Shown one piece after another: positions 1 to 64,000 of a DNA stretch of 64,000 bases. The first letter of the stretch is position 1, and every line of letters begins with the position of its first letter. The notes under the pieces were generated by a model. It was given only the letters and a program-made list of their open reading frames with translations, was not told where the DNA came from and searched no databases. A program made the translations under genes and the position numbers. Where the stretch lies: positions 3,567,511 through 3,631,510 of the forward strand of contig CP129490.1 in assembly GCA_030584085.1 (NCBI GenBank), read 5' to 3'. Source of the DNA: Melioribacteraceae bacterium. Its GTDB lineage: Bacteria > Bacteroidota > Ignavibacteria > Ignavibacteriales > Melioribacteraceae.

Positions 1-1049
1 CTGAACATCATCTGATAAAATCCCATGTACTCGCCTTTTCTTTTTTCCGGTGCAATTTCGGAAGCCATCGTCGCGGCACCGGGGAAAAATATCATCTCGC
101 CGAATGTCCATATAACTATAGAAATAATTAGAATAGAAATTGTATCCGCAAATATTAAAGCACCAAAACCGATAGCGGTTAAAATTATTCCGAGATATAA
201 TGAGTTTTCATCCTTCCAGCTTGTCATAGATGCGTTAAGCGGAAGTTCTATAAGAATTATTAGAACAGTATTTACCGCGATGAGTATTCCGAATGTAGAG
301 TTTGAAAATCCTAAATGATCAACAACATATAGAGGAAGCGTTGACATTGACTGCATATAAACAATAGATACCGGAAGTGCGGCAATCAAAAAATATAGAA
401 ATGATCTATTCGATAGCGCGGAGAAAAAAGCGGTTTTCTTCGGAACCAAATCGGTTGATTGAACTTCTGATTGAGGTTGACGTAAATCCCATTTAATGAC
501 AACCAAAAAAATTCCCGCGATAAAACAAGTCCCAGCATCAACGTAAAAAAGTAAATCGTAACTAATTTCACTTAACATACCGCCGATAACCGGACCGATA
601 CTCATTCCAAGATTTATTGCGAGTCGATATAGAGCAAAAGCTGTTTTTCTTTGAACCGATGAACTCTCGTTTGAAATAAATGATAAACTCGCAGGACGAA
701 ATGCTTCGTTCACAATCGCCCATAAAAAACTTAGAAAAAGTATTAAATAATAATCATGTACAAAAGAGAAAATAAGCAGAAAGAAAGACGAACCGAAGAG
801 AGAGATTTTCATCAATTGAATTTCACCGATTTTATCGCTTAGTCTTCCGACAAACGGAGCCGATATAAACGCCCCCAAACCATAAACGGCGACAACCAAA
901 CCCGCTCGCGTCGCGCTCTCCTCCAAACTCTGTGAAACATACAGTGTAAGGAATATAATTACCATTGTACCGCTTCTATTAATCAGCGATGCAATTGATA
1001 TCAACCAAATGTTTTTGGGAAGACCCTTAATTCCTTTCCAAGGATTCAC
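1..1049 (-). CDS. MFS drug/metabolite exporter (3' part missing)
   Basis: About 349 codons are open on the minus strand and run off the left edge, so the C-terminus is missing. The translation is hydrophobic with about ten membrane segments and shows MFS features: a first helix with SLINRSGTMVIIF, then GAFISAPFVGRLSDKIG (the motif A-like loop between helices 2 and 3), and later GEYMGFYQMMF near the truncated end. This resembles DHA1-type exporters (MdtH/YajR-like). The proposed start is GTG at 1049 (GTG AAT CCT TGG), but the frame stays open upstream and no clear ribosome site is visible, so a TTG start further up is possible. Substrate unknown. It lies in the same direction as the glycosidase gene, 106 bases downstream. 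Confidence 0.85.
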   Translation of the reverse strand, partial: MNPWKGIKGLPKNIWLISIASLINRSGTMVIIFLTLYVSQSLEESATRAGLVVAVYGLGAFISAPFVGRLSDKIGEIQLMKISLFGSSFFLLIFSFVHDYYLILFLSFLWAIVNEAFRPASLSFISNESSSVQRKTAFALYRLAINLGMSIGPVIGGMLSEISYDLLFYVDAGTCFIAGIFLVVIKWDLRQPQSEVQSTDLVPKKTAFFSALSNRSFLYFLIAALPVSIVYMQSMSTLPLYVVDHLGFSNSTFGILIAVNTVLIILIELPLNASMTSWKDENSLYLGIILTAIGFGALIFADTISILIISIVIWTFGEMIFFPGAATMASEIAPEKRKGEYMGFYQMMF

Positions 1050-1155
1050 GTGAATATTTTTTAGTGAAATGAAAAACAAATATGTAATAATGATTTGACA
1101 AAGGAAAGAAGGTAAGTTCTAACCGGGTTTTTAGGCTTTAGCCTATTTTCCAAAG

Positions 1156-2979
1156 TCACTCAATTATAAAAAGATTGGAACCAACATAAATTTCTCGAAG
1201 TGTGGACTTACCTTTATACACAATCAACAAATCGAATTTGTGAGTTGAGGTTACGTTGAAAGCTAAATGACTATCACTTGGTTCAACAAGAAGACTTACT
1301 TTACCGTCAAGGTAATTCAAATTTTTTATACCATGCTTATCGCTTCTATCAATCCGCCAAGTTATCTTATTTTGCGGAACGTTCAATTCAATACCGATCA
1401 CATTTTCAATCAGCATAGCAATCGGACCGAGACCCGACCATCCCACAAAATCTTGTCGTGAATAAAAAGTATCATCCCATCTTGTAGCAGGTTCAGTATA
1501 TTCAGGCGAGTAACATTCCCAAATTGTTCTATAACCATCGGCGTATCTTTCCTCGAAAGCTATTTTATCTACACTTGGTTCAAAATCGAAATAGATTTCC
1601 GCCATTTTATAAAGATGATTTTCAACAATTTGATCTGCAAGCTCATGCTGCCCATAATTTTCCACACCTTTGATCACCATATAATTTGTCGGTGCCCAAA
1701 CTCCGCCAAGCCAATAATGACCACTCGAATCATACATCGGCTGGTTTGCGGCAAGTGCGGGTATCATATGCGATCGCCAAAACTCATCCGGATTTGCAAG
1801 ATGTTTAAATAATGCTTCTGCTCTATCGCGAGTAGCTGTTTCCGAAAGCAATGTCCAAAATCCACCTATGTGCATAACATCGCTCAGTTTTTTATCTTCT
1901 CTTAAATCATAATAAAATTGAGAATCTTCATCCCAGCAAAGTTGATTTATTAGTTTTGTTATGCGAGAATATTCATCCGTAAATTTTAAAACTGTTTTAT
2001 TATCACCGACAAAAGATGCGATATTTACAATCATTTTAGCGGCAAGAGCCATCTGAGCCGAAAAGTCAATCCAGCCGGCTTTACCAACATTCGTTCGTGG
2101 AATATTATCCATCCCACTTCCAAGTTGAGTTGTGTAATACAAACCTTGTCCGAGAGAATCACGAAGGTTGTTGTTAATCCAATCGTAATACTTAGTCAAA
2201 TTTGGCAATACATTTTTCAATCGTGATTTATCACCGGTGATTTGGTAATATCTCCATTCAATCCAAGCGAATAGAGGGGGATTGATCATTGGTTCGTCTA
2301 TTGTCGGAATACTTGCGGGTTGACCATTTGATTCCCAATATACTCTTTGTATGTATCCGTCCTCTCTTTGTTTACTATAAAAGTTATCGAGAGATTGAAT
2401 TGCCGGGAATAAATTGGAAGCATATATTCCAAAACCTGCCATAAAATTTGTGTCCCACTGATAGATAAGTTCATTAAATCCTTCATCCATATAAAAATTT
2501 ACAAATCCGTTTTGAGAAGTTCCGCGAGTAATTTTATTCCAAGCCATTTCCCATGCAGCATAATATAGTTCAATTAACAAAGGTTCATTTTCTAATATCG
2601 GTTCTGGTACAAGATGTTTCGGAAATTGAATTGATTGTTTTTTTCTTTTTGGGGTTGGTGGATTACCAACTTTAATTATTGAATTGAAACTCTCTCCACC
2701 GTCATTGATTTTCCAATCATTTGAAGGATCTGGAATCCAATTGTTATTTACCACAAATTTGTAATAATAATATCCCGGATCTAGATAAAGCTTTGTTCGC
2801 CAGTCAGTATCATTAATCTTTTCAAGCGGATTAAGACTACCAGACCAATTATTAAAACTTCCGGCGACAAAAACCGAATCGGCTTGGAGCGACTTGATTG
2901 AAAACTCAACGGGGATTCTTTCCTGCGAATAGAATGCTGTTGCAGTGAATAACAATATTAATAACTTACCTGCTTTCAT
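1156..2979 (-). CDS. Secreted six-hairpin glycoside hydrolase with CBM48-like N-domain
   Basis: 607 residues. Residues 1-18 form a Sec signal (MKAGKLLILLFTATAFYSQ). Residues about 20-105 match the CBM48/isoamylase-N fold (VFVAGSFNNWS, then PGYYYYKFVVNNNWIPDP). The remainder, about 125-545, resembles MGH1/GH63/GH37 (alpha,alpha)6 glucosidases and trehalases: WDTNFMAGFGIYASN, YWLGGVWAPTNYMVIKG and GWSGLGPIAMLIENVIG. It probably hydrolyses an alpha-glucan or alpha-glycoside outside the cytoplasm; the exact substrate cannot be told. No T9SS sorting domain is present, so a periplasmic location is likely. It follows the sialidase-like gene by 40 bases, suggesting co-transcription. Family call is good, specificity is open. 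Confidence 0.8.
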   Translation of the reverse strand: MKAGKLLILLFTATAFYSQERIPVEFSIKSLQADSVFVAGSFNNWSGSLNPLEKINDTDWRTKLYLDPGYYYYKFVVNNNWIPDPSNDWKINDGGESFNSIIKVGNPPTPKRKKQSIQFPKHLVPEPILENEPLLIELYYAAWEMAWNKITRGTSQNGFVNFYMDEGFNELIYQWDTNFMAGFGIYASNLFPAIQSLDNFYSKQREDGYIQRVYWESNGQPASIPTIDEPMINPPLFAWIEWRYYQITGDKSRLKNVLPNLTKYYDWINNNLRDSLGQGLYYTTQLGSGMDNIPRTNVGKAGWIDFSAQMALAAKMIVNIASFVGDNKTVLKFTDEYSRITKLINQLCWDEDSQFYYDLREDKKLSDVMHIGGFWTLLSETATRDRAEALFKHLANPDEFWRSHMIPALAANQPMYDSSGHYWLGGVWAPTNYMVIKGVENYGQHELADQIVENHLYKMAEIYFDFEPSVDKIAFEERYADGYRTIWECYSPEYTEPATRWDDTFYSRQDFVGWSGLGPIAMLIENVIGIELNVPQNKITWRIDRSDKHGIKNLNYLDGKVSLLVEPSDSHLAFNVTSTHKFDLLIVYKGKSTLREIYVGSNLFIIE

Positions 2980-3019
2980 ATATATAAATGTAATAAGAAA
3001 GCAGATAAGTTGTAGTGAC

Positions 3020-4768
3020 TTATTTCAAAAGCAGCATTTTGCGCGTTTGTAAAATATTTCCGGCTGTTAGTTTATATACATATACTCCACTCGGAAGATC
3101 ACTCGCATCAAATTCTGTTTCATATTCTCCGGGTTGCATCGGTTTATTTAAGAGTGTTATTATTTCTCTACCAAGAATATCATAAACAATTAACTTCACA
3201 TTTGACGTCTCACGTTTCACACCTAACGGGATTGTAAACTTTATTGTCGTACTTGGGTTAAACGGGTTCGGATAATTTTGATGCAACACAAATTCATTGG
3301 GAATGTTTTTATTTTCATCTATATTATTTATTACGTCGGTAAAAATTCTTGCGTAATAAACATCTTGTTCTCCGTTAAATGTTCCTGCCCAAGCTAAATG
3401 AACTCCCTCATTATCGGAAACCATATCAAAATAATCGCCCATCTTTCTTTGAACCGGCCAACCGACATGTGGATCAAAACTCTCCTCGAGAAGATTTACA
3501 TTCGGATACCATGTTTGTCCGCCATCGACAGAAAATGAATAATATAATTCTGATAGGAAATCATTAGCTGGAGAATTCCTGGTATCTAGCCAAACAACAT
3601 CTATTCTGCCGTTCGGAGCAACCGATAATGTACCGAACCATTGATAATTAGTGTCACTTTCATCATCATTTACTCTTACCGGATCTAACCAAGTTTCACC
3701 TCCATCAGTACTTGCTACAACATAAATGTCTGCAGGATCACCTGTGATAGGATTTTTTACCGTTCCGAGAATATAAATATTACCACTATTAATTCCGTCC
3801 GAGTTATCACTTGCTATATTAATTTGCCCGGTTATACCGGAGGGATTTGGTCCGCCAAAATCAGGCAGTACACCGTTCATATTTACTTCAACCGGTTCCG
3901 AAAAAGTAACAGCGGAATCAGCAAACTTAGCATTTGTCGATTTAAGAAAAACAAATCTTTCGATAAAATTATCATCGGGAAAATAATAATCATACCCGCA
4001 AATAAGTACATCGCCATTTTTTGCAACAGCTAAAGTTCCCCAAAACGGTTCTTCCGGAATGTAAGAACAATCTTCAAAGGTCAATCCGCCGTCAACAGAT
4101 CTAGTGAACGAATAATCACAAATACTGTAAATTGCATTCCAGTATGCATAAATATGTCCGTTACTGGGATTATTGGTCCTATCGATTACCATCCATTGTT
4201 TATCTCCACCCTGTGCAAAAACACCTTCGTCCCAAGTCGCTCCGCCGTCGGTTGATTTATAAACATTACACCAATAATCATTACCTGCCGCCGTTAAACT
4301 ATTGTAATAAAAGTTACCTTCAGAATCGGAATCAAGAACCGGGTCCGATCTAAATACACCGGGTTCAATAACACCCGGGAAATTCCAGTTCAATCCACCG
4401 TTCGTTGTGAATGCATAACCGGCTTGCCTAAAACTATTTGTGATAATATCAAATTGTCGCCATCCGATTGCCATTTTATTTGCATCATTAAAATCGAAGG
4501 CTATCGACGGTTCATTAGCTGCATCGTTAAGAATATTCAATCCATTACTGCTTACATTTACTTGTGAAACAAATATTTTATCTGCGGAATAATGAAAAGG
4601 CAATGAGTAACTTTGCGATAATTTTGATTGAGAATATTTCCCTTCCTGCTTTTCATTGTGTTGTAATGATAAATTACTTTTTTCTTGTGCTGTTATGTTA
4701 ATAAGAAAAATTAGAGTGGCTGCAAAGAAAATAATAGTAGTGTTTTTTAAAAAGAAATGTTTGTGCAT
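3020..4768 (-). CDS. T9SS-exported sialidase/BNR-type beta-propeller protein
   Basis: 582 residues with an N-terminal signal (hydrophobic stretch about 8-27). The middle contains repeated Asp-box motifs typical of sialidase propellers: STDGGATW, SVDGGLTF, STDGGETW and SVDGGQTW. The last ~85 residues are a T9SS type A sorting domain (LHQNYPNPFNPSTTIKF, then VYDILGREI, and a KMLLLK end). It should be translocated across the outer membrane and attached or released. Whether it is an active sialidase is uncertain because Asp boxes alone do not prove catalysis; the arginine triad was not identified. Its sorting-domain DNA carries an in-frame GTGAAACGTGAGA-type repeat (3194-3222). It is upstream of the glycosidase gene in the same direction. 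Confidence 0.8.
   Translation of the reverse strand: MHKHFFLKNTTIIFFAATLIFLINITAQEKSNLSLQHNEKQEGKYSQSKLSQSYSLPFHYSADKIFVSQVNVSSNGLNILNDAANEPSIAFDFNDANKMAIGWRQFDIITNSFRQAGYAFTTNGGLNWNFPGVIEPGVFRSDPVLDSDSEGNFYYNSLTAAGNDYWCNVYKSTDGGATWDEGVFAQGGDKQWMVIDRTNNPSNGHIYAYWNAIYSICDYSFTRSVDGGLTFEDCSYIPEEPFWGTLAVAKNGDVLICGYDYYFPDDNFIERFVFLKSTNAKFADSAVTFSEPVEVNMNGVLPDFGGPNPSGITGQINIASDNSDGINSGNIYILGTVKNPITGDPADIYVVASTDGGETWLDPVRVNDDESDTNYQWFGTLSVAPNGRIDVVWLDTRNSPANDFLSELYYSFSVDGGQTWYPNVNLLEESFDPHVGWPVQRKMGDYFDMVSDNEGVHLAWAGTFNGEQDVYYARIFTDVINNIDENKNIPNEFVLHQNYPNPFNPSTTIKFTIPLGVKRETSNVKLIVYDILGREIITLLNKPMQPGEYETEFDASDLPSGVYVYKLTAGNILQTRKMLLLK
3194..3222 (-). repeat. GTGAAACGTGAGA-type repeat inside T9SS sorting domain
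   Basis: On the minus strand this stretch reads GTGTGAAACGTGAGACGTCA followed by AATGTGAA. It encodes VKRETSNVK in the loop between the IP and VYDILG parts of the sorting domain. A near-identical stretch sits at the same loop of another gene at 21993-22022. Sorting domains without it (genes at 8899 and 13666) have a loop about five residues shorter. Confidence 0.6.
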
Positions 4769-4846
4769 CTAATCCCCCTGATTATAATTTGATAAAACAA
4801 AATTTATGAAATTTAAGCTAGCCCAAAATTAATACACAGGAAAACA

Positions 4847-6148
4847 CTACTTAACTTTAACAATCCCAAAAGTTATATCATCGCTTTGTTCTGTGCTTCC
4901 TCTGTATCTATTTAGATTTGTTATTATTCTTTGTAGGATTTTATCCGGGGTATATTCAGAATTTTTCACTATTAGTTTTTCAAATCTTTCTTCACCGTAT
5001 TCTTTATTCATTTTGTTCATTGCTTCGGGAATACCGTCAGTGTAAAAAATGATCATATCATTTTTTTTGAGAGAAATTAATTCGGCGTCATAAGGAAAAT
5101 CAATGCTGCCTAATAATAATCCGCCTTTAGTTAGTTGAACTAGTTTAGATTCACGACTAATAAACATATAAGTCGGATTGTGTCCGGCATTTATACTTAA
5201 CAAAGATTTTTCTTGATGACTAAACAATCCAAACCATGCAGTTGCAAATTTATCTTGAGTAGTTGAAGTAATTAAAAACCTATTTAAAGAAGCAACAAAC
5301 TCTTTCAAATCAAATTGCTCTTTACTAATTATTAAGTAGGTCTGAATAAACGAGTATATTGTTGAAACTATTAATGCTGCCGATACACTTTTGCCTGAGA
5401 CATCGGCTACAAAAACTAAAGTTTGGTCTTCATTAATATTAATAACATTAAAATAATCGCCGCCAATTTCCTTAGCTGCAATTAAAGTTGCACTAATATC
5501 AAACCCGGGAATTTCGGGAAGCTTTGAAGGCAATAACTTTTGCTGTATTTGATGAGCAATGTTCAACTCATAATTAAGTTGTTCGGTTTTTATTTCAACT
5601 TCTGCTAGGCGAGCATTTTCAATTGCAAGTGCACACTCGGAGGCAAGAACATTAAATAAGTCAATATCTTCTTGATCAAAAAGCTTGTTCCCTTTTTTAT
5701 TAATTACTTGGATAACTCCAACAAGTTCATTCTTCCTTATCATTGGAGCACAAAGCATGTTTCTTGTTCTGAAGCCAGTTGCTTTATCAAAATCTTTATT
5801 AAATCTGTCGTCTTCGTAACAGTCGTCAATATTGAGCACACTTTTATGTTTTGCAACCCAGCCGGCTATTCCTTCACCAAGATTTAACTTTTTACGAGTC
5901 AGATCTTTCTTTTTCTCTCCAGAAACTGTGTGAAAGTAAAGATGATTTTCTTGTTTATCGTAAAGCAAAAGAGAGCTTGCTTCTGCATTAAGTAGAATTT
6001 TGCTGGAATTAATGATTTCATTAAGGAGATCCGGGAGTGGCTTTTTCTCTAAAATATTTTGAGAAATTTTATGGAAGAATAATAATCGTTGTATTAAATC
6101 GGTGTAATTTGAACAATCATTACAATCAATCTGTTGTGATCTTGTCAT
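4847..6148 (-). CDS. GAF domain-SpoIIE/RsbU-type serine phosphatase
   Basis: 433 residues from ATG 6148; a TTG ten codons upstream (6178) is an alternative. A GAF domain covers about 30-190 (LLNAEASSLLLYD, LNLGEGIAGWVA, LVGVIQVINK). A short linker is followed by a PP2C/SpoIIE phosphatase domain with metal-binding motifs GGDYFN, VADVSGKS, INAGHNP, IIFYTDG and QSDDITFG. Proteins of this kind dephosphorylate anti-sigma-factor antagonists or diguanylate-type partners in response to a signal sensed by GAF. No anti-sigma or antagonist gene is adjacent, so its partner must lie elsewhere. No membrane segment is seen, so it acts in the cytoplasm. Confidence 0.9.
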   Translation of the reverse strand: MTRSQQIDCNDCSNYTDLIQRLLFFHKISQNILEKKPLPDLLNEIINSSKILLNAEASSLLLYDKQENHLYFHTVSGEKKKDLTRKKLNLGEGIAGWVAKHKSVLNIDDCYEDDRFNKDFDKATGFRTRNMLCAPMIRKNELVGVIQVINKKGNKLFDQEDIDLFNVLASECALAIENARLAEVEIKTEQLNYELNIAHQIQQKLLPSKLPEIPGFDISATLIAAKEIGGDYFNVININEDQTLVFVADVSGKSVSAALIVSTIYSFIQTYLIISKEQFDLKEFVASLNRFLITSTTQDKFATAWFGLFSHQEKSLLSINAGHNPTYMFISRESKLVQLTKGGLLLGSIDFPYDAELISLKKNDMIIFYTDGIPEAMNKMNKEYGEERFEKLIVKNSEYTPDKILQRIITNLNRYRGSTEQSDDITFGIVKVK

Positions 6149-6320
6149 ATACTTCCGAAGAGTATTTCTATCGATCAAAAAATAAGATTAGTTTTCATTA
6201 ATTGCATCTTATTTTGGTCGCTGTTTTTTTAGATTAATAATTATTTCCTCAGAAGGGCACTTTTTCCCAATCAAACTTGTTATAATACATCATGAACAAA
6301 AACCATAAATTTTAATTAAA

Positions 6321-6355
6321 ATATATGTTGCAACATTCATTGTTGTAACGTATAT
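6321..6355 (+). promoter_or_regulatory. Palindromic operator overlapping the yceI-marR promoter
   Basis: ATATATGTTGCAACA (6321-6335), five bases, then TGTTGTAACGTATAT (6341-6355): a 15-base inverted repeat with two mismatches. Within it TTGCAA (6328-6333) and TATATT (6351-6356) are spaced by 17 bases, matching a -35/-10 pair. TTGCAA-type palindromes are common MarR-family operators, so the downstream MarR protein probably represses its own operon here (inference). Confidence 0.6.
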
Positions 6356-6409
6356 TAGAGTGTCAATCTAAGACAATTAGTAATTATTTCACAAAAAAGG
6401 AGATCAAAA

Positions 6410-7009
6410 ATGAAAAAAATAAATATTTTCCTAACTGTTTTACTCTTATCCGCTCTGATGTTAAGTGCGCAAACAAAGTGGAGTTTCGATAAATCGCACT
6501 CAAAAATAGGTTTTACCGTTTCTCACATGGTTATTACAGATGTTGACGGCAAATTCAACGATTATGAAGGTACTGTTGTAACAAATGGTGATACTTTTGA
6601 GGGTGCTCAAGTTAATTTTACAATCCAAACAGCAAGTATTTTCACCGATAATGAAAATAGAGATAACCATCTACGATCGGATGATTTCTTCGCCGCAGAT
6701 CAACATCCACAAATTACATTTGTTGGCAAATCAATGACTAAAGTTAGTGATGATAAATATAAATTAGTCGGCGACTTAACAATGAGAGGAACTACCAAAG
6801 AAGTAACTTTAGATGTTAAACATAACGGTACAGTACAAGATCCTTGGGGAAATACAAAAGCCGGCTTTAAATTAACCGGTTCAGTTGATAGATTTGAATA
6901 CGGTTTAAATTGGAATAAGGCAATTGAAGCGGGTGGTTTAGTAGTCGGAAAAACTGTGTATATTGATATAGATGTTCAGTTGAAAAAAGAAACTAATACA
7001 GAATCATAA
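6410..7009 (+). CDS. YceI-family periplasmic lipid-binding protein
   Basis: 199 residues. Residues 1-20 are a Sec signal (ending LMLSAQ). The mature part is a typical YceI beta-barrel: WSFDKSHSKIGFTVSHMVI, then DNENRDNHLRSDDFFAADQ and the HPQITFVGKSM strand, LTMRGTTKEVTLDV and FEYGLNWNKAIEAGGLVVG. YceI proteins bind isoprenoid or other long lipids in the periplasm. A good ribosome site (AAAAAGGAG) precedes the ATG. Its stop codon TAA overlaps by one base with the ATG of the MarR gene, so the two are translationally coupled. Expression is likely controlled by the palindrome at 6321-6355. Confidence 0.92.
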   Translation: MKKINIFLTVLLLSALMLSAQTKWSFDKSHSKIGFTVSHMVITDVDGKFNDYEGTVVTNGDTFEGAQVNFTIQTASIFTDNENRDNHLRSDDFFAADQHPQITFVGKSMTKVSDDKYKLVGDLTMRGTTKEVTLDVKHNGTVQDPWGNTKAGFKLTGSVDRFEYGLNWNKAIEAGGLVVGKTVYIDIDVQLKKETNTES

Positions 7010-7458
7010 TGAAACTTGAAGAAGAAATAAAACAAAATAGCTTCAATAATGAATTACAAAAGCTGGCTGTGAATATCATCTATACTCACAGCTGGCTAAT
7101 ATCTCATCAATCAAAAGTATTCGATAAGTATAACATTACAACTCAGCAATACAATATACTTCGAATATTGCGCGGACAATATCCCAAACCAACAACCGTT
7201 AGTTTATTAAAAGGACGTATGTTGGATAAGATGAGTGATGCATCACGCCTTGTTGAGAGATTACGAACAAAAGATTTGGTCGAGAGAAATCATAGTAAAG
7301 AAGACAGAAGACGCGCTGAAGTAATTATAACCGAAAAGGGATTGAAGCTGCTGGAAGAACTGGATTCTATTGACGAAAGTATTAAAAATCTCTTTAGTAA
7401 TATTTCCGAAGAAGAAGCTAAAGCAGTAAATGTTATTTTTGATAAATTGCGGGGCTAA
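7009..7458 (+). CDS. MarR-family transcriptional regulator
   Basis: 149 residues. The winged-helix core is clear: the YNITTQQYNILRILRGQ helix region, then LLKGRMLDKMSDASRLVERL (recognition helix) and the wing KDLVERNHSKEDRRRAEVII with its conserved DRR motif. It dimerises and binds palindromic operators. The gene starts on the last base of the yceI stop codon. The same YceI-MarR arrangement points to control of a lipid or stress-related function, with the regulator acting on its own promoter. The terminator hairpin at 7448-7472 overlaps its last codons. Confidence 0.9.
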   Translation: MKLEEEIKQNSFNNELQKLAVNIIYTHSWLISHQSKVFDKYNITTQQYNILRILRGQYPKPTTVSLLKGRMLDKMSDASRLVERLRTKDLVERNHSKEDRRRAEVIITEKGLKLLEELDSIDESIKNLFSNISEEEAKAVNVIFDKLRG

Positions 7459-7472
7459 TTTTTCTCCCCGCA
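7448..7472 (+). terminator. Terminator hairpin at end of marR
   Basis: TGCGGGG (7448-7454) pairs with CCCCGCA (7466-7472) around an 11-base loop that contains the marR stop codon. The tail is TTATTCAT, so U-richness is weak. Confidence 0.6.
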
Positions 7473-7626
7473 TTATTCATAAATTGAACGACCTCACTAA
7501 TAATTCATTTCAAATAAAAAATCATTTAACAGAAAATTTTTTATAAAAATAATTTTCCGTATTTATTTTTAAATTCCTTTTACTAATTTATCGACACACA
7601 AAATAAATTTTTATCGGAGAGTTAAG

Positions 7627-8115
7627 ATGGCATTAACTATGACCAAAGCTGCAACAGACTTGATTTCTATGTTGAAGAAACAAAAATTTCCTGACGAACC
7701 AAAAAAAACATATTGGAATATTTTAACGGAACAAATTGCCGAAGAAGGAACATGGGATGATGATTTAATAGATCAAGTAAAAGAAGAAATTGCAAATTGG
7801 CTTTCAAAGTTGAAAAAAAACGATTTGAACAATCTGTGGGATGAAAGTGAATCCGCGGATGAATACGGCGAAGATTTACCTGATAACGAAACCATTATTG
7901 ATGATCTCAGCGATGAATTATTAGATAGCGTTTTAAATAAAATTGAAGATGCAACTCCGCGTGAAGAATACTTTATTCCTGAAGCCGGAAATAAAAAAGG
8001 AAAAGCCGATGATGACGCTGACGATTTTGACGATGATTTTAAAGACGACATCTTTGATGATGATGACCTTGATGGTTTTGATGATGGTGTTTTTGAAGAT
8101 GACGACCGATATTAA
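7627..8115 (+). CDS. Hypothetical protein with Asp-rich C-terminal tail
   Basis: 162 residues, family not recognised. The N-terminal half is a mixed helical region (KTYWNILTEQIAEEG, then EEIANWLSKLKKNDL), and the C-terminal ~45 residues are almost entirely Asp, Phe and Gly (DDFDDDFKDDIFDDDD). Such acidic tails are usually disordered and can bind cations or basic proteins. No signal peptide or membrane segment, so it is probably cytoplasmic. A ribosome site (GGAGAG) lies in front of ATG. Codon use agrees with its neighbours. It may form a small unit with the DinB gene 35 bases downstream, but nothing shows a shared function. Confidence 0.75.
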   Translation: MALTMTKAATDLISMLKKQKFPDEPKKTYWNILTEQIAEEGTWDDDLIDQVKEEIANWLSKLKKNDLNNLWDESESADEYGEDLPDNETIIDDLSDELLDSVLNKIEDATPREEYFIPEAGNKKGKADDDADDFDDDFKDDIFDDDDLDGFDDGVFEDDDRY

Positions 8116-8150
8116 TTTAATATCAGCAAATAAAAAACGTGAATTAGTAT

Positions 8151-8651
8151 ATGAGTAACCCGGAATTAGATAAAATTATACGTCACATGTTTTGGGCAGA
8201 CAACGAAATCTGGAAAACTGTTCTTGCCAATGAATCGGCTAAATCAGATCGCGAAATTAAAAGACTACTTTTCCATAATCACTTCACACATTATGCATTT
8301 CTCAAAGTGTGGACAGGGGAATTGTTTACGTTCATGACGGATAATGATTTTGAAGACATTCAATCAATATTCAAATTTGTTGTGAAACAAAATCAAGAGC
8401 TAAAAGAGTTTATTGATAATGTCGATGTTTCCGAACTTTCTAAAATTATTGAAATCCCGTGGAGCAAGTACTATGCAAAAGAATCCGGTAAATCCCCAGA
8501 GCCGGTTACATTAAAAGAAACAATGTATCAGATTGTGTTACATACCCATTACCACAGGGCACAAATAAACTCAAGGTTACGTGAATTGGAGATAGAACCG
8601 CCGGTGATTGATTTTATAGTTTGGCTATGGGCGGGTCAGCCGAAGCAATAG
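8151..8651 (+). CDS. DinB/YfiT-family putative metalloenzyme
   Basis: 166 residues forming a four-helix DinB-like bundle. The metal-site histidines appear in the expected places: LLFHNHFTHYAF in the second helix and LHTHYHRAQINSRLREL near the end. Bacterial DinB-family proteins include bacillithiol- or mycothiol-dependent transferases and many of unknown function. No signal peptide. It is the first of two DinB proteins in the window (the other at 56151). No other gene nearby indicates its substrate. Confidence 0.85.
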   Translation: MSNPELDKIIRHMFWADNEIWKTVLANESAKSDREIKRLLFHNHFTHYAFLKVWTGELFTFMTDNDFEDIQSIFKFVVKQNQELKEFIDNVDVSELSKIIEIPWSKYYAKESGKSPEPVTLKETMYQIVLHTHYHRAQINSRLRELEIEPPVIDFIVWLWAGQPKQ

Positions 8652-8898
8652 TTACTTTTCAAACAGTCGTTTTAACCCAAAGAAAATACTGTCCTGGGAT
8701 TTATAAAATACTCACTCTCACTCAATCTTTTATAATTTTTTTTATTCCGTTTAATTTACCTTTTATCTTGGCGGCAAATTTTTCATTGGAATGTGTCCAT
8801 AAAATAAGTATTGAGACATGAGGTATTTTTTAATAAATTAACTTCTAGTAAGACCTCATTAAAATTAATTTTAAACTCTTTCCATTTGGGGAGGATAA
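8652..8898. other. Intergenic region with a short inverted repeat
   Basis: 247 bases without a gene. ATGAGGT (8818-8824) and ACCTCAT (8853-8859) form an inverted repeat 40 bases upstream of the next start codon, which itself has a strong ribosome site (GGGGAGG). It may be part of the leader of the downstream gene; no other structure was recognised. Confidence 0.3.
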
Positions 8899-10428
8899 AT
8901 GAGAAAGATTATTGCAAGAGCAGTTATAATGTTTCTAATTGTCGCAACCGGAATTTTTATTGCGCGTTCATTTCGTGTAAACGAAATCCCAAATGGAAAT
9001 GTCAATACATGTGCAAACTGTCATGTTAGCTCGCTTGGCGGAGGCCCAAGAAATGCATTTGGGACCGAGGTTGAAAATAATTTTTTGGACGTGCCGGGGG
9101 CTTCAGGACATGTTTTGTGGGGTTCTCAATTAGCGGCACTGGATTCTGACGGAGATGGTTTTACTAACGGTGAGGAATTACAAGATCCTAACGGGACATG
9201 GACAACAGGAAGTTCTCAACCGGGAAATCCTGAATTTGTTACAAATCCCGGCGATCCTAACGATTTCCCCGTTCCGACAATCATTGTATCTTCACCAAAT
9301 GGCAGCGAAAACTACTCACCCGATCAACAAGTCGAAATTACATGGAAAAGTAACCTTGTAGCTAATGTATCCATTGAGCACTCAAGTGATAATGGTGGCA
9401 GCTGGAATGAGCTCACCCCCTCAACTGAATCCGATGGAAGTTTTAATTGGATAATTCCGAATATCTCTTCCACCCAAAATTTGATTAAAGTAAACGACCT
9501 TGATACAGACGAAAGCGATCAGAGCAATTCTACTTTTACAATATCCCAGCCGGTAAACCCCGAGCTTATGGTTACTTCCCCCAACGGTGGTGAAAATTGG
9601 GAAGCCGGTGCAGAGCAAACTATCACATGGATAAGTGCGGACATATCGTCTGTCTCGATTAGTTTTTCAACGAACAACGGTATTTCTTGGGATCAAATAA
9701 CTTCCTCAACTATTTCAGACGGAAATTATGATTGGACAATTCCAAATAATATTGAGTCCAACGAATGCAAGATAAGAATAAAAGATAATGACAGCGGTGT
9801 AGAAGATGAAAGCAACGAAGTTTTCTCAATCTTTATTCCGCTCAATCCACAAATTACTTTAATCACTCCTAACGGAGGGGAGGAATTAGAAGTTGGAACT
9901 CAATTTGAAATTACTTGGACCAGCACAGACATAACGGATGTATCGATTGAGTTCTCGAGTAATAACGGCGGAGTATGGAGTGAAGTCATTGCATCAACTG
10001 AATCCGATGGAAGTTTTGATTGGACAATACCCAATTTTCTCTCGGATGAATGCCTACTTAGGATAAGTGATTTGAATAGCCAAATCTATGACGAGAATGA
10101 TGCTCCATTCATGATTTATGATCCAACCGGTGTAGACGATGTAGTTGATCTAAAATTTGCTCTAAGCCAGAACTACCCGAATCCTTTTAACCCAACAACA
10201 ACAATCAATTTCGATTTAGCTGAGAAAAGTAATGTTGAACTGAAAATTTACAGCTTAAACGGTGAACTCGTTAAGACGATTCTAGACCAAACAATTAATC
10301 CGGGAAATCATCGGATAACCTGGGATGGTACAAATCAGTTTGGAAATTCCGTTTCATCCGGAGTTTATTTATACCGCTTGACGACAGATAAATTTATAGA
10401 TTCAAAACAAATGATATTAATGAAGTAA
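8899..10428 (+). CDS. T9SS-exported protein with CxxCH/temptin-like head and three Ig-like repeats
   Basis: 509 residues. After a signal segment (about 8-24) comes IPNGNVNTCANCHVSSLGG with GGPRNAFGTEV, which combines a CxxCH motif with the GGGxRNxFG pattern of temptin-like domains. Next is a calcium loop DSDGDGFTNGEE. Three repeats of about 95 residues follow, each built as xSPNGGExxxxxxxxxITW, then SISFSTNNG and DGSFDWTIPN (GPI-anchor/Kre9-like beta-sandwich repeats in bacterial cell-surface proteins). The C-terminal ~80 residues are a T9SS type A sorting domain without the in-frame repeat seen in other genes. It is probably a surface adhesive or haem-binding protein. A strong ribosome site (GGGGAGG) precedes ATG. 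Confidence 0.8.
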   Translation: MRKIIARAVIMFLIVATGIFIARSFRVNEIPNGNVNTCANCHVSSLGGGPRNAFGTEVENNFLDVPGASGHVLWGSQLAALDSDGDGFTNGEELQDPNGTWTTGSSQPGNPEFVTNPGDPNDFPVPTIIVSSPNGSENYSPDQQVEITWKSNLVANVSIEHSSDNGGSWNELTPSTESDGSFNWIIPNISSTQNLIKVNDLDTDESDQSNSTFTISQPVNPELMVTSPNGGENWEAGAEQTITWISADISSVSISFSTNNGISWDQITSSTISDGNYDWTIPNNIESNECKIRIKDNDSGVEDESNEVFSIFIPLNPQITLITPNGGEELEVGTQFEITWTSTDITDVSIEFSSNNGGVWSEVIASTESDGSFDWTIPNFLSDECLLRISDLNSQIYDENDAPFMIYDPTGVDDVVDLKFALSQNYPNPFNPTTTINFDLAEKSNVELKIYSLNGELVKTILDQTINPGNHRITWDGTNQFGNSVSSGVYLYRLTTDKFIDSKQMILMK

Positions 10429-10436
10429 ATGAAGTT

Positions 10437-10462
10437 GCGGGTAATTATATCGGCTTACCCGC
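10437..10462 (+). terminator. Hairpin terminator after the CxxCH T9SS gene
   Basis: GCGGGTAA (10437-10444) and TTACCCGC (10455-10462) pair perfectly around a ten-base loop, directly after the stop codon at 10428. The tail is TATTATAT. Confidence 0.55.
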
Positions 10463-10541
10463 TATTATATAATCAATATTAACTTGTGAGTTTTATTTTC
10501 AATCAATAGTTTCAACCATATTTTAATTTGACGGAGGGAAA

Positions 10542-11051
10542 ATGTTCGTTTATCGCGTGCTGATTTTAATATTACTACTAACGATTGTTCAAACTTTTTC
10601 ACAAGAAAAATCGGGGGAAATACAAATGGAAGAGAAAAAAGGAAAAGTAACCGGTATTGGCGGTATATTCTTTAAATCAGAAAATCCCCAAGAAACAAAG
10701 GAATGGTATTATAAAAATTTAGGATTAGCACCCAACGATTACGGCTCAATGTTTGAGTTCAGAGAATCCGATTCAAAAAAAATTGCATATTTACAATGGA
10801 GTCCGTTTAACAAATCAACAAATTATTTTGAACCTTCCGAAAAAGATTTTATGATAAATTACCGTGTGGTAAATATTGAATATTTAGTTGAGCAACTAAG
10901 AATAAACGGTGTCACTATACTTGATACAATTGCGACATATGAATACGGAAAATTTGTTCACATAATGGATTTAGATGGAAATAAAATTGAACTTTGGGAA
11001 CCGGTAGACGTTACTTTTGAAAATCTTTATGAAGGCAAAACAACAAAATGA
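10542..11051 (+). CDS. Exported VOC (glyoxalase/bleomycin-resistance) family protein
   Basis: 169 residues. Residues 1-21 look like a Sec signal (LILILLLTIVQTFSQ), unusual because VOC proteins are normally cytoplasmic. The fold is visible as GIGGIFFKSENPQETKEWY (first beta-alpha unit), then YRVVNIEYLVEQLRINGVTI and FVHIMDLDGNKIELWEP with the C-terminal metal-ligand glutamate. The histidine in the first strand seems replaced. The ribosome site GGAGGG precedes the ATG. It could be a periplasmic VOC enzyme or a binding protein; the substrate is unknown. Confidence 0.8.
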   Translation: MFVYRVLILILLLTIVQTFSQEKSGEIQMEEKKGKVTGIGGIFFKSENPQETKEWYYKNLGLAPNDYGSMFEFRESDSKKIAYLQWSPFNKSTNYFEPSEKDFMINYRVVNIEYLVEQLRINGVTILDTIATYEYGKFVHIMDLDGNKIELWEPVDVTFENLYEGKTTK

Positions 11052-11072
11052 TTTATATGCTGAAACAAAAAA

Positions 11073-11092
11073 CCCGCAAGGTTAATTGCGGG
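11073..11092 (-). terminator. Rho-independent terminator of the CHRD gene
   Basis: On the minus strand CCCGCAA, six bases, TTGCGGG is followed by TTTTTT. It lies 30 bases past the stop of the CHRD gene and also faces the plus-strand VOC gene, so it may act in both directions. Confidence 0.8.
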
Positions 11093-11122
11093 CAATGAAA
11101 TTATAATATAATAATATAAGTG

Positions 11123-13666
11123 TTATTTAATAAGCTGCATTTTCTTGGTTAATACTTTATTACCTGCAGTTAATGTGTATAAATAAATTCCCGATGAATA
11201 ATTGTCAGCACTAAATGAAACCTCATGATAACCCGCATTTTGTTCACCCTTTAAAACTGTAGCAACCTTCTGACCTAGAATATTATAGATCTCAATAGTA
11301 ACATCGCTTTTCTCCGGTATTGCAAATCCGATTGTGGTTGCTGGGTTAAAAGGGTTCGGATAATTTTGATTTAATACTATCTCTGTCGGAAGTTCTTCAT
11401 CACGACCAAGTTCTTCTACACTTACGATTGTGTTTCCTTCATCTACATAAGTTACTTGTCCTCTCATTTCACCTTCAGAATGAGTGTCCGAAATTATTTT
11501 TAAATATGTTTCACTCTTTAGCAATGCAGACATATCACCGGAAGAAAAACCTTCAATTTCATTTCGCAGCCATACACCAAGTGCAGTATTAAAAGAAAGA
11601 TCCCCTGTTAATGTAAAAGCAAGCGGACCAACTGTTCCTTCAGCACCATAATATAAATCTGCATTAACTATATTCACATTTTCTGCGGAATAATCATAAA
11701 TCATTCCTTTAGAAGTTAGAGTAAAAGAACCTGTTCCATATGCTTCGGTTTCGATGGGACTCACTAGATTGTCACCGTTTGTCTCAACCTTTAATCCCAG
11801 TCCTCCTTTAACTTGCGCTTGTCCTCTTATTTCACCGCTAGGATATTCGGAGGTATGAACGTTCAAATAAACATTGCCTTTCATCATTTCCTCAGCCATA
11901 AAATCAGAAAATGCTTCTATATTTGTTTCACTCCAAACACCAATAGCAGTGTTATTCTCAAAGTCACCGGAGATAGTTTTTACAACGCCGCCGTCAACAC
12001 CAATTTCGGCATTATGAAAATGTGCAGCTGATATTTCTAACCCGTTTACGGTAACGAAATAAACTGCGTTATCACCAACAATTTTAATTGATGCGGTACC
12101 GCTTGCCGACGATGAAACTTCGGATGTTGATTGTTCGGGAAATAGTTCTGCATTAAGACTTACATCTGCATTAGCTTTAACATATCCTTTTGTTTCACCC
12201 TCTCTTACGGTTTCTTCTTCGAGTTCAATCCACACTTCACCTTTTAACATCGCCTCTAGCTCGGCTTGTGTAAAAGCATTAAGAATAGAAGAGTTTGACC
12301 AAACGCCGACAAAGGTATTTGTTTTTACTTTTGCATCCGTATCAAAAACAGCAATTACTTCGCCGTTGCCTGTTCCATCATCTTTCATAAGATTTATAGC
12401 CGTAGTTTTAGAACCTTCTACGGTTACACGATAATTTAAACCATCGTTTGTAAGCATGAATGAACCGACACCAACAAGTTCGGTTGAATTGTTTACATTA
12501 TTTTCAATATCTATATTAAATGATGCTTCGGAATTAAATTCTATTTGTCCTCTTAATTCCCCTTCGGTGTGGGTATCTGAATTTACTTGAACGTAAACAT
12601 TACCTTCAATAATCTTCGCCATTATTTCTGCAGTTAAAGGAGTTGTGTTGTCGGAAGTTGTCCAGACTCCAACGAAAGAATTTCCTTCAACTGAAAGTGA
12701 AACATCTTTCAACATATTGCCGTTTATACCGGCTTCTCCTTCAAAGAAAGCAACCGAAGTTATTTCGGCACTATCAACAACGCCTTTGTAAACTAATCCG
12801 GCAGAAGTTAAAGTTAGGGTTGCTGTACCTGAAGCTTCGGTTTCAACAGAAGGTTCGACGTTTTCACCGGAGAGTTCAGCACTTAAGTTTATTCCACCGT
12901 CAAGTTCAACTTGTCCGCTCATAGGTTCATTGTCTGTGTTAACGACAACGTAAACGTTTCCCTTCAACATTGCTTCAACTACTGCTTCTGTAAGAGGCTC
13001 CGAATCATTTTTACTCCAAACACCTACAGCAGTATTGTTTTCTATCTGAAATGTCCCAACAAGTTGTCCGTTTGTGTTTTGTGAACCGATGTAAAATTCA
13101 ACATTGGTCGCATTAGAACCAGAGGTTGTGATGCTATATTTTAAGCCCTCCGATGTTAAATTAAAGGTCCCGGTTCCTTCAATATCTGTTTCTGTCGAGC
13201 CTTTAAATAAAGCGGTAAAACTTGTAGAGGAAGCGTTTTCTATCTGTCCTCTAATTTCACCATCCGGGTATTCATTGGAATGTATATTTACATAAAGCTC
13301 ACCTTTTAATAAGGCTTTCAGCATTGTTTCGTTAAATGCTTCGGTATCATTTGAAGTCCATATTCCCGATGCGGTATTTCCTTGAAAACTAGTGGTTAAA
13401 TTTTTGACGACAGTTCCTTCAACACCAATTTTACCTAAATGAATATGGGCTGCAGTCATGGACATATTGTTTATTGTAATAAGATACTCTAAGCCAGCAG
13501 CTGTTAAATTGAATACCGCGGTTCCACCTGCCTCTGTTGTTACTGCCGGCACTTCTTGCTCTCCGGTTAGTTTAGCTTCAAATTTTGATTGAGCAAACAA
13601 GCTCAACCCAGCAAAAAGCAACACGAATAAGGTAAGTTGTATATTTATAAGTTTTGTAGTTTTCAT
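11123..13666 (-). CDS. T9SS-exported protein with six CHRD repeats
   Basis: 847 residues from ATG 13666, chosen because AAAGGAGATGTCGTT precedes it; the frame is open 21 codons further up. Residues 1-25 are a signal peptide. Six CHRD domains of about 120 residues follow, each ending in a variant of MLKGExYVNIHSxExPxGEIRGQ. Repeats 1 and 5 keep the AHIH/AHFH histidines while the others have lost them. A T9SS type A sorting domain closes the protein (LNQNYPNPFNPATTIGF ... KKMQLIK). CHRD domains occur in secreted bacterial surface proteins of unknown activity. A CRP-like site lies about 200 bases upstream. Confidence 0.88.
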   Translation of the reverse strand: MKTTKLINIQLTLFVLLFAGLSLFAQSKFEAKLTGEQEVPAVTTEAGGTAVFNLTAAGLEYLITINNMSMTAAHIHLGKIGVEGTVVKNLTTSFQGNTASGIWTSNDTEAFNETMLKALLKGELYVNIHSNEYPDGEIRGQIENASSTSFTALFKGSTETDIEGTGTFNLTSEGLKYSITTSGSNATNVEFYIGSQNTNGQLVGTFQIENNTAVGVWSKNDSEPLTEAVVEAMLKGNVYVVVNTDNEPMSGQVELDGGINLSAELSGENVEPSVETEASGTATLTLTSAGLVYKGVVDSAEITSVAFFEGEAGINGNMLKDVSLSVEGNSFVGVWTTSDNTTPLTAEIMAKIIEGNVYVQVNSDTHTEGELRGQIEFNSEASFNIDIENNVNNSTELVGVGSFMLTNDGLNYRVTVEGSKTTAINLMKDDGTGNGEVIAVFDTDAKVKTNTFVGVWSNSSILNAFTQAELEAMLKGEVWIELEEETVREGETKGYVKANADVSLNAELFPEQSTSEVSSSASGTASIKIVGDNAVYFVTVNGLEISAAHFHNAEIGVDGGVVKTISGDFENNTAIGVWSETNIEAFSDFMAEEMMKGNVYLNVHTSEYPSGEIRGQAQVKGGLGLKVETNGDNLVSPIETEAYGTGSFTLTSKGMIYDYSAENVNIVNADLYYGAEGTVGPLAFTLTGDLSFNTALGVWLRNEIEGFSSGDMSALLKSETYLKIISDTHSEGEMRGQVTYVDEGNTIVSVEELGRDEELPTEIVLNQNYPNPFNPATTIGFAIPEKSDVTIEIYNILGQKVATVLKGEQNAGYHEVSFSADNYSSGIYLYTLTAGNKVLTKKMQLIK

Positions 13667-14051
13667 AACGACATCTCCTTTCTCTAGTTGACTGAGAATT
13701 TTTTGGTTTTTGATTTTGTCCATTGGCAAATTAAATTCGTATGCAATAGTTGAGTAGAGTAAAATTTATGTTTAGAATGTGGTGGTTTTTGTGACAAGCG
13801 TGTGGTTGTAATTACTAATTTGCCCGATATTGGATTTAATCGTAGATTTTGTTAAAACATATTTGTGAAATATATCACATACAAATTTAATTCAATGTGG
13901 ATTTGACCACTGTATAAAACAGTTTATTGCATTGCCGGCTAAAGTTTTCTGTTTACACGGATATGCAATTTGATTTAAATAATCATAAAAATAGATTCAG
14001 CATTAACTCTATATAAGTTGTAAAAATATTCTAAATTTACTTGAAGAAACT
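13667..14051. promoter_or_regulatory. Divergent intergenic region with CRP/FNR-like site
   Basis: 385 bases between the CHRD gene (minus) and the SGNH hydrolase gene (plus). It holds TGTGA-AATATA-TCACA at 13864-13879, a perfect match to the CRP-family half-site pattern TGTGA-N6-TCACA. It is about 200 bases from the CHRD start and about 175 from the other start. The rest is AT-rich with no ORF or strong hairpin that I can see. Confidence 0.5.
13864..13879 (+). promoter_or_regulatory. CRP/FNR-family binding site candidate
   Basis: TGTGAAATATATCACA has both half-sites intact with the standard six-base spacer. No CRP-family gene is in the window, so the regulator must be elsewhere. Distances to both starts are long but acceptable for an activator. 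Confidence 0.5.
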
Positions 14052-14732
14052 ATGAAGATATTCTTGTTTGTAACTATAATGTTGTCATGTATTTTTCAAC
14101 AATCAGAAACCGCCGGAGACGAAACTATTAATTACCTCGCTCTTGGAGATTCATACACAATCGGTGAAAGTGTTTTAGAATCAGATAGATTTCCGGTTCA
14201 ACTTACAAATGAATTAAACAAACTTACTTATAATGTTGGACCTCCATTGATAATTGCAAAAACCGGATGGACAACCGATGAACTTTCCGCCGCTCTCGAT
14301 GAAAAAGAAACCATAGGGAAATTTGATTTTGTTACTCTTCTTATTGGTGTTAATAATCAATACCGTGGAAGAGATGCCGAGGAGTTTAGAAAAGAATTCA
14401 TTCAATTACTAAATCGTGCAGCCGGTTATACACATTCAATCAAAAATGTTATTATTGTTTCAATTCCCGATTGGGGTGTTACTCCTTTTGCCGTTGATAA
14501 AGGAAGAGATTCGCAGAAAGTCGGAGAAGAAATTGATATTTACAACTCCATTAAAAAACAAGAAGCGGAAGACGCCGGTGCGCATTACGTTTACATAACT
14601 GATATTTCAAAAGAAGCAAAGGATGACGAATCACTTTTAGCCCACGATAAACTTCATCCCTCCGGCAAAATGTATTCACTTTGGGTAGAAAGAATTCTTC
14701 CCATCGCAAAACAAATATTGGATATAAAATAA
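14052..14732 (+). CDS. SGNH/GDSL-family lipase/esterase
   Basis: 226 residues. The signal segment at 1-20 (FVTIMLSCIFQQSET) might be a signal peptide or lipoprotein signal with cysteine at 14. Block I LALGDSYTIGES carries the nucleophile serine, block III LIGVNNQYRG the asparagine, and block V HDKLHPSGKMY the catalytic Asp/His pair. SGNH enzymes hydrolyse esters or deacetylate polysaccharides. The kynureninase start codon lies two bases after its stop, so the pair is translated from one message. The reason for that pairing is not obvious. Confidence 0.88.
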   Translation: MKIFLFVTIMLSCIFQQSETAGDETINYLALGDSYTIGESVLESDRFPVQLTNELNKLTYNVGPPLIIAKTGWTTDELSAALDEKETIGKFDFVTLLIGVNNQYRGRDAEEFRKEFIQLLNRAAGYTHSIKNVIIVSIPDWGVTPFAVDKGRDSQKVGEEIDIYNSIKKQEAEDAGAHYVYITDISKEAKDDESLLAHDKLHPSGKMYSLWVERILPIAKQILDIK

Positions 14733-14734
14733 TT

Positions 14735-16006
14735 ATGAAATTTGATTCAACCGATTTATCAATCGCCAAGCAATATGACGAACAAGATTCGTTAAAAGTT
14801 TTTCGTAATAAATTTATTAGCAATAAAAACGAAATTTATTTAAATGGGAACTCGCTGGGATTACTTCCTTTTTCATCAAAAGAAAAACTTAATGAAGTAA
14901 TAAATTTAGAATGGGGTGATAGAGCTGTCAGAAGTTGGGGTGAAAGATGGATGAATCTTCCATTTTTAATCGGGAATAAGATTGCTTCTATTATTGGCGC
15001 TAACGAAAATGAAGTATTAGTGGCGGATTCAACCTCAATAAATCTATACAAACTTGCTTATGCCACACTAAAATTGCAAAACAATCGTATGAAAATTGTA
15101 AGTGATGAATTTAACTTTCCCTCCGATTTGTATGTTCTACAAAGTGTAATAAAACAATTTGATGGCAGCCACAGTCTTCATCTTGTAAAGAGCAATGATC
15201 AAGTAACGATTGACCTCGAAGAAATAAAAAAAGCAATCGATGAAAATACCGCACTTGTAACTCTTTCACATGTTTGTTTTAGGACGAGTTATCTTTACGA
15301 CATGAAAGAGATTACAAGATACGCGCATCAAAAAGGTGCGCTTGTTTTATGGGACTTAAGTCACTCCGCCGGAGTTGTTGATGTAAATCTCAGCGATACC
15401 GAAGTTGATTTAGCAATCGGCTGCACATATAAATACATAAACGGAGGACCCGGTTCCCCCGCTTACCTCTTTATTAAAAGGGAATTACAAGAAAAATTAG
15501 AATCGCCGATCTGGGGATGGCTTGGTGATAAAAATCCTTTTGAGTTTTCGCTCAATTTCAGACCGGCGGAAGGAATAAGAAAATTTCAAATCGGTACTCC
15601 GCCAATTTTATCATTATCCGCAATCGAACCGGGATTAGATTTGATCATTGATGCCGGTATTGAAAACATCAGAGAAAAAAGTGTTCTTCAAACTGATTAT
15701 ATGATTTATCTAATTGAAGAAAAATTAGTCCCGCTTGGATTTGAATTACTAACAGTAAAAGACTCTGCTAAACGCGGATCACACATTGCTATCTCGCATA
15801 AAGATGCATATTCAATATCGCTTGCATTAAGAAACAATAAAAGCGGCAAATCAATAATTCTGGATTATCGTCCGGGAATCTTACGCTTAAGTGTTAATCC
15901 GCTTTATAATACATTTGAAGAGATTTGGGAAGCTATTGATATAATTACGACTATTGTTAAAAATGAAGGTTATGAGTTGCAAAGTTCTATAAACGAAGTA
16001 ACATAA
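14735..16006 (+). CDS. kynU: Kynureninase
   Basis: 423 residues, the normal kynureninase length. The start is the ATG two bases after the SGNH stop; the longer open frame begins inside that gene. Key regions: EIYLNGNSLGLLPFSSKE near the N-terminus, WGERWMNLPF, LVLWDLSHSAGVVDVNLSD (PLP-binding aspartate), IGCTYKYINGGPGSPAYLF (the lysine that binds PLP) and RPAEGIRKFQIGTPPIL. The enzyme splits kynurenine into anthranilate and alanine, or 3-hydroxykynurenine into 3-hydroxyanthranilate. No other kynurenine gene (kynA, kynB) is nearby, so tryptophan dioxygenase and formamidase must be elsewhere. Confidence 0.95.
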   Translation: MKFDSTDLSIAKQYDEQDSLKVFRNKFISNKNEIYLNGNSLGLLPFSSKEKLNEVINLEWGDRAVRSWGERWMNLPFLIGNKIASIIGANENEVLVADSTSINLYKLAYATLKLQNNRMKIVSDEFNFPSDLYVLQSVIKQFDGSHSLHLVKSNDQVTIDLEEIKKAIDENTALVTLSHVCFRTSYLYDMKEITRYAHQKGALVLWDLSHSAGVVDVNLSDTEVDLAIGCTYKYINGGPGSPAYLFIKRELQEKLESPIWGWLGDKNPFEFSLNFRPAEGIRKFQIGTPPILSLSAIEPGLDLIIDAGIENIREKSVLQTDYMIYLIEEKLVPLGFELLTVKDSAKRGSHIAISHKDAYSISLALRNNKSGKSIILDYRPGILRLSVNPLYNTFEEIWEAIDIITTIVKNEGYELQSSINEVT

Positions 16007-16086
16007 AAATCCCCGGGATTTTCCATTTAAGATTAGCAATGCAACAAATAAGCTAGCCAAAAATAATTGATAAATCCCGGGGATTT
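16007..16086. terminator. Paired palindromes between convergent genes
   Basis: AAATCCCCGGGATTT (16007-16021) directly follows the kynU stop, and its exact reverse complement AAATCCCGGGGATTT (16072-16086) lies seven bases before the end of the peptidase gene. Each arm is also nearly self-palindromic. They can pair with each other over a 50-base loop, and probably act as a two-way terminator. Confidence 0.5.
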
Positions 16087-16092
16087 ACTGCA

Positions 16093-17751
16093 TCAAGGTT
16101 TTATCGGCTCATTCGAATGAGCAAATTCCCAAATAATATTATAGCCGAGTTTAATGATCTTTGTCATCTTTTCAATGTTAGCTAAGTTAGAATGATCTCC
16201 CGGTCTGTGATACTCAGGAGGAAAGCCCGCCATCACATAAAAAATTGGAATGTCTTTTGACGAAAACGATGAATGATCAGATCCGCCTCGTGGTTGTTTA
16301 GAGCCATTGAATCGAATATCAAATCCAAGGTCCAACTCTTCGTTTATTTTCTCTGTCAATAATTTGAAAGGAGCGGTGGTGTCTATTTCGGTGTAAGTCA
16401 TTCTAATTTTCACTCCGAGTGAATCATCGTCATCATCTCTTGAGATCATATCGTAATTTAAGTTCAATACAAGTTTTTTATCTTCGGTAAAATTATCGAC
16501 AAAATATTTTGATCCGAGTAAACCTTTTTCTTCTCCCGTCCATCCGGCAAAAATTATTGTACGTTTTGGTTTAATTCCCGATTCTGCAAATGCTTTTGCA
16601 AGGGTCAACATACCAACAGTTCCCGAAGCGTTATCGTCTGAGCCATTCCAAATATATCCCATATTTGTTCCGACATGATCATAGTGTGCCCCGATTACAA
16701 CAACTTCATTCGGATTTTCACCTTCAATCATACCTAGAACGTTTCTCGCTTTTACTATGTTTGAATTGACCGAAGTCTTAAGATAAATCGATGTTGAATT
16801 TAATTTTTTTGAATCCGGTTTTAATGATTTGGCAACAGTACTTTCGAAAGTATTAAAATCAATCTTACTTTCTTTGATTATTTCATTTGCTAAACGAGGT
16901 GATATTGTAACAGTTGTTAATGAAGATGAAATTGAATCACCGGGAATAGTCATTCGTTTTCGAATACCGGATGAAATTCTTTCTGTTCCTTCATAGTATT
17001 CGTTATCATATCTAAAAGGAAAATTATCTGCCCAAGAAATTGCATCGTCTTTATTCATGTTGACTTCAAGCACGGCAATTGCTCCAGCTTCGGCGGCGTG
17101 AGTATTTTTATTGCGTGCAATTTGCCATTCTCCCCATCTGCCCTTTGGTTTGAATTTTTTATATCCCTCGGAAGTTGAGTCATTATGTCCGGGATAACCT
17201 GCTAATCGTAGAATAATTTTATTCTTTATATCAATACCTTTAAAATCATTATAACCATGTTCGTCGTTTTTATAACCATAGCCGACAAACACAACCGGCG
17301 ATTCGATTTCAATACCAACAGTAGAGGTTCGAACATCAAAATCAGTTTTGTAATTAAAATTTATTTTTCGCTTTCCTTCTTTTTCATTAATAATAATGGC
17401 GAGCTGCTGATCTTCACCCGAATCATATTCAAGCAGACTAAAATTTTGATAGTAAGTTTGATTTTCTTTTGGATTAGCTCCCGCCATCATTTCTCTTCTA
17501 CTAGGCATAATAGTTTCAGTATCACCTGCGGGCTGCAAACCATAAATTTTGAACATGCTTACTAAATAATCCGCAGCTAAATAACTTCCGCGTGTTCCGG
17601 TTTCTCTTCCTTCCATCCAATCGCTGGCAAGAAAATCCAATTGCGCTTTAACTATTTCTTCAGTGATAGAATTTAATCCGTCTTCTTTGGATTGTCCGAA
17701 CAACGACAATGAGATTGTAAATAAGACAATGACAAGTACGAGGCGTTGCAT
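16093..17751 (-). CDS. Secreted M28-family zinc peptidase
   Basis: 552 residues with a signal peptide (LVLVIVLFTISLSLFGQS). The catalytic domain shows M28 zinc ligands in order: IGAHYDHVG, GSDDNASGT, WTGEEKGLLGS (catalytic glutamate pair), NLNYDMISR and GGSDHSSFS. A PA-type inserted region lies about 140-330. Such enzymes are periplasmic or secreted aminopeptidases. It has no T9SS tail and no membrane anchor. Start is the first ATG after the intergenic region shared with the small barrel gene. A separate T9SS-type M28 peptidase lies at 32180. Confidence 0.92.
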   Translation of the reverse strand: MQRLVLVIVLFTISLSLFGQSKEDGLNSITEEIVKAQLDFLASDWMEGRETGTRGSYLAADYLVSMFKIYGLQPAGDTETIMPSRREMMAGANPKENQTYYQNFSLLEYDSGEDQQLAIIINEKEGKRKINFNYKTDFDVRTSTVGIEIESPVVFVGYGYKNDEHGYNDFKGIDIKNKIILRLAGYPGHNDSTSEGYKKFKPKGRWGEWQIARNKNTHAAEAGAIAVLEVNMNKDDAISWADNFPFRYDNEYYEGTERISSGIRKRMTIPGDSISSSLTTVTISPRLANEIIKESKIDFNTFESTVAKSLKPDSKKLNSTSIYLKTSVNSNIVKARNVLGMIEGENPNEVVVIGAHYDHVGTNMGYIWNGSDDNASGTVGMLTLAKAFAESGIKPKRTIIFAGWTGEEKGLLGSKYFVDNFTEDKKLVLNLNYDMISRDDDDDSLGVKIRMTYTEIDTTAPFKLLTEKINEELDLGFDIRFNGSKQPRGGSDHSSFSSKDIPIFYVMAGFPPEYHRPGDHSNLANIEKMTKIIKLGYNIIWEFAHSNEPIKP

Positions 17752-17920
17752 TATGTTTTCCTAACTTAATGTTTGATTTGGAAAAATTAATAAAATTGTT
17801 TAATTAATCATATTGAGGAATTAACAAAGAATATTACTTAATGTGATTTGAGTTATATTTTGTTGTTACGTAAAATTATATTTTTGTATTGTTAATCATT
17901 CAAATAATATAGAGGACAGC

Positions 17921-18451
17921 ATGAAGAAAAACATTTACCGTTCATTTATCGTATTAATATTTGCTCTGTTTCTATTATCAACAACAAGCAATGCACAGTT
18001 CGAAGTTGACAAACATCATCTCGGCCCATCTTTGGGATTTTACTTCCATGGCAGCTCGGTAATATTTGGTGCAAATTATGAATATGGAATGCAGCTTAAA
18101 GATATAGGCAAAATTGGAGTCGGTGGGATTGTAAGATACTATAGTTATGATGCCGGCTGGTGGACATATTCTGATATTCTGATTGGAGCACAAGGTAATT
18201 ACCATTTTAATTTAGATAACAAAAAACTTGATCCTTGGTTGGGATTATTAATCGCTTTCGATATCGGTTCGGTTGATTACGATGGCCCTAATTCATCTTG
18301 GTATTCTGAACCTTCTTACGGCGGATTCTGGGTTGGTTTACACGGGGGTATGCGATATTGGATCGATAACGATTGGGCAATCGTTGGCAGATTTGGTTTC
18401 GGTTCTTACAGCTATAGCGCTTTTGATGTAGGAGTAGATTTTAAATTTTAA
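17921..18451 (+). CDS. Small outer-membrane beta-barrel protein
   Basis: 176 residues. Sec signal 1-26 (ALFLLSTTSNAQ). The mature part is short amphipathic strands rich in Gly, Tyr and Trp with alternation (WVGLHGGMRYWID, then WAIVGRFGFGSYSYS) and a terminal FKF, the phenylalanine end used by the BAM machinery. It resembles OmpW- or outer-membrane beta-barrel family proteins of 8 strands, but no specific family is recognised. A terminator hairpin follows. Role unknown. Confidence 0.75.
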   Translation: MKKNIYRSFIVLIFALFLLSTTSNAQFEVDKHHLGPSLGFYFHGSSVIFGANYEYGMQLKDIGKIGVGGIVRYYSYDAGWWTYSDILIGAQGNYHFNLDNKKLDPWLGLLIAFDIGSVDYDGPNSSWYSEPSYGGFWVGLHGGMRYWIDNDWAIVGRFGFGSYSYSAFDVGVDFKF

Positions 18452-18457
18452 AACAAA

Positions 18458-18490
18458 AAACCCCGGGATTTTTTCTGAATCTCGGGGTTT
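18458..18490. terminator. Bidirectional terminator
   Basis: AAACCCCGGGATT (18458-18470), seven-base loop, AATCTCGGGGTTT (18478-18490): a 13-base stem with one G-U-type pair, located between the convergent barrel gene and clpB. A-run before and T-run after suit both strands. Confidence 0.85.
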
Positions 18491-18500
18491 AATCACACAA

Positions 18501-21119
18501 TCATTTTTTGCTAAACAATATTCTTCCGCTTCCGTCGTAACTCATTACAATTGTATCACCAGAAATAAAATTATTCATCAATAATTCGGTAGCAAGAGGA
18601 TTTGTGATATACTTTTGTATGGTTCGTTTCAACGGACGAGCTCCATAAGTTACATCATAACCAAGATTGATTATAAACTCTTTCACTTCTTCTTTTACTT
18701 CCATTGTAATGTTTTTATCGACTAACATTTTAGCAACACGTGTCAGCTGAATATCTATGATTTTTTTCAACTCCGATTTCAATAATGGTTTGAACAGAAC
18801 AATTTCATCAATTCTATTTAAGAACTCGGGACGAATAGTATTTCTTAGTAATTCACTTAGCTGTGATTTAAGATCACCCATTACGTAATCAATATTCTCT
18901 TCATTAACATTAATTACTTTTTCTTGAATGAGATGCGAACCGATGTTTGATGTCATTATGATTATTGTATTCTTAAAATCAACTGTTCTTCCTTGGTTAT
19001 CGGTTAATCTTCCTTCGTCGAGTAATTGAAGAAGAACATTAAAAACTTCGGGATGAGCTTTTTCAATTTCATCAAGAAGTAAAACCGAGTATGGTTTTCT
19101 TCTTACCGCTTCGGTTAATTGTCCCCCCTCTTCGTAACCGACATATCCCGGAGGCGCGCCGATTAATCTTGAGACAGAAAACTTTTCCATATACTCGGAC
19201 ATATCAATTCTAACCATCGCTTGTTCATCGTTAAATAAAAAATCAGCCAGTGCTCTTGCAAGTTCGGTTTTACCAACGCCGGTTGTTCCTATAAAAATGA
19301 ATGACCCGATCGGGCGATTTGCATCCTGCATTCCCGCACGTGATCTTCTTATTGCATTCGATACAGCTTCAACAGCGGCTTCCTGCCCGATTACTCTTTT
19401 GTGTAATTCATCTTCCATTCTTAATAATTTGCTTCGTTCGCTTTCCAACATTCTGCTTACCGGAATGCCAGTCCACTTTGCTACAACTTCGGCTATATCC
19501 TCAGCTTCAACTTCTTCTTTCAACATTTTTTTATCTTTTTGAAATTCCGCAAGCGCTAGTGTTTCATGATCGAGTTTCTTTTGTAAATCATTTATAACTC
19601 CATAACGAAGCTCGGCAACTTTGGCTAGATTTCCTTCGCGTTCGTATCGTTCGGCTTCGAGTTTCGTGTTTTCAATATCACTTTTCATTTTTCTTATTGA
19701 TTGAATTTTATCCCGCTCTAATTGCCAATGACTTTTTAAGCTGTTTCTTTCTTCTTCTAGATTACTTAACTCTTTTTTGATTTCGTCAAGTCTGGATTTT
19801 GATTCGTTGTCGTTTTCTCTTTTCAAAGCTTCTTTTTCAACTTCAAGTTGACGGATTTTTCTTTCTATCACATCAAGCTCTTCCGGCATTGAATCGATTT
19901 CGATTCTCAGTTTAGAAGCCGATTCGTCAATCAAATCGATTGCTTTATCCGGAAGAAACCGATCGGTTATATATCTATTTGAAAGTTGAACGGCTGCAAC
20001 TATTGCACCGTCGGTAATACGTACACCATGATGAACTTCGTAACGTTCTTTCAATCCACGCAAAATTGAAATTGCATCATCTTCGTTAGGTTCTTCAACC
20101 ATAACCGGTTGAAATCTTCTTTCAAGCGCAGCGTCTTTTTCTATATACTTTTTATATTCTTTTAAAGTAGTTGCTCCGATTGTATGAAGTTCACCTCTTG
20201 CAAGCGCAGGTTTTAAAATATTTGCCGCATCCATCGCACCTTCTGTCTTACCCGCACCGACTAACAAATGTAGTTCATCTATAAATAATATTATTTCACC
20301 GTTTGAATCCTGAACTTCTTTAACAACAGCTTTTACACGTTCTTCAAACTGTCCGCGGAACTGAGTCCCCGCGACAAGTGCTCCCATATCAAGAGCAACG
20401 ATTGTTTTTGTTTTAAGTGATTCGGGTACGTCACCGGAAATAATTCTATGTGAAAGTCCTTCGGCAATTGCGGTTTTACCGACACCGGGTTCACCGATTA
20501 ATACTGGATTGTTCTTCGTTCTACGTGATAAAACTTGAAGCACTCTTCGTATTTCTTCATCTCTTCCGATTACGGGATCAAGTTTTCCGCTTCGTGCAAG
20601 TTCGTTTAAATCACGTCCGTATTTTTTTAATGATTGATAAGTATCCTCGGGATTCTGAGATGTTACTCTTTGATTACCTCTTATATCTTTTAATGCATTG
20701 AGTAAAACATTTTTGTTTATTCCGTTATCGTTAAGAAGTGAGCCGGCTTTTCCTTTTTCTTCAGATAACGCGAGTAAAATATGTTCCGATGATATGTATT
20801 CATCTTTTAGATTTTTTGCTTCCTTTGCTGCGTTATCAAAAAGTCGCGCAGTATTTTGAGAAAGCTGTTGGTTACCGACTCCCGCACCTGTTACTTCGGG
20901 GAAGTTTTCAATTATTCCGGTTACTTTTATCTTAAGTTGGTTTAAGTTTGCACCCGCTTTCTGCAAAAGTGAAACTGCAACATTGTCACTGTCCTGCAAC
21001 ATCGCGGCCAAAATATGTTCTGGTTCAACGACTTGATTATTATAATTTTGCGCAATCTCAACCGCGTTTTGTACCGTTTCCTGTGCCTTTACCGTAAACT
21101 TGTTAAAGTTGAATGACAT
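18501..21119 (-). CDS. clpB: ClpB disaggregase chaperone
   Basis: 872 residues, the usual ClpB size. The N-domain (1-150) has both Clp repeats ([11 protein letters not shown] and SSEHILLAL). AAA module 1 shows [14 protein letters not shown] (Walker A) and [14 protein letters not shown]. The middle coiled-coil domain covers about 410-525. Module 2 shows [14 protein letters not shown], the [14 protein letters not shown] Walker B, and ends with the [18 protein letters not shown] sensor-2 region. It extracts proteins from aggregates with DnaK. A ribosome site (GAGGTGATATAAAATG) is present. No CIRCE or other heat-shock operator was recognised in the 180 bases upstream. Confidence 0.97.
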
Positions 21120-21299
21120 TTTATATCACCTCATTTGCAAATCAATTAAAGTAAATATATAAATATATCCGAATAAGTGGATTCTGCAATATTACACCAA
21201 AACATGATAAAAAGTTTCAAAACTGAGATAGAGATTAATTTGACTGTTGCAGTTTAAAGATGCTTTGGCTAGGTTAAAGTTTATTAAAAAGATATTTAT

Positions 21300-22196
21300 A
21301 TGCTAATAAGAATCTTCATTATTTTGTTTATCATAACTGGAATCTTCGCTCAACCAGAATCAATTGAAGAGGTAAAAAAATATTATCCACTTCACATTGG
21401 AGATTATTGGGAATATGAAACCATAAGCAACGAGCCTGGATTAGCGGACTCTTCGTGGAAATTTTATAAGCTTGTTATAGGCGATACACTTGTAAACACA
21501 AAAAAATATTTTATTATAGAACAGGCCGAATTAAACAGCGCAGACAAACAATTTAGTTATTACCGAGTTGATTCAGTTAATGCCAATGTCTATCGTTTAC
21601 TTGGTTCAAGAGAAGAATTAGTAGATTCACTTTTTGCACAACTCAACGACACACTTTTATATTGTTACTATGTAAAATCATTTGAAGAAAAAGAAATCTT
21701 TAATGAACGACGATCAAGTCGTTTTGTTGATCAATTCTGTACAAGCAATACCGCTTATGATGGATATGAACTTACTAAAGGATTGGGATTAACATATTCT
21801 TATTATAATGAAGTGTTTTTATATTCCTTTTATGAATACACGTATTTACACTATGCAAAAATAAAAGGCGTAGAATATGGTATTAAAACAAATATAGAAG
21901 AGAAGAATACTTTAACGAATAAATTTGAACTTTCCCAAAACTACCCAAACCCATTCAACCCAACTACAAAAATTAAATTCTCAATTCCGTCAGATGTGAA
22001 ACGTGAGATGTCAGACGTGAAATTAATTGTTTATGACATTCTCGGTAGAGAAATAAAAACATTATTTAACAAGTCGATGCAGCCCGGTGAATATGAAGTT
22101 GAATTCGATGCAACTGGTTTACCAAGCGGGGTTTATTTTTATAGATTGAATTCCGGTAGTTTTAGTCAGACAAGAAAAATGGTTTTGCTTAGATAA
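21300..22196 (+). CDS. T9SS-exported protein of unknown function
   Basis: 298 residues with a signal peptide (LIRIFIILFIITGIFAQ). The middle ~180 residues are rich in Tyr, Ser and charged residues (YYPLHIGDYWEYETIS, YELTKGLGLTYSYY) and have no recognised family; similar short T9SS proteins of this clade begin with YPLxxGxxWxY. The last 90 residues are a T9SS type A sorting domain (FELSQNYPNPFNPTTKIKF ... SQTRKMVLLR). The domain loop contains the GTGAAACGTGAGA repeat at 21993-22022. No catalytic signature was seen. Confidence 0.8.
   Translation: MLIRIFIILFIITGIFAQPESIEEVKKYYPLHIGDYWEYETISNEPGLADSSWKFYKLVIGDTLVNTKKYFIIEQAELNSADKQFSYYRVDSVNANVYRLLGSREELVDSLFAQLNDTLLYCYYVKSFEEKEIFNERRSSRFVDQFCTSNTAYDGYELTKGLGLTYSYYNEVFLYSFYEYTYLHYAKIKGVEYGIKTNIEEKNTLTNKFELSQNYPNPFNPTTKIKFSIPSDVKREMSDVKLIVYDILGREIKTLFNKSMQPGEYEVEFDATGLPSGVYFYRLNSGSFSQTRKMVLLR
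21993..22022 (+). repeat. GTGAAACGTGAGA-type repeat inside T9SS sorting domain
   Basis: GATGTGAAACGTGAGATGTC followed by AGACGTGAAA encodes DVKREMSDVK in the loop before LIVYDILG. It matches the minus-strand stretch 3194-3222 at the same loop of another T9SS gene at nearly every base. Confidence 0.6.
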
Positions 22197-22261
22197 AAAT
22201 TATATCCACGCTTATTGCTTACAATCTATTTATATTTGGTTAACTCAACAATGATATAAAA

Positions 22262-24190
22262 ATGAAAACGCTCGTTGCTTTATTCACTGCTTTATTAACT
22301 CTTTTTTGTGCTGACTTGTTCTCTCAGGTAAATTTCACTTCATCGAACTTGCCTATCATTGTTATAAATACAAACGGTCAAACAATTGTTGATGAACCAA
22401 AGCTAATGGCTGATATGGGAATTATTTATAACGGCGAAGGAGAACGGAATAATCTAGTCGATGAATTCAATCACTATAACGGTAAAATCGGAATAGAAAT
22501 AAGAGGTTCATCATCACAGCAATTTCCTAAAAAATCATATGCTGTTGAAACAAGAATTGATGAAGAAGAAGATTTAGATGTTTCTCTTTTAGGAATGCCC
22601 GAAGAAGCCGATTGGGTTTTGTACGCACCTTATTCCGATAAATCGCTTATTAGAAATGCTCTTATTTATAAACTCTCAAACGAAATTAACCGTTACACAA
22701 CAAGAACTAAGTTCGTAGAGTTAGTAGTAAACGACGAATATATGGGCATCTATGTTTTCATGGAAAAGATTAAACGAGATAAAAATCGAGTCGATATTAA
22801 AAAGTGTGAATCAAAAGATACATCGGGAACATCTTTAACCGGGGGTTATCTTTTTAAAATTGATAAAAGAGACGGAGCTAATACCGAAGGATGGGAATCC
22901 TCCTTCGTTCCTTTTGCAGGCGCATGGCAAAGAGTTTTTTATCAATACGATTACCCGAAAGAAACAGATATAATGCCGCAGCAAATTGATTACATTCAAG
23001 ACTTCATTTTTAATTTTGAATCAACAATGTACTTGAATAAATATTCAAATCCCTTTGACGGATATTATGATATAATAGATATAAATACATTCGTAGATTA
23101 TGTTTTCTTGAATGAATTCCCCCGAAATGTTGATGCTTACCGGCTTAGTACATTTTTATATAAAGATAGAGATGATATTAATCCGTTATTAAAAATGGGA
23201 CCGATCTGGGATTTTAATCTTGCCTTCGGAAATATCGATTATTATGAAGCTTGGGAAGATGACGGATTTCAAATTTATTATCCGATTCCTGATGATTTTT
23301 TCCAAAAACCTTTTTGGTGGGAAAAAATGTTTGACGATCCGGTCTTTGCTAATAAATTTGCGAAGCGTTGGAGTGATGTTAAATCAACAATATTCTCTAA
23401 GGAAAGAATCTTCGAAATAATTGATTCGTTAACCGTTCATATCGATGAGGCAAAAACAAGAAACTTTGAACGTTGGCCTGTGCTCGGAACTTATGTTTGG
23501 CCGAATAAATTTGTCGGAGAGACTTACGAATCCGAAATCCAATATCTAAAAAATTGGATTGACGCACGTTGGAATTGGTTTGATAATAATATTTCAACAG
23601 AATATTCTTCTATTGATTGGAAAGATCCTAATGAAGTTGTAATAAATATAGATGTCCACGAAGAAAAAATAATAAGCACTTCCGATTTTTATAATTCTTT
23701 AATTAATATAGATTCGTTGACTATCGTTGCCAATAATGAAAACGTGAATCTTAATCGGATGGAAAATAATTATTTGGTCTCATCAAGCATTTCCGGGACA
23801 TACAAATTAAAACTCGAGGGCTGGTATAATAACCAAAGAACTGAGTTGTCGTCATCTTATACTATTAATATCGGAGTAACTGGTGTAAATGATAAATTAT
23901 TACCGAAAGAATTTTCACTTGAACAGAATTATCCGAATCCGTTTAACCCAAGTACAACTATTAAATTCTCATTACCCGATGTAGGGACAACTCATGAGTT
24001 GTCCACACAATCCACTATAATTGTTTATGATATTCTCGGAAGAGAAATAAAAACATTACTCAACAAGTCAATGCAGCCCGGTGAATATGAAATAGTATTT
24101 GATGCATCCGATCTTCCAAGTGGAATTTATTTATATAGATTAACATCCGGCAATTTGATAGAAACTCGAAAAATGATTTTATTGAAATAG
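22262..24190 (+). CDS. T9SS-exported CotH-kinase family protein
   Basis: 642 residues. Signal peptide 1-21 (ALLTLFCADLFSQ). The CotH kinase domain covers about 30-440: IRGSSSQQFPKKSYAVET, KSLIRNALIYKLSNEI, YMGIYVFMEKIKRDKNRVDI and MGPIWDFNLAFGNIDYYE. CotH proteins are atypical protein kinases that phosphorylate secreted proteins; here the enzyme is exported. A beta-sandwich segment lies before the T9SS type A sorting domain (residues about 555-642, ending RKMILLK). A 20-base perfect palindrome lies in the sorting-domain coding region (23985-24004). Activity on extracellular substrates is inferred from the family. Confidence 0.9.
   Translation: MKTLVALFTALLTLFCADLFSQVNFTSSNLPIIVINTNGQTIVDEPKLMADMGIIYNGEGERNNLVDEFNHYNGKIGIEIRGSSSQQFPKKSYAVETRIDEEEDLDVSLLGMPEEADWVLYAPYSDKSLIRNALIYKLSNEINRYTTRTKFVELVVNDEYMGIYVFMEKIKRDKNRVDIKKCESKDTSGTSLTGGYLFKIDKRDGANTEGWESSFVPFAGAWQRVFYQYDYPKETDIMPQQIDYIQDFIFNFESTMYLNKYSNPFDGYYDIIDINTFVDYVFLNEFPRNVDAYRLSTFLYKDRDDINPLLKMGPIWDFNLAFGNIDYYEAWEDDGFQIYYPIPDDFFQKPFWWEKMFDDPVFANKFAKRWSDVKSTIFSKERIFEIIDSLTVHIDEAKTRNFERWPVLGTYVWPNKFVGETYESEIQYLKNWIDARWNWFDNNISTEYSSIDWKDPNEVVINIDVHEEKIISTSDFYNSLINIDSLTIVANNENVNLNRMENNYLVSSSISGTYKLKLEGWYNNQRTELSSSYTINIGVTGVNDKLLPKEFSLEQNYPNPFNPSTTIKFSLPDVGTTHELSTQSTIIVYDILGREIKTLLNKSMQPGEYEIVFDASDLPSGIYLYRLTSGNLIETRKMILLK
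23985..24004 (+). repeat. Perfect 20-base palindrome inside T9SS sorting domain
   Basis: GGACAACTCATGAGTTGTCC is identical to its reverse complement. It encodes part of VGTTHELSTQ in the loop between FSLP and VYDILG. Related copies occur at the same loop at 32365-32386 and 45767-45788. Confidence 0.85.
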
Positions 24191-24375
24191 TTTTATACAA
24201 AAGTAATTTTATTTAACGTTTACAAGTAGCTACGCAATCAGTAACCGCCGACTCAATTCAAATAAAAAGATGATCTGTATCAATTAAGAAAAATTTCTTT
24301 AGTGCGAGTTTAAATTATTTTCCTTAATTTAAGTTGTAAACAATTAATTGTACGAATAATCTCGAATTCAAAATT
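24191..24375. other. Intergenic region, nothing recognised
   Basis: 185 AT-rich bases between the CotH gene and the next ORF. No hairpin, RNA gene or ORF is evident. Confidence 0.4.
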
Positions 24376-24957
24376 GTGATTTGTTCAATCAGAAATTTTT
24401 TATCAAAAGTTATTTTACTGACATTAGTAATTATGGTTACGGTTTCAGGTAAACCGCATGATAGTGTTGAAGAAGATATTCCCACAACAAAGCGATTTAG
24501 ATTTATGTTTGGGGCTTTTGATTTAACTAATGGCGATAGAAATTTTCTTTATAAAAATTTTCTTTCAAATATTAGTTTTAAACACAGTTACTTTAATAAA
24601 TTTACGGAACCAATTGAAGTGAAATTCTCATTTGAAGCCGGGTTAAATCTTACATCAATCGCAGAATACAACTACAAAGAAACACTTGATTATTCTCTTC
24701 ACTATGCTCCGTATGCTCAACTTGGTCCGGAGATACTTTTACTGCCGAATACGTTTTTAAATGTAAATATTGGATTGATCGGAATTTTTCATGAGAAAGG
24801 AGAAGGGATACTTCTCTTTAACGAAATATCAATGAATTATTTGTTTCCCATATCCGAAAGATTTTATATTGATTGCAAAGCCGGCCTTGCAATTCCTTTT
24901 CCTCTTTATGGTTTGATTGGCGCAGGTTTTTTTATGGTTGGAATTTCGTTTAGTTAA
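24376..24957 (+). CDS. Exported beta-barrel-like hypothetical protein
   Basis: 193 residues from a GTG start; an ATG 19 codons on would remove most of the signal segment. Residues 1-25 form a signal peptide (KVILLTLVIMVTVSG). The mature part is strand-rich (SIAEYNYKETLDYSLHYAPYAQL, FLNVNIGLIGIFHE, FYIDCKAGLAIPFPLYGLIGAG) and ends in FS, compatible with an outer-membrane barrel of 8-10 strands. No family recognised. The next gene starts 12 bases after its stop and likely belongs to the same message. No ribosome site is clear at GTG. Confidence 0.65.
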   Translation: MICSIRNFLSKVILLTLVIMVTVSGKPHDSVEEDIPTTKRFRFMFGAFDLTNGDRNFLYKNFLSNISFKHSYFNKFTEPIEVKFSFEAGLNLTSIAEYNYKETLDYSLHYAPYAQLGPEILLLPNTFLNVNIGLIGIFHEKGEGILLFNEISMNYLFPISERFYIDCKAGLAIPFPLYGLIGAGFFMVGISFS

Positions 24958-24969
24958 GAGGATACGGAC

Positions 24970-25353
24970 TTGAAATCAACAGTACTTACAATAACACTTA
25001 TAAATCTCGCCTTTTTTATATTTCATGAAATCGAAGCGATATACAGAAATGAATGGAAGATGTTAACCATTCTTAAAAATGTCAGTGATCCCATCAAGAA
25101 AAGAATTTATCTTTACCTACACTTACCGCTTCCGTCAATTTTAGTTGGGTATGTTTATTCTGTTTTTATTCTCTGCTTTTACGAATTCTTTATAATATTT
25201 AATTTGTTTGCTGTGATTCATTTATTCTTGCATATATATTTTCTTAAAAAATCCGTAAATGTTTTTAGCTCAAAATATTCCTTCATAATAATGATCGGCT
25301 TTGCACTCACCGGGATAGTCAATCTAATTCTAATCTCTCACATAATCTGTTAA
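24970..25353 (+). CDS. DUF6713-like integral membrane protein
   Basis: 127 residues from a TTG start preceded by AAGAGGA. Three or four membrane helices. The N-terminal helix contains FFIFHEIEAIYRNEWKML, the HExxxxxxxEW pattern of small membrane proteins in the DUF6713 group, whose function is unknown. The histidine and two glutamates on one helix face could form a metal site (inference). It lies just behind the barrel gene at 24376. Family match is from memory, so moderate confidence. Confidence 0.65.
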   Translation: MKSTVLTITLINLAFFIFHEIEAIYRNEWKMLTILKNVSDPIKKRIYLYLHLPLPSILVGYVYSVFILCFYEFFIIFNLFAVIHLFLHIYFLKKSVNVFSSKYSFIIMIGFALTGIVNLILISHIIC

Positions 25354-25433
25354 TAAAACGGGAACTCAAAAAACAATCATTGAATTCCCGCTAAACGTTT
25401 CGAATTAACTTCCATTAAAATTAATAGCAATAG

Positions 25434-25889
25434 CTATTCCTTATGTGCTGCATGTAATTTAACCTGGTAATCGGTTCCCGATGACGCTTTATTGACCGAA
25501 ATGTTAAATTCAACTCCGGGCTTATACAGTTTAAAACTACTTGATGAAAGTGTATCCGGAGAAAAACTTTGAGAAATAGCTGTTTGAACAGCACTATTTA
25601 ATGCCGTTAAAGCTGCAGCTTCAGTAGGATAAAACTTCATTGCATCTACCTGATAAACCGAAGTTTTATCGCTGACAAAGATCATAGTATCTTGATTTTT
25701 CTTATAAAAAATACAAATCATATCCGGATTTGATTCGTCTGAATGAATGGGTTTTCCATATTGTTTAATTACATCGGATTTGGTTTTACCGATAAACTGA
25801 TAGACAGTAAGTTCTTGAGAAAACGATTGAAGTGTAGATACAAAGTAAAAAGCACACAACGCAATCAAGATTCTTTTTAAATATTTCAT
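25434..25889 (-). CDS. Exported hypothetical protein
   Basis: 151 residues with a signal peptide (ILIALCAFYFVSTLQSFSQ). The mature domain (LTVYQFIGKTKSDVIKQYG ... TMIFVSDKTSVYQVDAMKFY) resembles small alpha/beta periplasmic domains (the BamE/SmpA kind with a VxxxxGxP motif is the nearest likeness: SDVIKQYGKPIH). It is preceded by AGGGG and lies 21 bases after the 38-residue ORF at 25911-26027, so the two form an operon. Function unknown. Confidence 0.7.
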   Translation of the reverse strand: MKYLKRILIALCAFYFVSTLQSFSQELTVYQFIGKTKSDVIKQYGKPIHSDESNPDMICIFYKKNQDTMIFVSDKTSVYQVDAMKFYPTEAAALTALNSAVQTAISQSFSPDTLSSSSFKLYKPGVEFNISVNKASSGTDYQVKLHAAHKE

Positions 25890-25910
25890 GGCTTTACCCC
25901 TGTTAAACTA

Positions 25911-26027
25911 TTATGCAAAGAACAATAAATAGAGTAATACTATTAATATAAACGGTGAAAACAATACGGATAAATCTTTTACTAGATCTTTGGATGTTCT
26001 TTTATTATTTGATTCCCGAGGTCTCAT
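25911..26027 (-). CDS. 38-residue tail-anchored small membrane protein
   Basis: MRPRESNNKRTSKDLVKDLS, then a 16-residue hydrophobic segment of Leu, Ile, Val and Phe ending FFA and TAA. The N-terminal half is strongly basic and the C-terminal half is one membrane helix, as in tail-anchored small proteins. AAGGGAG precedes the ATG. It heads an operon with the exported protein at 25434. This ORF is short, so it could be missed by ordinary gene calling; its good ribosome site and clear design support it. Function unknown. Confidence 0.6.
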   Translation of the reverse strand: MRPRESNNKRTSKDLVKDLSVLFSPFILIVLLYLLFFA

Positions 26028-26092
26028 TTTTTCTCCCTTATTAAATTATAATTGAATTTGCATCCTTTCTCGATGATGCATTAAAACGAACA

Positions 26093-26500
26093 TTATATAA
26101 ATAATAAAGGCGGACTTCGGGGATTACTAAATTTATAATCTATCGATACTGAAGAAACTGAATACATCGGAAAATATTTCTTACAGAATCTGTTGATAAT
26201 ATTTTCAGAATTGTTTGGTGATATGAAAGGAGTTTTTGTAAAGCTCTGTTCGGATTTAGTGGAAGCTTTTGAATTCTCTATTAAAATGCACTCATCGCCT
26301 AGGTTATGCTGAAGAACATTAATTATAGTATCTTTTTGATTCGACGGTGATTCATACAACAGATAGTCTTGGGAAGAAAATATTAATCCGTAGTGTAAAA
26401 ATTGAAGTGACAGTAAAAAAACTGTAAAAAATGAAAATTCTTTTCTACTAAAAATTGCTCTATGAAATGATATAAGAAACACTTTTCCTATTCCCGGCAA
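26093..26500 (-). CDS. Hypothetical protein with one membrane segment
   Basis: 135 residues, not recognised. A hydrophobic stretch near residues 18-40 (FFTVFLLSLQFLHYGLIFS) could be a signal anchor; the remainder is polar (SKASTKSEQSFTKTPFIS). It faces away from the TonB receptor gene at 26623. Whether this ORF is real is not certain: no ribosome site is evident and composition is ordinary. It may be a small anchored protein linked to the receptor's regulation, but that is a guess. Confidence 0.4.
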   Translation of the reverse strand: MPGIGKVFLISFHRAIFSRKEFSFFTVFLLSLQFLHYGLIFSSQDYLLYESPSNQKDTIINVLQHNLGDECILIENSKASTKSEQSFTKTPFISPNNSENIINRFCKKYFPMYSVSSVSIDYKFSNPRSPPLLFI

Positions 26501-26622
26501 GTAAAATATTTTGCCATATGAAATTTAACGAAAAAGAAATAGATAAAATCAAATTTTAGAGATAGTATTATTAACTTAGAAATGAATATTAAAAGTAACT
26601 GTTGGTTTTTCTGAGGAAATTA

Positions 26623-29028
26623 ATGAAGAGATTTGTTATACCGTTCTTTTTATCGGCATTATTTACATATAATATTGCACAAGTAGTAACTATAATTGAT
26701 AAAGATACCGATCACCCGCTTGAACTTGTAAATATTTCGAGTGAAAGTCCTAAGACTTTTACCGTAACTAATGCATCCGGGAAAGCAGATCTATCTAAAT
26801 TTAATAGATCGGAAGTTATCGCATTTCAAATGCTGGGATATAAAACAGAGCGTTTTACTTTTTCTGAAATTGAAGAACTTGAATTTTTAATACGTTTAGA
26901 AGCAACAAATATCTCGTTGGATCAAATAGTTGTTTCTGCAACTAAATGGAATCAACTTAATAGAGAAAATCCCACAAAAGTTTCAATGGTAACTCCTAAG
27001 GATTTAGCTTTGCAAAATCCGCAAACAGCCGCCGATTTGTTGAACATCTCCGGTGAAGTTTTCATTCAGAAAAGTCAGCAAGGCGGCGGTAGTCCACTGA
27101 TCCGCGGCTTTGCAACAAACCGTTTATTAATTGCAGTCGATGGAATACGAATGAACACTGCAATATTCCGAAGCGGAAATTTACAAAATGTAATTTCACT
27201 TGATCCGTTTTCAATTGAAAGAGCCGAAGTCATGTTCGGTCCCGGTTCTATTTTATACGGTAGCGATGCAATCGGCGGTGTAATGAGTTTCTACACTTTG
27301 AATCCTCAGTTTTCATTAAATGAATCAATTTTTATTAAGGGAAATTCATCCGTGCGTCACTCGACTGCTAACAATGAATTTACAGGTCACATTGATATAA
27401 ATCTCGGCTGGAAAGATTTTGCACTGATTACAAGCATAACACACACCGATTACGGTGATTTGAAAATGGGTTCTGTCGGACCCGAAGAATATCTTAAGCC
27501 GTTTTATGTACAACGAATCGATGGCGAAGACAAAGTTTTCGAAAATGAAGATCCCGAATTACAAACACCAACCGGTTATTCACAAATTAACTTAATGCAA
27601 AAGCTAAGATACAAACCTAATGAAAATTGGAACTTGAGTTACGGTTTCCATTATTCGACAACATCTAACTATGGTCGTTATGACAGATTAATTAGAACAA
27701 GAAACGGTTTGCCGAGAAGTGCCGAATGGTATTACGGTCCACAAAAATGGATGATGAATAATTTGGAAATTACAAATCAATACAATAATTCGGTTTATGA
27801 TGATATGACAATTCGGTTGGCTCATCAATTTTTTGAAGAAAGCAGAGTCGACAGAGATTTTAACGATGAGACAAGAAGAAACAGAATCGAAAAAGTAAAT
27901 GCATACTCAATTAACTTTGATTTCAATAAATCGTTTGATCAAAAGCATAATATTATTTATGGATTAGAATTTGTTTACAATGATGTAGCTTCAACCGGAA
28001 CTGATGAAAATATTTTAACAAGAGATATTCTTCCCGGACCTTTAAGATATCCGCAATCAAACTGGTCATCCTATGCCGCTTACTTAACTTATCAATTTAA
28101 GATGAGTCAAAATTTACTTTTACAAACCGGTGCGCGGTACAATTATTTTAATATAAATGCCGAGTTCGATAAAACATTTTATCCTTTTCCATTTACAAAA
28201 ACTGAATTAAACAATGGCGCATTAACGGGAAGTATCGGTTTGGTTTATACGCAGGAGAAATCCTGGTCAATTGGATTAAATCTTTCCAGCGGATTCCGTT
28301 CACCAAACATAGACGACATGGGAAAAGTTTTCGATTCCGAACCGGGCAGTGTTGTTATCCCGAACCCGAATCTTAAAGCCGAATATGCATATAACGCTGA
28401 GCTTGGTATAGCTAAAGTCTTTAACGATTTTATGAAAATTGATTTAACCGGTTATTATACTTTTCTTGATGATGCAATGGTAAGAAGAAATTATTCTTTA
28501 AACGGTTTAGATAGTTTAATCTATTCCGGTGAACTCAGTCAAATTCAAGCTATACAAAATGCTGCAAGCGCTTATGTTTGGGGAATTCAAACAGGCGTGG
28601 AATTAAAACTTCCGGCGGGATTCGGATTTTCAACTCGTTTCAATTATCAAAAAGGTGAGGAAGAACTTGACGACGGAAGTAAAAGTCCGCTTAGACATGC
28701 GGGTCCTTGGTTCGGCTCGACTCACTTAACATTTTCCGCACAAAGATTAAAAATGGATTTATACGTAGTTTACAACGGTGAAGTTAGTTGTGATAATCTT
28801 GCTGAAGAAGAAAGAGGGAAAACTTATCTTTATGCGGTAGACGAAAACGGAAATCCATATTCGCCAAGCTGGTACACGCTTAACTTAAAAATGAGTTACC
28901 AATTAAGTGATTTGCTATTGATTAGTGGCGGTATAGAAAATATAACCGATCAAAGATACAGACCATATAGCTCCGGAATTGCCGCGCCGGGAAGAAATTT
29001 TATTATATCTTTGAGAGCTGGTTTTTAG
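26623..29028 (+). CDS. TonB-dependent receptor, haem/hemoglobin type
   Basis: 801 residues from ATG 26623, chosen because GAGGAA precedes it; a TTG is seven codons upstream. Signal 1-20. A carboxypeptidase-like regulatory sandwich covers about 22-95 (ELVNISSESPKTFTVTN). The plug has QTAADLLNISGEVFIQKSQ, GSPLIRGFATNRLLIAVDG and GPGSILYGSDAIGGVMSF, typical of receptors for haem, hemoglobin or siderophores in Bacteroidota. A 22-strand barrel follows and ends GRNFIISLRAGF. Import of an iron compound across the outer membrane with TonB energy is likely, though no iron-box is recognised. An ATP-grasp gene follows 32 bases later. Confidence 0.9.
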   Translation: MKRFVIPFFLSALFTYNIAQVVTIIDKDTDHPLELVNISSESPKTFTVTNASGKADLSKFNRSEVIAFQMLGYKTERFTFSEIEELEFLIRLEATNISLDQIVVSATKWNQLNRENPTKVSMVTPKDLALQNPQTAADLLNISGEVFIQKSQQGGGSPLIRGFATNRLLIAVDGIRMNTAIFRSGNLQNVISLDPFSIERAEVMFGPGSILYGSDAIGGVMSFYTLNPQFSLNESIFIKGNSSVRHSTANNEFTGHIDINLGWKDFALITSITHTDYGDLKMGSVGPEEYLKPFYVQRIDGEDKVFENEDPELQTPTGYSQINLMQKLRYKPNENWNLSYGFHYSTTSNYGRYDRLIRTRNGLPRSAEWYYGPQKWMMNNLEITNQYNNSVYDDMTIRLAHQFFEESRVDRDFNDETRRNRIEKVNAYSINFDFNKSFDQKHNIIYGLEFVYNDVASTGTDENILTRDILPGPLRYPQSNWSSYAAYLTYQFKMSQNLLLQTGARYNYFNINAEFDKTFYPFPFTKTELNNGALTGSIGLVYTQEKSWSIGLNLSSGFRSPNIDDMGKVFDSEPGSVVIPNPNLKAEYAYNAELGIAKVFNDFMKIDLTGYYTFLDDAMVRRNYSLNGLDSLIYSGELSQIQAIQNAASAYVWGIQTGVELKLPAGFGFSTRFNYQKGEEELDDGSKSPLRHAGPWFGSTHLTFSAQRLKMDLYVVYNGEVSCDNLAEEERGKTYLYAVDENGNPYSPSWYTLNLKMSYQLSDLLLISGGIENITDQRYRPYSSGIAAPGRNFIISLRAGF

Positions 29029-29060
29029 ATTTTATTATTGTCCCACTAAGGAATTATTGA

Positions 29061-30230
29061 ATGATATTGCTTGACAAACCTTATGTATCCAAATTTTTAG
29101 AAGAAACAATTCTCAAAAATAATTATCCAACTTTAGCTTCAACTCCGGTGAGTGATTTGAATTTATTGAATGAGATTAAATTCATTGGAAGTGAAGATGC
29201 GAGTAGAGAGTTAAACACAGAGAAATTTCCTTTAGTATACACTAATTCTGAAAATTCAATTGACTGGGTTGAAAAGAATTTAGCAAACACTAATCTGCCT
29301 GATATAATTAATTTGTTCAAAGACAAAGTTCGTTTTCGTCGTTCAATTCAACAATTGTATCCGGATTATTTTTTTCAAGAAGTAAAAATTAATAATCTTA
29401 AAAATCTTGACATCTCATCAATTCCATTTCCCATCATATTAAAGCCTGCAGTTGGATTCTTTAGTATGGGTGTTTATAAAATTCTATCCGTTAATGATTG
29501 GCGACAAAAAATTAATTCCATTGAAAGTGAAATCGAACACGTTAAACATTTGTATCCTTTATCTGTTTTAAACACCGGGAATTTCATTATTGAGAAATAC
29601 ATCGATGGTGAAGAATTCGCTTTCGATGCTTACTTTAACGAATTTGGTGAACCAGTAGTTTTAAATATATTCCATCATCTCTTCTCTCATTCGGAAGATG
29701 TGGGAGATAGGGTTTATCTTTCTTCACCTCAAATCATAAAAGAGAAACTAGAGCCGTTCACTAATTTTTTATTTGAGCTTACCAAATTTTCCGAATTAAA
29801 AAATTTTCCTTTGCATATTGAAGTTAGAGTAACCGAGGATAATAGAATATTTCCCATTGAAATTAATCCAATGAGATTTGGAGGCTGGTGCACAACTGCT
29901 GATTCAACATATTTTTCATACGAAATAAATTCTATTGAATATTTTTTTGAACAAAAGAAACCGGATTGGGATAAGATTCTTACTGGGAAAGAAGATAAGC
30001 TATATAGTATAATTGTCTTGGATAATTCAACGGGTTATAAACCACATCATATTAAATCATTCGATTACGATAAACTGCTAAGTAAGTTTAATAACATTCT
30101 TGAATTCAGAAAAATGGACATCGTAAAAACAAATGTGTTTGGATTTATTTTCTGTGAAACTGATAAATCTAATTTTATAGAAATTGAACAAATCTTAAAG
30201 TCGGATTTAAGAGAATATATTGAAATATAA
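29061..30230 (+). CDS. ATP-grasp domain protein
   Basis: 389 residues, an ATP-grasp ligase-like protein. It has a preATP-grasp N-terminal part, the lysine region PIILKPAVGFFSMGVYKIL, the NFIIEKYIDGEEFAFDAYF segment, and the metal-binding PIEINPMRFGGWC near the end of the domain. Such enzymes join a carboxylate to an amine by acyl phosphate. The C-terminal 90 residues are less conserved. It follows the TonB receptor in the same direction with an AAGGA ribosome site, so it may make or modify the compound taken up. Substrate unknown. Confidence 0.8.
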   Translation: MILLDKPYVSKFLEETILKNNYPTLASTPVSDLNLLNEIKFIGSEDASRELNTEKFPLVYTNSENSIDWVEKNLANTNLPDIINLFKDKVRFRRSIQQLYPDYFFQEVKINNLKNLDISSIPFPIILKPAVGFFSMGVYKILSVNDWRQKINSIESEIEHVKHLYPLSVLNTGNFIIEKYIDGEEFAFDAYFNEFGEPVVLNIFHHLFSHSEDVGDRVYLSSPQIIKEKLEPFTNFLFELTKFSELKNFPLHIEVRVTEDNRIFPIEINPMRFGGWCTTADSTYFSYEINSIEYFFEQKKPDWDKILTGKEDKLYSIIVLDNSTGYKPHHIKSFDYDKLLSKFNNILEFRKMDIVKTNVFGFIFCETDKSNFIEIEQILKSDLREYIEI

Positions 30231-30426
30231 CTAGAGAGCATGATGCCCTCCGGTTTACCGATCTATTTATTCCACATCTTTGAAATATCTTTTGATGGTT
30301 TTACAACCTATAATTCTATTTAACTAAAACTTAACTTGTTTCTTAACATCAACTTCCTTAAAATCAAAGGATTATTTTCAGAATTTCCTTTTCTCAAAAT
30401 CATATCACTAAAAAAGGGGTGCTTAA

Positions 30427-30837
30427 ATGAAAAAGCTGCTTCTTTCTATTCTTGCGGTTTTTGTTGCCTGGCAAATATTGGATTACATCATACACGGCGT
30501 GATATTGATGGGCGCTTACGAAGAAACGCAAAGCCTATGGCGTCCGATGGAAGAAATGAGCATGCCGATGATGATGTTTGTTTCGCTTCTTGTATCTGCT
30601 GTTTTCTGTTATTTGTATTATGCTTTTGTATCAAATAAAAATCTTAACACCGCAATAAAATTCGGATTAATTTATGGACTGGGGGCCGGAATTTCTTTCG
30701 GATATGGATCTTATACAGTTATGCCGATTCCTTATTCAATGGCATTTATTTGGTTTTTAGGAACAGTAGTTGAAGCAACTGTAGCCGGACTGATTGTCGG
30801 ACTGATAATGAAACCGGAAACTGCCCCCGAACAATAA
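30427..30837 (+). CDS. Four-helix integral membrane protein
   Basis: 136 residues with about four membrane helices (LLLSILAVFVAWQILDYII, FVSLLVSAVFCYLYYAFV, FGLIYGLGAGISFGYGSYT, WFLGTVVEATVAGLIVGLI). The pattern DYIIHGVILMGAYEETQSLW resembles DUF1761-like membrane proteins found in this clade. No enzymatic motif. It stands alone between the ATP-grasp gene and rsgA. Moderate confidence for the family. Confidence 0.7.
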   Translation: MKKLLLSILAVFVAWQILDYIIHGVILMGAYEETQSLWRPMEEMSMPMMMFVSLLVSAVFCYLYYAFVSNKNLNTAIKFGLIYGLGAGISFGYGSYTVMPIPYSMAFIWFLGTVVEATVAGLIVGLIMKPETAPEQ

Positions 30838-30846
30838 ACTATTTGA

Positions 30847-30876
30847 TGAAGAGACTCTTTGAAATGAGTCTCTTCA
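30847..30876. terminator. Bidirectional terminator
   Basis: TGAAGAGACTC (30847-30857), eight-base loop, GAGTCTCTTCA (30866-30876): a perfect 11-base stem between the converging membrane protein gene and rsgA, lying 10 bases past the former's stop and 10 before the latter's end. Confidence 0.8.
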
Positions 30877-30886
30877 GTTTGAAGTT

Positions 30887-31960
30887 TTATTGACCTTTAT
30901 CTTTCACATTTTTGTAATATCTTTTTATTTCCTTACTGATATTTTTCCATTTGTTCTTCTTATTCATCGCTGCTGAATCGTTTTGTTTGGTTTCAAGATA
31001 TTCTAATTCTTTGCGCATCTTTAAATAATTCTCATACCGTTTTTGAGAAATTTCACCATTCTCTAGTGCAAGTAAAACAGCACAACCATTTTCTACTGTG
31101 TGAGTACAGTCTTTATATTTACATTGGTCTTCGTAATCGGAAAACTCACCGAAAGTTTGACTTAGTCCATCTTCGGAATTCCATAATTGTAATTCTCTAA
31201 TTCCCGGATTATCAATTAATATTCCGCCTGTTGGTAAAACAATTAATTCACGATGAGTCGTTGTATGTTTTCCTTTATTGTCAATAGAACGAACTTCCTG
31301 AGTTTTAAAAATATCTTTTCCGAAAAGTTTGTTAATCAATGTCGATTTGCCGACACCCGACGACCCGATTAATACATATGTTTTTCCTAGTCCGATAGTC
31401 TCTTTAAGTTCATTTATTCCATCATTTGTAACCGTGCTTGTCGGAATAAGTTGAACATTATGATTATCATTAATCGATTGTAAAATATCATCAATGTTTT
31501 CGCACAAATCCGATTTGCTCAAAACAACAATAGGTTCTGCTTTACTTTGATAAGCCACGACAAGCTGTCTATCAAGCTTGTTGTAATTAAAACTTTCGTC
31601 AATTGGATGAACGATCATTACGTAATCAACATTTGCTGCAAACACTTGTTCTTCGGTTTTACTTCCGGCAGCTTTGCGCGACAGTTTTGTTTTCCGTTCA
31701 AGTACTTTTTGAATTATACCTTTTTTCTCGTCTTCAAAATAATCAAGCAAAACCCAATCACCCGTTTTGGGCAATTCACTTTTTGATTCGGTAGAAAAGA
31801 ACAGTTTACCGGAAACTTCAGCAATAATTTCACCGAACTCGGTATGAACAAAGTAATTAGTTTTATTCTCGGTAGAAACTCTACCGGGGATTAATGTTTC
31901 GTTTTTATTGAGTTGAGATTGAAAGAATTCATCCCAGCCTAAATTTTTTAGTGATGTCAT
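30887..31960 (-). CDS. rsgA: Ribosome small-subunit GTPase RsgA
   Basis: 357 residues with the circularly permuted GTPase order: OB-fold N-domain, then VVLSKSDL (G4), IGSSGVGKSTLINKLFG (G1) and IDNPGIREL (G3), then the zinc motif CKYKDCTHTVENGCAVL. RsgA releases assembly factors from the maturing 30S subunit. Its 5' leader holds a nested inverted repeat (32016-32053) that could control expression. The gene stands between convergent transcription on the left and the T9SS peptidase gene on the right. Confidence 0.96.
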   Translation of the reverse strand: MTSLKNLGWDEFFQSQLNKNETLIPGRVSTENKTNYFVHTEFGEIIAEVSGKLFFSTESKSELPKTGDWVLLDYFEDEKKGIIQKVLERKTKLSRKAAGSKTEEQVFAANVDYVMIVHPIDESFNYNKLDRQLVVAYQSKAEPIVVLSKSDLCENIDDILQSINDNHNVQLIPTSTVTNDGINELKETIGLGKTYVLIGSSGVGKSTLINKLFGKDIFKTQEVRSIDNKGKHTTTHRELIVLPTGGILIDNPGIRELQLWNSEDGLSQTFGEFSDYEDQCKYKDCTHTVENGCAVLLALENGEISQKRYENYLKMRKELEYLETKQNDSAAMNKKNKWKNISKEIKRYYKNVKDKGQ

Positions 31961-32015
31961 TTTAAATAGTCCTTTTTAACAGTTAATTGAAATAACTAAT
32001 AAAGTCTGTTTGTGG

Positions 32016-32053
32016 ACTCAGCGTTTCTAACCTAATGTAAGTTAGCGCTGAGT
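32016..32053 (-). promoter_or_regulatory. Nested hairpin in rsgA leader
   Basis: ACTCAGCG (32016-32023) pairs with CGCTGAGT (32046-32053); inside, CTAAC (32027-32031) pairs with GTTAG (32041-32045) after a three-base bulge, loop of nine. It lies 56 bases upstream of the rsgA ATG on the transcribed leader. It could equally be a terminator-like remnant or regulatory RNA; no family was recognised. Confidence 0.4.
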
Positions 32054-32154
32054 TTAAAGGACTTCTTCCGCGGCTAGGATAATATGTTTTGTTGTTTTAT
32101 TGATAAGCCAATTTTTTTGGTTACTCTAAAATAGCTGTTGTTTACATAATAAAA

Positions 32155-32176
32155 AAGTCCGCACCAAGGCGGACTT
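32155..32176 (-). terminator. Rho-independent terminator of the T9SS M28 peptidase
   Basis: AAGTCCGC, six-base loop ACCAAG on plus, GCGGACTT; on the minus strand the hairpin is followed by TTTTTT. It sits four bases beyond the peptidase stop. Confidence 0.9.
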
Positions 32177-32179
32177 AAA

Positions 32180-35083
32180 TTATCGAAGCAAAATCATTTT
32201 TCTTGTTTTTATGTTGTTTCCATAACTCAAAGCATAAAAATAGACCCCGCTAGATAAACTTCCGGCATCAAATTCAATTTCGTAAGTACCTCCTCGCATA
32301 GGTTTGTTTAATATTGTTTTTATTTCTCGGCCAAGAATATCATAAACAACTAATTGTGTTTGTAGGAACAACTCATGAGTTGTCCCCACAGTGGGTAAAG
32401 TAAATTTAATTTTGGTTGTCGGGTTAAACGGATTCGGATAGTTCTGCTCAAGATTAAATGAATATTTTATTTGCTCATGTTCATCATTAATATCTGTAGT
32501 CTCGGAGAAGTCATCAGTTAAAATTTTTGTTATGAGATTTTTTACCGATTCTTGTTCCATATAATAAAGCGGGAAACTAAAGACGACCGTATTAAAATTT
32601 TGTGACAGATATTTAACTCCGACCGGTTTGTTATTATAACTTCCTTGAGGAGTTGAATCATCATAATCACTTCCGAAAAGATAAAACGATTCACTTTCTG
32701 AATTCGGGGAAATAACTTCTATACCGGCTAAATGGAATTGAGAATTAATATCTGTTTTTAATTGATCCGTTGATAAACCGGGATAACCTGTAAGTTCGGA
32801 CTGTGCATATCTGAATCTGGATAATAAACTGTAGCCGATCGAATCTACTTTAAAGTAATCATATAAAAAATCACCTTGCTCAAATGACGCTGAAGTTGCA
32901 GTAATTGATTCAAAAGTTTTGGAAGGGCGATATCCGGAATAGATAAAATTACCGCCAAAGTTTAAGTACTTTGAAATTTCTTGAGTAAATGATTTTGCAT
33001 TTTGATCTGTTTTATCATCACCGTACCAAATAATTGTTGAGTATGCACCGAGATCGGATAGATTAACTTTTCCCAATGTTTGCAAGTCGAACTCTTGAAA
33101 TGAAAAGCTATTTAGAAGCTCTTTATAAAAATCATCAACCATTTGATCGGTTGGGGAAAATAATCCGCCGTTTCCGTCGGCTGTTTCATCAACAAGTAAA
33201 ATTCCTTGATCTAAGGTGACGGCTCTTGCGGTATAAATGTTTTCACTTATACTTTCATTCCCATCGGTATCAACAGCTTTAATTAAGTATTGATAGTAAA
33301 CTCCGCTTTGAACGGTGTTATCAATATAGTCGGATGTGATTAACACTTCACCATTTAGTTTTACAAACTCCGCTTCGTTTTCTGCTGTTCGATAAATATT
33401 ATATCCCAAAAGATCATCTTCAGAATTTTGATTCCATGCTAAATTTATTGCAAACCAATTGGGTTCAACATATAAAACTTCAGGCTCGCGAGGAAGTGAC
33501 CGCGGGATGTTCGATCTTTCGAGCAGAGGAGACTCCAAACCATATTTATCAACCACGGAAACCCCAACAAAATACAGTTCACCTTCAATTAGGTTTTCTA
33601 AAAGGATTTGGTTTTCGGTTATGGCGTAAGAAGTATAATAATTACCTGATTCAGTCCCGACATAAATTTTGAACATATCAAAATCTTGTTCAAGATATTC
33701 ATTCCATTTAACCAATAATGAAGTACCGTTTCCTTTGTCAACAACTTCAAGTCCGTCTATCATTCTAGGTAATAGACTTATGTGAGCTAAACTTGCAGCC
33801 GAACCTTTAATTACTTCTGCAGCATACCCGACATCACAATAAATTAATAAATCTTCATCGGTATGTATTGTAGGGATTTGAGTTGTTTCTTCAAAATATA
33901 TTGCTCTAATTCCACGTTCATAGAAACAGTAACTATCCGAAGTTTGTTTATTCAGCAATCCCCGGGTACCTATAACGCCGGAATATTTATTCACATTATC
34001 AAGAGCGATATCGGTATAAGCCTCGGTGGCACGGTAAGGGTGAACATAAACATCAACGTATTGTTTTTCGGGAGGATTGTAGGCAATCATATCGTGATTT
34101 ACCATTAACCGGACATTAACATTATTATCAACTGATTTCTGAGCTTCAAATTCACCACCGCTTCCAGCTGGCCCATGCTCTTCGGCAGCAAAAGTTACAA
34201 ATCTTATATTTACTTTTGGCTTGAAATTATTGAGCATAAATGTGCGGGCCGTTTCAAGAACTGCGGTTGTTCCGCTTGCATTGTCATCTGCTCCCGGTGC
34301 CGGTAATGTGGAATCGCCTTCCATAATCTCGTAAGTGATTGAATCGTGATGCCCTGCGAATATTATTACTTCATCGGTTTCATTCTGCGCCGGAAGAGTT
34401 GCTACAACATTTGTTTGAAGCATTCCGTTACGTGAATAAAATGTGTCGAGTTTTACTTCTTCAAAACCCATTGCTAAAAATTGATTTTTTATCCAATCAG
34501 CAACTTCAAATCTTATTGGATGACCCAAGAATCTTGTACCAAAATCTTCAAGACTTTGTATATAGTATCTAACTTGATTTGAATCGATAGAATTAACAAT
34601 CGGTTGAATAATTTGATCAAGATATTCGTTATTTGCCTTGTTGTAAATTGTTTTTTCATTTCTATAAATCGGAAGCTGCGAATCAAAATTAATAACTCTA
34701 ATTCCTTTTATTCCCAGGAATGATTGCGGTACATCTTTTACAATAGAGTGTTCGATGGTTTCGTAAACAACATTCGTCAATGATCTTTTTGCAGAATTTT
34801 TTTTCCAAACAACTAAGCTGTATGAATTGTCCGAATCCGTTTTGTCCAATTCAACAAACCTAACATCAAAAGCTTTCAACTTATTTCTCTTATCATCATT
34901 AACCAGCGTAATAAGATCATTTTGTGATTGTAAATAAATGGGAAGATTGAGTGATTCGACATAATTTAATTTTGCTTGATCTGCCAAATCGATTTTAACC
35001 AACGTGAAGTTATGATCTTGAGAAAATACGAGTAAGGAAAACAATAAAATCAAAACTGTTTTTTTAATCGTAATTGTTGTCAT
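32180..35083 (-). CDS. T9SS-exported M28 peptidase with FnIII domains
   Basis: 967 residues. Signal 1-21. The peptidase domain at about 160-430 has M28 motifs: IFAGHHDSI, APGADDNASGTTAVLE, TFAAEEHGPAGSG, MVNHDMIAY and IPTIHTDEDL. Two fibronectin III-like domains follow (MIDGLEVVDKGNGTSLLVKW and EPNWFAINLAWNQ), then a further beta-rich part and a T9SS type A sorting domain (LEQNYPNPFNPTTKIKF). It is a secreted metallo-aminopeptidase placed outside the cell. A variant of the palindrome (32365-32386) sits in the sorting-domain loop. Confidence 0.92.
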   Translation of the reverse strand: MTTITIKKTVLILLFSLLVFSQDHNFTLVKIDLADQAKLNYVESLNLPIYLQSQNDLITLVNDDKRNKLKAFDVRFVELDKTDSDNSYSLVVWKKNSAKRSLTNVVYETIEHSIVKDVPQSFLGIKGIRVINFDSQLPIYRNEKTIYNKANNEYLDQIIQPIVNSIDSNQVRYYIQSLEDFGTRFLGHPIRFEVADWIKNQFLAMGFEEVKLDTFYSRNGMLQTNVVATLPAQNETDEVIIFAGHHDSITYEIMEGDSTLPAPGADDNASGTTAVLETARTFMLNNFKPKVNIRFVTFAAEEHGPAGSGGEFEAQKSVDNNVNVRLMVNHDMIAYNPPEKQYVDVYVHPYRATEAYTDIALDNVNKYSGVIGTRGLLNKQTSDSYCFYERGIRAIYFEETTQIPTIHTDEDLLIYCDVGYAAEVIKGSAASLAHISLLPRMIDGLEVVDKGNGTSLLVKWNEYLEQDFDMFKIYVGTESGNYYTSYAITENQILLENLIEGELYFVGVSVVDKYGLESPLLERSNIPRSLPREPEVLYVEPNWFAINLAWNQNSEDDLLGYNIYRTAENEAEFVKLNGEVLITSDYIDNTVQSGVYYQYLIKAVDTDGNESISENIYTARAVTLDQGILLVDETADGNGGLFSPTDQMVDDFYKELLNSFSFQEFDLQTLGKVNLSDLGAYSTIIWYGDDKTDQNAKSFTQEISKYLNFGGNFIYSGYRPSKTFESITATSASFEQGDFLYDYFKVDSIGYSLLSRFRYAQSELTGYPGLSTDQLKTDINSQFHLAGIEVISPNSESESFYLFGSDYDDSTPQGSYNNKPVGVKYLSQNFNTVVFSFPLYYMEQESVKNLITKILTDDFSETTDINDEHEQIKYSFNLEQNYPNPFNPTTKIKFTLPTVGTTHELFLQTQLVVYDILGREIKTILNKPMRGGTYEIEFDAGSLSSGVYFYALSYGNNIKTRKMILLR
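32365..32386 (-). repeat. 22-base palindrome inside T9SS sorting domain
   Basis: On the plus strand GGAACAACTCATGAGTTGTC followed by CC: self-complementary over 22 bases with one mismatch pair; the inner 16 are perfect. It encodes VGTTHELFLQ at the same loop as the palindrome at 23985-24004. Confidence 0.8.
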
Positions 35084-35199
35084 GAGAACATCCAGAATTT
35101 GTTTATACTATTTGTTGTTATGCCATTTAAGAAATCAAACCACTCTTCTTAATATCACGCATTAATAAGATGTTGTGGTGTTATTATATAATAAATAAA

Positions 35200-35220
35200 A
35201 GGTGTGACTTAATCACACCT
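35200..35220 (-). terminator. Terminator of the M56 sensor gene
   Basis: AGGTGTGA (35200-35207), five-base loop, TCACACCT (35213-35220); on the minus strand followed by TTTTATTTATT. It lies 26 bases beyond the stop of the M56 gene. Confidence 0.8.
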
Positions 35221-35246
35221 ATTTAAAAACTTATTTAATTACCTCT

Positions 35247-37232
35247 TTAGTCGTTATGAATACTGAAAGAGTTCCCATCAGGATATTCACCATAATATTC
35301 TTTATAAATCTCTTTATACTTTTTGTAGAGATGATCCGGAACTTGTTTGCCGTTTACATACAATGCATCGTCTTCAAATTCTAATCGTCTAAGTTTGCCG
35401 GGACTATCTATTACTCCATCGGAAACAAGTTCATCTTTTAATTCGGATGTAAACTCTTTAAGAATTTTCATTTCGGCTTTGAGTTCTGTCATATCAATAT
35501 CCAAATCTTTCATTTCTTCTTTTAGTTCACGCATACTTTCTTCAAGACCTGAGAAATCGATATCTACTTTAATGTTTGCTAACTCTCTTGATAAATCTTT
35601 CATCTCTCTTTTAAATTCTTCAGAATCCCATTTGAAGTCGATATCAAATTTCATGTCGATTAATTCATCTCTAAGTTGAGACATTTCTCTTTTGAATTCT
35701 TCTTTGTTGAATGGAAAGTCTTCCTTTTCTAAGTACTTTAGTTCTTCTTTTAACTGCTTCATTTGTTCTTTGAATTCCTCGCTGTCGAATTCAATTTTTA
35801 TGTCTTCAGCTATTCGTTTCATATCTTCAGCAAAATTTTCACCTAAATCAATTTTTATATCTTTTAGATCTTTTTTTAATGATGCGAGATCTTTGTGAAC
35901 TTTTTCAAGTTCCCAAGTAATGCCGTCAACTTCGTCAAGAATCATATCTTCGTATTTATAATATTCATCTGTCGGAACTCGATCGCCGTCTTTATATAAA
36001 TCGACTAGCTTTCCATTGTCGATTGTGGCTTCCCACTTTGATTTTTCGCCACGAAATCTTTTATAAAAAATATAGGTTTGGTTTTCCTCATCCAATCTAT
36101 CTGTATTAATGTATCTATGATCTCCATTGTTATCTTCCTCATAAACAATGTTTGATCGATCTTGATAATAACTTTCGCCGTTTGTTATGCTGCATGCGGC
36201 AATGCTTAACGAAATTATTATCAGAGTCATCAAAGAAGCAGCGTAAACCTTGCTTCTAAAAGTTCTATGTTTAGTTTCCCCCGTCATTCTTTTTATTCTC
36301 CTTAATAAATGATTGTTATTTCCGATTGCGCTCAATGCTAATGAATAGTCTTCTCTATTGTACTGATTCAAGCAAAACAATGCCTTTGCGAATTCCTCCG
36401 GTCGGTTAACAAGTTCTAATGAAATATCATCGCAAATATTTTCTCTTTCGTCTCTGATGCGTGATGAAATCCACCAAACAGCGGGATGATAAAAGAAGAT
36501 TATCTCAAGTATAGATTGCAAAAAGTTAACCAGGTAATCTGCTCTTTTAATGTGTGCAAGCTCGTGTACAATTATTGCTTCGACTTGTGTATAACTCATT
36601 CCGTTTAATAACCCGATCGGAAAGAGTATAACCGGCTTTAGATAACCGATTGCTAACGGGACTTTAACTAAAGCAGATTCAAGCAATTTTACTTTTTGTT
36701 TTATATTAAGTTGTTTACCAAAACGGTTGACAATATTTGTTAAATTTTCGTCAGGTTCATTTGTCCGGTGATGTTTTATTCTTTGCGAATAAAGAAATCC
36801 CCCCGTTAGCTTTAACGAAAAGAACAAAACACCCATTAAATATATCGCAACAATAACCGGTAAATGTTGATTAAAATAAAGCTGTGTTGTAAACAAAATT
36901 TGTTTATAAAAACTATCTTCGCTTTCAAATGTGCTTATTGATGAATTGAGAGTTTGCGGTTCTTCTGCATTACTCTGAACCAAATTGTTTTGTTCAATCT
37001 TTTGAATCGGACTATTATAATAATCGACAAACGTTCGGATTGTCATAGCCGTGAAAAATAAAATTGCTCCGACAGCAACAAGATATCTTAGATGAACAGA
37101 TTTATTATTTAGAAACAAAAATAAGAGCGACAAAATAATTGCTACCAGCGCTCCCTGCCAAAGTGAATGGAGGATCATCCATCCAAAAGCGTTAATTGCA
37201 TTTTCTGAAATAATATTTTGCAAGAAACTCAT
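35247..37232 (-). CDS. M56/BlaR1-type membrane peptidase with coiled-coil tail
   Basis: 661 residues. Four or five N-terminal membrane helices, then an M56 zinc domain at about 180-290: AIIVHELAHIKRADYLVNF and HPAVWWISSRIRDERE with the downstream Asp. A membrane segment near 325 (YAASLMTLIIISLSIAACS) leads to an outside part. Instead of a penicillin-binding domain, residues about 420-620 form a long charged coiled coil (heptads such as FKREMSQLRDELIDMKFDID). NGK/VP motifs flank it: DNGKLVDLYKDGDRVPTDEY before and YVNGKQVPDHLYKKYKEIY after. It overlaps the BlaI gene by four bases (ATGA), so they are a sensor-repressor pair. The signal sensed is unknown. Confidence 0.9.
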   Translation of the reverse strand: MSFLQNIISENAINAFGWMILHSLWQGALVAIILSLLFLFLNNKSVHLRYLVAVGAILFFTAMTIRTFVDYYNSPIQKIEQNNLVQSNAEEPQTLNSSISTFESEDSFYKQILFTTQLYFNQHLPVIVAIYLMGVLFFSLKLTGGFLYSQRIKHHRTNEPDENLTNIVNRFGKQLNIKQKVKLLESALVKVPLAIGYLKPVILFPIGLLNGMSYTQVEAIIVHELAHIKRADYLVNFLQSILEIIFFYHPAVWWISSRIRDERENICDDISLELVNRPEEFAKALFCLNQYNREDYSLALSAIGNNNHLLRRIKRMTGETKHRTFRSKVYAASLMTLIIISLSIAACSITNGESYYQDRSNIVYEEDNNGDHRYINTDRLDEENQTYIFYKRFRGEKSKWEATIDNGKLVDLYKDGDRVPTDEYYKYEDMILDEVDGITWELEKVHKDLASLKKDLKDIKIDLGENFAEDMKRIAEDIKIEFDSEEFKEQMKQLKEELKYLEKEDFPFNKEEFKREMSQLRDELIDMKFDIDFKWDSEEFKREMKDLSRELANIKVDIDFSGLEESMRELKEEMKDLDIDMTELKAEMKILKEFTSELKDELVSDGVIDSPGKLRRLEFEDDALYVNGKQVPDHLYKKYKEIYKEYYGEYPDGNSFSIHND

Positions 37233-37618
37233 TTTGATTCCTCTTCAAGCTTATTGATCAATTCTTTTATTTCCCGAAGTTCTTCTTTTGTTGTTTTTTT
37301 ATTTCCCAAAGCCTGCATGACAAGTTTACTTGCCGATCCGCCGAAAGCAGTTTCTAAAATTTTATCGAGCAATACTTGTTGTGTTTTTTCTTTTTTAATC
37401 GCAGCAGAATAACTGTGACTTCTTCCGTCTTTCTTTCGTTCAACCAAACCTTTTTCAAACATGATCTGCATAGTTTTAAGAGTTGTTGTATAACCTGTCT
37501 CTTTTCTCTTATTTATCTCTTCATTCACTTCTTTAACAGTCACTTCGCCTTTTTCCCAGAGAATTTGAAGAATTTCTAATTCGGCAACGGTTGGTTTAAT
37601 ATTTTGATTTCCGCTCAT
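37229..37618 (-). CDS. BlaI/MecI/CopY-family repressor
   Basis: 129 residues. The winged-helix domain shows PTVAELEILQILWEKGEVTV, then EINKRKETGYTTTLKTMQIM (recognition helix) and LVERKKDGRSHSYSA, followed by a C-terminal dimerisation helix. BlaI-type repressors are cut or released when the M56 partner is activated. Its last four bases overlap the M56 gene start. A palindromic operator candidate is upstream at 37661-37678. Confidence 0.93.
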   Translation of the reverse strand: MSGNQNIKPTVAELEILQILWEKGEVTVKEVNEEINKRKETGYTTTLKTMQIMFEKGLVERKKDGRSHSYSAAIKKEKTQQVLLDKILETAFGGSASKLVMQALGNKKTTKEELREIKELINKLEEESK

Positions 37619-37660
37619 TTTCTTATCTTTTATTTGTTCTGAAGATTAAGACGAACGAGT

Positions 37661-37678
37661 TTACGAAAGGTTTCGTAG
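37661..37678 (-). promoter_or_regulatory. Candidate BlaI operator
   Basis: TTACGAAA (37661-37668), GG, TTTCGTAG (37671-37678): inverted repeat with 7 of 8 matching bases, between the divergent blaI-like and relB-like genes. Self-repression by the BlaI-type protein is likely (inference); sequence does not match the usual TACA-type operator. Confidence 0.4.
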
Positions 37679-37696
37679 AATAGGTTCAACTTATGC

Positions 37697-37725
37697 TTGA
37701 CGTTTTAGCACTATAACGTTATTAT
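37697..37725 (+). promoter_or_regulatory. Sigma-70-like promoter of the toxin-antitoxin pair
   Basis: TTGACG (37697-37702), 17 bases, TATTAT (37720-37725). The perfect palindrome ATAACGTTAT (37713-37722) overlaps the -10 and is a natural site for self-repression by the antitoxin. The transcript would begin about 14 bases before GAGGAG of the antitoxin gene. Confidence 0.65.
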
Positions 37726-37745
37726 CGGAAAAAGAGGAGTTCACA

Positions 37746-37979
37746 ATGTCAACAATGAGCAAAAGAGCAACAATATATTTAGAACCGCAGATTCACAAAC
37801 TACTAAAATTAAAAGCGGCAGAAACTTCATCTTCAATTTCGGAAATAGTCAATGATTTGTTACGGGCAGAATTTCTTGATGATGCCGAGGATATTCAAAG
37901 CATCAAAGAGAGAATTAATGAACCGACGATTTCATGCGAAGCACTTCTAAAAGAATTGAAAGATGAAGGCAGATTATAA
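37746..37979 (+). CDS. RHH-type antitoxin of a type II toxin-antitoxin pair
   Basis: 77 residues. The ribbon-helix-helix part is KRATIYLEPQIHKLLKLKAA followed by SSSISEIVNDLLRAEF. The C-terminal third (EPTISCEALLKELKDEG) resembles the toxin-neutralising tail. The ribosome site GAGGAG precedes the ATG. It overlaps the toxin gene by 17 bases, the usual organisation for such pairs. It should bind its promoter and the RelE toxin. Confidence 0.85.
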   Translation: MSTMSKRATIYLEPQIHKLLKLKAAETSSSISEIVNDLLRAEFLDDAEDIQSIKERINEPTISCEALLKELKDEGRL

Positions 37980-38220
37980 AATTGAGATAAAGAAAAGCGC
38001 TGTAAAAGAAATCAAATCACTTCCCGACAAATATCTCAAAAAAGTGCTCGATAAGATTTCATCTCTTTCTAAAACACCTCGTCCTAAAGATTGCAAAAAA
38101 TTAACAGGTAAAAGTGATTATCGCGTTAGAGTCGCAGTCAACAGAATTATATATAAAATTGAAGACGAGAAATTGATAATACTCGTTGTTAAAGTTGCTC
38201 ATAGAAAAAATGTTTATTAG
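37963..38220 (+). CDS. RelE/ParE-family toxin
   Basis: 85 residues of the RelE fold: YKIEIKKSAVKEIKSLPDKY, KKLTGKSDYRVRVAVNRIIY and IILVVKVAHRKNVY, the last with the Arg/Lys/Tyr residues used by RelE nucleases. RelE toxins cut mRNA on the ribosome; ParE members block gyrase, and the two cannot be separated here with certainty. It starts inside the antitoxin gene. The toxin ends 50 bases before the DMT transporter. Confidence 0.88.
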   Translation: MKADYKIEIKKSAVKEIKSLPDKYLKKVLDKISSLSKTPRPKDCKKLTGKSDYRVRVAVNRIIYKIEDEKLIILVVKVAHRKNVY

Positions 38221-38270
38221 ATAAAAAAACATGTTGTCTTTATAACATTTCCTTTCCTTATATTTGCCGA

Positions 38271-39161
38271 ATGAATTTTGATAAGTACACCGAACACAAA
38301 GCTTTTCCTATTACAATACTTATACTTCTCGGATTAGTTTGGGGAAGCTCTTTTATTCTTATTAAACGAGGATTAGTTGCATTTGATCCTATTCAGGTAG
38401 GCACAATAAGAATAATGTTTGCTTCTCTTGTAATGATTCCCATTGCATTTAAGAATCTGAAACTACACTTCAAAACCGATTGGAAGAAATTTGTTGCGGT
38501 GGGATTAATCGGCAACTTTTTCCCGGCGATATTATTTGCTTACGCTGAAACCGGAATAACAAGTTCATTGGCTGGAATTCTAAATGCACTTACACCTGCA
38601 TTTACATTAATAGTCGGCGCTTTATTTTTTGCTGCAAGAATCAATCGCTGGCAAATGTTCGGATTAACCGTTGGTTTCGGCGGTTCTGTTGCTCTTAGTT
38701 TTGTTAGCAGCGGGGGAACACTTGGAAGTTTTAATCATTATGCCGGTGCCGTAATTCTCGCAACACTTGGGTACGGAATAAACATTAATTTGCTTAAAAA
38801 ATGGTTCCCAAGATTAAACTCTTTGATTTTAACTTCACTTGCAATGTTTTCCATAGGTCCTTTTGCAGTTGTTTTACTTTTATCAACAGATTTTATAGAT
38901 GTAGTAATGTATCATGATTATGCTTTGATGTCTTTATTCTATTTATTTATACTTGGTGTAGTTGGGACATCTCTTGCATTGGTTTTGTTTAATAAACTCA
39001 TTCAAATTACAACCCCGGTTTTTGCATCTACAACAACTTATCTCATACCAATTGCCGCTGTTATGTGGGGAATTTTAGATAATGAAGCTCTCTACCCAAT
39101 TCATTTTGTTGGAATGGCCCTAATCATTTTGGGTGTTTATATAGTTAATAAAAACAAGTAG
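38271..39161 (+). CDS. EamA-family (DMT) transporter
   Basis: 296 residues with ten membrane helices in two EamA repeats: LILLGLVWGSSFILIKRGL with TIRIMFASLVMIPIA in the first, and ASTTTYLIPIAAVMWG with FVGMALIILGVYIVN in the second. Such proteins export amino acids or related small metabolites. No ligand can be named. It stands alone. Confidence 0.9.
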   Translation: MNFDKYTEHKAFPITILILLGLVWGSSFILIKRGLVAFDPIQVGTIRIMFASLVMIPIAFKNLKLHFKTDWKKFVAVGLIGNFFPAILFAYAETGITSSLAGILNALTPAFTLIVGALFFAARINRWQMFGLTVGFGGSVALSFVSSGGTLGSFNHYAGAVILATLGYGININLLKKWFPRLNSLILTSLAMFSIGPFAVVLLLSTDFIDVVMYHDYALMSLFYLFILGVVGTSLALVLFNKLIQITTPVFASTTTYLIPIAAVMWGILDNEALYPIHFVGMALIILGVYIVNKNK

Positions 39162-39253
39162 TCCTTTTAATTTAGCTCATTTTTTATTATAAGACCCAAT
39201 GTATTTTTTTCTTGCTTTGTGTTCTGTATCACGCTAAATTGAGCATTGTTTAC

Positions 39254-39472
39254 ATGAGGGCTCCCATCAATATAGAAAATGCAAAAATGACTTTCGGTTT
39301 GAGAAGATCAAATCGTTCATTGAGGGTATACGAAGTGCCCAACGAAAAGTACTTGGGAATAGAAAAGAAATATTTTTTAGGAATCTGCTATTCTAAAAAA
39401 GTTATAAACTTTAAAAACTATTCAGAAGCGCAAGATCATATCATCTATTTTAAGAATGACGGTCTTTCTTAG
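39254..39472 (+). CDS. Short hypothetical ORF
   Basis: 72 residues from ATG 39254; a TTG 14 codons earlier is an alternative. It is lysine- and tyrosine-rich (VYEVPNEKYLGIEKKYF), lacks a signal or membrane segment and has no recognised family. No ribosome site is clear. It may be a real small gene or a chance ORF. Confidence 0.35.
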   Translation: MRAPINIENAKMTFGLRRSNRSLRVYEVPNEKYLGIEKKYFLGICYSKKVINFKNYSEAQDHIIYFKNDGLS

Positions 39473-39497
39473 AGCAGATTCAGATTAAAATAAATTG

Positions 39498-40400
39498 TTA
39501 ATGCCCTTCTCCGTAATTCTTTTCTCCCGCAGTTATCCTAACTTTTAATTGATTTTCTTTTGGCGGTAAAGGACAAGTTGCATATTTTGAAAATGCACAT
39601 GGCGGATTGTATGCTTTATTAAAATCAATGTTTACAATGTTGTTAGAATCCGGAGAATCGGTATAAAGAAATCGTCCCGCACCGTAAGTTTCAATACCCG
39701 AAGTTTGATCGGCAAACAATATAAATAATCCATTCCCCGATTTAGTCGGATATAATTCATAATTTTTGTCATCTATAGTAAATATTAATTTACCGGGAGA
39801 ATAATCAGTTTCAATTGTTCCAAGAACTGTCGGAATTTTAATTTCTCTTAACGAATCGAACGGTTCAAATTTTGCTTTAATGTTCCAATCTTCATTAACC
39901 GGAAATCTATCGACCCCTTCAAAAGTTTTTAATATTTCCGCATCAAGATCACGTAGGCGTATTCCATACATGTTGCCGGAACGAACTATTAAATTCCACT
40001 CGTTTGATCCGAGATTCATTTTTGTAGTGTTTGGTTTTGTATCGGGGATTAATACAAACTCTTTAATTGATTGGCTGTCAACTAAAACGTCAATGTCATC
40101 ATTAACTTTCAAAGTAACAACTGAATCACTTAAAATAAAACTGCCGATATTACCGGGCATATTTGCTGGGAAAACCAAATCATTCGAGGATTCAGAACCA
40201 AAAGTATTTTCACCTTCCTTCAGCCAAAATAATCCGGTTAAATTAAGCCATCCGGTTGGCTGTTTTAATCTCGCAACTCTTTGTGCATGCCATTGATTAA
40301 TTTCTTGTATGTATTCTTTGCTTCCCTTTTCTATATATTCCTCCTCATTACATGCAACTAGTAAAGTCAAAATCATCCCAAGTAATAAAATCTTTCTCAT
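39498..40400 (-). CDS. DUF1684 lipoprotein
   Basis: 300 residues from ATG 40400, chosen because AGGAGATAAAATG is a good ribosome site; 14 codons open upstream. The lipoprotein signal ends LLVACNEE, with the cysteine at residue 17. The body is DUF1684: QEINQWHAQRVARLKQPTGW, WLNLTGLFWLKEG, FADQTSG, GAGRFLYTD and YNPPCAFSKYATCPLPP. Function of DUF1684 proteins is unknown. It is divergent to the operon at 40541. Confidence 0.88.
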   Translation of the reverse strand: MRKILLLGMILTLLVACNEEEYIEKGSKEYIQEINQWHAQRVARLKQPTGWLNLTGLFWLKEGENTFGSESSNDLVFPANMPGNIGSFILSDSVVTLKVNDDIDVLVDSQSIKEFVLIPDTKPNTTKMNLGSNEWNLIVRSGNMYGIRLRDLDAEILKTFEGVDRFPVNEDWNIKAKFEPFDSLREIKIPTVLGTIETDYSPGKLIFTIDDKNYELYPTKSGNGLFILFADQTSGIETYGAGRFLYTDSPDSNNIVNIDFNKAYNPPCAFSKYATCPLPPKENQLKVRITAGEKNYGEGH

Positions 40401-40540
40401 TTTATCTCCTAAATTAACGTGTAATAAAATAGTAAATCTCATTCAGAAATATTAATTCGAAAAAGAGAGACTTCGAATAATCTTGATTACAGAACCCAAA
40501 AACATTAATTTGAATTTGTTTCAATTACAACGGAGGGGAA

Positions 40541-41122
40541 ATGAAATCAAGAAATGCTTTTATTACTATCCTGTTGTTACTGATATTCGCAAGTTCAAAT
40601 CTACATGCTTCCGAAAATAACATCCGATATCTTACCGGATTTATTAAAGATGTCAATAATAACTTGATCACATTCACAAATAATTTAGTTTGGCGAGCCG
40701 ACAGAAATGTCACAGCTGTTTCTATGCAGCCGGTTGTTATAATTTTAGAAGATGATAGAAACGAGGGTTATCTTTATATAAAAAATGAAAAAGTGAATGT
40801 TACTTTAATGCAGAAATCAAATACAACAGGCAACAATTCATATATGCCGGCGCTATACGACGGACTTTCTGTTTACAATATAGGTCAACTTAAAGACATT
40901 ACTGCAATTAATATTACTAAGTCAAGTATAACATTAGATGCTGACGATGTTTATTACGTAAACTCCGACGAAGACAAAGAAACGCTTAGTAAGTGGAATG
41001 AAAATATTGATGTGGTTTTAACTAAAAACGGAAACTCGATTAGAATTACAAATGTTGTAACTGCAGAATACATAAGTGTCACAAATACACCAAATTTGGC
41101 AACCGATAAAAAAGCAGAATAA
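40541..41122 (+). CDS. Exported protein, first of a paralogous pair
   Basis: 193 residues with a signal (FITILLLLIFASSNLHA). Strand-rich: FIKDVNNNLITFTNNLVWRA, then MQPVVIILEDDRNEGYLYIK and KSSITLDADDVYYVNSDED. The protein encoded three bases later (41126) has the same strand pattern, so the two are paralogues made by tandem duplication. No known family. Likely a secreted or periplasmic structural domain. It starts the three-gene operon. Confidence 0.7.
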   Translation: MKSRNAFITILLLLIFASSNLHASENNIRYLTGFIKDVNNNLITFTNNLVWRADRNVTAVSMQPVVIILEDDRNEGYLYIKNEKVNVTLMQKSNTTGNNSYMPALYDGLSVYNIGQLKDITAINITKSSITLDADDVYYVNSDEDKETLSKWNENIDVVLTKNGNSIRITNVVTAEYISVTNTPNLATDKKAE

Positions 41123-41125
41123 ATT

Positions 41126-41662
41126 ATGAAAAAATATTTTTCGACTCTCATCATAGTTTTGATATTTACTTCATGCAGCGGAATTGATTCAAGAAATTAT
41201 TTCCAGGAAGTGGGATATATTTATACAACAATCGCAAATGTAAATGATAGATCTATCAGTTTCTCAAACGGGATGACTATCAGAACTAACCGAATAATTA
41301 TAGCCGTAAATTCAACTCCGGTATTGCTGATAATTGAAAACTATACAGGTGCCGGTTATTTTTATTTACGAAACAGTAAAATTAATTTTTCCGGTTCAGG
41401 CGATATTGAAATGATGGGTATGATGAAAGGTAGAATTCAATATGTTCAAAGTATAGATCAAGAAAATAGAATTATAAGATTAGCCGATGATTCGGATTGG
41501 TTTATTCCAAGAGACGAAGATTGGAACGCAGCTAAAGATTGGTTAACGACACCGGAAATAATTTTACCCGATAATAAGCCTCAACAAGGTGAATTTTTCA
41601 TTCATACCGTTTCCGCAAAAAGCGTTTTAGCTGTTAATGTTGATCGTTCAACAAATCAATAA
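41126..41662 (+). CDS. Lipoprotein, second of a paralogous pair
   Basis: 178 residues with a lipoprotein signal ending FTSCSG. It parallels the preceding protein: YTTIANVNDRSISFSNGMT, then STPVLLIIENYTGAGYFYL and IIRLADDSDWFIPRDEDWN. Three bases separate it from the gene before and four from the gene after. The family is unknown; a membrane-anchored version of the first protein is the simplest reading. Confidence 0.7.
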   Translation: MKKYFSTLIIVLIFTSCSGIDSRNYFQEVGYIYTTIANVNDRSISFSNGMTIRTNRIIIAVNSTPVLLIIENYTGAGYFYLRNSKINFSGSGDIEMMGMMKGRIQYVQSIDQENRIIRLADDSDWFIPRDEDWNAAKDWLTTPEIILPDNKPQQGEFFIHTVSAKSVLAVNVDRSTNQ

Positions 41663-41666
41663 ATAA

Positions 41667-42845
41667 ATGAAAAACATAATTCTTCTCTTGATGATATTTT
41701 CGTCGGAATTAATTGCTCAAACCAAATATGGTAGTATTTCCGGTTTTATAATTGATGAGCAAACAAAACAGCCGATAGAAAATGTTAATGCTTACATCGC
41801 AAACTCACTTACCAGGAGTAGTTCAAATAAGGAAGGTAATTTTCATATCGGCAATATTTCGCCAGGAAGATATACCCTAATACTTTCACATCTGTCTTAT
41901 GAAAATCAAAATCTTAAGATTGACATTAACTCGAATGAAGTGGTTGAGCTTAATATTAAGCTAGCGCCAAAACCAATTGAATTCCCCGAAATAGGTGTGG
42001 GCGATAAGTTTGATGATGAGTGGTGGAAAAATTTTGAAATTTTTCAAGCAGAACTTCTCGGCAAAACTTGGTTCGCTGAAGGATGTCAAATTACTAATCC
42101 ATATTACATTGACTTCTTTAAAAACAATGATGGCGTTTTGTTTGCGAGTTGTGATGTGCCAATTCAAATTGAAAACAGAAGTTTAGGTTATAATGTTAAA
42201 TACACACTAAAACACTTCGAGTATAAGTTCGGTAGTTTGAAATATGCAGGACTTCCTTTTTTTGAAGAAATGCAATCCGACTTTGAAGATGACTATGTAA
42301 TCTGGCAGAATAATAGACTTGAAGCCTACATGGGTTCGCTTAGACATTTTCTTAGAACACTGGCAACTTCTTATCGGTTGATCAAACAAAACCGCGAGAA
42401 GGTTAAGCTATTGATTGATCTTGACGATAAAACAGAAATTGGTGTAAGATTTTTTTATGACGCAAAAATGTTTATGAGCAAAAACGGTTTTGAAGCTTAC
42501 ACACCGGATCTGATCTTCGGTCAATTCGGAGCACAGTCAATTTCAAAACCACTTTATCCCGATAGTGTAATTGCTGACTCCGAACGACCAAATGAGCTAA
42601 TCTTAAATTGTAGAACTCAAATTTACGTTATATACAATAAAGAGTACCAAAAACTTAATTACAAACCTCAGTATTCATTCATTAAGCCGCATGCTGATTC
42701 AATTTATTTTGATAAAGGCGGAAAATATTTTGATGAGCTAAAACTTGAGACAACGGGTTACTTCGGGATACAGAGATTAGCAGAAATGCTTCCGTTTGAA
42801 TATGAACCGAGTGATTCTTTGATTATCAACACAGATTTTAGATAG
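41667..42845 (+). CDS. Exported protein with carboxypeptidase-like regulatory domain
   Basis: 392 residues with a signal (LLLMIFSSELIAQ). Residues about 20-105 are a carboxypeptidase-like regulatory beta-sandwich (YGSISGFIIDEQTKQPIENV, GNFHIGNISPGRYTLIL). The remaining ~280 residues (from EFPEIGVGDKFDDEWWKNFE) match a family I do not recognise. The plug- or sandwich-like domain is frequent in outer-membrane-associated proteins of Bacteroidota. It closes the operon begun at 40541 and is followed by a palindromic terminator. Confidence 0.75.
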   Translation: MKNIILLLMIFSSELIAQTKYGSISGFIIDEQTKQPIENVNAYIANSLTRSSSNKEGNFHIGNISPGRYTLILSHLSYENQNLKIDINSNEVVELNIKLAPKPIEFPEIGVGDKFDDEWWKNFEIFQAELLGKTWFAEGCQITNPYYIDFFKNNDGVLFASCDVPIQIENRSLGYNVKYTLKHFEYKFGSLKYAGLPFFEEMQSDFEDDYVIWQNNRLEAYMGSLRHFLRTLATSYRLIKQNREKVKLLIDLDDKTEIGVRFFYDAKMFMSKNGFEAYTPDLIFGQFGAQSISKPLYPDSVIADSERPNELILNCRTQIYVIYNKEYQKLNYKPQYSFIKPHADSIYFDKGGKYFDELKLETTGYFGIQRLAEMLPFEYEPSDSLIINTDFR

Positions 42846-42854
42846 CAGTAAAAA

Positions 42855-42873
42855 CGCCGGCATAAAGCCGGCG
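42855..42873. terminator. GC-rich hairpin terminator
   Basis: CGCCGGC (42855-42861), loop ATAAA, GCCGGCG (42867-42873), perfect. It lies between the convergent trio operon and the copper chaperone gene, 10 bases from each end. GCCGGC-loop-GCCGGC hairpins of this kind are also a common intergenic repeat in related genomes. Confidence 0.75.
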
Positions 42874-42882
42874 GTTACAAAA

Positions 42883-43419
42883 TTACATTTCTGTTTTTTC
42901 TTTCTCTTCACCGGCTTTCATTGTCGGCATTTTATCTTCAACAACTGCATTGATTTTTACTTCACCGGCATTCTTAAAAATTAATGTGAGATCAATCGTT
43001 TTGCCGACAGTAAGAGTTTCGTTTAGATTTATTAACATAATATGATATGACATCGGTTTGAATACAAAAACTTTTCCTGCTTCCATAACAAGATATTCAA
43101 CTTCACGCATACCCATCATGTCTTCGCCTTGTTTAAATGTTTCGTGAACTTCTGTTTTTTCTGCAATTGTAGATATTGCTTTAACTAAAGTATCATTTTC
43201 GTTTGTGTGATTCATTACTCTTAAAAACACACCCGTATTCCGGTTCATTGCTGCCGGTCGAACCCAAGAATCTACAATATGAATTCCCTCTTCGTTTTCT
43301 TTAATAGCTTTCTGCAATTCAGATTTGGCAGAGGTTGTTTCTTCAACTTGTTCTTCTTTTTTTTCATTGCAGCCAAAGAAAATGAATAGTGATAAACCTA
43401 TAATGACTAACTTTTTCAT
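42883..43419 (-). CDS. PCu(A)C copper chaperone lipoprotein
   Basis: 178 residues with a lipoprotein signal (FIFFGCNE). The PCuAC copper motif appears as EKTEVHETF, then GMREVEYLVMEAGKVFVFKP followed by MSYHIMLINL: the His/Met set used to hold Cu(I). It delivers copper to the Cu(A) centre of cytochrome oxidase with SCO1, which lies 14 bases upstream in the same direction. AAGGAG precedes the ATG. Confidence 0.93.
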   Translation of the reverse strand: MKKLVIIGLSLFIFFGCNEKKEEQVEETTSAKSELQKAIKENEEGIHIVDSWVRPAAMNRNTGVFLRVMNHTNENDTLVKAISTIAEKTEVHETFKQGEDMMGMREVEYLVMEAGKVFVFKPMSYHIMLINLNETLTVGKTIDLTLIFKNAGEVKINAVVEDKMPTMKAGEEKEKTEM

Positions 43420-43433
43420 TTAGATCTCTCCTT

Positions 43434-44027
43434 TTAATTTGCTAAAATTTTTATGTCGTTAACGAGTTTGTTAATATCGGCTTGACTACCAAGATAAGTT
43501 CCTCTAATTCTATTTTGCTGATCTAGCAAATGAATTCTATCGGTATGTACAAAAAAGTACATCATATTTCCACTTTCCATTAAAGTTGAATCGCTTGGAA
43601 CGGCAACAACTCCGGCATCTTTCATTACTTCATCTGTTATTGCTTTATCTCCTGTTAAAAACATCCAATTGCTTGTATCAAGTCTTCTAACTTCCGCATA
43701 TTCTTTTAAAACACTTGGTGTGTCGTATTCAGGATCGAATGTAATAGTTACAAATTCTACTCCGGTGATTCCTTCTTCATTTATTTTTTCTTGAACCAAT
43801 CTCATATTGTTTGTCGTTAGCGGACAAATATCAGGACAATTTGTAAACACATATCCAACAACTGCTATTTTACTTTTTACGTTTGACGGATAATCCACAG
43901 CAACACTGTCTTGATTTAGCAAGGAATAACTTTTGTCTGAAAGATCGTCATCGATAGGAAGAGATTCACCGCAGCTAAATAAAAATATCGAAATAGAAAT
44001 AACGATTAATAATTTGATTGATTTCAT
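43434..44027 (-). CDS. SCO1/SenC copper-chaperone lipoprotein
   Basis: 197 residues from ATG 44027 (in-frame ATGs at 44033 and 44051 are alternatives). The lipoprotein signal ends FLFSCGES. The thioredoxin-like domain has the copper-binding VFTNCPDICPLTTNNM (CxxxC) and the later histidine in FFVHTDRIHLL. SCO1 matures the Cu(A) site of cytochrome c oxidase. It forms an operon with PCuAC, whose copper it may use. No oxidase genes are in the window. Confidence 0.94.
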   Translation of the reverse strand: MKSIKLLIVISISIFLFSCGESLPIDDDLSDKSYSLLNQDSVAVDYPSNVKSKIAVVGYVFTNCPDICPLTTNNMRLVQEKINEEGITGVEFVTITFDPEYDTPSVLKEYAEVRRLDTSNWMFLTGDKAITDEVMKDAGVVAVPSDSTLMESGNMMYFFVHTDRIHLLDQQNRIRGTYLGSQADINKLVNDIKILAN

Positions 44028-44167
44028 AGTCATCACATTTATATTAAACAAAGTTGATTAGATGCCAAGTAATTTCAATTGATTCAACACATGATTTCTT
44101 TATGAATTAAAATTAAGAAAAAGATTTTATACATTTGTTAAAACCGAATAATAAAGAAAGAGTCCTG

Positions 44168-45973
44168 ATGAGAAGAATACTACTAATCCTTTTATTTACA
44201 AGTTTAATTGCTGCACAAGATAGAATTTTTATTGACGAAAATTTTGATGATTGGTCTGACGTGACTACCATGCACGAAGATCCGATTGGAGACAACACAC
44301 CAGGTGCCGAGTTTGATTTTGGAAATCTATATATAACAAACGATGACGAGTATATTTATTTCCGAATTCAGACAACTGAAAAAATTGTTCTGGTTAATGG
44401 AAATTATATGACTTTGTACATCGATTCGGATAATAATCCATCAACGGGCAAATCAATAGACGGAATAGGTGTAGAAATCGAATTTACATTCGGCACAAGA
44501 CGTGGGAAAAGTTATATAGGAGGGTCATCTACAATTTATCACGAGAATATAGGATTTATAGGCTCACCTACATTTTCTGCAAATGATTTTGAGTTTGTTT
44601 TAAGAAGAGATGCTCAAATATCCGGAACTCAAGTATTTCAAAGCAATACGATAAAAGTAAAATTGTTCGGATATGTATCTTCTTCATTGGTTGATTATGA
44701 AGATAAGATACCGAACGAAGGCGGATTCACCTATACATTTCAATCAGGTGAAGTTGATCCGGTGCCAACTTATTCAATTAACAAAACTGATCCCGGTTAT
44801 TTGAGAATAATGGCATACAATATTGAGCGAGATAAAATAACTGATGACACACCGGAAGTTCAACAAAACTTTAGCAATGTGTTTTCTACTTTACAGCCGG
44901 ACATAATTGGTTTCAGTGAAGTTTATTCATCTTCGGCACAAGCAGTTGCAGATAGAGTTGAAAATTATCTTCCTTCTTTAGAAGGTCAGACTTGGTATAA
45001 CAAAAAACTTACGGGCTATGATGTTGTATTAGTGAGTCGATTTATAATCAGAGATAGTTTCCCAATTGAAACAACTCCTTATGCTCACAATTCATCAACC
45101 GCATTCCTTTTAGATCTTCGTCCAAAATATGATTCGGATATGTTGGTTGTAGTTGCTCATCCAAAATGCTGTTTGACTGATGGAAGCGAAGACACAAAAC
45201 GCCAAAATCAATTTGATGCGATCATGGGTTTTATCAGAGATGCAATGAATGATGGGGGAGTATTAACTATTCAACCGAACATTCCGATTGTTATTATGGG
45301 AGATATGAATCTTGTCGGAGATTCGAGACAATACAATACTTTAATTACCGGCGATATTTTTTATAACAATACTTATGGCGATGACTTTGCGCCGGATTGG
45401 GACGGTAGTAATTTTGATGATTCAATTCCCTTTGTTAATAAAACTGCTATGACTTATACAACGAACACCGGAAGTTATCCACCGGGAAGACTTGATTATA
45501 TTGTCTATTCAGGTTCGGTAATGGAAGAAGTAAATAGTTACATCTTTAATACAAAAACATTGAGTCTCGATGAATTGAATCAATTCGGGTTGAGTGAAAA
45601 CGATACTGAGGTTTCCGATCACCTTCCTGTTGTTGCTGATTTCGATTTGTCACCAATAACGGATGTAAAAAAAAAAGATGAGATCCCAAATAAATTTGGA
45701 TTAATGCAAAATTACCCGAATCCTTTTAATCCAACGACAAAAATTAATTTTACGATTCCCGCCGTTGGGACAACTAATGAGTTGTCCCTACAAACCAAAG
45801 TAATTGTTTATGATATTCTCGGTAAAGAAATAATAACTCTTCTAAATGAACATCTACAACCCGGCAATCACGAAATTGAATTTAACGCAGAAGACTTACC
45901 AAGTGGAATTTATTATTACCGGTTAGCAGTCGGTGAATTTTCGTTAACTAAGAAAATGGTTTTGTTGAGATAG
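44168..45973 (+). CDS. T9SS-exported endonuclease/exonuclease/phosphatase-family protein
   Basis: 601 residues from ATG 44168 (a TTG at 44135 opens the frame further). Signal 1-17 (ILLILLFTSLIAAQ). Residues about 20-175 resemble a CBM9/DOMON-like sandwich (FDDWSDVTTMHEDPIGDN, then DDEYIYFRIQT). The EEP domain at about 215-485 shows LRIMAYNIERD, IGFSEVY (Glu), VIMGDMNLVGD, LDYIVYSGS and SDHLPVVADF, the metal and catalytic set of phosphodiesterases and nucleases. A T9SS type A sorting domain ends it. The sorting-domain loop holds a 22-base near palindrome (45767-45788). A secreted nuclease or phosphoesterase is likely. Confidence 0.88.
   Translation: MRRILLILLFTSLIAAQDRIFIDENFDDWSDVTTMHEDPIGDNTPGAEFDFGNLYITNDDEYIYFRIQTTEKIVLVNGNYMTLYIDSDNNPSTGKSIDGIGVEIEFTFGTRRGKSYIGGSSTIYHENIGFIGSPTFSANDFEFVLRRDAQISGTQVFQSNTIKVKLFGYVSSSLVDYEDKIPNEGGFTYTFQSGEVDPVPTYSINKTDPGYLRIMAYNIERDKITDDTPEVQQNFSNVFSTLQPDIIGFSEVYSSSAQAVADRVENYLPSLEGQTWYNKKLTGYDVVLVSRFIIRDSFPIETTPYAHNSSTAFLLDLRPKYDSDMLVVVAHPKCCLTDGSEDTKRQNQFDAIMGFIRDAMNDGGVLTIQPNIPIVIMGDMNLVGDSRQYNTLITGDIFYNNTYGDDFAPDWDGSNFDDSIPFVNKTAMTYTTNTGSYPPGRLDYIVYSGSVMEEVNSYIFNTKTLSLDELNQFGLSENDTEVSDHLPVVADFDLSPITDVKKKDEIPNKFGLMQNYPNPFNPTTKINFTIPAVGTTNELSLQTKVIVYDILGKEIITLLNEHLQPGNHEIEFNAEDLPSGIYYYRLAVGEFSLTKKMVLLR
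45767..45788 (+). repeat. 22-base near-palindrome inside T9SS sorting domain
   Basis: GGGACAACTAATGAGTTGTC followed by CC: nine-base arms around AATG, one mismatch pair. It encodes VGTTNELSLQ before VYDILGKEI, the same place and reading as palindromes at 23985-24004 and 32365-32386. Confidence 0.8.
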
Positions 45974-46042
45974 TTATTTTTCTCAAACTATTATAGGCAA
46001 AATAAGTATTTAGGAGTTTTTTTACCCAACGTTGAGTAAATG

Positions 46043-46414
46043 CTAATTGTCCTCTTCAATTTTTTCTACATAACGGTTTAATTTACCAAATAAAAATTGT
46101 TCTAATGCATCTTTAAATTGAAGTTTCGGAGCTGTTATTACGTTTATTCTGAACTGATGAAAATTTGACAATGTTTTTTTATCCATTACTCCCGCAATGA
46201 TATAATCAACATCAAACTGATTAATATACCCCGGTAGTTGCGATTGACTTTTCTGATGACCGTTAAGAGGATTGAAGTATGTTTCTTTTTGAACTACTAT
46301 CTTTTTAGAGTTAATTTCACACACAACAAATTTTGAGCATCGGCTAAAATTTTCCGCAACCACATAAATATTACCTGGAAGTTCTTCAATCGCTACTGCA
46401 ATTCTTTGATTCAT
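46043..46414 (-). CDS. NifX-like dinitrogenase iron-molybdenum cofactor domain protein
   Basis: 123 residues. The NifX/NafY fold is visible as RIAVAIEELPGNIYVVAENF, with the CSKFVVCEINSKKIVVQKE strand and VDYIIAGVMDKKTLSNFHQF. Nif-free organisms use such small proteins to carry Fe-S or Mo-Fe clusters; the partner is unknown. The preceding 200 bases, which form its leader, hold an unusual structured and frameshift-like stretch (46447-46574). Confidence 0.85.
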   Translation of the reverse strand: MNQRIAVAIEELPGNIYVVAENFSRCSKFVVCEINSKKIVVQKETYFNPLNGHQKSQSQLPGYINQFDVDYIIAGVMDKKTLSNFHQFRINVITAPKLQFKDALEQFLFGKLNRYVEKIEEDN

Positions 46415-46446
46415 TAAAAGCCTATTTATATTTTGAGTAATTATTT

Positions 46447-46574
46447 TATTTAATTATTGCGGAGGCATGGCAGTCAGCAGCCACCATGCACATTGCCCGA
46501 TGGATTTCATCGACTCTTTTTTCTCATTTCCCCTGAGTATATTTGTGCCGTTGCCATTAGGTCAATCTCCGCAT
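46447..46574 (-). other. GC-rich structured leader with slippery heptamer
   Basis: On the minus strand TGCGGAG (46568-46574 region) and CTCCGCA (46459-46465 region) close a ~100-base structure with inner hairpins CGATG/CATCG, CTCA/TGAG and GCATGG/CCATGC. A short ORF starts at ATG 46558 behind GGAG and stops at 46508. It contains A_AAA_AAG (46517-46523) in phase for -1 shifting; the -1 frame stays open to 46455 and the +1 frame to 46447. G+C is clearly higher than in the surroundings. Identity unknown: structured RNA, leader peptide or broken small gene. Confidence 0.5.
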
Positions 46575-46613
46575 TTTGTTTTACAATCCTCGATCTCTCA
46601 TCTGATATAGGTT

Positions 46614-48263
46614 TTATCGCATTTCTTCATAATTAATTCCTTCTTCAGGAGACATTTGATAGAATGCGCTAAGTTGTCTTATCATTCTTTGTAATTCTTT
46701 GCAGTCCGGTAGTAAATCCGACTGTGCAATTTTATCAGCCGGAACTTTCTTTATTAAGTTATCGTAATGATCTTCAATTTCGTCAATTGCCATTTGAAGA
46801 GTCAAACCGATGTAGTCATATACTTCTTGTTTAATTTTTGCCAGCTCTTTTATCTTGCTTAATTCTGAAATGATTATTTCTCTGTATAGTTGAATAGTTT
46901 GACAAAGTTCTTTCGGAAGAAACCCCTCGGCAAATCTGCGTGTTGCAATGTCATCTATATATTGAATCATCAAACTTCTGTCGCCGCTTCTTACTGTTGC
47001 CATAAGCAGATGATAAACTGTACTTATGTAACATTGAAAATCATTTAGATCCATTTTGTGGTAACGTTTGAAAACTTCATCGGCGTTAGGCGAAAGAATT
47101 TGTTCTTCTATTTTGGCAACTATTGTTTCTTTCAAATTGGTTAAGTGATCGTAAATGATAAAGTTTGTTCTGCGAGCAATTTTTTTCATTGCCGCTTCAT
47201 TTTTAAGACGCCATTCGTCGGGATGACTTTTCATTTTTTCCAATAAAAAAAGAAGTCGGCGTGTGATTAAATTTCGAGGAGTCGGCTGCCATCTTAATGC
47301 AATTTGTGTGTGTGTCGAATCTACTTTTAATTTTTTATCGACATATTTTATCATCCAAAATCTTTCAAAATGTTCTTCGCTTGATAAGTGAAGCAAAAAA
47401 GGAATCTTTCTTATAATTAAGGCGGGGTAAATTAGAATTTTTGGTAAGTGTATCGGTTTTGCTGCTTTTCCGAAATAATAAGTTGTTGCAATTGTATATA
47501 ACTCTTTGTGCGAAATTGATCCGTTGGGGCTTGCATTATAAATTTCAAATTGCGAAAGATTATCCGCTTCTTTAATTATTATTCTGAACAGATTGATAAG
47601 ATCATTTACATGCAAATATGAGACTGCGGATTCACCCTTGCCGGCGAGTATTCTTGACTCTATTTTTTTCGAAAGCCATGTTGTCAAAAATTTATATAAC
47701 GGCGCATATTCGCACCAATCACTAAAGATAGCCGCCAATCTAATAATTGTGCAAGGAAAGTAATTTGAATATTCTTGAGTTAACTCTTCACCGATTCTTT
47801 TACTTCGCGCATAGTGGAAGCCTGCATTAGGCGGGGTATACTCCGTTACAACTTCACCATCTTTAGGGAATTCACAAGCAGCGAGCGAGCTGATAAAAAC
47901 AAACCTTTTTACGTTTAATCCCTTTGCTAACTCTAGTACGTTTTTCGTTCCCTCAATATTTGTTCTTTCGTATTCGGGATTATCTTTATAAGTAAAATCA
48001 TAATAAGCAGCTAAGTGAAAGACAAAATCAACCCCGCCGTTTTCGATTAGAAAATTTTTGACCTCATTTAATCTATTTTTATTTGCAATATCGCACTGAA
48101 GCCATTGCACGTTTTTGTGATACGGAATATGTGATTCTGTGCGTGAGCGTCTTGCAAGTGCAAATACTTTATATTCCTCTTTAATGCTCTCGAGAAAATT
48201 TTTACCGACAAATCCCGTGGCACCGATTATTAAAACAGTTCTATGATTGTTATACAAACTCAT
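46614..48263 (-). CDS. Extended SDR epimerase fused to helical sensor-like domain
   Basis: 549 residues. The first ~310 are an extended short-chain dehydrogenase/epimerase: VLIIGATGFVGKNFLESI (NAD-binding), SSLAACEF and FHYARSKRIGEEL (the catalytic YxxxK region, here YARSK). The last ~190 residues (about 355-549) are helical; the segment RRFAEGFLPKELCQTIQLYR is like the N-terminal RsbR/histidine-kinase-like RsbRD_N domain. Such a fusion is unusual. It overlaps by four bases with the membrane protein gene (48260-48670). Substrate unknown. Confidence 0.8.
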   Translation of the reverse strand: MSLYNNHRTVLIIGATGFVGKNFLESIKEEYKVFALARRSRTESHIPYHKNVQWLQCDIANKNRLNEVKNFLIENGGVDFVFHLAAYYDFTYKDNPEYERTNIEGTKNVLELAKGLNVKRFVFISSLAACEFPKDGEVVTEYTPPNAGFHYARSKRIGEELTQEYSNYFPCTIIRLAAIFSDWCEYAPLYKFLTTWLSKKIESRILAGKGESAVSYLHVNDLINLFRIIIKEADNLSQFEIYNASPNGSISHKELYTIATTYYFGKAAKPIHLPKILIYPALIIRKIPFLLHLSSEEHFERFWMIKYVDKKLKVDSTHTQIALRWQPTPRNLITRRLLFLLEKMKSHPDEWRLKNEAAMKKIARRTNFIIYDHLTNLKETIVAKIEEQILSPNADEVFKRYHKMDLNDFQCYISTVYHLLMATVRSGDRSLMIQYIDDIATRRFAEGFLPKELCQTIQLYREIIISELSKIKELAKIKQEVYDYIGLTLQMAIDEIEDHYDNLIKKVPADKIAQSDLLPDCKELQRMIRQLSAFYQMSPEEGINYEEMR

Positions 48264-48670
48264 AACTTACCCGCTCCTTTTGCGAAGCGATAGAGGATTA
48301 AAATTATTAATCCCATTAAGAAATCAGAAATGCCCGAGAGCAGAATTAACCAAATAGAACTGACGAATATGAAATAGGTGAATAAGAAAACTGTTGCCAT
48401 AAATTTTACAACTACCGAGAAAATTATGAGGCATTCATAACGCTTCAAATTGTAGGCAGACATTGCATATCCGACTGCCATTGCAATATGAAATACTCCA
48501 CCTTGCGACGGGAAGAATCTTTCAGAGCAGACCCCGTATCCAAAAAATTCCATCAGTGAGCTGGGATAAACAATTAATCCAATACCAACTAAGCATGAGT
48601 GAATAGCAACCAGCCAAAGGAAAAAAGATAAGTACCTGCCATTTTTAAGGTGAATTGTAATCTTATTCAT
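48260..48670 (-). CDS. DoxX-like four-helix membrane protein
   Basis: 136 residues from ATG 48670, chosen because TTGGAGAATTTAT precedes it; the frame opens 25 codons earlier. Four membrane helices (SFFLWLVAIHSCLVGIGLIV, FHIAMAVGYAMSAY, LIIFSVVVKFMATVFLFTY, LLSGISDFLMGLIILIL). It resembles small DoxX/DUF-type membrane proteins. It overlaps the epimerase gene by ATGA, so the two probably work together on a membrane-linked metabolite. Confidence 0.75.
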   Translation of the reverse strand: MNKITIHLKNGRYLSFFLWLVAIHSCLVGIGLIVYPSSLMEFFGYGVCSERFFPSQGGVFHIAMAVGYAMSAYNLKRYECLIIFSVVVKFMATVFLFTYFIFVSSIWLILLSGISDFLMGLIILILYRFAKGAGKL

Positions 48671-48768
48671 ATAAATTCTCCAAGTGAGAATAAGGATAAC
48701 ATTGCAAGAGACGTGCCCTAAACTTTGTCGGTTTTTGAGCTTCATTAATAGCTTTTAGGAAAGTCGTC

Positions 48769-48830
48769 TTGCAGTAATGCAATGCTGGATTGCAGCATCT
48801 TCCGTTTGTGCAATATTTTTGCAATATTGC
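48769..48830. promoter_or_regulatory. Cluster of TTGCA/TGCAA inverted repeats
   Basis: Three palindromes lie in the 189-base gap between divergent genes: TTGCAGTAATGCAA (48769-48782), ATGCTG-GATTG-CAGCAT (48782-48798) and GCAATATT-TTTGC-AATATTGC (48810-48830). They may bind the sigma-54 activator encoded next to them or its partner. No GG-N10-GC sigma-54 promoter was found here. Confidence 0.45.
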
Positions 48831-48859
48831 GGATATGAAAATCTTATTTAGGTGATGAG

Positions 48860-50590
48860 GTGGATGTTAAAACAGTAATCGATCGGGGAAAAGAAGTACT
48901 AATTATCCCCGACGGAATTGCAGTTATAGGAAAAGAACATAACATAGTTGTGTTTAATGAAGCCGCTTCTAGAATTACTGGTTTCAACGAAAATGATGTT
49001 GTTGGTGAAGACTGCAGTATTCTTTTCGAAGAGAATTTCGATGGAATGAACTTTTTAAAAGAATCGATTAGAGAAAATAGAGCATTCACAAATCTTGCTT
49101 TCAACATTAAGACAAAAAAAGAAAGCGAGAAAAACGTACTTGCTTCTATCACTCCGATTGTCAGAAATGAAAAAGTAATCAGTGTAGTTCTTGTTTTCCG
49201 CGATACAAAAGAAATGCTCAACTTGGCAAAAGATCTTGAAGAGAAAACCACAGAGTTAATCGATCAAAAAAATAAACTCGATGCAATTTTCAATAGCAAT
49301 ATTGAAGGCACTTTTACAATCGATAACGAATGGAATGTGACGTCGTTTAATTTATCAGCAGAAAAAATAACCGGCTATAAAAAGAACGAAGCTATAGGAA
49401 AAAAATGTTGGGAGATTTTTAATTCATCGGTTTGTAGAAAAGGATGCCATATGGAACAAACTATAAATAAAGATAAACCAACTATTGGAAATGAAGTTAA
49501 AATTGTAGATAAAAACGGAAAGTTAATACCTATTCGAGTTAATTCATCAACTCTAACAAACAACAAGAATGAAAAAATCGGCGCGGTTGAGACATTTTTA
49601 GATATAAGCGAAATCAAAAATCTCTTCGAACACTTAGACGAAAGATTTAAGTACGAGAACATAGTCGGCAAGAACAAAGAAATTAAGCAAATCATAAACG
49701 TACTCGAAAGTGTTGCACAAACCGATAGCTCTGTATTAGTAACCGGTGAAAGCGGTACCGGAAAAGAACTTGCGGCACGTGCTATTCACTTAAACAGTCA
49801 TCGAAGAACCGGACCTTTTATAGCAGTCAACTGCAGCGCTTTTGCGGAAAGCTTAATTGAAAGTGAGTTATTTGGACACGAAAAAGGGGCATTTACCGGT
49901 GCAATAAAATCAAAGATAGGAAGATTCGAGCTAGCTCAAAACGGAACACTCTTTCTTGACGAGATCGGCGATCTTTCGATTACGGTTCAAACAAAATTAT
50001 TACGTGTCTTGGAGACAAAAGAAATTGAACGTGTCGGATCAAACAAACCGATTAAGATTAATACAAGAATAATTGCCGCGACAAATAAAGATCTCGAAAT
50101 CGAAATTGAAGCAGGAAGGTTTAGAGAAGATTTATATTACCGAATAAATGTGATGAATATACATCTCCCTCCTTTGCGTGAAAGAAAAGATGACTTGCCG
50201 ATATTAGTTAACCATTTCATTGAAAAGTTCAACGAGAAATTTAAAAGAGACATCAAGCATTTCTCATCTTCCGCTTTCGATATTTTAATGGATTACAATT
50301 GGCCCGGCAACATACGCGAACTCGAAAATGTAATCGAGCATTGCTTTGTTCTTTGCGGCAGCGATGTAATTCAAATTGAGCATTTACCGAAAAGATTACG
50401 GGAAGAAAATTTTAACTCTATAACAAAGAACACTTCAGGCAATTTAAATCATCTTAAAGATGCCGAACGAAACATTATAATCAACACACTCAAAAAACAT
50501 AACGGTAATAGAAGCAAAACCGCAGAGGAATTAAATATTCATCCGACAACACTTTGGCGGAAGATGAAGAAGCTTAATTTGTTAGAGTAA
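48860..50590 (+). CDS. Sigma-54-dependent activator with two PAS domains
   Basis: 576 residues starting at GTG behind AGGTGATGAG. PAS 1 covers about 10-115 ([20 protein letters not shown]), PAS 2 about 135-245 and includes [11 protein letters not shown], a Cys-rich motif that may hold a metal or sense redox. The AAA+ domain has [19 protein letters not shown], the sigma-54-contact loop [13 protein letters not shown], and FLDEIGDLS (Walker B). The C-terminal Fis-type HTH ends [20 protein letters not shown]. It is not a two-component receiver protein. The divergent epimerase/DoxX operon is a likely target. Confidence 0.95.
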
Positions 50591-50751
50591 ATGGAATGCT
50601 GATCAATATTTTCTTTTATAATCTCCGTTGACTTTATTCATAAAAAATCATAATCATCCACAACAATCTGCGTTCCATCAAATAGATAGTTTGTAATAAA
50701 CCTGCACAAAAATTAAATTACAATATTGATAAGCAATAACTCGGAGAGAAA
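50591..50751. other. Intergenic region with weak promoter-like match
   Basis: 161 bases between the activator and the kinase gene. TTGACT followed after 17 bases by TAATCA near 50628-50656 is a weak promoter match; no hairpin is strong. GGAGAG precedes the next ATG. Confidence 0.3.
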
Positions 50752-52095
50752 ATGGCAAAAGTAAAATTTGTAATTAAACGAACAGGAGCCGTTGTTCCTT
50801 TTAGAGAAGATAGAATTGCGAACGCAATTTACAGAGCTGCGGTTGCGGTTGGCGGACGTGATAAAGAAAAAGCAGAAAGTCTAGCCAAACAAGTCATTGA
50901 CGTTATTGATCAAAAATATACCGAGAAAGACCAACCCCACATAGAAGAGATTCAAGACATTGTTGAAAAAGTCTTAGTTGAAAACGGTCACGCTAAAGTC
51001 GCAAAGGAATATATTCTTTATCGTGAAGAAGCAGCAAGAAGAAGAAAAGAAGATTCACGGCACTTTTCTAAACCATCTGAATATATTCCGTGGGCAAAAA
51101 TGTGGCGTTCGCTTAATTGGTCTGTTGATCATGGCGTGAATACAATCGAAGGAATGAACAACAGAATTCAAAAAGGTGAGTTTGCACAAATAGTTCATGA
51201 AGCAGAAAGCTATTATGAAGATCAGTTGAATACTGCAGCAGAAATGATTAAAGAAAGAAGCGACGAATTAAAAATGGTTATGGTAAGCGGTCCATCTTCT
51301 TCGGGAAAAACTACGACTACATTTAAATTAGAGCAACGATTAAAAAAGATGAACATGAGTTTCGTACCACTAATTGTCGATCATTACTTTTTTGATTTGG
51401 AACTTCATCCCAAAGACGAATTCGGTGATTATGATTTTGAAACCCCACAAGCTTTAGATTTGGATCTGATTAATGAACACTTAAAAAGATTGGCCGATGG
51501 CGAAGAAGTAAAAATTCCTTATTATGATTTTAAAGAAGGAAAAAGATATCTTGATAGAACTCCTATGAAACTTGGTGATAATCAAGTTCTGTTAATCGAT
51601 AGTTTACATGGTTTATACCCGGAGTTCAGTAAACTTATTCCCTCTTCACAAAAATTTAAATTATACCTTGAACCATTGCTTCAAATGAAAACCGGTGCCG
51701 GTGATTTTATTCGCTGGACTGATCTTCGTTTAATTAGAAGAATGCTGCGTGATTCGGTTCACCGCGCATATAAACCTGAACAGACTTTACTACATTGGCA
51801 TTATGTTCGCTCCTCGGAAAAAAGAAATATTTTACCGTATTGTAATTCAGCAGATTATATGATTAATACATCAATGCCATACGAAGTTCCATTATATAGA
51901 CCATTACTTTTGAATGATTTCAAATCATGGACGGAAAAATATAAAGATGATCCGCTCCGCCTGGATGCTTATACGCGAGCAGAAAGATTAACTCGTGTAT
52001 TGAGCGAAGTTGAGCCAATAGAAGATAACTCCCCCGTTCCTGGTGATTCTGTTCTTCGTGAATTCATTGGCGGAAGCGTGTTGGATTTACATTGA
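50752..52095 (+). CDS. ATP-cone domain/uridine-kinase-like P-loop protein
   Basis: 447 residues. An ATP-cone domain covers about 3-95 (KVKFVIKRTGAVVPFREDRI, GHAKVAKEYILYREEA), the nucleotide-sensing module of ribonucleotide reductase and NrdR. A P-loop follows at about residue 180 (VMVSGPSSSGKTTTTFKLEQ) and IDSLHGLYPEF resembles the phosphoribulokinase/uridine kinase Walker B region. Related proteins are often annotated as a kinase or as a SirA-like response regulator. The likely role is phosphorylation of a nucleoside or sugar under ATP/dATP control. It heads a plus-strand run to 56651. Confidence 0.85.
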   Translation: MAKVKFVIKRTGAVVPFREDRIANAIYRAAVAVGGRDKEKAESLAKQVIDVIDQKYTEKDQPHIEEIQDIVEKVLVENGHAKVAKEYILYREEAARRRKEDSRHFSKPSEYIPWAKMWRSLNWSVDHGVNTIEGMNNRIQKGEFAQIVHEAESYYEDQLNTAAEMIKERSDELKMVMVSGPSSSGKTTTTFKLEQRLKKMNMSFVPLIVDHYFFDLELHPKDEFGDYDFETPQALDLDLINEHLKRLADGEEVKIPYYDFKEGKRYLDRTPMKLGDNQVLLIDSLHGLYPEFSKLIPSSQKFKLYLEPLLQMKTGAGDFIRWTDLRLIRRMLRDSVHRAYKPEQTLLHWHYVRSSEKRNILPYCNSADYMINTSMPYEVPLYRPLLLNDFKSWTEKYKDDPLRLDAYTRAERLTRVLSEVEPIEDNSPVPGDSVLREFIGGSVLDLH

Positions 52096-52101
52096 GATAA
52101 T

Positions 52102-52500
52102 ATGATAAAAAAATCACACACTATTATTTATGTAAATGATCAAGAAGCAAGCACTAATTTTTATTCAACGCTACTAAATCAAAAACCGACCTTGCATGTT
52201 CCCGGTATGACAGAGTTTATTTTAACAGATAATTCTGAGTTGGGTTTAATGCCGGCAAACGGGATTAAAAAACTACTGAAAGATAAAATTGAGCATCCGA
52301 AAAAAATTGACAACCAACCGAGAGCCGAAATATATTTAATCGTTGACAACATTGATAAATATATTAATCGCGCGGATAAAATGAATGTAAATTTACTTGA
52401 TGGATTAAAATTGAGAGATTGGGGACATCGTGTAATTTACTATGAAGATATAGACGGATATATAATTGCTTTTGCAGAAACTCGAGATGAAATAAAATGA
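52102..52500 (+). CDS. VOC (glyoxalase/bleomycin-resistance) family protein
   Basis: 132 residues. Two beta-alpha units are visible: IIYVNDQEASTNFYSTLLNQ and IYLIVDNIDKYINRADKMNV, with the C-terminal strand DWGHRVIYYEDIDGYIIAFA. The exact metal ligands are partly absent. It ends in ATGA overlap with the acetyltransferase gene, so the two share a message. Detoxification or small-molecule binding is likely; substrate unknown. Confidence 0.85.
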   Translation: MIKKSHTIIYVNDQEASTNFYSTLLNQKPTLHVPGMTEFILTDNSELGLMPANGIKKLLKDKIEHPKKIDNQPRAEIYLIVDNIDKYINRADKMNVNLLDGLKLRDWGHRVIYYEDIDGYIIAFAETRDEIK

Positions 52501-53360
52501 AAGAACCGAAAGAACTAAACTTCATAAAGCTTTCTCGCGAACATGTTGATACCTTAATCAAGTGGGCTGATGAAGAAGGATGGAATCCCGGACCATATGA
52601 CGCGGAAGTTTATTGGAATACCGATCCCGAAGGATTTTATGGATTCTTCGAAAACGATGAACTCATTGCCGGAGGGTCAATCATATCATACAATGGTGAT
52701 TTCGGTTTTATGGGTTTCTTCATTGTTAAACCTGAATATCGTTCAAATGGAATCGGGAAAAAACTTTGGTATTTAAGAAGAGATGCTTTATTAAAAAGAT
52801 TAAACGAAGGTGCTTCAATTGGCATGGACGGCGTTGTGGATATGCAGCCATTTTATAATCGCGGCGGATTTCAAATTGCATTCCGTGATTTACGTTATGA
52901 AGGTATCGGAAAAGAATATTTAATTAATAAAAACATTTCACCGGTTGAAGAAAAAGATTACGCTGAAATTTTGAAGTATGATAAAATGTGTTTCGGTTTT
53001 GATAGACCGCAGTTCATGTTAAACTGGTTACAAATGCCCGAGGTAAAAACCTTCAAGTATATTGAAAACAATGAACTAAAGGGATTTGCCGTTTTACGTA
53101 AAGCAAACAAAGGTTATAAAATTTGTCCACTTTTTGCTGATACTCCGGAAATTGCAGAAGAACTTTTCAAAGCATGTTCATCATCGGTAAAAGATGATTT
53201 ATTCTATTTAGATATTCCGATAATAAATGAATCAGCAAAAACTCTCGTAGATAAGTATAAAATGAAATATGTTTTTGAATGCGCAAGAATGTATTACGGT
53301 ACTCCTCCGAATGTTCCGGTTAGTAAAATTTTTGGGATTACCACTTTCGAATTAGGTTGA
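52497..53360 (+). CDS. GNAT acetyltransferase with Acetyltransf_18-like C-domain
   Basis: 287 residues. The first half is a GNAT domain with the acetyl-CoA loop VKPEYRSNGIGKKLWYLRR. The second half (about 135-287) has DYAEILKYDKMCFGFDRPQF and ends GTPPNVPVSKIFGITTFELG, like YitH-type proteins that carry a second GNAT-like fold (Acetyltransf_18). Four-base overlap with the VOC gene upstream and five-base gap to the next gene. Substrate unknown. Confidence 0.88.
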   Translation: MKEPKELNFIKLSREHVDTLIKWADEEGWNPGPYDAEVYWNTDPEGFYGFFENDELIAGGSIISYNGDFGFMGFFIVKPEYRSNGIGKKLWYLRRDALLKRLNEGASIGMDGVVDMQPFYNRGGFQIAFRDLRYEGIGKEYLINKNISPVEEKDYAEILKYDKMCFGFDRPQFMLNWLQMPEVKTFKYIENNELKGFAVLRKANKGYKICPLFADTPEIAEELFKACSSSVKDDLFYLDIPIINESAKTLVDKYKMKYVFECARMYYGTPPNVPVSKIFGITTFELG

Positions 53361-53364
53361 GCTA

Positions 53365-53733
53365 ATGAGAAAAGACCACGAACCACCTCCGGCAACATTA
53401 AAGGGAATGAAATTTCATCACATTGGAATTCCCACCACAGAAAAAAGACCAAACGAAAAATATATCGAACATCTTAAATTTTATGTCTCCGGTTTTGAAA
53501 CAAGTGAATATGGAATTGAATGGATGCGTTTCGAAAGCGATAGTCCCGTTTCAGATATTATAAAACAAATACCGCACATTGCATTTGAAGTAGATAATCT
53601 TGAAGAAGCAATAAAAGAAAAAGAATTAATCGATGATATATCTTCCCCATCCGAAGGAGTACGCGTAGCAATGATAGTTGAGAATGGTGCTCCTATAGAG
53701 TTTATAGAATTTTCAAGAAACAAAAATATATAA
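53365..53733 (+). CDS. VOC-like small protein
   Basis: 122 residues. KFHHIGIPTTEKRPNEKYIE at the start and HIAFEVDNLEEAIKEKELID in the middle give the VOC pattern; GAPIEFIEFSR ends it. It keeps the first-strand histidine (HHIG) and C-terminal glutamates. Five bases after the acetyltransferase. A lyase or binding role is possible. Confidence 0.8.
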   Translation: MRKDHEPPPATLKGMKFHHIGIPTTEKRPNEKYIEHLKFYVSGFETSEYGIEWMRFESDSPVSDIIKQIPHIAFEVDNLEEAIKEKELIDDISSPSEGVRVAMIVENGAPIEFIEFSRNKNI

Positions 53734-53745
53734 GGAAATTATAAT

Positions 53746-54276
53746 TTGAGCAAAACAACTTTATATATTGCATCGAGTATTGATGGATACATTGCAACAA
53801 AGGATCATAGTGTTGATTGGCTTTCTGTAGTCGAAGACGGCGAAGAAGATTATGGCTACAATGAATTCTATAATAGCATAGATGCTATTGTAATGGGAAG
53901 AAAGACATACGATTTTATCTTACAACATAGTGACTGGCCTTACGCTGGAAAACAAAGCTTTGTTTTTACGTCTCAAAAATTAATCACGGATAGAAAAGAT
54001 ATCGAGTTTTTGCATGGTGATATAAAAACCGGTTTTAGTAAAATAATTTCCTCAGGACGCGAAAATATTTGGCTTGTCGGCGGTGGACTTCTTAACACCG
54101 AATTTTTAAACAACAATTTAATTGATGAAATTATCCTATCGATAATTCCAATTGCTCTTGGCGAAGGTATTCCTCTTTTTCCTAACGCCAATCAACAAAC
54201 TCTAAAGCTTCTTCAAGCAACAAATTATAAATCCGGACTAGTTCAATTAAAGTACGAGATTGATATAAAAAAATAA
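53746..54276 (+). CDS. RibD C-terminal/dihydrofolate reductase-family protein
   Basis: 176 residues from a TTG start behind AAGGA. RibD/DHFR-like core: LYIASSIDGYIATKDHSVDW, then AIVMGRKTYDFIL and IWLVGGGLLNTEFLNNNLID with LSIIPIALGEGIPLFP. Such enzymes reduce pteridine-like substrates with NADPH, but many homologues are uncharacterised. Part of the run of small enzymes from 52102. Confidence 0.88.
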   Translation: MSKTTLYIASSIDGYIATKDHSVDWLSVVEDGEEDYGYNEFYNSIDAIVMGRKTYDFILQHSDWPYAGKQSFVFTSQKLITDRKDIEFLHGDIKTGFSKIISSGRENIWLVGGGLLNTEFLNNNLIDEIILSIIPIALGEGIPLFPNANQQTLKLLQATNYKSGLVQLKYEIDIKK

Positions 54277-54284
54277 TTAAGAAA

Positions 54285-54911
54285 ATGAACAAGAATCCTT
54301 GGTTAGACATAAGTTATGAAGATTATATCGGACATATGGACAGTCCGGAAGTCGATCAGTATAAGATGATAAACAAAGTGTTCAAGGAATCTCTCGAGGA
54401 TTTTTCACCAAAATCTGTCTTTGTCCCCGGTTGTACAATCGGAAACGGGTTTGAACATATAGATTGGTCATCAGTTAAAAGTGTTACTGCTCTGGATATC
54501 AACGCGAATTATTTGGATGTCGTTCGTCAGAAATATGGACATCATCCACAGTTGAAAATCATAAATGCTGATTTACAATATTGGGATCCCGATTCAATCA
54601 AATTCGACATGATTTATGCCGCACTTGTTTTTGAATATGTGAACGTATCGACCGTTTTAAAAATGTTTTATAAATCAATGCATTCCCGCTCAAGATTAAT
54701 TACAATATTACAAAATGAGAGTGCGCTTCAAAGTAAAGTTTCACAAACAAAATATACTTCGTTAGAAAAACTAAACTCTATAATGCACTTGGTAAATATT
54801 AGCGACTTTGAAAAAATCTTGCATCAATATGGTTTTGAAATCAACGATAAAAAAATAATAACGCTTAACAGCGGAAAGATTTTTAGTGTTTATGAGTTAG
54901 TTACAAATTAG
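54285..54911 (+). CDS. Class I SAM-dependent methyltransferase
   Basis: 208 residues. Motif I is degenerate but visible (SVFVPGCTIGNGFEHI), followed by VTALDINANYLDVVRQKYGH (acidic loop), PQLKIINADLQYWD (motif II/III) and FDMIYAALVFEYVNV. The Rossmann core fits a methyltransferase. Substrate unknown. The gene starts eight bases after the reductase-like gene. Confidence 0.8.
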   Translation: MNKNPWLDISYEDYIGHMDSPEVDQYKMINKVFKESLEDFSPKSVFVPGCTIGNGFEHIDWSSVKSVTALDINANYLDVVRQKYGHHPQLKIINADLQYWDPDSIKFDMIYAALVFEYVNVSTVLKMFYKSMHSRSRLITILQNESALQSKVSQTKYTSLEKLNSIMHLVNISDFEKILHQYGFEINDKKIITLNSGKIFSVYELVTN

Positions 54912-54936
54912 CCATAATATTAACGAGGACTCTAAT

Positions 54937-55308
54937 ATGACATCCACAAATGATTTCAAAATAATCTTTGATAGATTAAAAGAGAACTTCAATAAATATG
55001 ATAAAGAATTGAATGTTTTAAAAGACGAAAAAGAAAATTATTCACTCGAAGGATTCTTTTCAGAAAGATTTAAAAAAAATCTTTGGTTCGGTGGTGTGGA
55101 AGTAAAGAAGAATTATGTAAGTTACCATTTAATGCCAATTTATATGTACAAAGATATTGCGGAAAACATTCCGGAAAATTTGAAAAAGCATATGCAGGGT
55201 AAATCTTGTTTTAATTTTAAATCCTATGACGAAAATCTCTTCGCGGAAATGGAAAAGTTTACGGATTTGTGCTTCAGAGAATTTAAAAAACGAGGTGATA
55301 AAATTTAA
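54937..55308 (+). CDS. DUF1801-like conserved hypothetical protein
   Basis: 123 residues. NLWFGGVEVKKNYVSYHLMP, KKHMQGKSCFNFKSYDEN and FTDLCFREFKKRG give a YdhG/DUF1801-like pattern, although the family assignment is from memory. Cytoplasmic, no catalytic site known. Lies in the run of small enzymes. Confidence 0.65.
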   Translation: MTSTNDFKIIFDRLKENFNKYDKELNVLKDEKENYSLEGFFSERFKKNLWFGGVEVKKNYVSYHLMPIYMYKDIAENIPENLKKHMQGKSCFNFKSYDENLFAEMEKFTDLCFREFKKRGDKI

Positions 55309-55368
55309 TTTATTTGTACAGAACAGCCGTTGGGTTTATTTTTAACAATATTTATTTGGATTACAACC

Positions 55369-55971
55369 ATGAAAAAAATATGCGTGTTTTGCGGCTCAAG
55401 TTTTGGCAATAATAAGAGTTATTCCGACACTGCGAATTTACTTGGCAAACTCATCGCAAAAAAGAATATTGAACTTGTCTATGGCGGTGCAAGTGTTGGA
55501 TTAATGGGTGAAATCGCTTCTGCGGTTATTAATGCAGGAGGCAAAGTAATCGGCGTTATTCCCAAACAGCTTATTGAAAAAGAAGTTGCGCATACCGGGC
55601 TAAATGATTTACGTGTTGTCGGATCAATGTCCGAGCGAAAGTCTTTGATGGCTGATCTTTCAGATGGATTTATTGCTTTGCCCGGGGGATTCGGAACACT
55701 CGAAGAGGTTTTTGAAGTTGTCGCTTGGGGTCAACTTAACTTCCATAACAAACCTTTAGGCTTGCTAAATGTTAACGGCTACTATGATAATCTTACAAGT
55801 TTTTTAGACCATACCGTAAAAGAAAATTTTATAAAACCGGAACACCGCGAAATGATATTGGTAGATAGTGATCCGGAGAAAATGCTTCTAAAATTACAAA
55901 ACTACATACCTCCTAAATTTGATAAAGCGGATTGGATTCTTGAAATGCTCAACAAACAAAAACCGGCTTAG
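55369..55971 (+). CDS. LOG-family (TIGR00730) Rossmann-fold protein
   Basis: 200 residues from ATG 55369; the longer frame starts 13 codons earlier. KICVFCGSSFGNNKSYSDTA, LVYGGASVGLMGEIAS and PGGFGTLEEVFEVVAWGQLN with the PGGxGTxxE motif of cytokinin riboside 5'-monophosphate phosphoribohydrolases (LOG). Bacterial members cleave nucleoside monophosphates to base and ribose-5-phosphate. Confidence 0.93.
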   Translation: MKKICVFCGSSFGNNKSYSDTANLLGKLIAKKNIELVYGGASVGLMGEIASAVINAGGKVIGVIPKQLIEKEVAHTGLNDLRVVGSMSERKSLMADLSDGFIALPGGFGTLEEVFEVVAWGQLNFHNKPLGLLNVNGYYDNLTSFLDHTVKENFIKPEHREMILVDSDPEKMLLKLQNYIPPKFDKADWILEMLNKQKPA

Positions 55972-56150
55972 TTGAACTTTAAGACCGAACAATAGAATTA
56001 GTAATTGCTCTTTCTTATTTCTTTAATGAAATTAAATCCGTCATCAACAAAACCATAATAAATCTGAACAAATATCTTTCTCAATACATCTTTTATAAGA
56101 ATATTTGCTGTAGTAATTTGCAAGTAACAATTAAAAACATTGGGGGTTAT

Positions 56151-56651
56151 ATGTACCGCAAAATTGCAGACTTCATTAAAACTTGGAAAGCAGAAGAGGA
56201 AGCAACGGTAAAAATATTGTCTAACATTAAAGATGAACATCTTTTAAAGACTATTTCCGATAACACAAGAAGTTTAGGAAGATTAGCATGGCACATAACA
56301 CAAACATTAACCGAAATGGGCAGTAAAGTTGAGTTGGTTGAAAATGATTATCTAGATGGCAAGCCTATACCAAGTAACATATCCGAGATTATTGATCTCT
56401 ACAAAAAATATTGTGATGAGCTGGCAGTCAACCTTAAATCAAAATGGACTGACGAAGACTTATCGTTAAAAATGGATTTGTATGGACAATCATGGGAAAG
56501 AGGAAGAATCTTGACGATGTTAGTCAATCATCAAATACATCACCGTGCACAAATAACTGTTATAATGAGATTACTCGGACTACCAGTTCCAGGTATATAT
56601 GGTCCTTCAAAAGAAGAATGGAAAAACTACGGAATGGAACCGCAAGATTAA
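56151..56651 (+). CDS. DinB-family putative metalloenzyme
   Basis: 166 residues from ATG 56151, chosen because GGGGGTTAT precedes it; the frame opens 11 codons upstream. Metal-site residues: LAWHITQTLTEMG in helix 2 and VNHQIHHRAQITVIMRLLG near the end. It parallels the DinB protein at 8151 but sequences differ. Family members are often thiol-dependent transferases. It closes the run of small enzymes. Confidence 0.88.
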   Translation: MYRKIADFIKTWKAEEEATVKILSNIKDEHLLKTISDNTRSLGRLAWHITQTLTEMGSKVELVENDYLDGKPIPSNISEIIDLYKKYCDELAVNLKSKWTDEDLSLKMDLYGQSWERGRILTMLVNHQIHHRAQITVIMRLLGLPVPGIYGPSKEEWKNYGMEPQD

Positions 56652-56660
56652 ATTTTATAA

Positions 56661-56697
56661 TTCTATTAATCACGGAATAATTCCGTGGTTAATAGAA
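56661..56697. terminator. Long hairpin between DinB and POT genes
   Basis: A 17-base stem (56661-56677 with 56681-56697, one G-U pair) around a three-base loop TAA. The loop side reads CACGGAA-TAA-TTCCGTG. No U-run follows, so it may be a terminator or a repeat. Confidence 0.65.
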
Positions 56698-56764
56698 AGC
56701 TCAACAAATACCTTCATCAACTTTTTACGTATATTAGCTTTTTAGTTTCATACATGGAGAAAAA

Positions 56765-58108
56765 ATGAAATCTCGTCATCCTAAAGGATTGCCCGTACTC
56801 TTTTTCACGGAAATGTGGGAGCGTTTTAGTTTCTATGGAATGCGAGCAATTCTTGTTCTCTATTTAACAAAAGAAACTATTGGGGATAACCCCGGTATGG
56901 GGTGGAGTAATTCCGATGCATTGATTCTTTATGGTTGGTATACGATGCTTGTCTATGTTATGTCAATCCCAGGTGGAATTGTAGCGGATAGATTTCTCGG
57001 TCAGAAAAAAACAGTTTTTCTTGGCGGACTTTTTATTGCGATCGGACAATTAACTTTAGCAGTTTCCGGTGAAGCTTTTTTCTATACTGGTTTGATATTA
57101 TTAATTATTGGAGTCGGATTTCTTAAGCCAAACATTTCTACAATGGTCGGAGGATTGTATAAAGAAGGTGATCCTCGACGCGATAGTGGATTTACAATTT
57201 TTTATATAGGAATTAACATAGGCGCCGCAACCGCTCCTTTAATTGTCGGTTATGTTGGTGAAGTTTACGGATGGCATATCGGATTTTCATTAGCTGGATT
57301 TGGAATGATTTTAGGACAGATTATTTATTTGTTGGGTCAAAAACATTTAAAGACAGTCGGGAACTATGTCCCTGTTCCCAAAATCGAAGGATCAAAAAGC
57401 AATAAACCTCTAACAAAAATTGAAAAAGATCGTGTTGTTGTTCTTCTAATTTCCTTTCTAATAGTAATTGTTTTCTGGGGCGCTTATGAACAGGCAGGCG
57501 GGTTGATGAACCTATACACGAAAGAAAAGATTAATAGAATTGTTTTGGGATGGGAAATTCCTACGAGTGTATTTCAATCTGTACCGGCAATTTTTGTAAT
57601 AATATTTGGCACTGCTGTCGCCGCTTTTTGGTCCAGACGAAATAATAAAGGAAAAGAATCCTCTTCCATTTTTAAAATGGCGATAGGTACAATAATAATG
57701 GGAACAGGATTTTTAATGATGTCAGCCGCAGCTTTAGAGGCTCAAGCCAGCGGTAAAGCATTGCTGATTTGGTTAATTCTTTCTTACCTACTTCAAGTTA
57801 TAGGCGAACTCTCAATCTCGCCCGTTGCGCTTTCATTCATCACAAAACTAGCTCCTCTTAAATATGCATCAATAATGATGGGTGTTTATTTTGCCGCAAC
57901 AGGGCTTGGCAATAAACTCGCCGGACTTGTAGGAGAGTTTGCACAAAATGCCGGTGAGTTTGAAGTCTTTACGGGAATATTTGTCTTCTGTGTCTTTTTC
58001 GGACTACTGCTTTTGGTGTTCTTTAAAAAATTAAAAGCTCTTACTCATGGTGCGGAAGAAATAAAGTTAGAAGAAAAACTTGAGGCTGCTGAAAAGCTGA
58101 ATACTTAA
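56765..58108 (+). CDS. POT-family proton-coupled peptide transporter
   Basis: 447 residues with about twelve membrane helices. The POT signature ExxER is in FTEMWERFSFYGMRAILVLYL, followed by LYGWYTMLVYVMSIPGG and GFTIFYIGINIGAATAP (the PTR2 FYxxINxG motif), and a late GELSISPVALSFITKLAP. These transporters import di- and tripeptides with protons. CATGGAG precedes the ATG. It stands alone before the antiporter operon. Confidence 0.95.
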   Translation: MKSRHPKGLPVLFFTEMWERFSFYGMRAILVLYLTKETIGDNPGMGWSNSDALILYGWYTMLVYVMSIPGGIVADRFLGQKKTVFLGGLFIAIGQLTLAVSGEAFFYTGLILLIIGVGFLKPNISTMVGGLYKEGDPRRDSGFTIFYIGINIGAATAPLIVGYVGEVYGWHIGFSLAGFGMILGQIIYLLGQKHLKTVGNYVPVPKIEGSKSNKPLTKIEKDRVVVLLISFLIVIVFWGAYEQAGGLMNLYTKEKINRIVLGWEIPTSVFQSVPAIFVIIFGTAVAAFWSRRNNKGKESSSIFKMAIGTIIMGTGFLMMSAAALEAQASGKALLIWLILSYLLQVIGELSISPVALSFITKLAPLKYASIMMGVYFAATGLGNKLAGLVGEFAQNAGEFEVFTGIFVFCVFFGLLLLVFFKKLKALTHGAEEIKLEEKLEAAEKLNT

Positions 58109-58279
58109 AAATTAGGAACTGGTTAAACAGTAATCAACATTTAAGAAAGCAAGCATCATTTTATTCTTTAATTACATTAAAAAATTCACTTAACAACAAA
58201 GTTTTTCCTCTTGTTTCCATTCCGCATTTTCTTGTTTAGAATTTCTTTTTTATATAACTTTTGCATTCTTAAGCTAACC

Positions 58280-58837
58280 ATGATTAAAGTAAATCCAAGA
58301 AATATCGTACTTCATTTCTGTATAATGATGGCTTTCTGGCTCATCTTAAGCGGCTATTTTGACTTGTTTCATATTTCGCTAGGTGTTCTGTCGGTTAGTA
58401 CTGTTTTGTGGTTCAACGCAAAGTTGCGCAATCATGTTTTTTATCCCGATAAAAAATCAGAAGAATCCGGGTTAAGAGTTTTTAGATTTTTTTACTTCCT
58501 AATTTTTCTATTGTGGGAAATAATAACATCAAGCTTTAGAATTGCTTACTTGATCATTCATCCCAAGATGCCGATCAAAACCGGGATAATAAAATTCAAA
58601 ACAAATCTGCCGAATATGTTTGCGAAAGTGACTTTGGGAAATTCTATCTCGCTAACTCCGGGAACTGTCACATTACACATTGACGGAGAAAACTTTGTCG
58701 TTCACGCCTTAACAAGTGAATCAGATGAAGCACATATTGATCACTCCTTGGCCGTTGAAGTTGCCAAGCTTTATAAAACAAAAATAGAAAGAGTTGTATG
58801 CGACGAAGTTATAATTGATTCAGAGGATGAGCTATAG
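58280..58837 (+). CDS. mrpE: Mrp antiporter subunit E
   Basis: 185 residues from ATG 58280; the open frame begins 23 codons upstream. Three membrane segments, with AFWLILSGYFDLFHISLGVL, then FFYFLIFLLWEIITSSFRIA and the MrpE hallmark LGNSISLTPGTVTLHIDGEN. It starts the antiporter operon and its stop is directly followed by the MrpF gene. The small subunit is required for the sodium/proton exchange complex. Confidence 0.94.
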   Translation: MIKVNPRNIVLHFCIMMAFWLILSGYFDLFHISLGVLSVSTVLWFNAKLRNHVFYPDKKSEESGLRVFRFFYFLIFLLWEIITSSFRIAYLIIHPKMPIKTGIIKFKTNLPNMFAKVTLGNSISLTPGTVTLHIDGENFVVHALTSESDEAHIDHSLAVEVAKLYKTKIERVVCDEVIIDSEDEL

Positions 58838-58838
58838 T

Positions 58839-59108
58839 ATGGAATCATTTTTTATTGCAATGGCTATAGGTTTAACAATAATTATTACTATCCCCTTTTT
58901 TAGAGTAATAAAAGGTCCGACTGTTTTTGACAGATTACTCGGTGCCGGTGCAATCGGTACAAAAACCTTAGTGCTGATTTTATTGCTTGGTCATTTGTTC
59001 GGCAGGTTAGATATGTTCATCGACATAGCTCTTGCTTATTCAATTTTAAATTTCATCAGTTCATTAATTATCGCAAAATATTTTTCAACCGAGAAAGCAA
59101 AAGAATGA
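58839..59108 (+). CDS. mrpF: Mrp antiporter subunit F
   Basis: 89 residues, three membrane segments. Start ATG 58839 has GAGG upstream inside mrpE and lies one base after its stop. FFRVIKGPTVFDRLLGAGAI and DMFIDIALAYSILNFISSLI are typical of MrpF/MnhF. Overlaps MrpG by four bases. Confidence 0.93.
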   Translation: MESFFIAMAIGLTIIITIPFFRVIKGPTVFDRLLGAGAIGTKTLVLILLLGHLFGRLDMFIDIALAYSILNFISSLIIAKYFSTEKAKE

Positions 59109-59428
59109 TAGAACTTCAAAATATATTAACAATTTTTTTTATTGTAGTCGGCTCGTTTTTTATGATGATCGGAAGTGTTGGTGTTATAAGATTACCGGAT
59201 TTTTTCACACGCTCTCATGCAACAAGCAAAAGTGATACGCTGGGAATTATGTTAATCATTCTGGGACTAATGGTTTACGAAGGATTCTGCTTAAAGAGTT
59301 TAAAACTATTAATCATTTTTGTGTTTGTTGCGATTGCCAATCCTGTTGGGGCTCATGCATTAGCGCGTGCCGCTTTAAGTTTCGGGATTAAACCTTGGTT
59401 CAAAAAAGATAAAGAAAAGGAAGAATAG
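59105..59428 (+). CDS. mrpG: Mrp antiporter subunit G
   Basis: 107 residues with three membrane segments. VGSFFMMIGSVGVIRLPDFF, then TRSHATSKSDTLGIMLIILG and PVGAHALARAALSFG are MrpG/MnhG hallmarks. Four-base overlap with mrpF, and the next ORF begins right after its stop. Confidence 0.94.
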   Translation: MIELQNILTIFFIVVGSFFMMIGSVGVIRLPDFFTRSHATSKSDTLGIMLIILGLMVYEGFCLKSLKLLIIFVFVAIANPVGAHALARAALSFGIKPWFKKDKEKEE

Positions 59429-59674
59429 ATGCATTGGGAACTTGAACTTGTACTTTATGTCTTTCTTATAATTTCTGCTGTTGTTTCTTTACATGTTAAA
59501 GATCTGTTAACCGCAGTTGTGTCATTAAGTGTGTTCAGTTATATACTTGCAATGCTGTTTGTATCTATGGGCGCTATTGATGTCGGGTTTACCGAAGCGG
59601 TTGTCGGAGCCGGTATAACCGGTGTTCTTTATATCGTTTTAATATTCAGAACAACGAGGAGAACTAACGATTGA
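59429..59674 (+). CDS. MbhD/DUF4040-type antiporter subunit
   Basis: 81 residues, two or three helices. DLLTAVVSLSVFSYILAMLF and DVGFTEAVVGAGITGVLYIV match the small MbhD/DUF4040 subunit that corresponds to the C-terminal part of large MrpA. It begins directly at the base after mrpG. Confidence 0.9.
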   Translation: MHWELELVLYVFLIISAVVSLHVKDLLTAVVSLSVFSYILAMLFVSMGAIDVGFTEAVVGAGITGVLYIVLIFRTTRRTND

Positions 59675-59982
59675 AATATCTAACTTATATCAGCGTTGTA
59701 ATATTTGCTCTATTATTGATTTATGCCTCACATGGTCTTCCCTATCGAGGTGATTCAACCGCTTTGGTTAATAGAGAAGAAAGTTTAACCGGAACTCCGG
59801 TTGCTTCTTCATACTATATAGAAAATGCAATTAAAGATGCCAACACTGACAACATGGTTACAACTGTTTTGGGAGATTATAGAAGTTTCGATACACTGGG
59901 CGAAGAACTTGTAATATTTTCAGCTGGTATGATTTGTTATCTACTTTTAAGACGGGAGAAAAAACGTGCAACAAGGAAGTAG
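59671..59982 (+). CDS. MbhE-type antiporter subunit
   Basis: 103 residues from TTG behind GAGGAG, overlapping the MbhD stop by three bases. One N-terminal helix, a polar middle (SYYIENAIKDANTDNMVTTV, then LGDYRSFDTLGEE) and a second helix ending RREKK. This matches MbhE, the membrane-proximal linker of the MrpA C-terminal region. Confidence 0.85.
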   Translation: MKYLTYISVVIFALLLIYASHGLPYRGDSTALVNREESLTGTPVASSYYIENAIKDANTDNMVTTVLGDYRSFDTLGEELVIFSAGMICYLLLRREKKRATRK

Positions 59983-60409
59983 CAGTCCTATTATTATTCT
60001 TTTAAGCCGAATACTCTCTCCATATATAATGTTATTCGGGATGTATGTGATCTTTCACGGGCATTATAGTCCCGGCGGAGGTTTTCAAGGTGGCGCCTTG
60101 CTTGCAACATCCATTTTATTAATAAGAATTTCTACTGATGAAAAAATTCACCCAATGCATTTTAACAAAGATTTGGCTATTCCATTAGGTGTTCTTGGGG
60201 TTTTAATATTTTTTGGAATTGGTTTATTATCATTATTGCTCGGAGGAAATTTTCTGGATTATAGTTTTCTGCCCATACCCGGTTTAACTTCTGCCGAGTT
60301 AAGATATTTCGGCATACTATTTATCGAAGTCGGAGTTGGGATTGCGGTCATGGCAATTCTTGTTTCCATTTATGATAATCTTATAGATGACGAGGATGAA
60401 GATGTTTGA
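59966..60409 (+). CDS. mrpB: Mrp antiporter subunit B
   Basis: 147 residues from a GTG start inside the MbhE gene. Four helices. YVIFHGHYSPGGGFQGGALL and AELRYFGILFIEVGVGIAVM are MnhB/MrpB landmarks (GHYSPGGGFQGG). Its stop overlaps the mrpC gene. Confidence 0.94.
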   Translation: MQQGSSSPIIILLSRILSPYIMLFGMYVIFHGHYSPGGGFQGGALLATSILLIRISTDEKIHPMHFNKDLAIPLGVLGVLIFFGIGLLSLLLGGNFLDYSFLPIPGLTSAELRYFGILFIEVGVGIAVMAILVSIYDNLIDDEDEDV

Positions 60410-60770
60410 TTTTATTGCCGGACATTATGATTATTGGTTTATAATCTTGCTGCTTGTAATCGGTTTGTACGGAATGACTGTAAAGAAAAATTTAGTTAAG
60501 AAATTAATCGGCATGACAATTTTTCAGGCTGCAATAATTCTGTTTTATATCTCTAGTGCAATAAAAGTTGATGCCACCGTCCCAATAATTATAGAAAATT
60601 TATCGGTTGAAAATCCGGCTAATTATATTAATCCTCTACCGCATGCTTTAATGTTAACAGCTATTGTAGTTGGAGTTGCAACCGTGGGTGTTGCTTTTGC
60701 TTTACTCATATTGATTTACAAAAATTATAAAACCCTTGATGAAACCGAACTGATTGAGTTAATGAAATGA
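60402..60770 (+). CDS. mrpC: Mrp antiporter subunit C
   Basis: 122 residues from ATG 60402, which has GAGG six bases upstream; two earlier ATGs lie in the same frame. NuoK-like three-helix protein: IGLYGMTVKKNLVKKLIGMT, then NPLPHALMLTAIVVGVATVG. Overlaps mrpD by four bases. Confidence 0.94.
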   Translation: MFDFIAGHYDYWFIILLLVIGLYGMTVKKNLVKKLIGMTIFQAAIILFYISSAIKVDATVPIIIENLSVENPANYINPLPHALMLTAIVVGVATVGVAFALLILIYKNYKTLDETELIELMK

Positions 60771-62254
60771 TTGAGAAAAATCTTCCTGCAATAATACCGC
60801 TGCTCTTTCTGTTCGCGTCTTTAATTATTCCTCTTCTTGGAGTTTGGAAAAAAAATATTGCTTATCCTATTGCCGCTCTGATTACTCTAGCGGCGACTAT
60901 ACTTTCAATATTTGGATTTATTCACGTAATAAACAATGGACCAATAAATTATTTCTTCGGCGGATGGATTCCCCCAATAGGAATCGAATACGTTTACGAT
61001 TATCTCTCTTCATTTGTGGTTCTTGTTATAAATTTTGTAGCACTATTTGTTATTGCATATTCATATCAACCGGTAAATATTGATCTTTCCGGCAAGCAAA
61101 CTGCCTATTATTCGGTTGTAATGTTATTACTAACCGGTTTTAATGGTATGATAATCACCGGGGACTTATTCAATCTTTATGTCTTCATAGAAATTTCCTC
61201 GTTAGCTGGTTATGCCTTAATTGGTGTTGGTGATAAAAAAGCACCATTTGCCGCTTTTAAATATTTGATTATCGGAACTATCGGAGCGTCATTCTATTTG
61301 CTAGGTATAGGTTATCTTTACTTTATGAGCGGTACCTTAAACATGTCAGATCTAGCCGGCATTTTACCTTTGATGGAAGAAAGTCCGACCATAATCGTTG
61401 CATTAATTTTAATCGTCGTCGGCTTCGGAATTAAAATGGCAATCTTTCCAATGCATGGTTGGCTGCCGGATTCATACACTTTTGCTCCCACTTCTTCTTC
61501 TGCATTAATTGCTCCGATCGGGACAAAGGTTGGTGCATATGCAATGATACGATTACTCTATTTTGTATTTGGTGTTGAATATTTCAGTAACGAATTAGCA
61601 GCTGCCGATTTGATTGCTGTTTTTTCTTCTGCTGGAATTATATTCGGTTCCGTCTTAGCAATCGCACAAAAAGAAATGAAACGGATGCTAGCCTACAGCA
61701 GTGTTGCACAAATTGGTTATATAGGATTGGGCATTGGTCTTGCAAATCCATTTGGTTTTATCGGAGCTGTTTTACATTTACTTAACCATGCTTTTATGAA
61801 AGCTACTTTGTTTATGGTCGCAGGCAGTATTAGAATGAAAGAGGGTCATTCAGATATTTATAAGTTTGATGATTCTTATAGAAAAAAATACCCATGGACT
61901 ATGGCGGCGTTTACCGTTGCCGCTTTATCAATGGTTGGACTCCCACCTTTAGCCGGATTTTTCAGCAAGTGGTATCTCGCTCTAGGAACAATAGAAAACT
62001 CAAGCTGGTTATTTCTTGCAGTCATATTAATAAGCAGTTTGCTAAATGCCGTTTACTTTTTTAGAATTCTTGAAAAAGTTTATATGAAATCTCCGGAAGG
62101 ATCGGAAGTAAAAGAAAAAGTAAAGAAAAATGAAATTAAGTTTTCTATGTTGATACCGATTTTGGTCTTAGCAATCGGTTTGATTGTGTTGGGTATATTG
62201 AACTTTATTATAGTTGAACACATTTATAAAATGATGCCGGAAGGTATGTTGTGA
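60767..62254 (+). CDS. mrpD: Mrp antiporter subunit D (NuoM/NuoN-like)
   Basis: 495 residues, about fourteen helices. Proton-conducting motifs: VFIEISSLAGYALIGVG (key Glu), MAIFPMHGWLPDSYTFAP (key Lys), KRMLAYSSVAQIGYIGLG and AALSMVGLPPLAGFFSKWYL. It is a proton/sodium-conducting channel subunit related to complex I. The gene is followed by a repeat-bearing gap and then a second D-like gene. Confidence 0.93.
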   Translation: MIEKNLPAIIPLLFLFASLIIPLLGVWKKNIAYPIAALITLAATILSIFGFIHVINNGPINYFFGGWIPPIGIEYVYDYLSSFVVLVINFVALFVIAYSYQPVNIDLSGKQTAYYSVVMLLLTGFNGMIITGDLFNLYVFIEISSLAGYALIGVGDKKAPFAAFKYLIIGTIGASFYLLGIGYLYFMSGTLNMSDLAGILPLMEESPTIIVALILIVVGFGIKMAIFPMHGWLPDSYTFAPTSSSALIAPIGTKVGAYAMIRLLYFVFGVEYFSNELAAADLIAVFSSAGIIFGSVLAIAQKEMKRMLAYSSVAQIGYIGLGIGLANPFGFIGAVLHLLNHAFMKATLFMVAGSIRMKEGHSDIYKFDDSYRKKYPWTMAAFTVAALSMVGLPPLAGFFSKWYLALGTIENSSWLFLAVILISSLLNAVYFFRILEKVYMKSPEGSEVKEKVKKNEIKFSMLIPILVLAIGLIVLGILNFIIVEHIYKMMPEGML

Positions 62255-62281
62255 TGAATACAAAGAAGGAATAAACAAAAA

Positions 62282-62376
62282 GTGTCATTCTGACCCAGAT
62301 AAGTCGGGGGAAGAATCTCATTTAAAGCAAACTGAGATTCCTCGGTCGTCAAAAAACGACTCCTTCGGAATGACGC
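62282..62376. repeat. Imperfect inverted-repeat element inside the antiporter operon
   Basis: GTGTCATTCTGA at the left and the near reverse complement CGGAATGACGC at the right enclose AGAATCTCA (62312-62320) and TGAGATTC (62333-62340). This TCATTCTGA...GAATCTC...GAATGAC layout is a dispersed intergenic element in related genomes (from memory). It lies between two antiporter genes and could form a stem-loop in their message. Confidence 0.7.
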
Positions 62377-62394
62377 TGACTTAATAGTTAATAC

Positions 62395-63891
62395 ATGGAA
62401 ATAATTTCTACATATAATTCTGCAATTCCTTTTTATGCCGTAATGGTTTCGCTGCTTGCGGTTCCGCTGATTATTATTAGCCGAAACAATCCCAACTTAC
62501 GCGAAGGATGGACAATACTTGCAGCAGTTGTGAAGTTTGTTTTAGTGTTGACATTACTTCCCGCAGCATTGGAAGGTAAAGCCGCAGTATTTAATATTTT
62601 AGAAATTGCACCAGGTATTGAACTTGCACTCAAAGCCGATCAATTCGGGATTTTCTTTGCAATTATTGCTTCTGGGCTTTGGATATTCACTTCCTTTTAT
62701 TCAATCGGTTATGTGCGTGGAAATGACGAGAAAAAACAAACTCGCTATTTTGCAAGTTTTGCAGTTTGTCTATCAGCTACAATCGGAATTGCTTTTTCGA
62801 CAAACTTACTTACGTTTATAATTTTTTATGAAGTGTTGACTATTGCAACTTACCCGCTTGTTATTCATAAAGAAAACAAAGAGGCAATTGCCGCGGGTAG
62901 AAAGTATTTGCTCTATACATTAACTGCAGGCGTTATTCTAATTGCCGCAGCCGGATTAACTTATCACTACACAAACACTTTAGATTTTTCCGCAGGCGGA
63001 ATCTTTTCTGATGTAAACTTATCAAAAGATGCTGTGATTGTTTTATTCATGTTATTCTTAGCCGGAGTAGGAGTTAAAGCCGGTATTATGCCTTTACATA
63101 GCTGGCTTCCCGCCGCAATGGCAGCACCGACTCCCGTTAGCGCCCTGCTTCACGCTGTTGCTGTTGTAAAATCCGGTGTATTTGGTGTCGTTAGAGTAGT
63201 TGGATTTGTCTTCGGTCCCGAGGTGATGGAACAATATGGTTTGAACAATATTTTATTTGTGTTTGCCGGGACGACTATAATTCTTGCATCTTTGCTTGCA
63301 TTCAAACAAGATAATTTGAAAAGGCGACTCGCTTATTCAACGGTCGGACATTTATCATACATTGTACTTGGTGTGTCTCTTCTTTCAACATCTGGATTTA
63401 CCGGTGGAATCATGCACATTTCAACACATGCTACAATGAAGATAACGTTATTCTTCTGTGCCGGCGCGATTTATGTGAATCTTCATAGAGAAAACATTAG
63501 TCAGCTTGACGGAATTGCAAAAGTGATGCCCTGGACAATGGCTGCATTCACAATCGGTTCGATTGGCTTAGCAGGCATTCCGCCAATAAATGGTTTTATT
63601 AGCAAATGGTTCTTAGGCATCGGATCTTTAGAAGCCGGGATGGATATAGGATTAACAATATTATTATTAAGTGGGTTGTTAAACGCGGGTTACTTCTTCC
63701 CTATTATTTATCGCGCTTATTTTAAAGAGGGAACCGGTTTGGAAAACTATGGCGAGGCGAACAAACTGATGGTTGTACCAATCGTTATCACGGCAACGCT
63801 TTCGGTTTTATTCGGTTTGTTCCCTGATCTATTTTTTAATTTCTTTGATCTCGCCGTAAGCATTACGACCGATGTTATGAGGGGATTTTAA
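62395..63891 (+). CDS. Second proton-conducting antiporter subunit (NuoL/M/N-like)
   Basis: 498 residues, about fourteen helices. FIIFYEVLTIATYPLVIHKE (key Glu), GIMPLHSWLPAAMAAPTPVS (key Lys region), LKRRLAYSTVGHLSYIVLGV and GLAGIPPINGFISKWFLGIG. It is similar in layout to mrpD (60767) but clearly divergent, so it is a different member and not a recent copy. Large MrpA is replaced by separate D-like genes, as in Mbh-type systems. Confidence 0.92.
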   Translation: MEIISTYNSAIPFYAVMVSLLAVPLIIISRNNPNLREGWTILAAVVKFVLVLTLLPAALEGKAAVFNILEIAPGIELALKADQFGIFFAIIASGLWIFTSFYSIGYVRGNDEKKQTRYFASFAVCLSATIGIAFSTNLLTFIIFYEVLTIATYPLVIHKENKEAIAAGRKYLLYTLTAGVILIAAAGLTYHYTNTLDFSAGGIFSDVNLSKDAVIVLFMLFLAGVGVKAGIMPLHSWLPAAMAAPTPVSALLHAVAVVKSGVFGVVRVVGFVFGPEVMEQYGLNNILFVFAGTTIILASLLAFKQDNLKRRLAYSTVGHLSYIVLGVSLLSTSGFTGGIMHISTHATMKITLFFCAGAIYVNLHRENISQLDGIAKVMPWTMAAFTIGSIGLAGIPPINGFISKWFLGIGSLEAGMDIGLTILLLSGLLNAGYFFPIIYRAYFKEGTGLENYGEANKLMVVPIVITATLSVLFGLFPDLFFNFFDLAVSITTDVMRGF

Positions 63892-63892
63892 G

Positions 63893-64000
63893 ATGAAAAA
63901 ATGGCATTGGATATTATTGGGGGTAATTACTTTGATAACACTGTTTTCTGAATTTGTATTACTAGCAGATTACCCGAAGAAACATTGGTGGAGTTACATT
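63893..64000 (+). CDS. Small membrane protein of the antiporter operon (cut by window end)
   Basis: 36 codons visible from ATG 63893, behind GGGGA. MKKWHWILLGVITLITLFSE is a membrane segment, followed by VLLADYPKKHWWSYI. It resembles small two-helix proteins after the D-like subunits in Mrp-Mbh type clusters; the end is beyond the window. Confidence 0.65.
   Translation, partial: MKKWHWILLGVITLITLFSEFVLLADYPKKHWWSYI

Follow-up and report, generated by a model that had tools for sequence, protein, structure and literature searches.

Double-foot palindromic repeats in the loop of T9SS sorting domains of a Melioribacteraceae genome and their probable link to RAYTs

The window analyzed here, a stretch of 64,000 nucleotides from a Melioribacteraceae bacterium (GenBank assembly GCA_030584085.1, contig CP129490.1, positions 3,567,511 to 3,631,510), lies within a single 3.74-Mb contig. 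It encodes three proteins with a palindromic DNA element in frame within their TIGR04183/PF18962 T9SS sorting domains (Table 1). The perfect 20-base palindrome GGACAACTCATGAGTTGTCC, which the first-pass annotation had reported in the CotH coding sequence, was recovered at 23985-24004, and the near copies in two other T9SS genes (32366-32385 and 45768-45787) have one mismatch each. The peptides are encoded in frame as had been proposed, namely VGTTHELSTQ in CotH, VGTTHELFLQ in the M28 peptidase and VGTTNELSLQ in the Exo_endo_phos protein. As a chance control for the three copies, 100 shuffles produced no match to the 20-base core. This core is part of a full element of 28 bp with the structure GTAG-core-CTAC (GTAGGGACAACTCATGAGTTGTCCCTAC). 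The 28-bp form is perfect in other copies in the genome, and one foot is decayed in each window copy. The window copies and the perfect form are predicted to fold as single-stranded DNA hairpins of -7.4 to -11.4 kcal/mol.

Genes named as lacking the element (8899 and 13666) have a loop of 8 residues compared to 15 in the carriers, by both regular expression and alignment, which agrees with the earlier estimate of about seven residues. The expectation that the extra length equals one element failed, as the loop gain is 21 bp for a 28-bp element. The insert might thus have replaced some of the loop DNA, or the loop might have been trimmed. Two further window genes have a long loop too, holding a VKRET or VKREM repeat and no clear palindrome.

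Table 1. Palindromic elements, other loop inserts and host genes in the window (positions within the 64,000-nucleotide stretch).
Feature	Coordinates	Strand	Remarks
GTAG palindrome (double-foot REP, VGTTHEL family), CotH T9SS loop	23981..24008	+	in frame; 3' foot ACAC for CTAC
VGTTHEL-family palindrome, M28 peptidase T9SS loop	32362..32389	-	one arm base and one foot base altered
VGTTHEL-family palindrome, Exo_endo_phos T9SS loop	45764..45791	+	GTTG for GTAG, one central base altered
Host gene: CotH kinase-like protein, C-terminal T9SS type A sorting domain	22262..24190	+	
Host gene: peptidase M28 protein, T9SS type A sorting domain	32180..35083	-	
Host gene: endonuclease/exonuclease/phosphatase-family protein, T9SS type A sorting domain	44135..45973	+	
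Other insert, same T9SS loop: GTGAAACGTGAG-type repeat, VKREMSDVK	21996..22022	+	gene 21300-22196
Other insert, same T9SS loop: GTGAAACGTGAG-type repeat, VKRETSNVK	3197..3223	-	gene 3020-4768

With up to three mismatches allowed, the genome carrying the window (the host genome) contains 11 copies of the core, five exact, six with one mismatch and none with two or three, and a reversed control found none. Six copies lie in T9SS type A loops. The search for coding and intergenic copies called for by the first-pass annotation places the other five outside genes, one of them directly preceding a likely start codon. The wider pattern GTAGGG-N10-40-CCCTAC occurs at 18 places in the host genome, compared to three in the reversed control. 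Full copies are scattered over the genome, yet 12 of the 18 lie in T9SS loops. At the other six places the longest open frame spans at most 63 codons, and no copy falls in another long frame. Three of these six (1507046, 2471165 and 2717063) lie 31 to 78 bases past the end of a T9SS domain match.

The T9SS sorting domain is abundant in the host genome, with 132 matches. Two hits near opposite contig ends (G000:C1:6407-6658 and 3737823-3738074) have the same length, score and frame length, which suggests overlapping ends of a circular chromosome. Among the 85 of 132 domains that were read (the 47 unread ones include four long ones near 1117938, 1146332, 3338579 and 3396981), 56 have a short loop, 22 a GTAG palindrome of one of five kinds, six a VKRET-type repeat and one a different loop. 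The palindromes comprise nine of the VGDEYIRPL type, six VGTTHEL, five VGTSRDL, one VVDAKF and one decayed VETPNRES, with VGTSRDLSL, VGDEYIRPL and VVDAKFAST as examples of the other encoded peptides. An inverted-repeat score of at least 8 was reached by 21 of the 22 GTAG loops, by none of the six VKRET loops (scores of 4), by none of the 56 short loops and by 0.4% of shuffled long host loops. The VKRETSN repeat (GTGAAACGTGAGACG-type) is found in six of the 85 domains, the two listed in Table 1 and those at L104, L106, L107 and L111. In the host DNA examined, four short forms of the repeat have exact matches only at T9SS-like places.

On a domain tree built with the loop removed, insert-bearing domains cluster, with 8 changes compared to 23.8 when shuffled; this tree has 84 rows (a truncated duplicate, the 86th row, and one odd domain were left out), 67 usable columns and mostly weak forks. 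The kind of insert does not visibly track domain descent. Insert kinds require 15 changes over the 28 insert-bearing rows, and their placement is no better than random (shuffled mean 16.5, with 67 of 300 shuffles as low). Four paralogues with similar flanks in one gene cluster carry VGDENI, VKRET, VGDEYI and no insert, respectively. The CotH tail was modelled with AlphaFold (7 window domains, mean pLDDT 79). In the model, residues 36-45, which the palindrome encodes, fall between strands 26-33 and 44-52, and the block 31-40 has a pLDDT of 67, the lowest except for the first ten residues. The palindrome-coded residues are hence predicted to occupy a hairpin loop.

Several orthologues of the host genes are without the insert. 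The CotH orthologue of G002, a genome of the same genus, is 74% identical and has a short loop, as do those of G005, G032, G057, G014, G008 and G017. Other GTAG palindromes are present in the orthologues of G013 and G022, and the G033 orthologue has a long loop with no clear palindrome. The CotH tail was not found in G029, the CotH matches L154-L164, L166 and L167 stop before the tail, and no domain was found at L153. Relatives of the M28 peptidase mostly have short loops as well; exceptions are an 11-residue loop in G013, a VRGEMTK insert at one G057 locus and a G065 relative (L172) whose T9SS loop holds another hairpin repeat, CCCTCTCCTTACCAAGGAGAGGG, at this site. In G002, the loop QVASIE(N/K)V recurs in several T9SS domains (L144, L169 and L178) with almost the same DNA, a pattern resembling homogenization within the genome.

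Across the order, a palindrome pattern anchored on the FNP codons matched in 99 of 164 genomes, with many matches plainly due to chance. Matches within T9SS domains are mostly lineage-specific palindromes, present in many genera and directly following the [IV]P of the domain. The predominant palindrome is GTAGAGACGTCATATATGACGTCTCTAC in G065 (11 of 13 places in the genome), GTAGAGACAAGGCATGCCTTGTCTCTAC in G045 (8 of 8), GTAGCACAGAATACTATTCTGTGCTAC or a one-base variant in G013 (7 of 7) and GTAGAGACGGGATATATCCCGTCTCTAC in G032 (5 of 5, one altered). In the fetched loops, palindromes start 9, 12 or 15 bases from the loop start, so insertion points differ by whole codons; the offset in G013 is 10. 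All 65 GTAG...CTAC loops from 25 genomes are read in one phase, a count that excludes G013, whose loops the regular expression missed because another phase is used there; most loops from outside the host genome were fetched for matching the GTAG pattern, and only the host-genome counts are free of that choice. These 65 loops represent 40 different palindromes in 13 groups, and 33 of the 40 have a second phase that is open and was never seen in use. The palindromes are mostly 27-29 bp long and the net gain over the short loop ranges from 9 to 27 bp, indicating that some loop DNA gave way to the insert or that trimming came after. The loops compared include no filled and empty pair in which the difference is exactly one element. 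Outside the order, the matches listed from a phylum sample of 395 genomes contain no T9SS-loop palindrome by eye and one other palindrome (G399), within the limits that the FNP anchor sets to this test.

Palindromes of the same family extend beyond the order, with records from cyanobacteria, Chloroflexi, Bacteroidota, CPR and others among the matches listed. At 80 such loci, 100 GTAG palindromes were examined, of which 71 lie outside open frames of 150 codons, 24 inside such frames (several of which look spurious) and five in T9SS domains, two of these in a record matching G157. Some in-frame palindromes from other phyla (L424, L388, L425, L383 and L355) lie in genes that, judging by their motifs, look like those for AroE (with two inserts), IleS, GltX, SufD and a TraD-like protein. 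A RAYT with an in-frame insert was found in Candidatus Roizmanbacteria (L398) and used as a query, which recovered relatives in 80 of the 164 genomes of the order. A first test seemed to speak against a link to RAYTs, as PF01797 loci (L028-L057, L108-L110, L333 and L342-L352) were almost without nearby palindromes (1 of 30 at a laxer threshold). This apparent lack arose because the PF01797 loci belong to other Y1 genes; with the L398 RAYT as query the outcome was reversed. Of 30 RAYT loci of the L398 kind, 13 have palindromes, compared to 1 of 30 other Y1 loci, although the query itself carries an insert and loci with inserts were thereby favored in the 30-locus set. In a further 20 RAYT stretches, chosen mostly from genomes with T9SS palindromes, 11 have a palindrome inside the gene or within 500 bp. 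The RAYT of G012 (C31:261105-261581) has the VGTTHEL palindrome on both flanks as well as inside, and its protein reads SNHFHGIITFDNNVGTTHELSLQ, including VGTTHELSLQ. None of the palindromes flagged at a set of G012 loci lies in a T9SS loop.

RAYT and T9SS palindromes of the same genome resemble each other, with a similarity of 0.821 compared to 0.707 when permuted (7 of 5000 permutations; 13 genomes). Three genomes (G025, G045 and G157) share an exact palindrome between RAYT and T9SS domains, which is weaker evidence (222 of 5000 permutations). Several genomes (G004, G032 and G143) have RAYT palindromes unlike their T9SS family. The host genome has one RAYT hit of the L398 kind, with degenerate palindromes of another sequence after the HuH motif, none of them intact. 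Regularly spaced palindrome copies, at about 118 and 200 bp, occur at G072:C1:150811-151066 and 2006188-2007014 and resemble tandem REP clusters.

These features recall the TnpA_REP/RAYT subclass 2.4 defined by Quentin, Siguier, Chandler and Fichant in 2018 (PMC6006769), whose REPs, according to passages of that paper, can be 'double foot' and can sit within the transposase gene with the frame unbroken. The 5' GT[AG]G and 3' C[TC]AC feet are present, as GTAG...CTAC in the genome copies and with a decayed foot in each window copy. REPs lie on both sides of the RAYT in the relatives G012, G015, G044 and G055, an arrangement absent at the host-genome RAYT. A REP lies in frame within the RAYT between the HuH and Y motifs in G012, G045, G025, G050, G157, G004 and others, the match in G157 having two stops. 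A PNHxH frame (with some L for I, F or V) was found in 42 of 50 RAYT loci, 36 of them with WQ; the eight loci lacking the frame include G012, which reads SNHFH together with WQ. For the Y motif, the looser YIxxNP is found in 32 of the 42 frames and the exact YIxNNP in few. Matches of the RAYTs to NF047646 scored 57.6, 63.7 and 49.6 bits, below the cut-off of 80. The palindromes are likely double-foot GTAG REPs, that is putative non-autonomous elements of subclass 2.4 RAYTs; apart from the exact Y motif, which is ambiguous, the features tested agree with this assignment, which is based on motifs and REP layout. Shared with the elements in the relevant passages of PMC6006769 are the GTAG/CTAC ends, an NHxH and WQ RAYT, and REPs both flanking the gene and in frame after the HuH motif. 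The elements described here differ in that, across genera, they also occupy one particular loop of a secretion domain with many copies. A search by term found no Ignavibacteria in PMC6006769, and sorting domains are unmentioned in its relevant passages.

Variation within a species was found in G157, a genome assigned to the same species as the host genome. The CotH loop of G157 holds GTAGGGGACGAATATATTCGTCCCCTAC in place of the VGTTHEL palindrome of the window. In a gapless comparison over 350 bp, a single 41-base block (window 23977-24017) contains 24 differences, and the remaining 309 bases contain 3. The block has equal length in both genomes and extends 4 bases to the left and 9 to the right of the palindrome. 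This extra width points to gene conversion as the mechanism of the CotH event, with a different sorting domain as the source. The sequence comparison thus suggests a within-species exchange of the CotH palindrome by short-tract gene conversion. No exact donor for the tract was found in the host and G157 sequences examined, the best candidate matching 56 of 62 bases. Of 38 G157 domains read for this comparison, 15 had no partner and 23 formed pairs, with the M28 gene outside the comparison. Among ten long-loop pairs, eight are identical (including the Exo_endo_phos loop), one has point differences and less certain orthology, and one, CotH, is swapped. Three of the 13 short-loop pairs differ, by substitutions, one of them in comparison to a likely paralogue. 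The gene upstream of CotH was considered as a second swap and rejected, since the gene bodies differ and the tail alone aligns; in this T9SS tail (window 21935-22196, compared to about 9700-9980 of G157 L314) the loop insert differs too.

In the reading that we consider probable, REPs mobilized by subclass 2.4 RAYTs gain entry to a tolerant hairpin loop, and sorting domains then pass them on and exchange them, probably through short-tract gene conversion. The RAYT would move REPs as single-stranded hairpins, and most landings in genes would be lost. This loop, which joins two strands in the early part of the sorting domain, may accommodate some ten foreign residues, and each palindrome tested has one open reading phase or more. 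Because the genome has about 130 domain copies, a palindrome that has landed once could spread to other copies, and replace the palindromes there, by short-tract gene conversion. Proteins would remain full length and the REP would gain a safe, multi-copy niche. A tentative extension, which we hold to be somewhat short of likely, is that the loop serves as a standing exchange site. REPs would then spread and replace one another among about 130 tails by gene conversion with little need for the transposase, a selfish element would have the secretion signal as its replicating habitat, and the tail loops of secreted proteins would differ from strain to strain.

The clustering of insert-bearing domains on the domain tree could also stem from one ancient insertion followed by gene duplication and domain shuffling. 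Hairpin-templated mutation would then keep the arms matched, with no new REP entry, and the sister palindromes GGACAACTCATGAGTTGTCC and GGACAAGTCGCGACTTGTCC do differ by paired changes. This scenario is unlikely, given unlike palindromes across genera at start offsets of 9, 12 and 15 (and 10, in another phase, in G013), similar palindromes found both outside genes and at RAYT loci, and a CotH palindrome that differs as one block between genomes of the same species. It is very improbable that selection acts on the hairpin as an RNA or DNA feature, for mRNA stability, attenuation or translation pausing, with the peptide as a by-product. The predicted folding energies would fit such a role, and REPs are thought to work as RNA elements according to part of PMC3733652. 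However, 57 of the 85 domains do without the insert (56 short, one other), as do CotH orthologues of several genera, the window copies are partly decayed, and six long loops hold a repeat that forms no such hairpin. That the loop peptide, common to several proteins, is an ordinary conserved feature with palindromes by chance has next to no probability, considering the empty shuffles, the copies outside genes, the similar palindromes in records from cyanobacteria, Chloroflexi and CPR and the different peptides that one gene encodes at this loop in two genomes of a species; the pattern expected of such a feature, the same residues in distant genomes with no copies between genes, was looked for and was absent. 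The entry and exchange of RAYT-linked REPs agrees with the proposal of the first-pass annotation that mobile palindromes are tolerated in an exposed loop. Copies outside genes, orthologues lacking the insert, the hairpin-loop model and the within-species loop difference support this proposal, and mobility, which the annotation had inferred, is supported through the distribution of copies and the swap.

Rickettsia palindromic elements are spread over unrelated genes, and we know of no RAYT link for them. Elhai and colleagues reportedly described in 2008 small dispersed repeats of Nostoc punctiforme as mobile hairpins of 20-30 bases with paired changes, for which we know of no protein-domain niche. 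The resemblance to the Rickettsia elements noted in the first-pass annotation stands insofar as both are palindromes carried in frame within genes of probably working proteins, as also described in part of PMC3733652, a likeness by description and not by sequence. The closer match is with RAYT-linked double-foot REPs, and identification as a Rickettsia-type element was rejected in favor of an analogy only. Passages of Di Nocera, De Gregorio and Rocco 2013 (PMC3733652) report intragenic GTAG and CGTC REPs, including differing REPs at about the same recB site in two Xanthomonas species. The presence of REPs within genes is shared with those systems. There, however, the REPs described lie in scattered genes, many for DNA synthesis or repair, and the GTAG tag is described as unpaired, whereas here GTAG pairs with CTAC and the elements occupy one domain family in many copies, with lineage-specific families and a within-species swap. 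Among the open-licence papers listed in literature searches, none on REPs or palindromes in T9SS sorting domains was seen. REPs within genes and within RAYTs were already known; the recurrent niche in a sorting domain and the swap within a species appear to be new.

REPs are common small bacterial repeats. To our knowledge, their movement is hardly ever caught. One loop, present about 130 times in a genome, would record REP arrivals in the form of lineage-specific families, decayed copies and a within-species swap, and could serve as a place for measuring REP turnover. Exact sequence ties a RAYT kind to its REPs in some genomes (G012, G025, G045 and G157). Where T9SS or RAYT proteins contain VGTTHELSLQ-like stretches, these are probably traces left by DNA elements and not signs of a conserved protein function. 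The T9SS sorting-domain loop thus offers an example of a selfish repeat living within proteins without breaking them.
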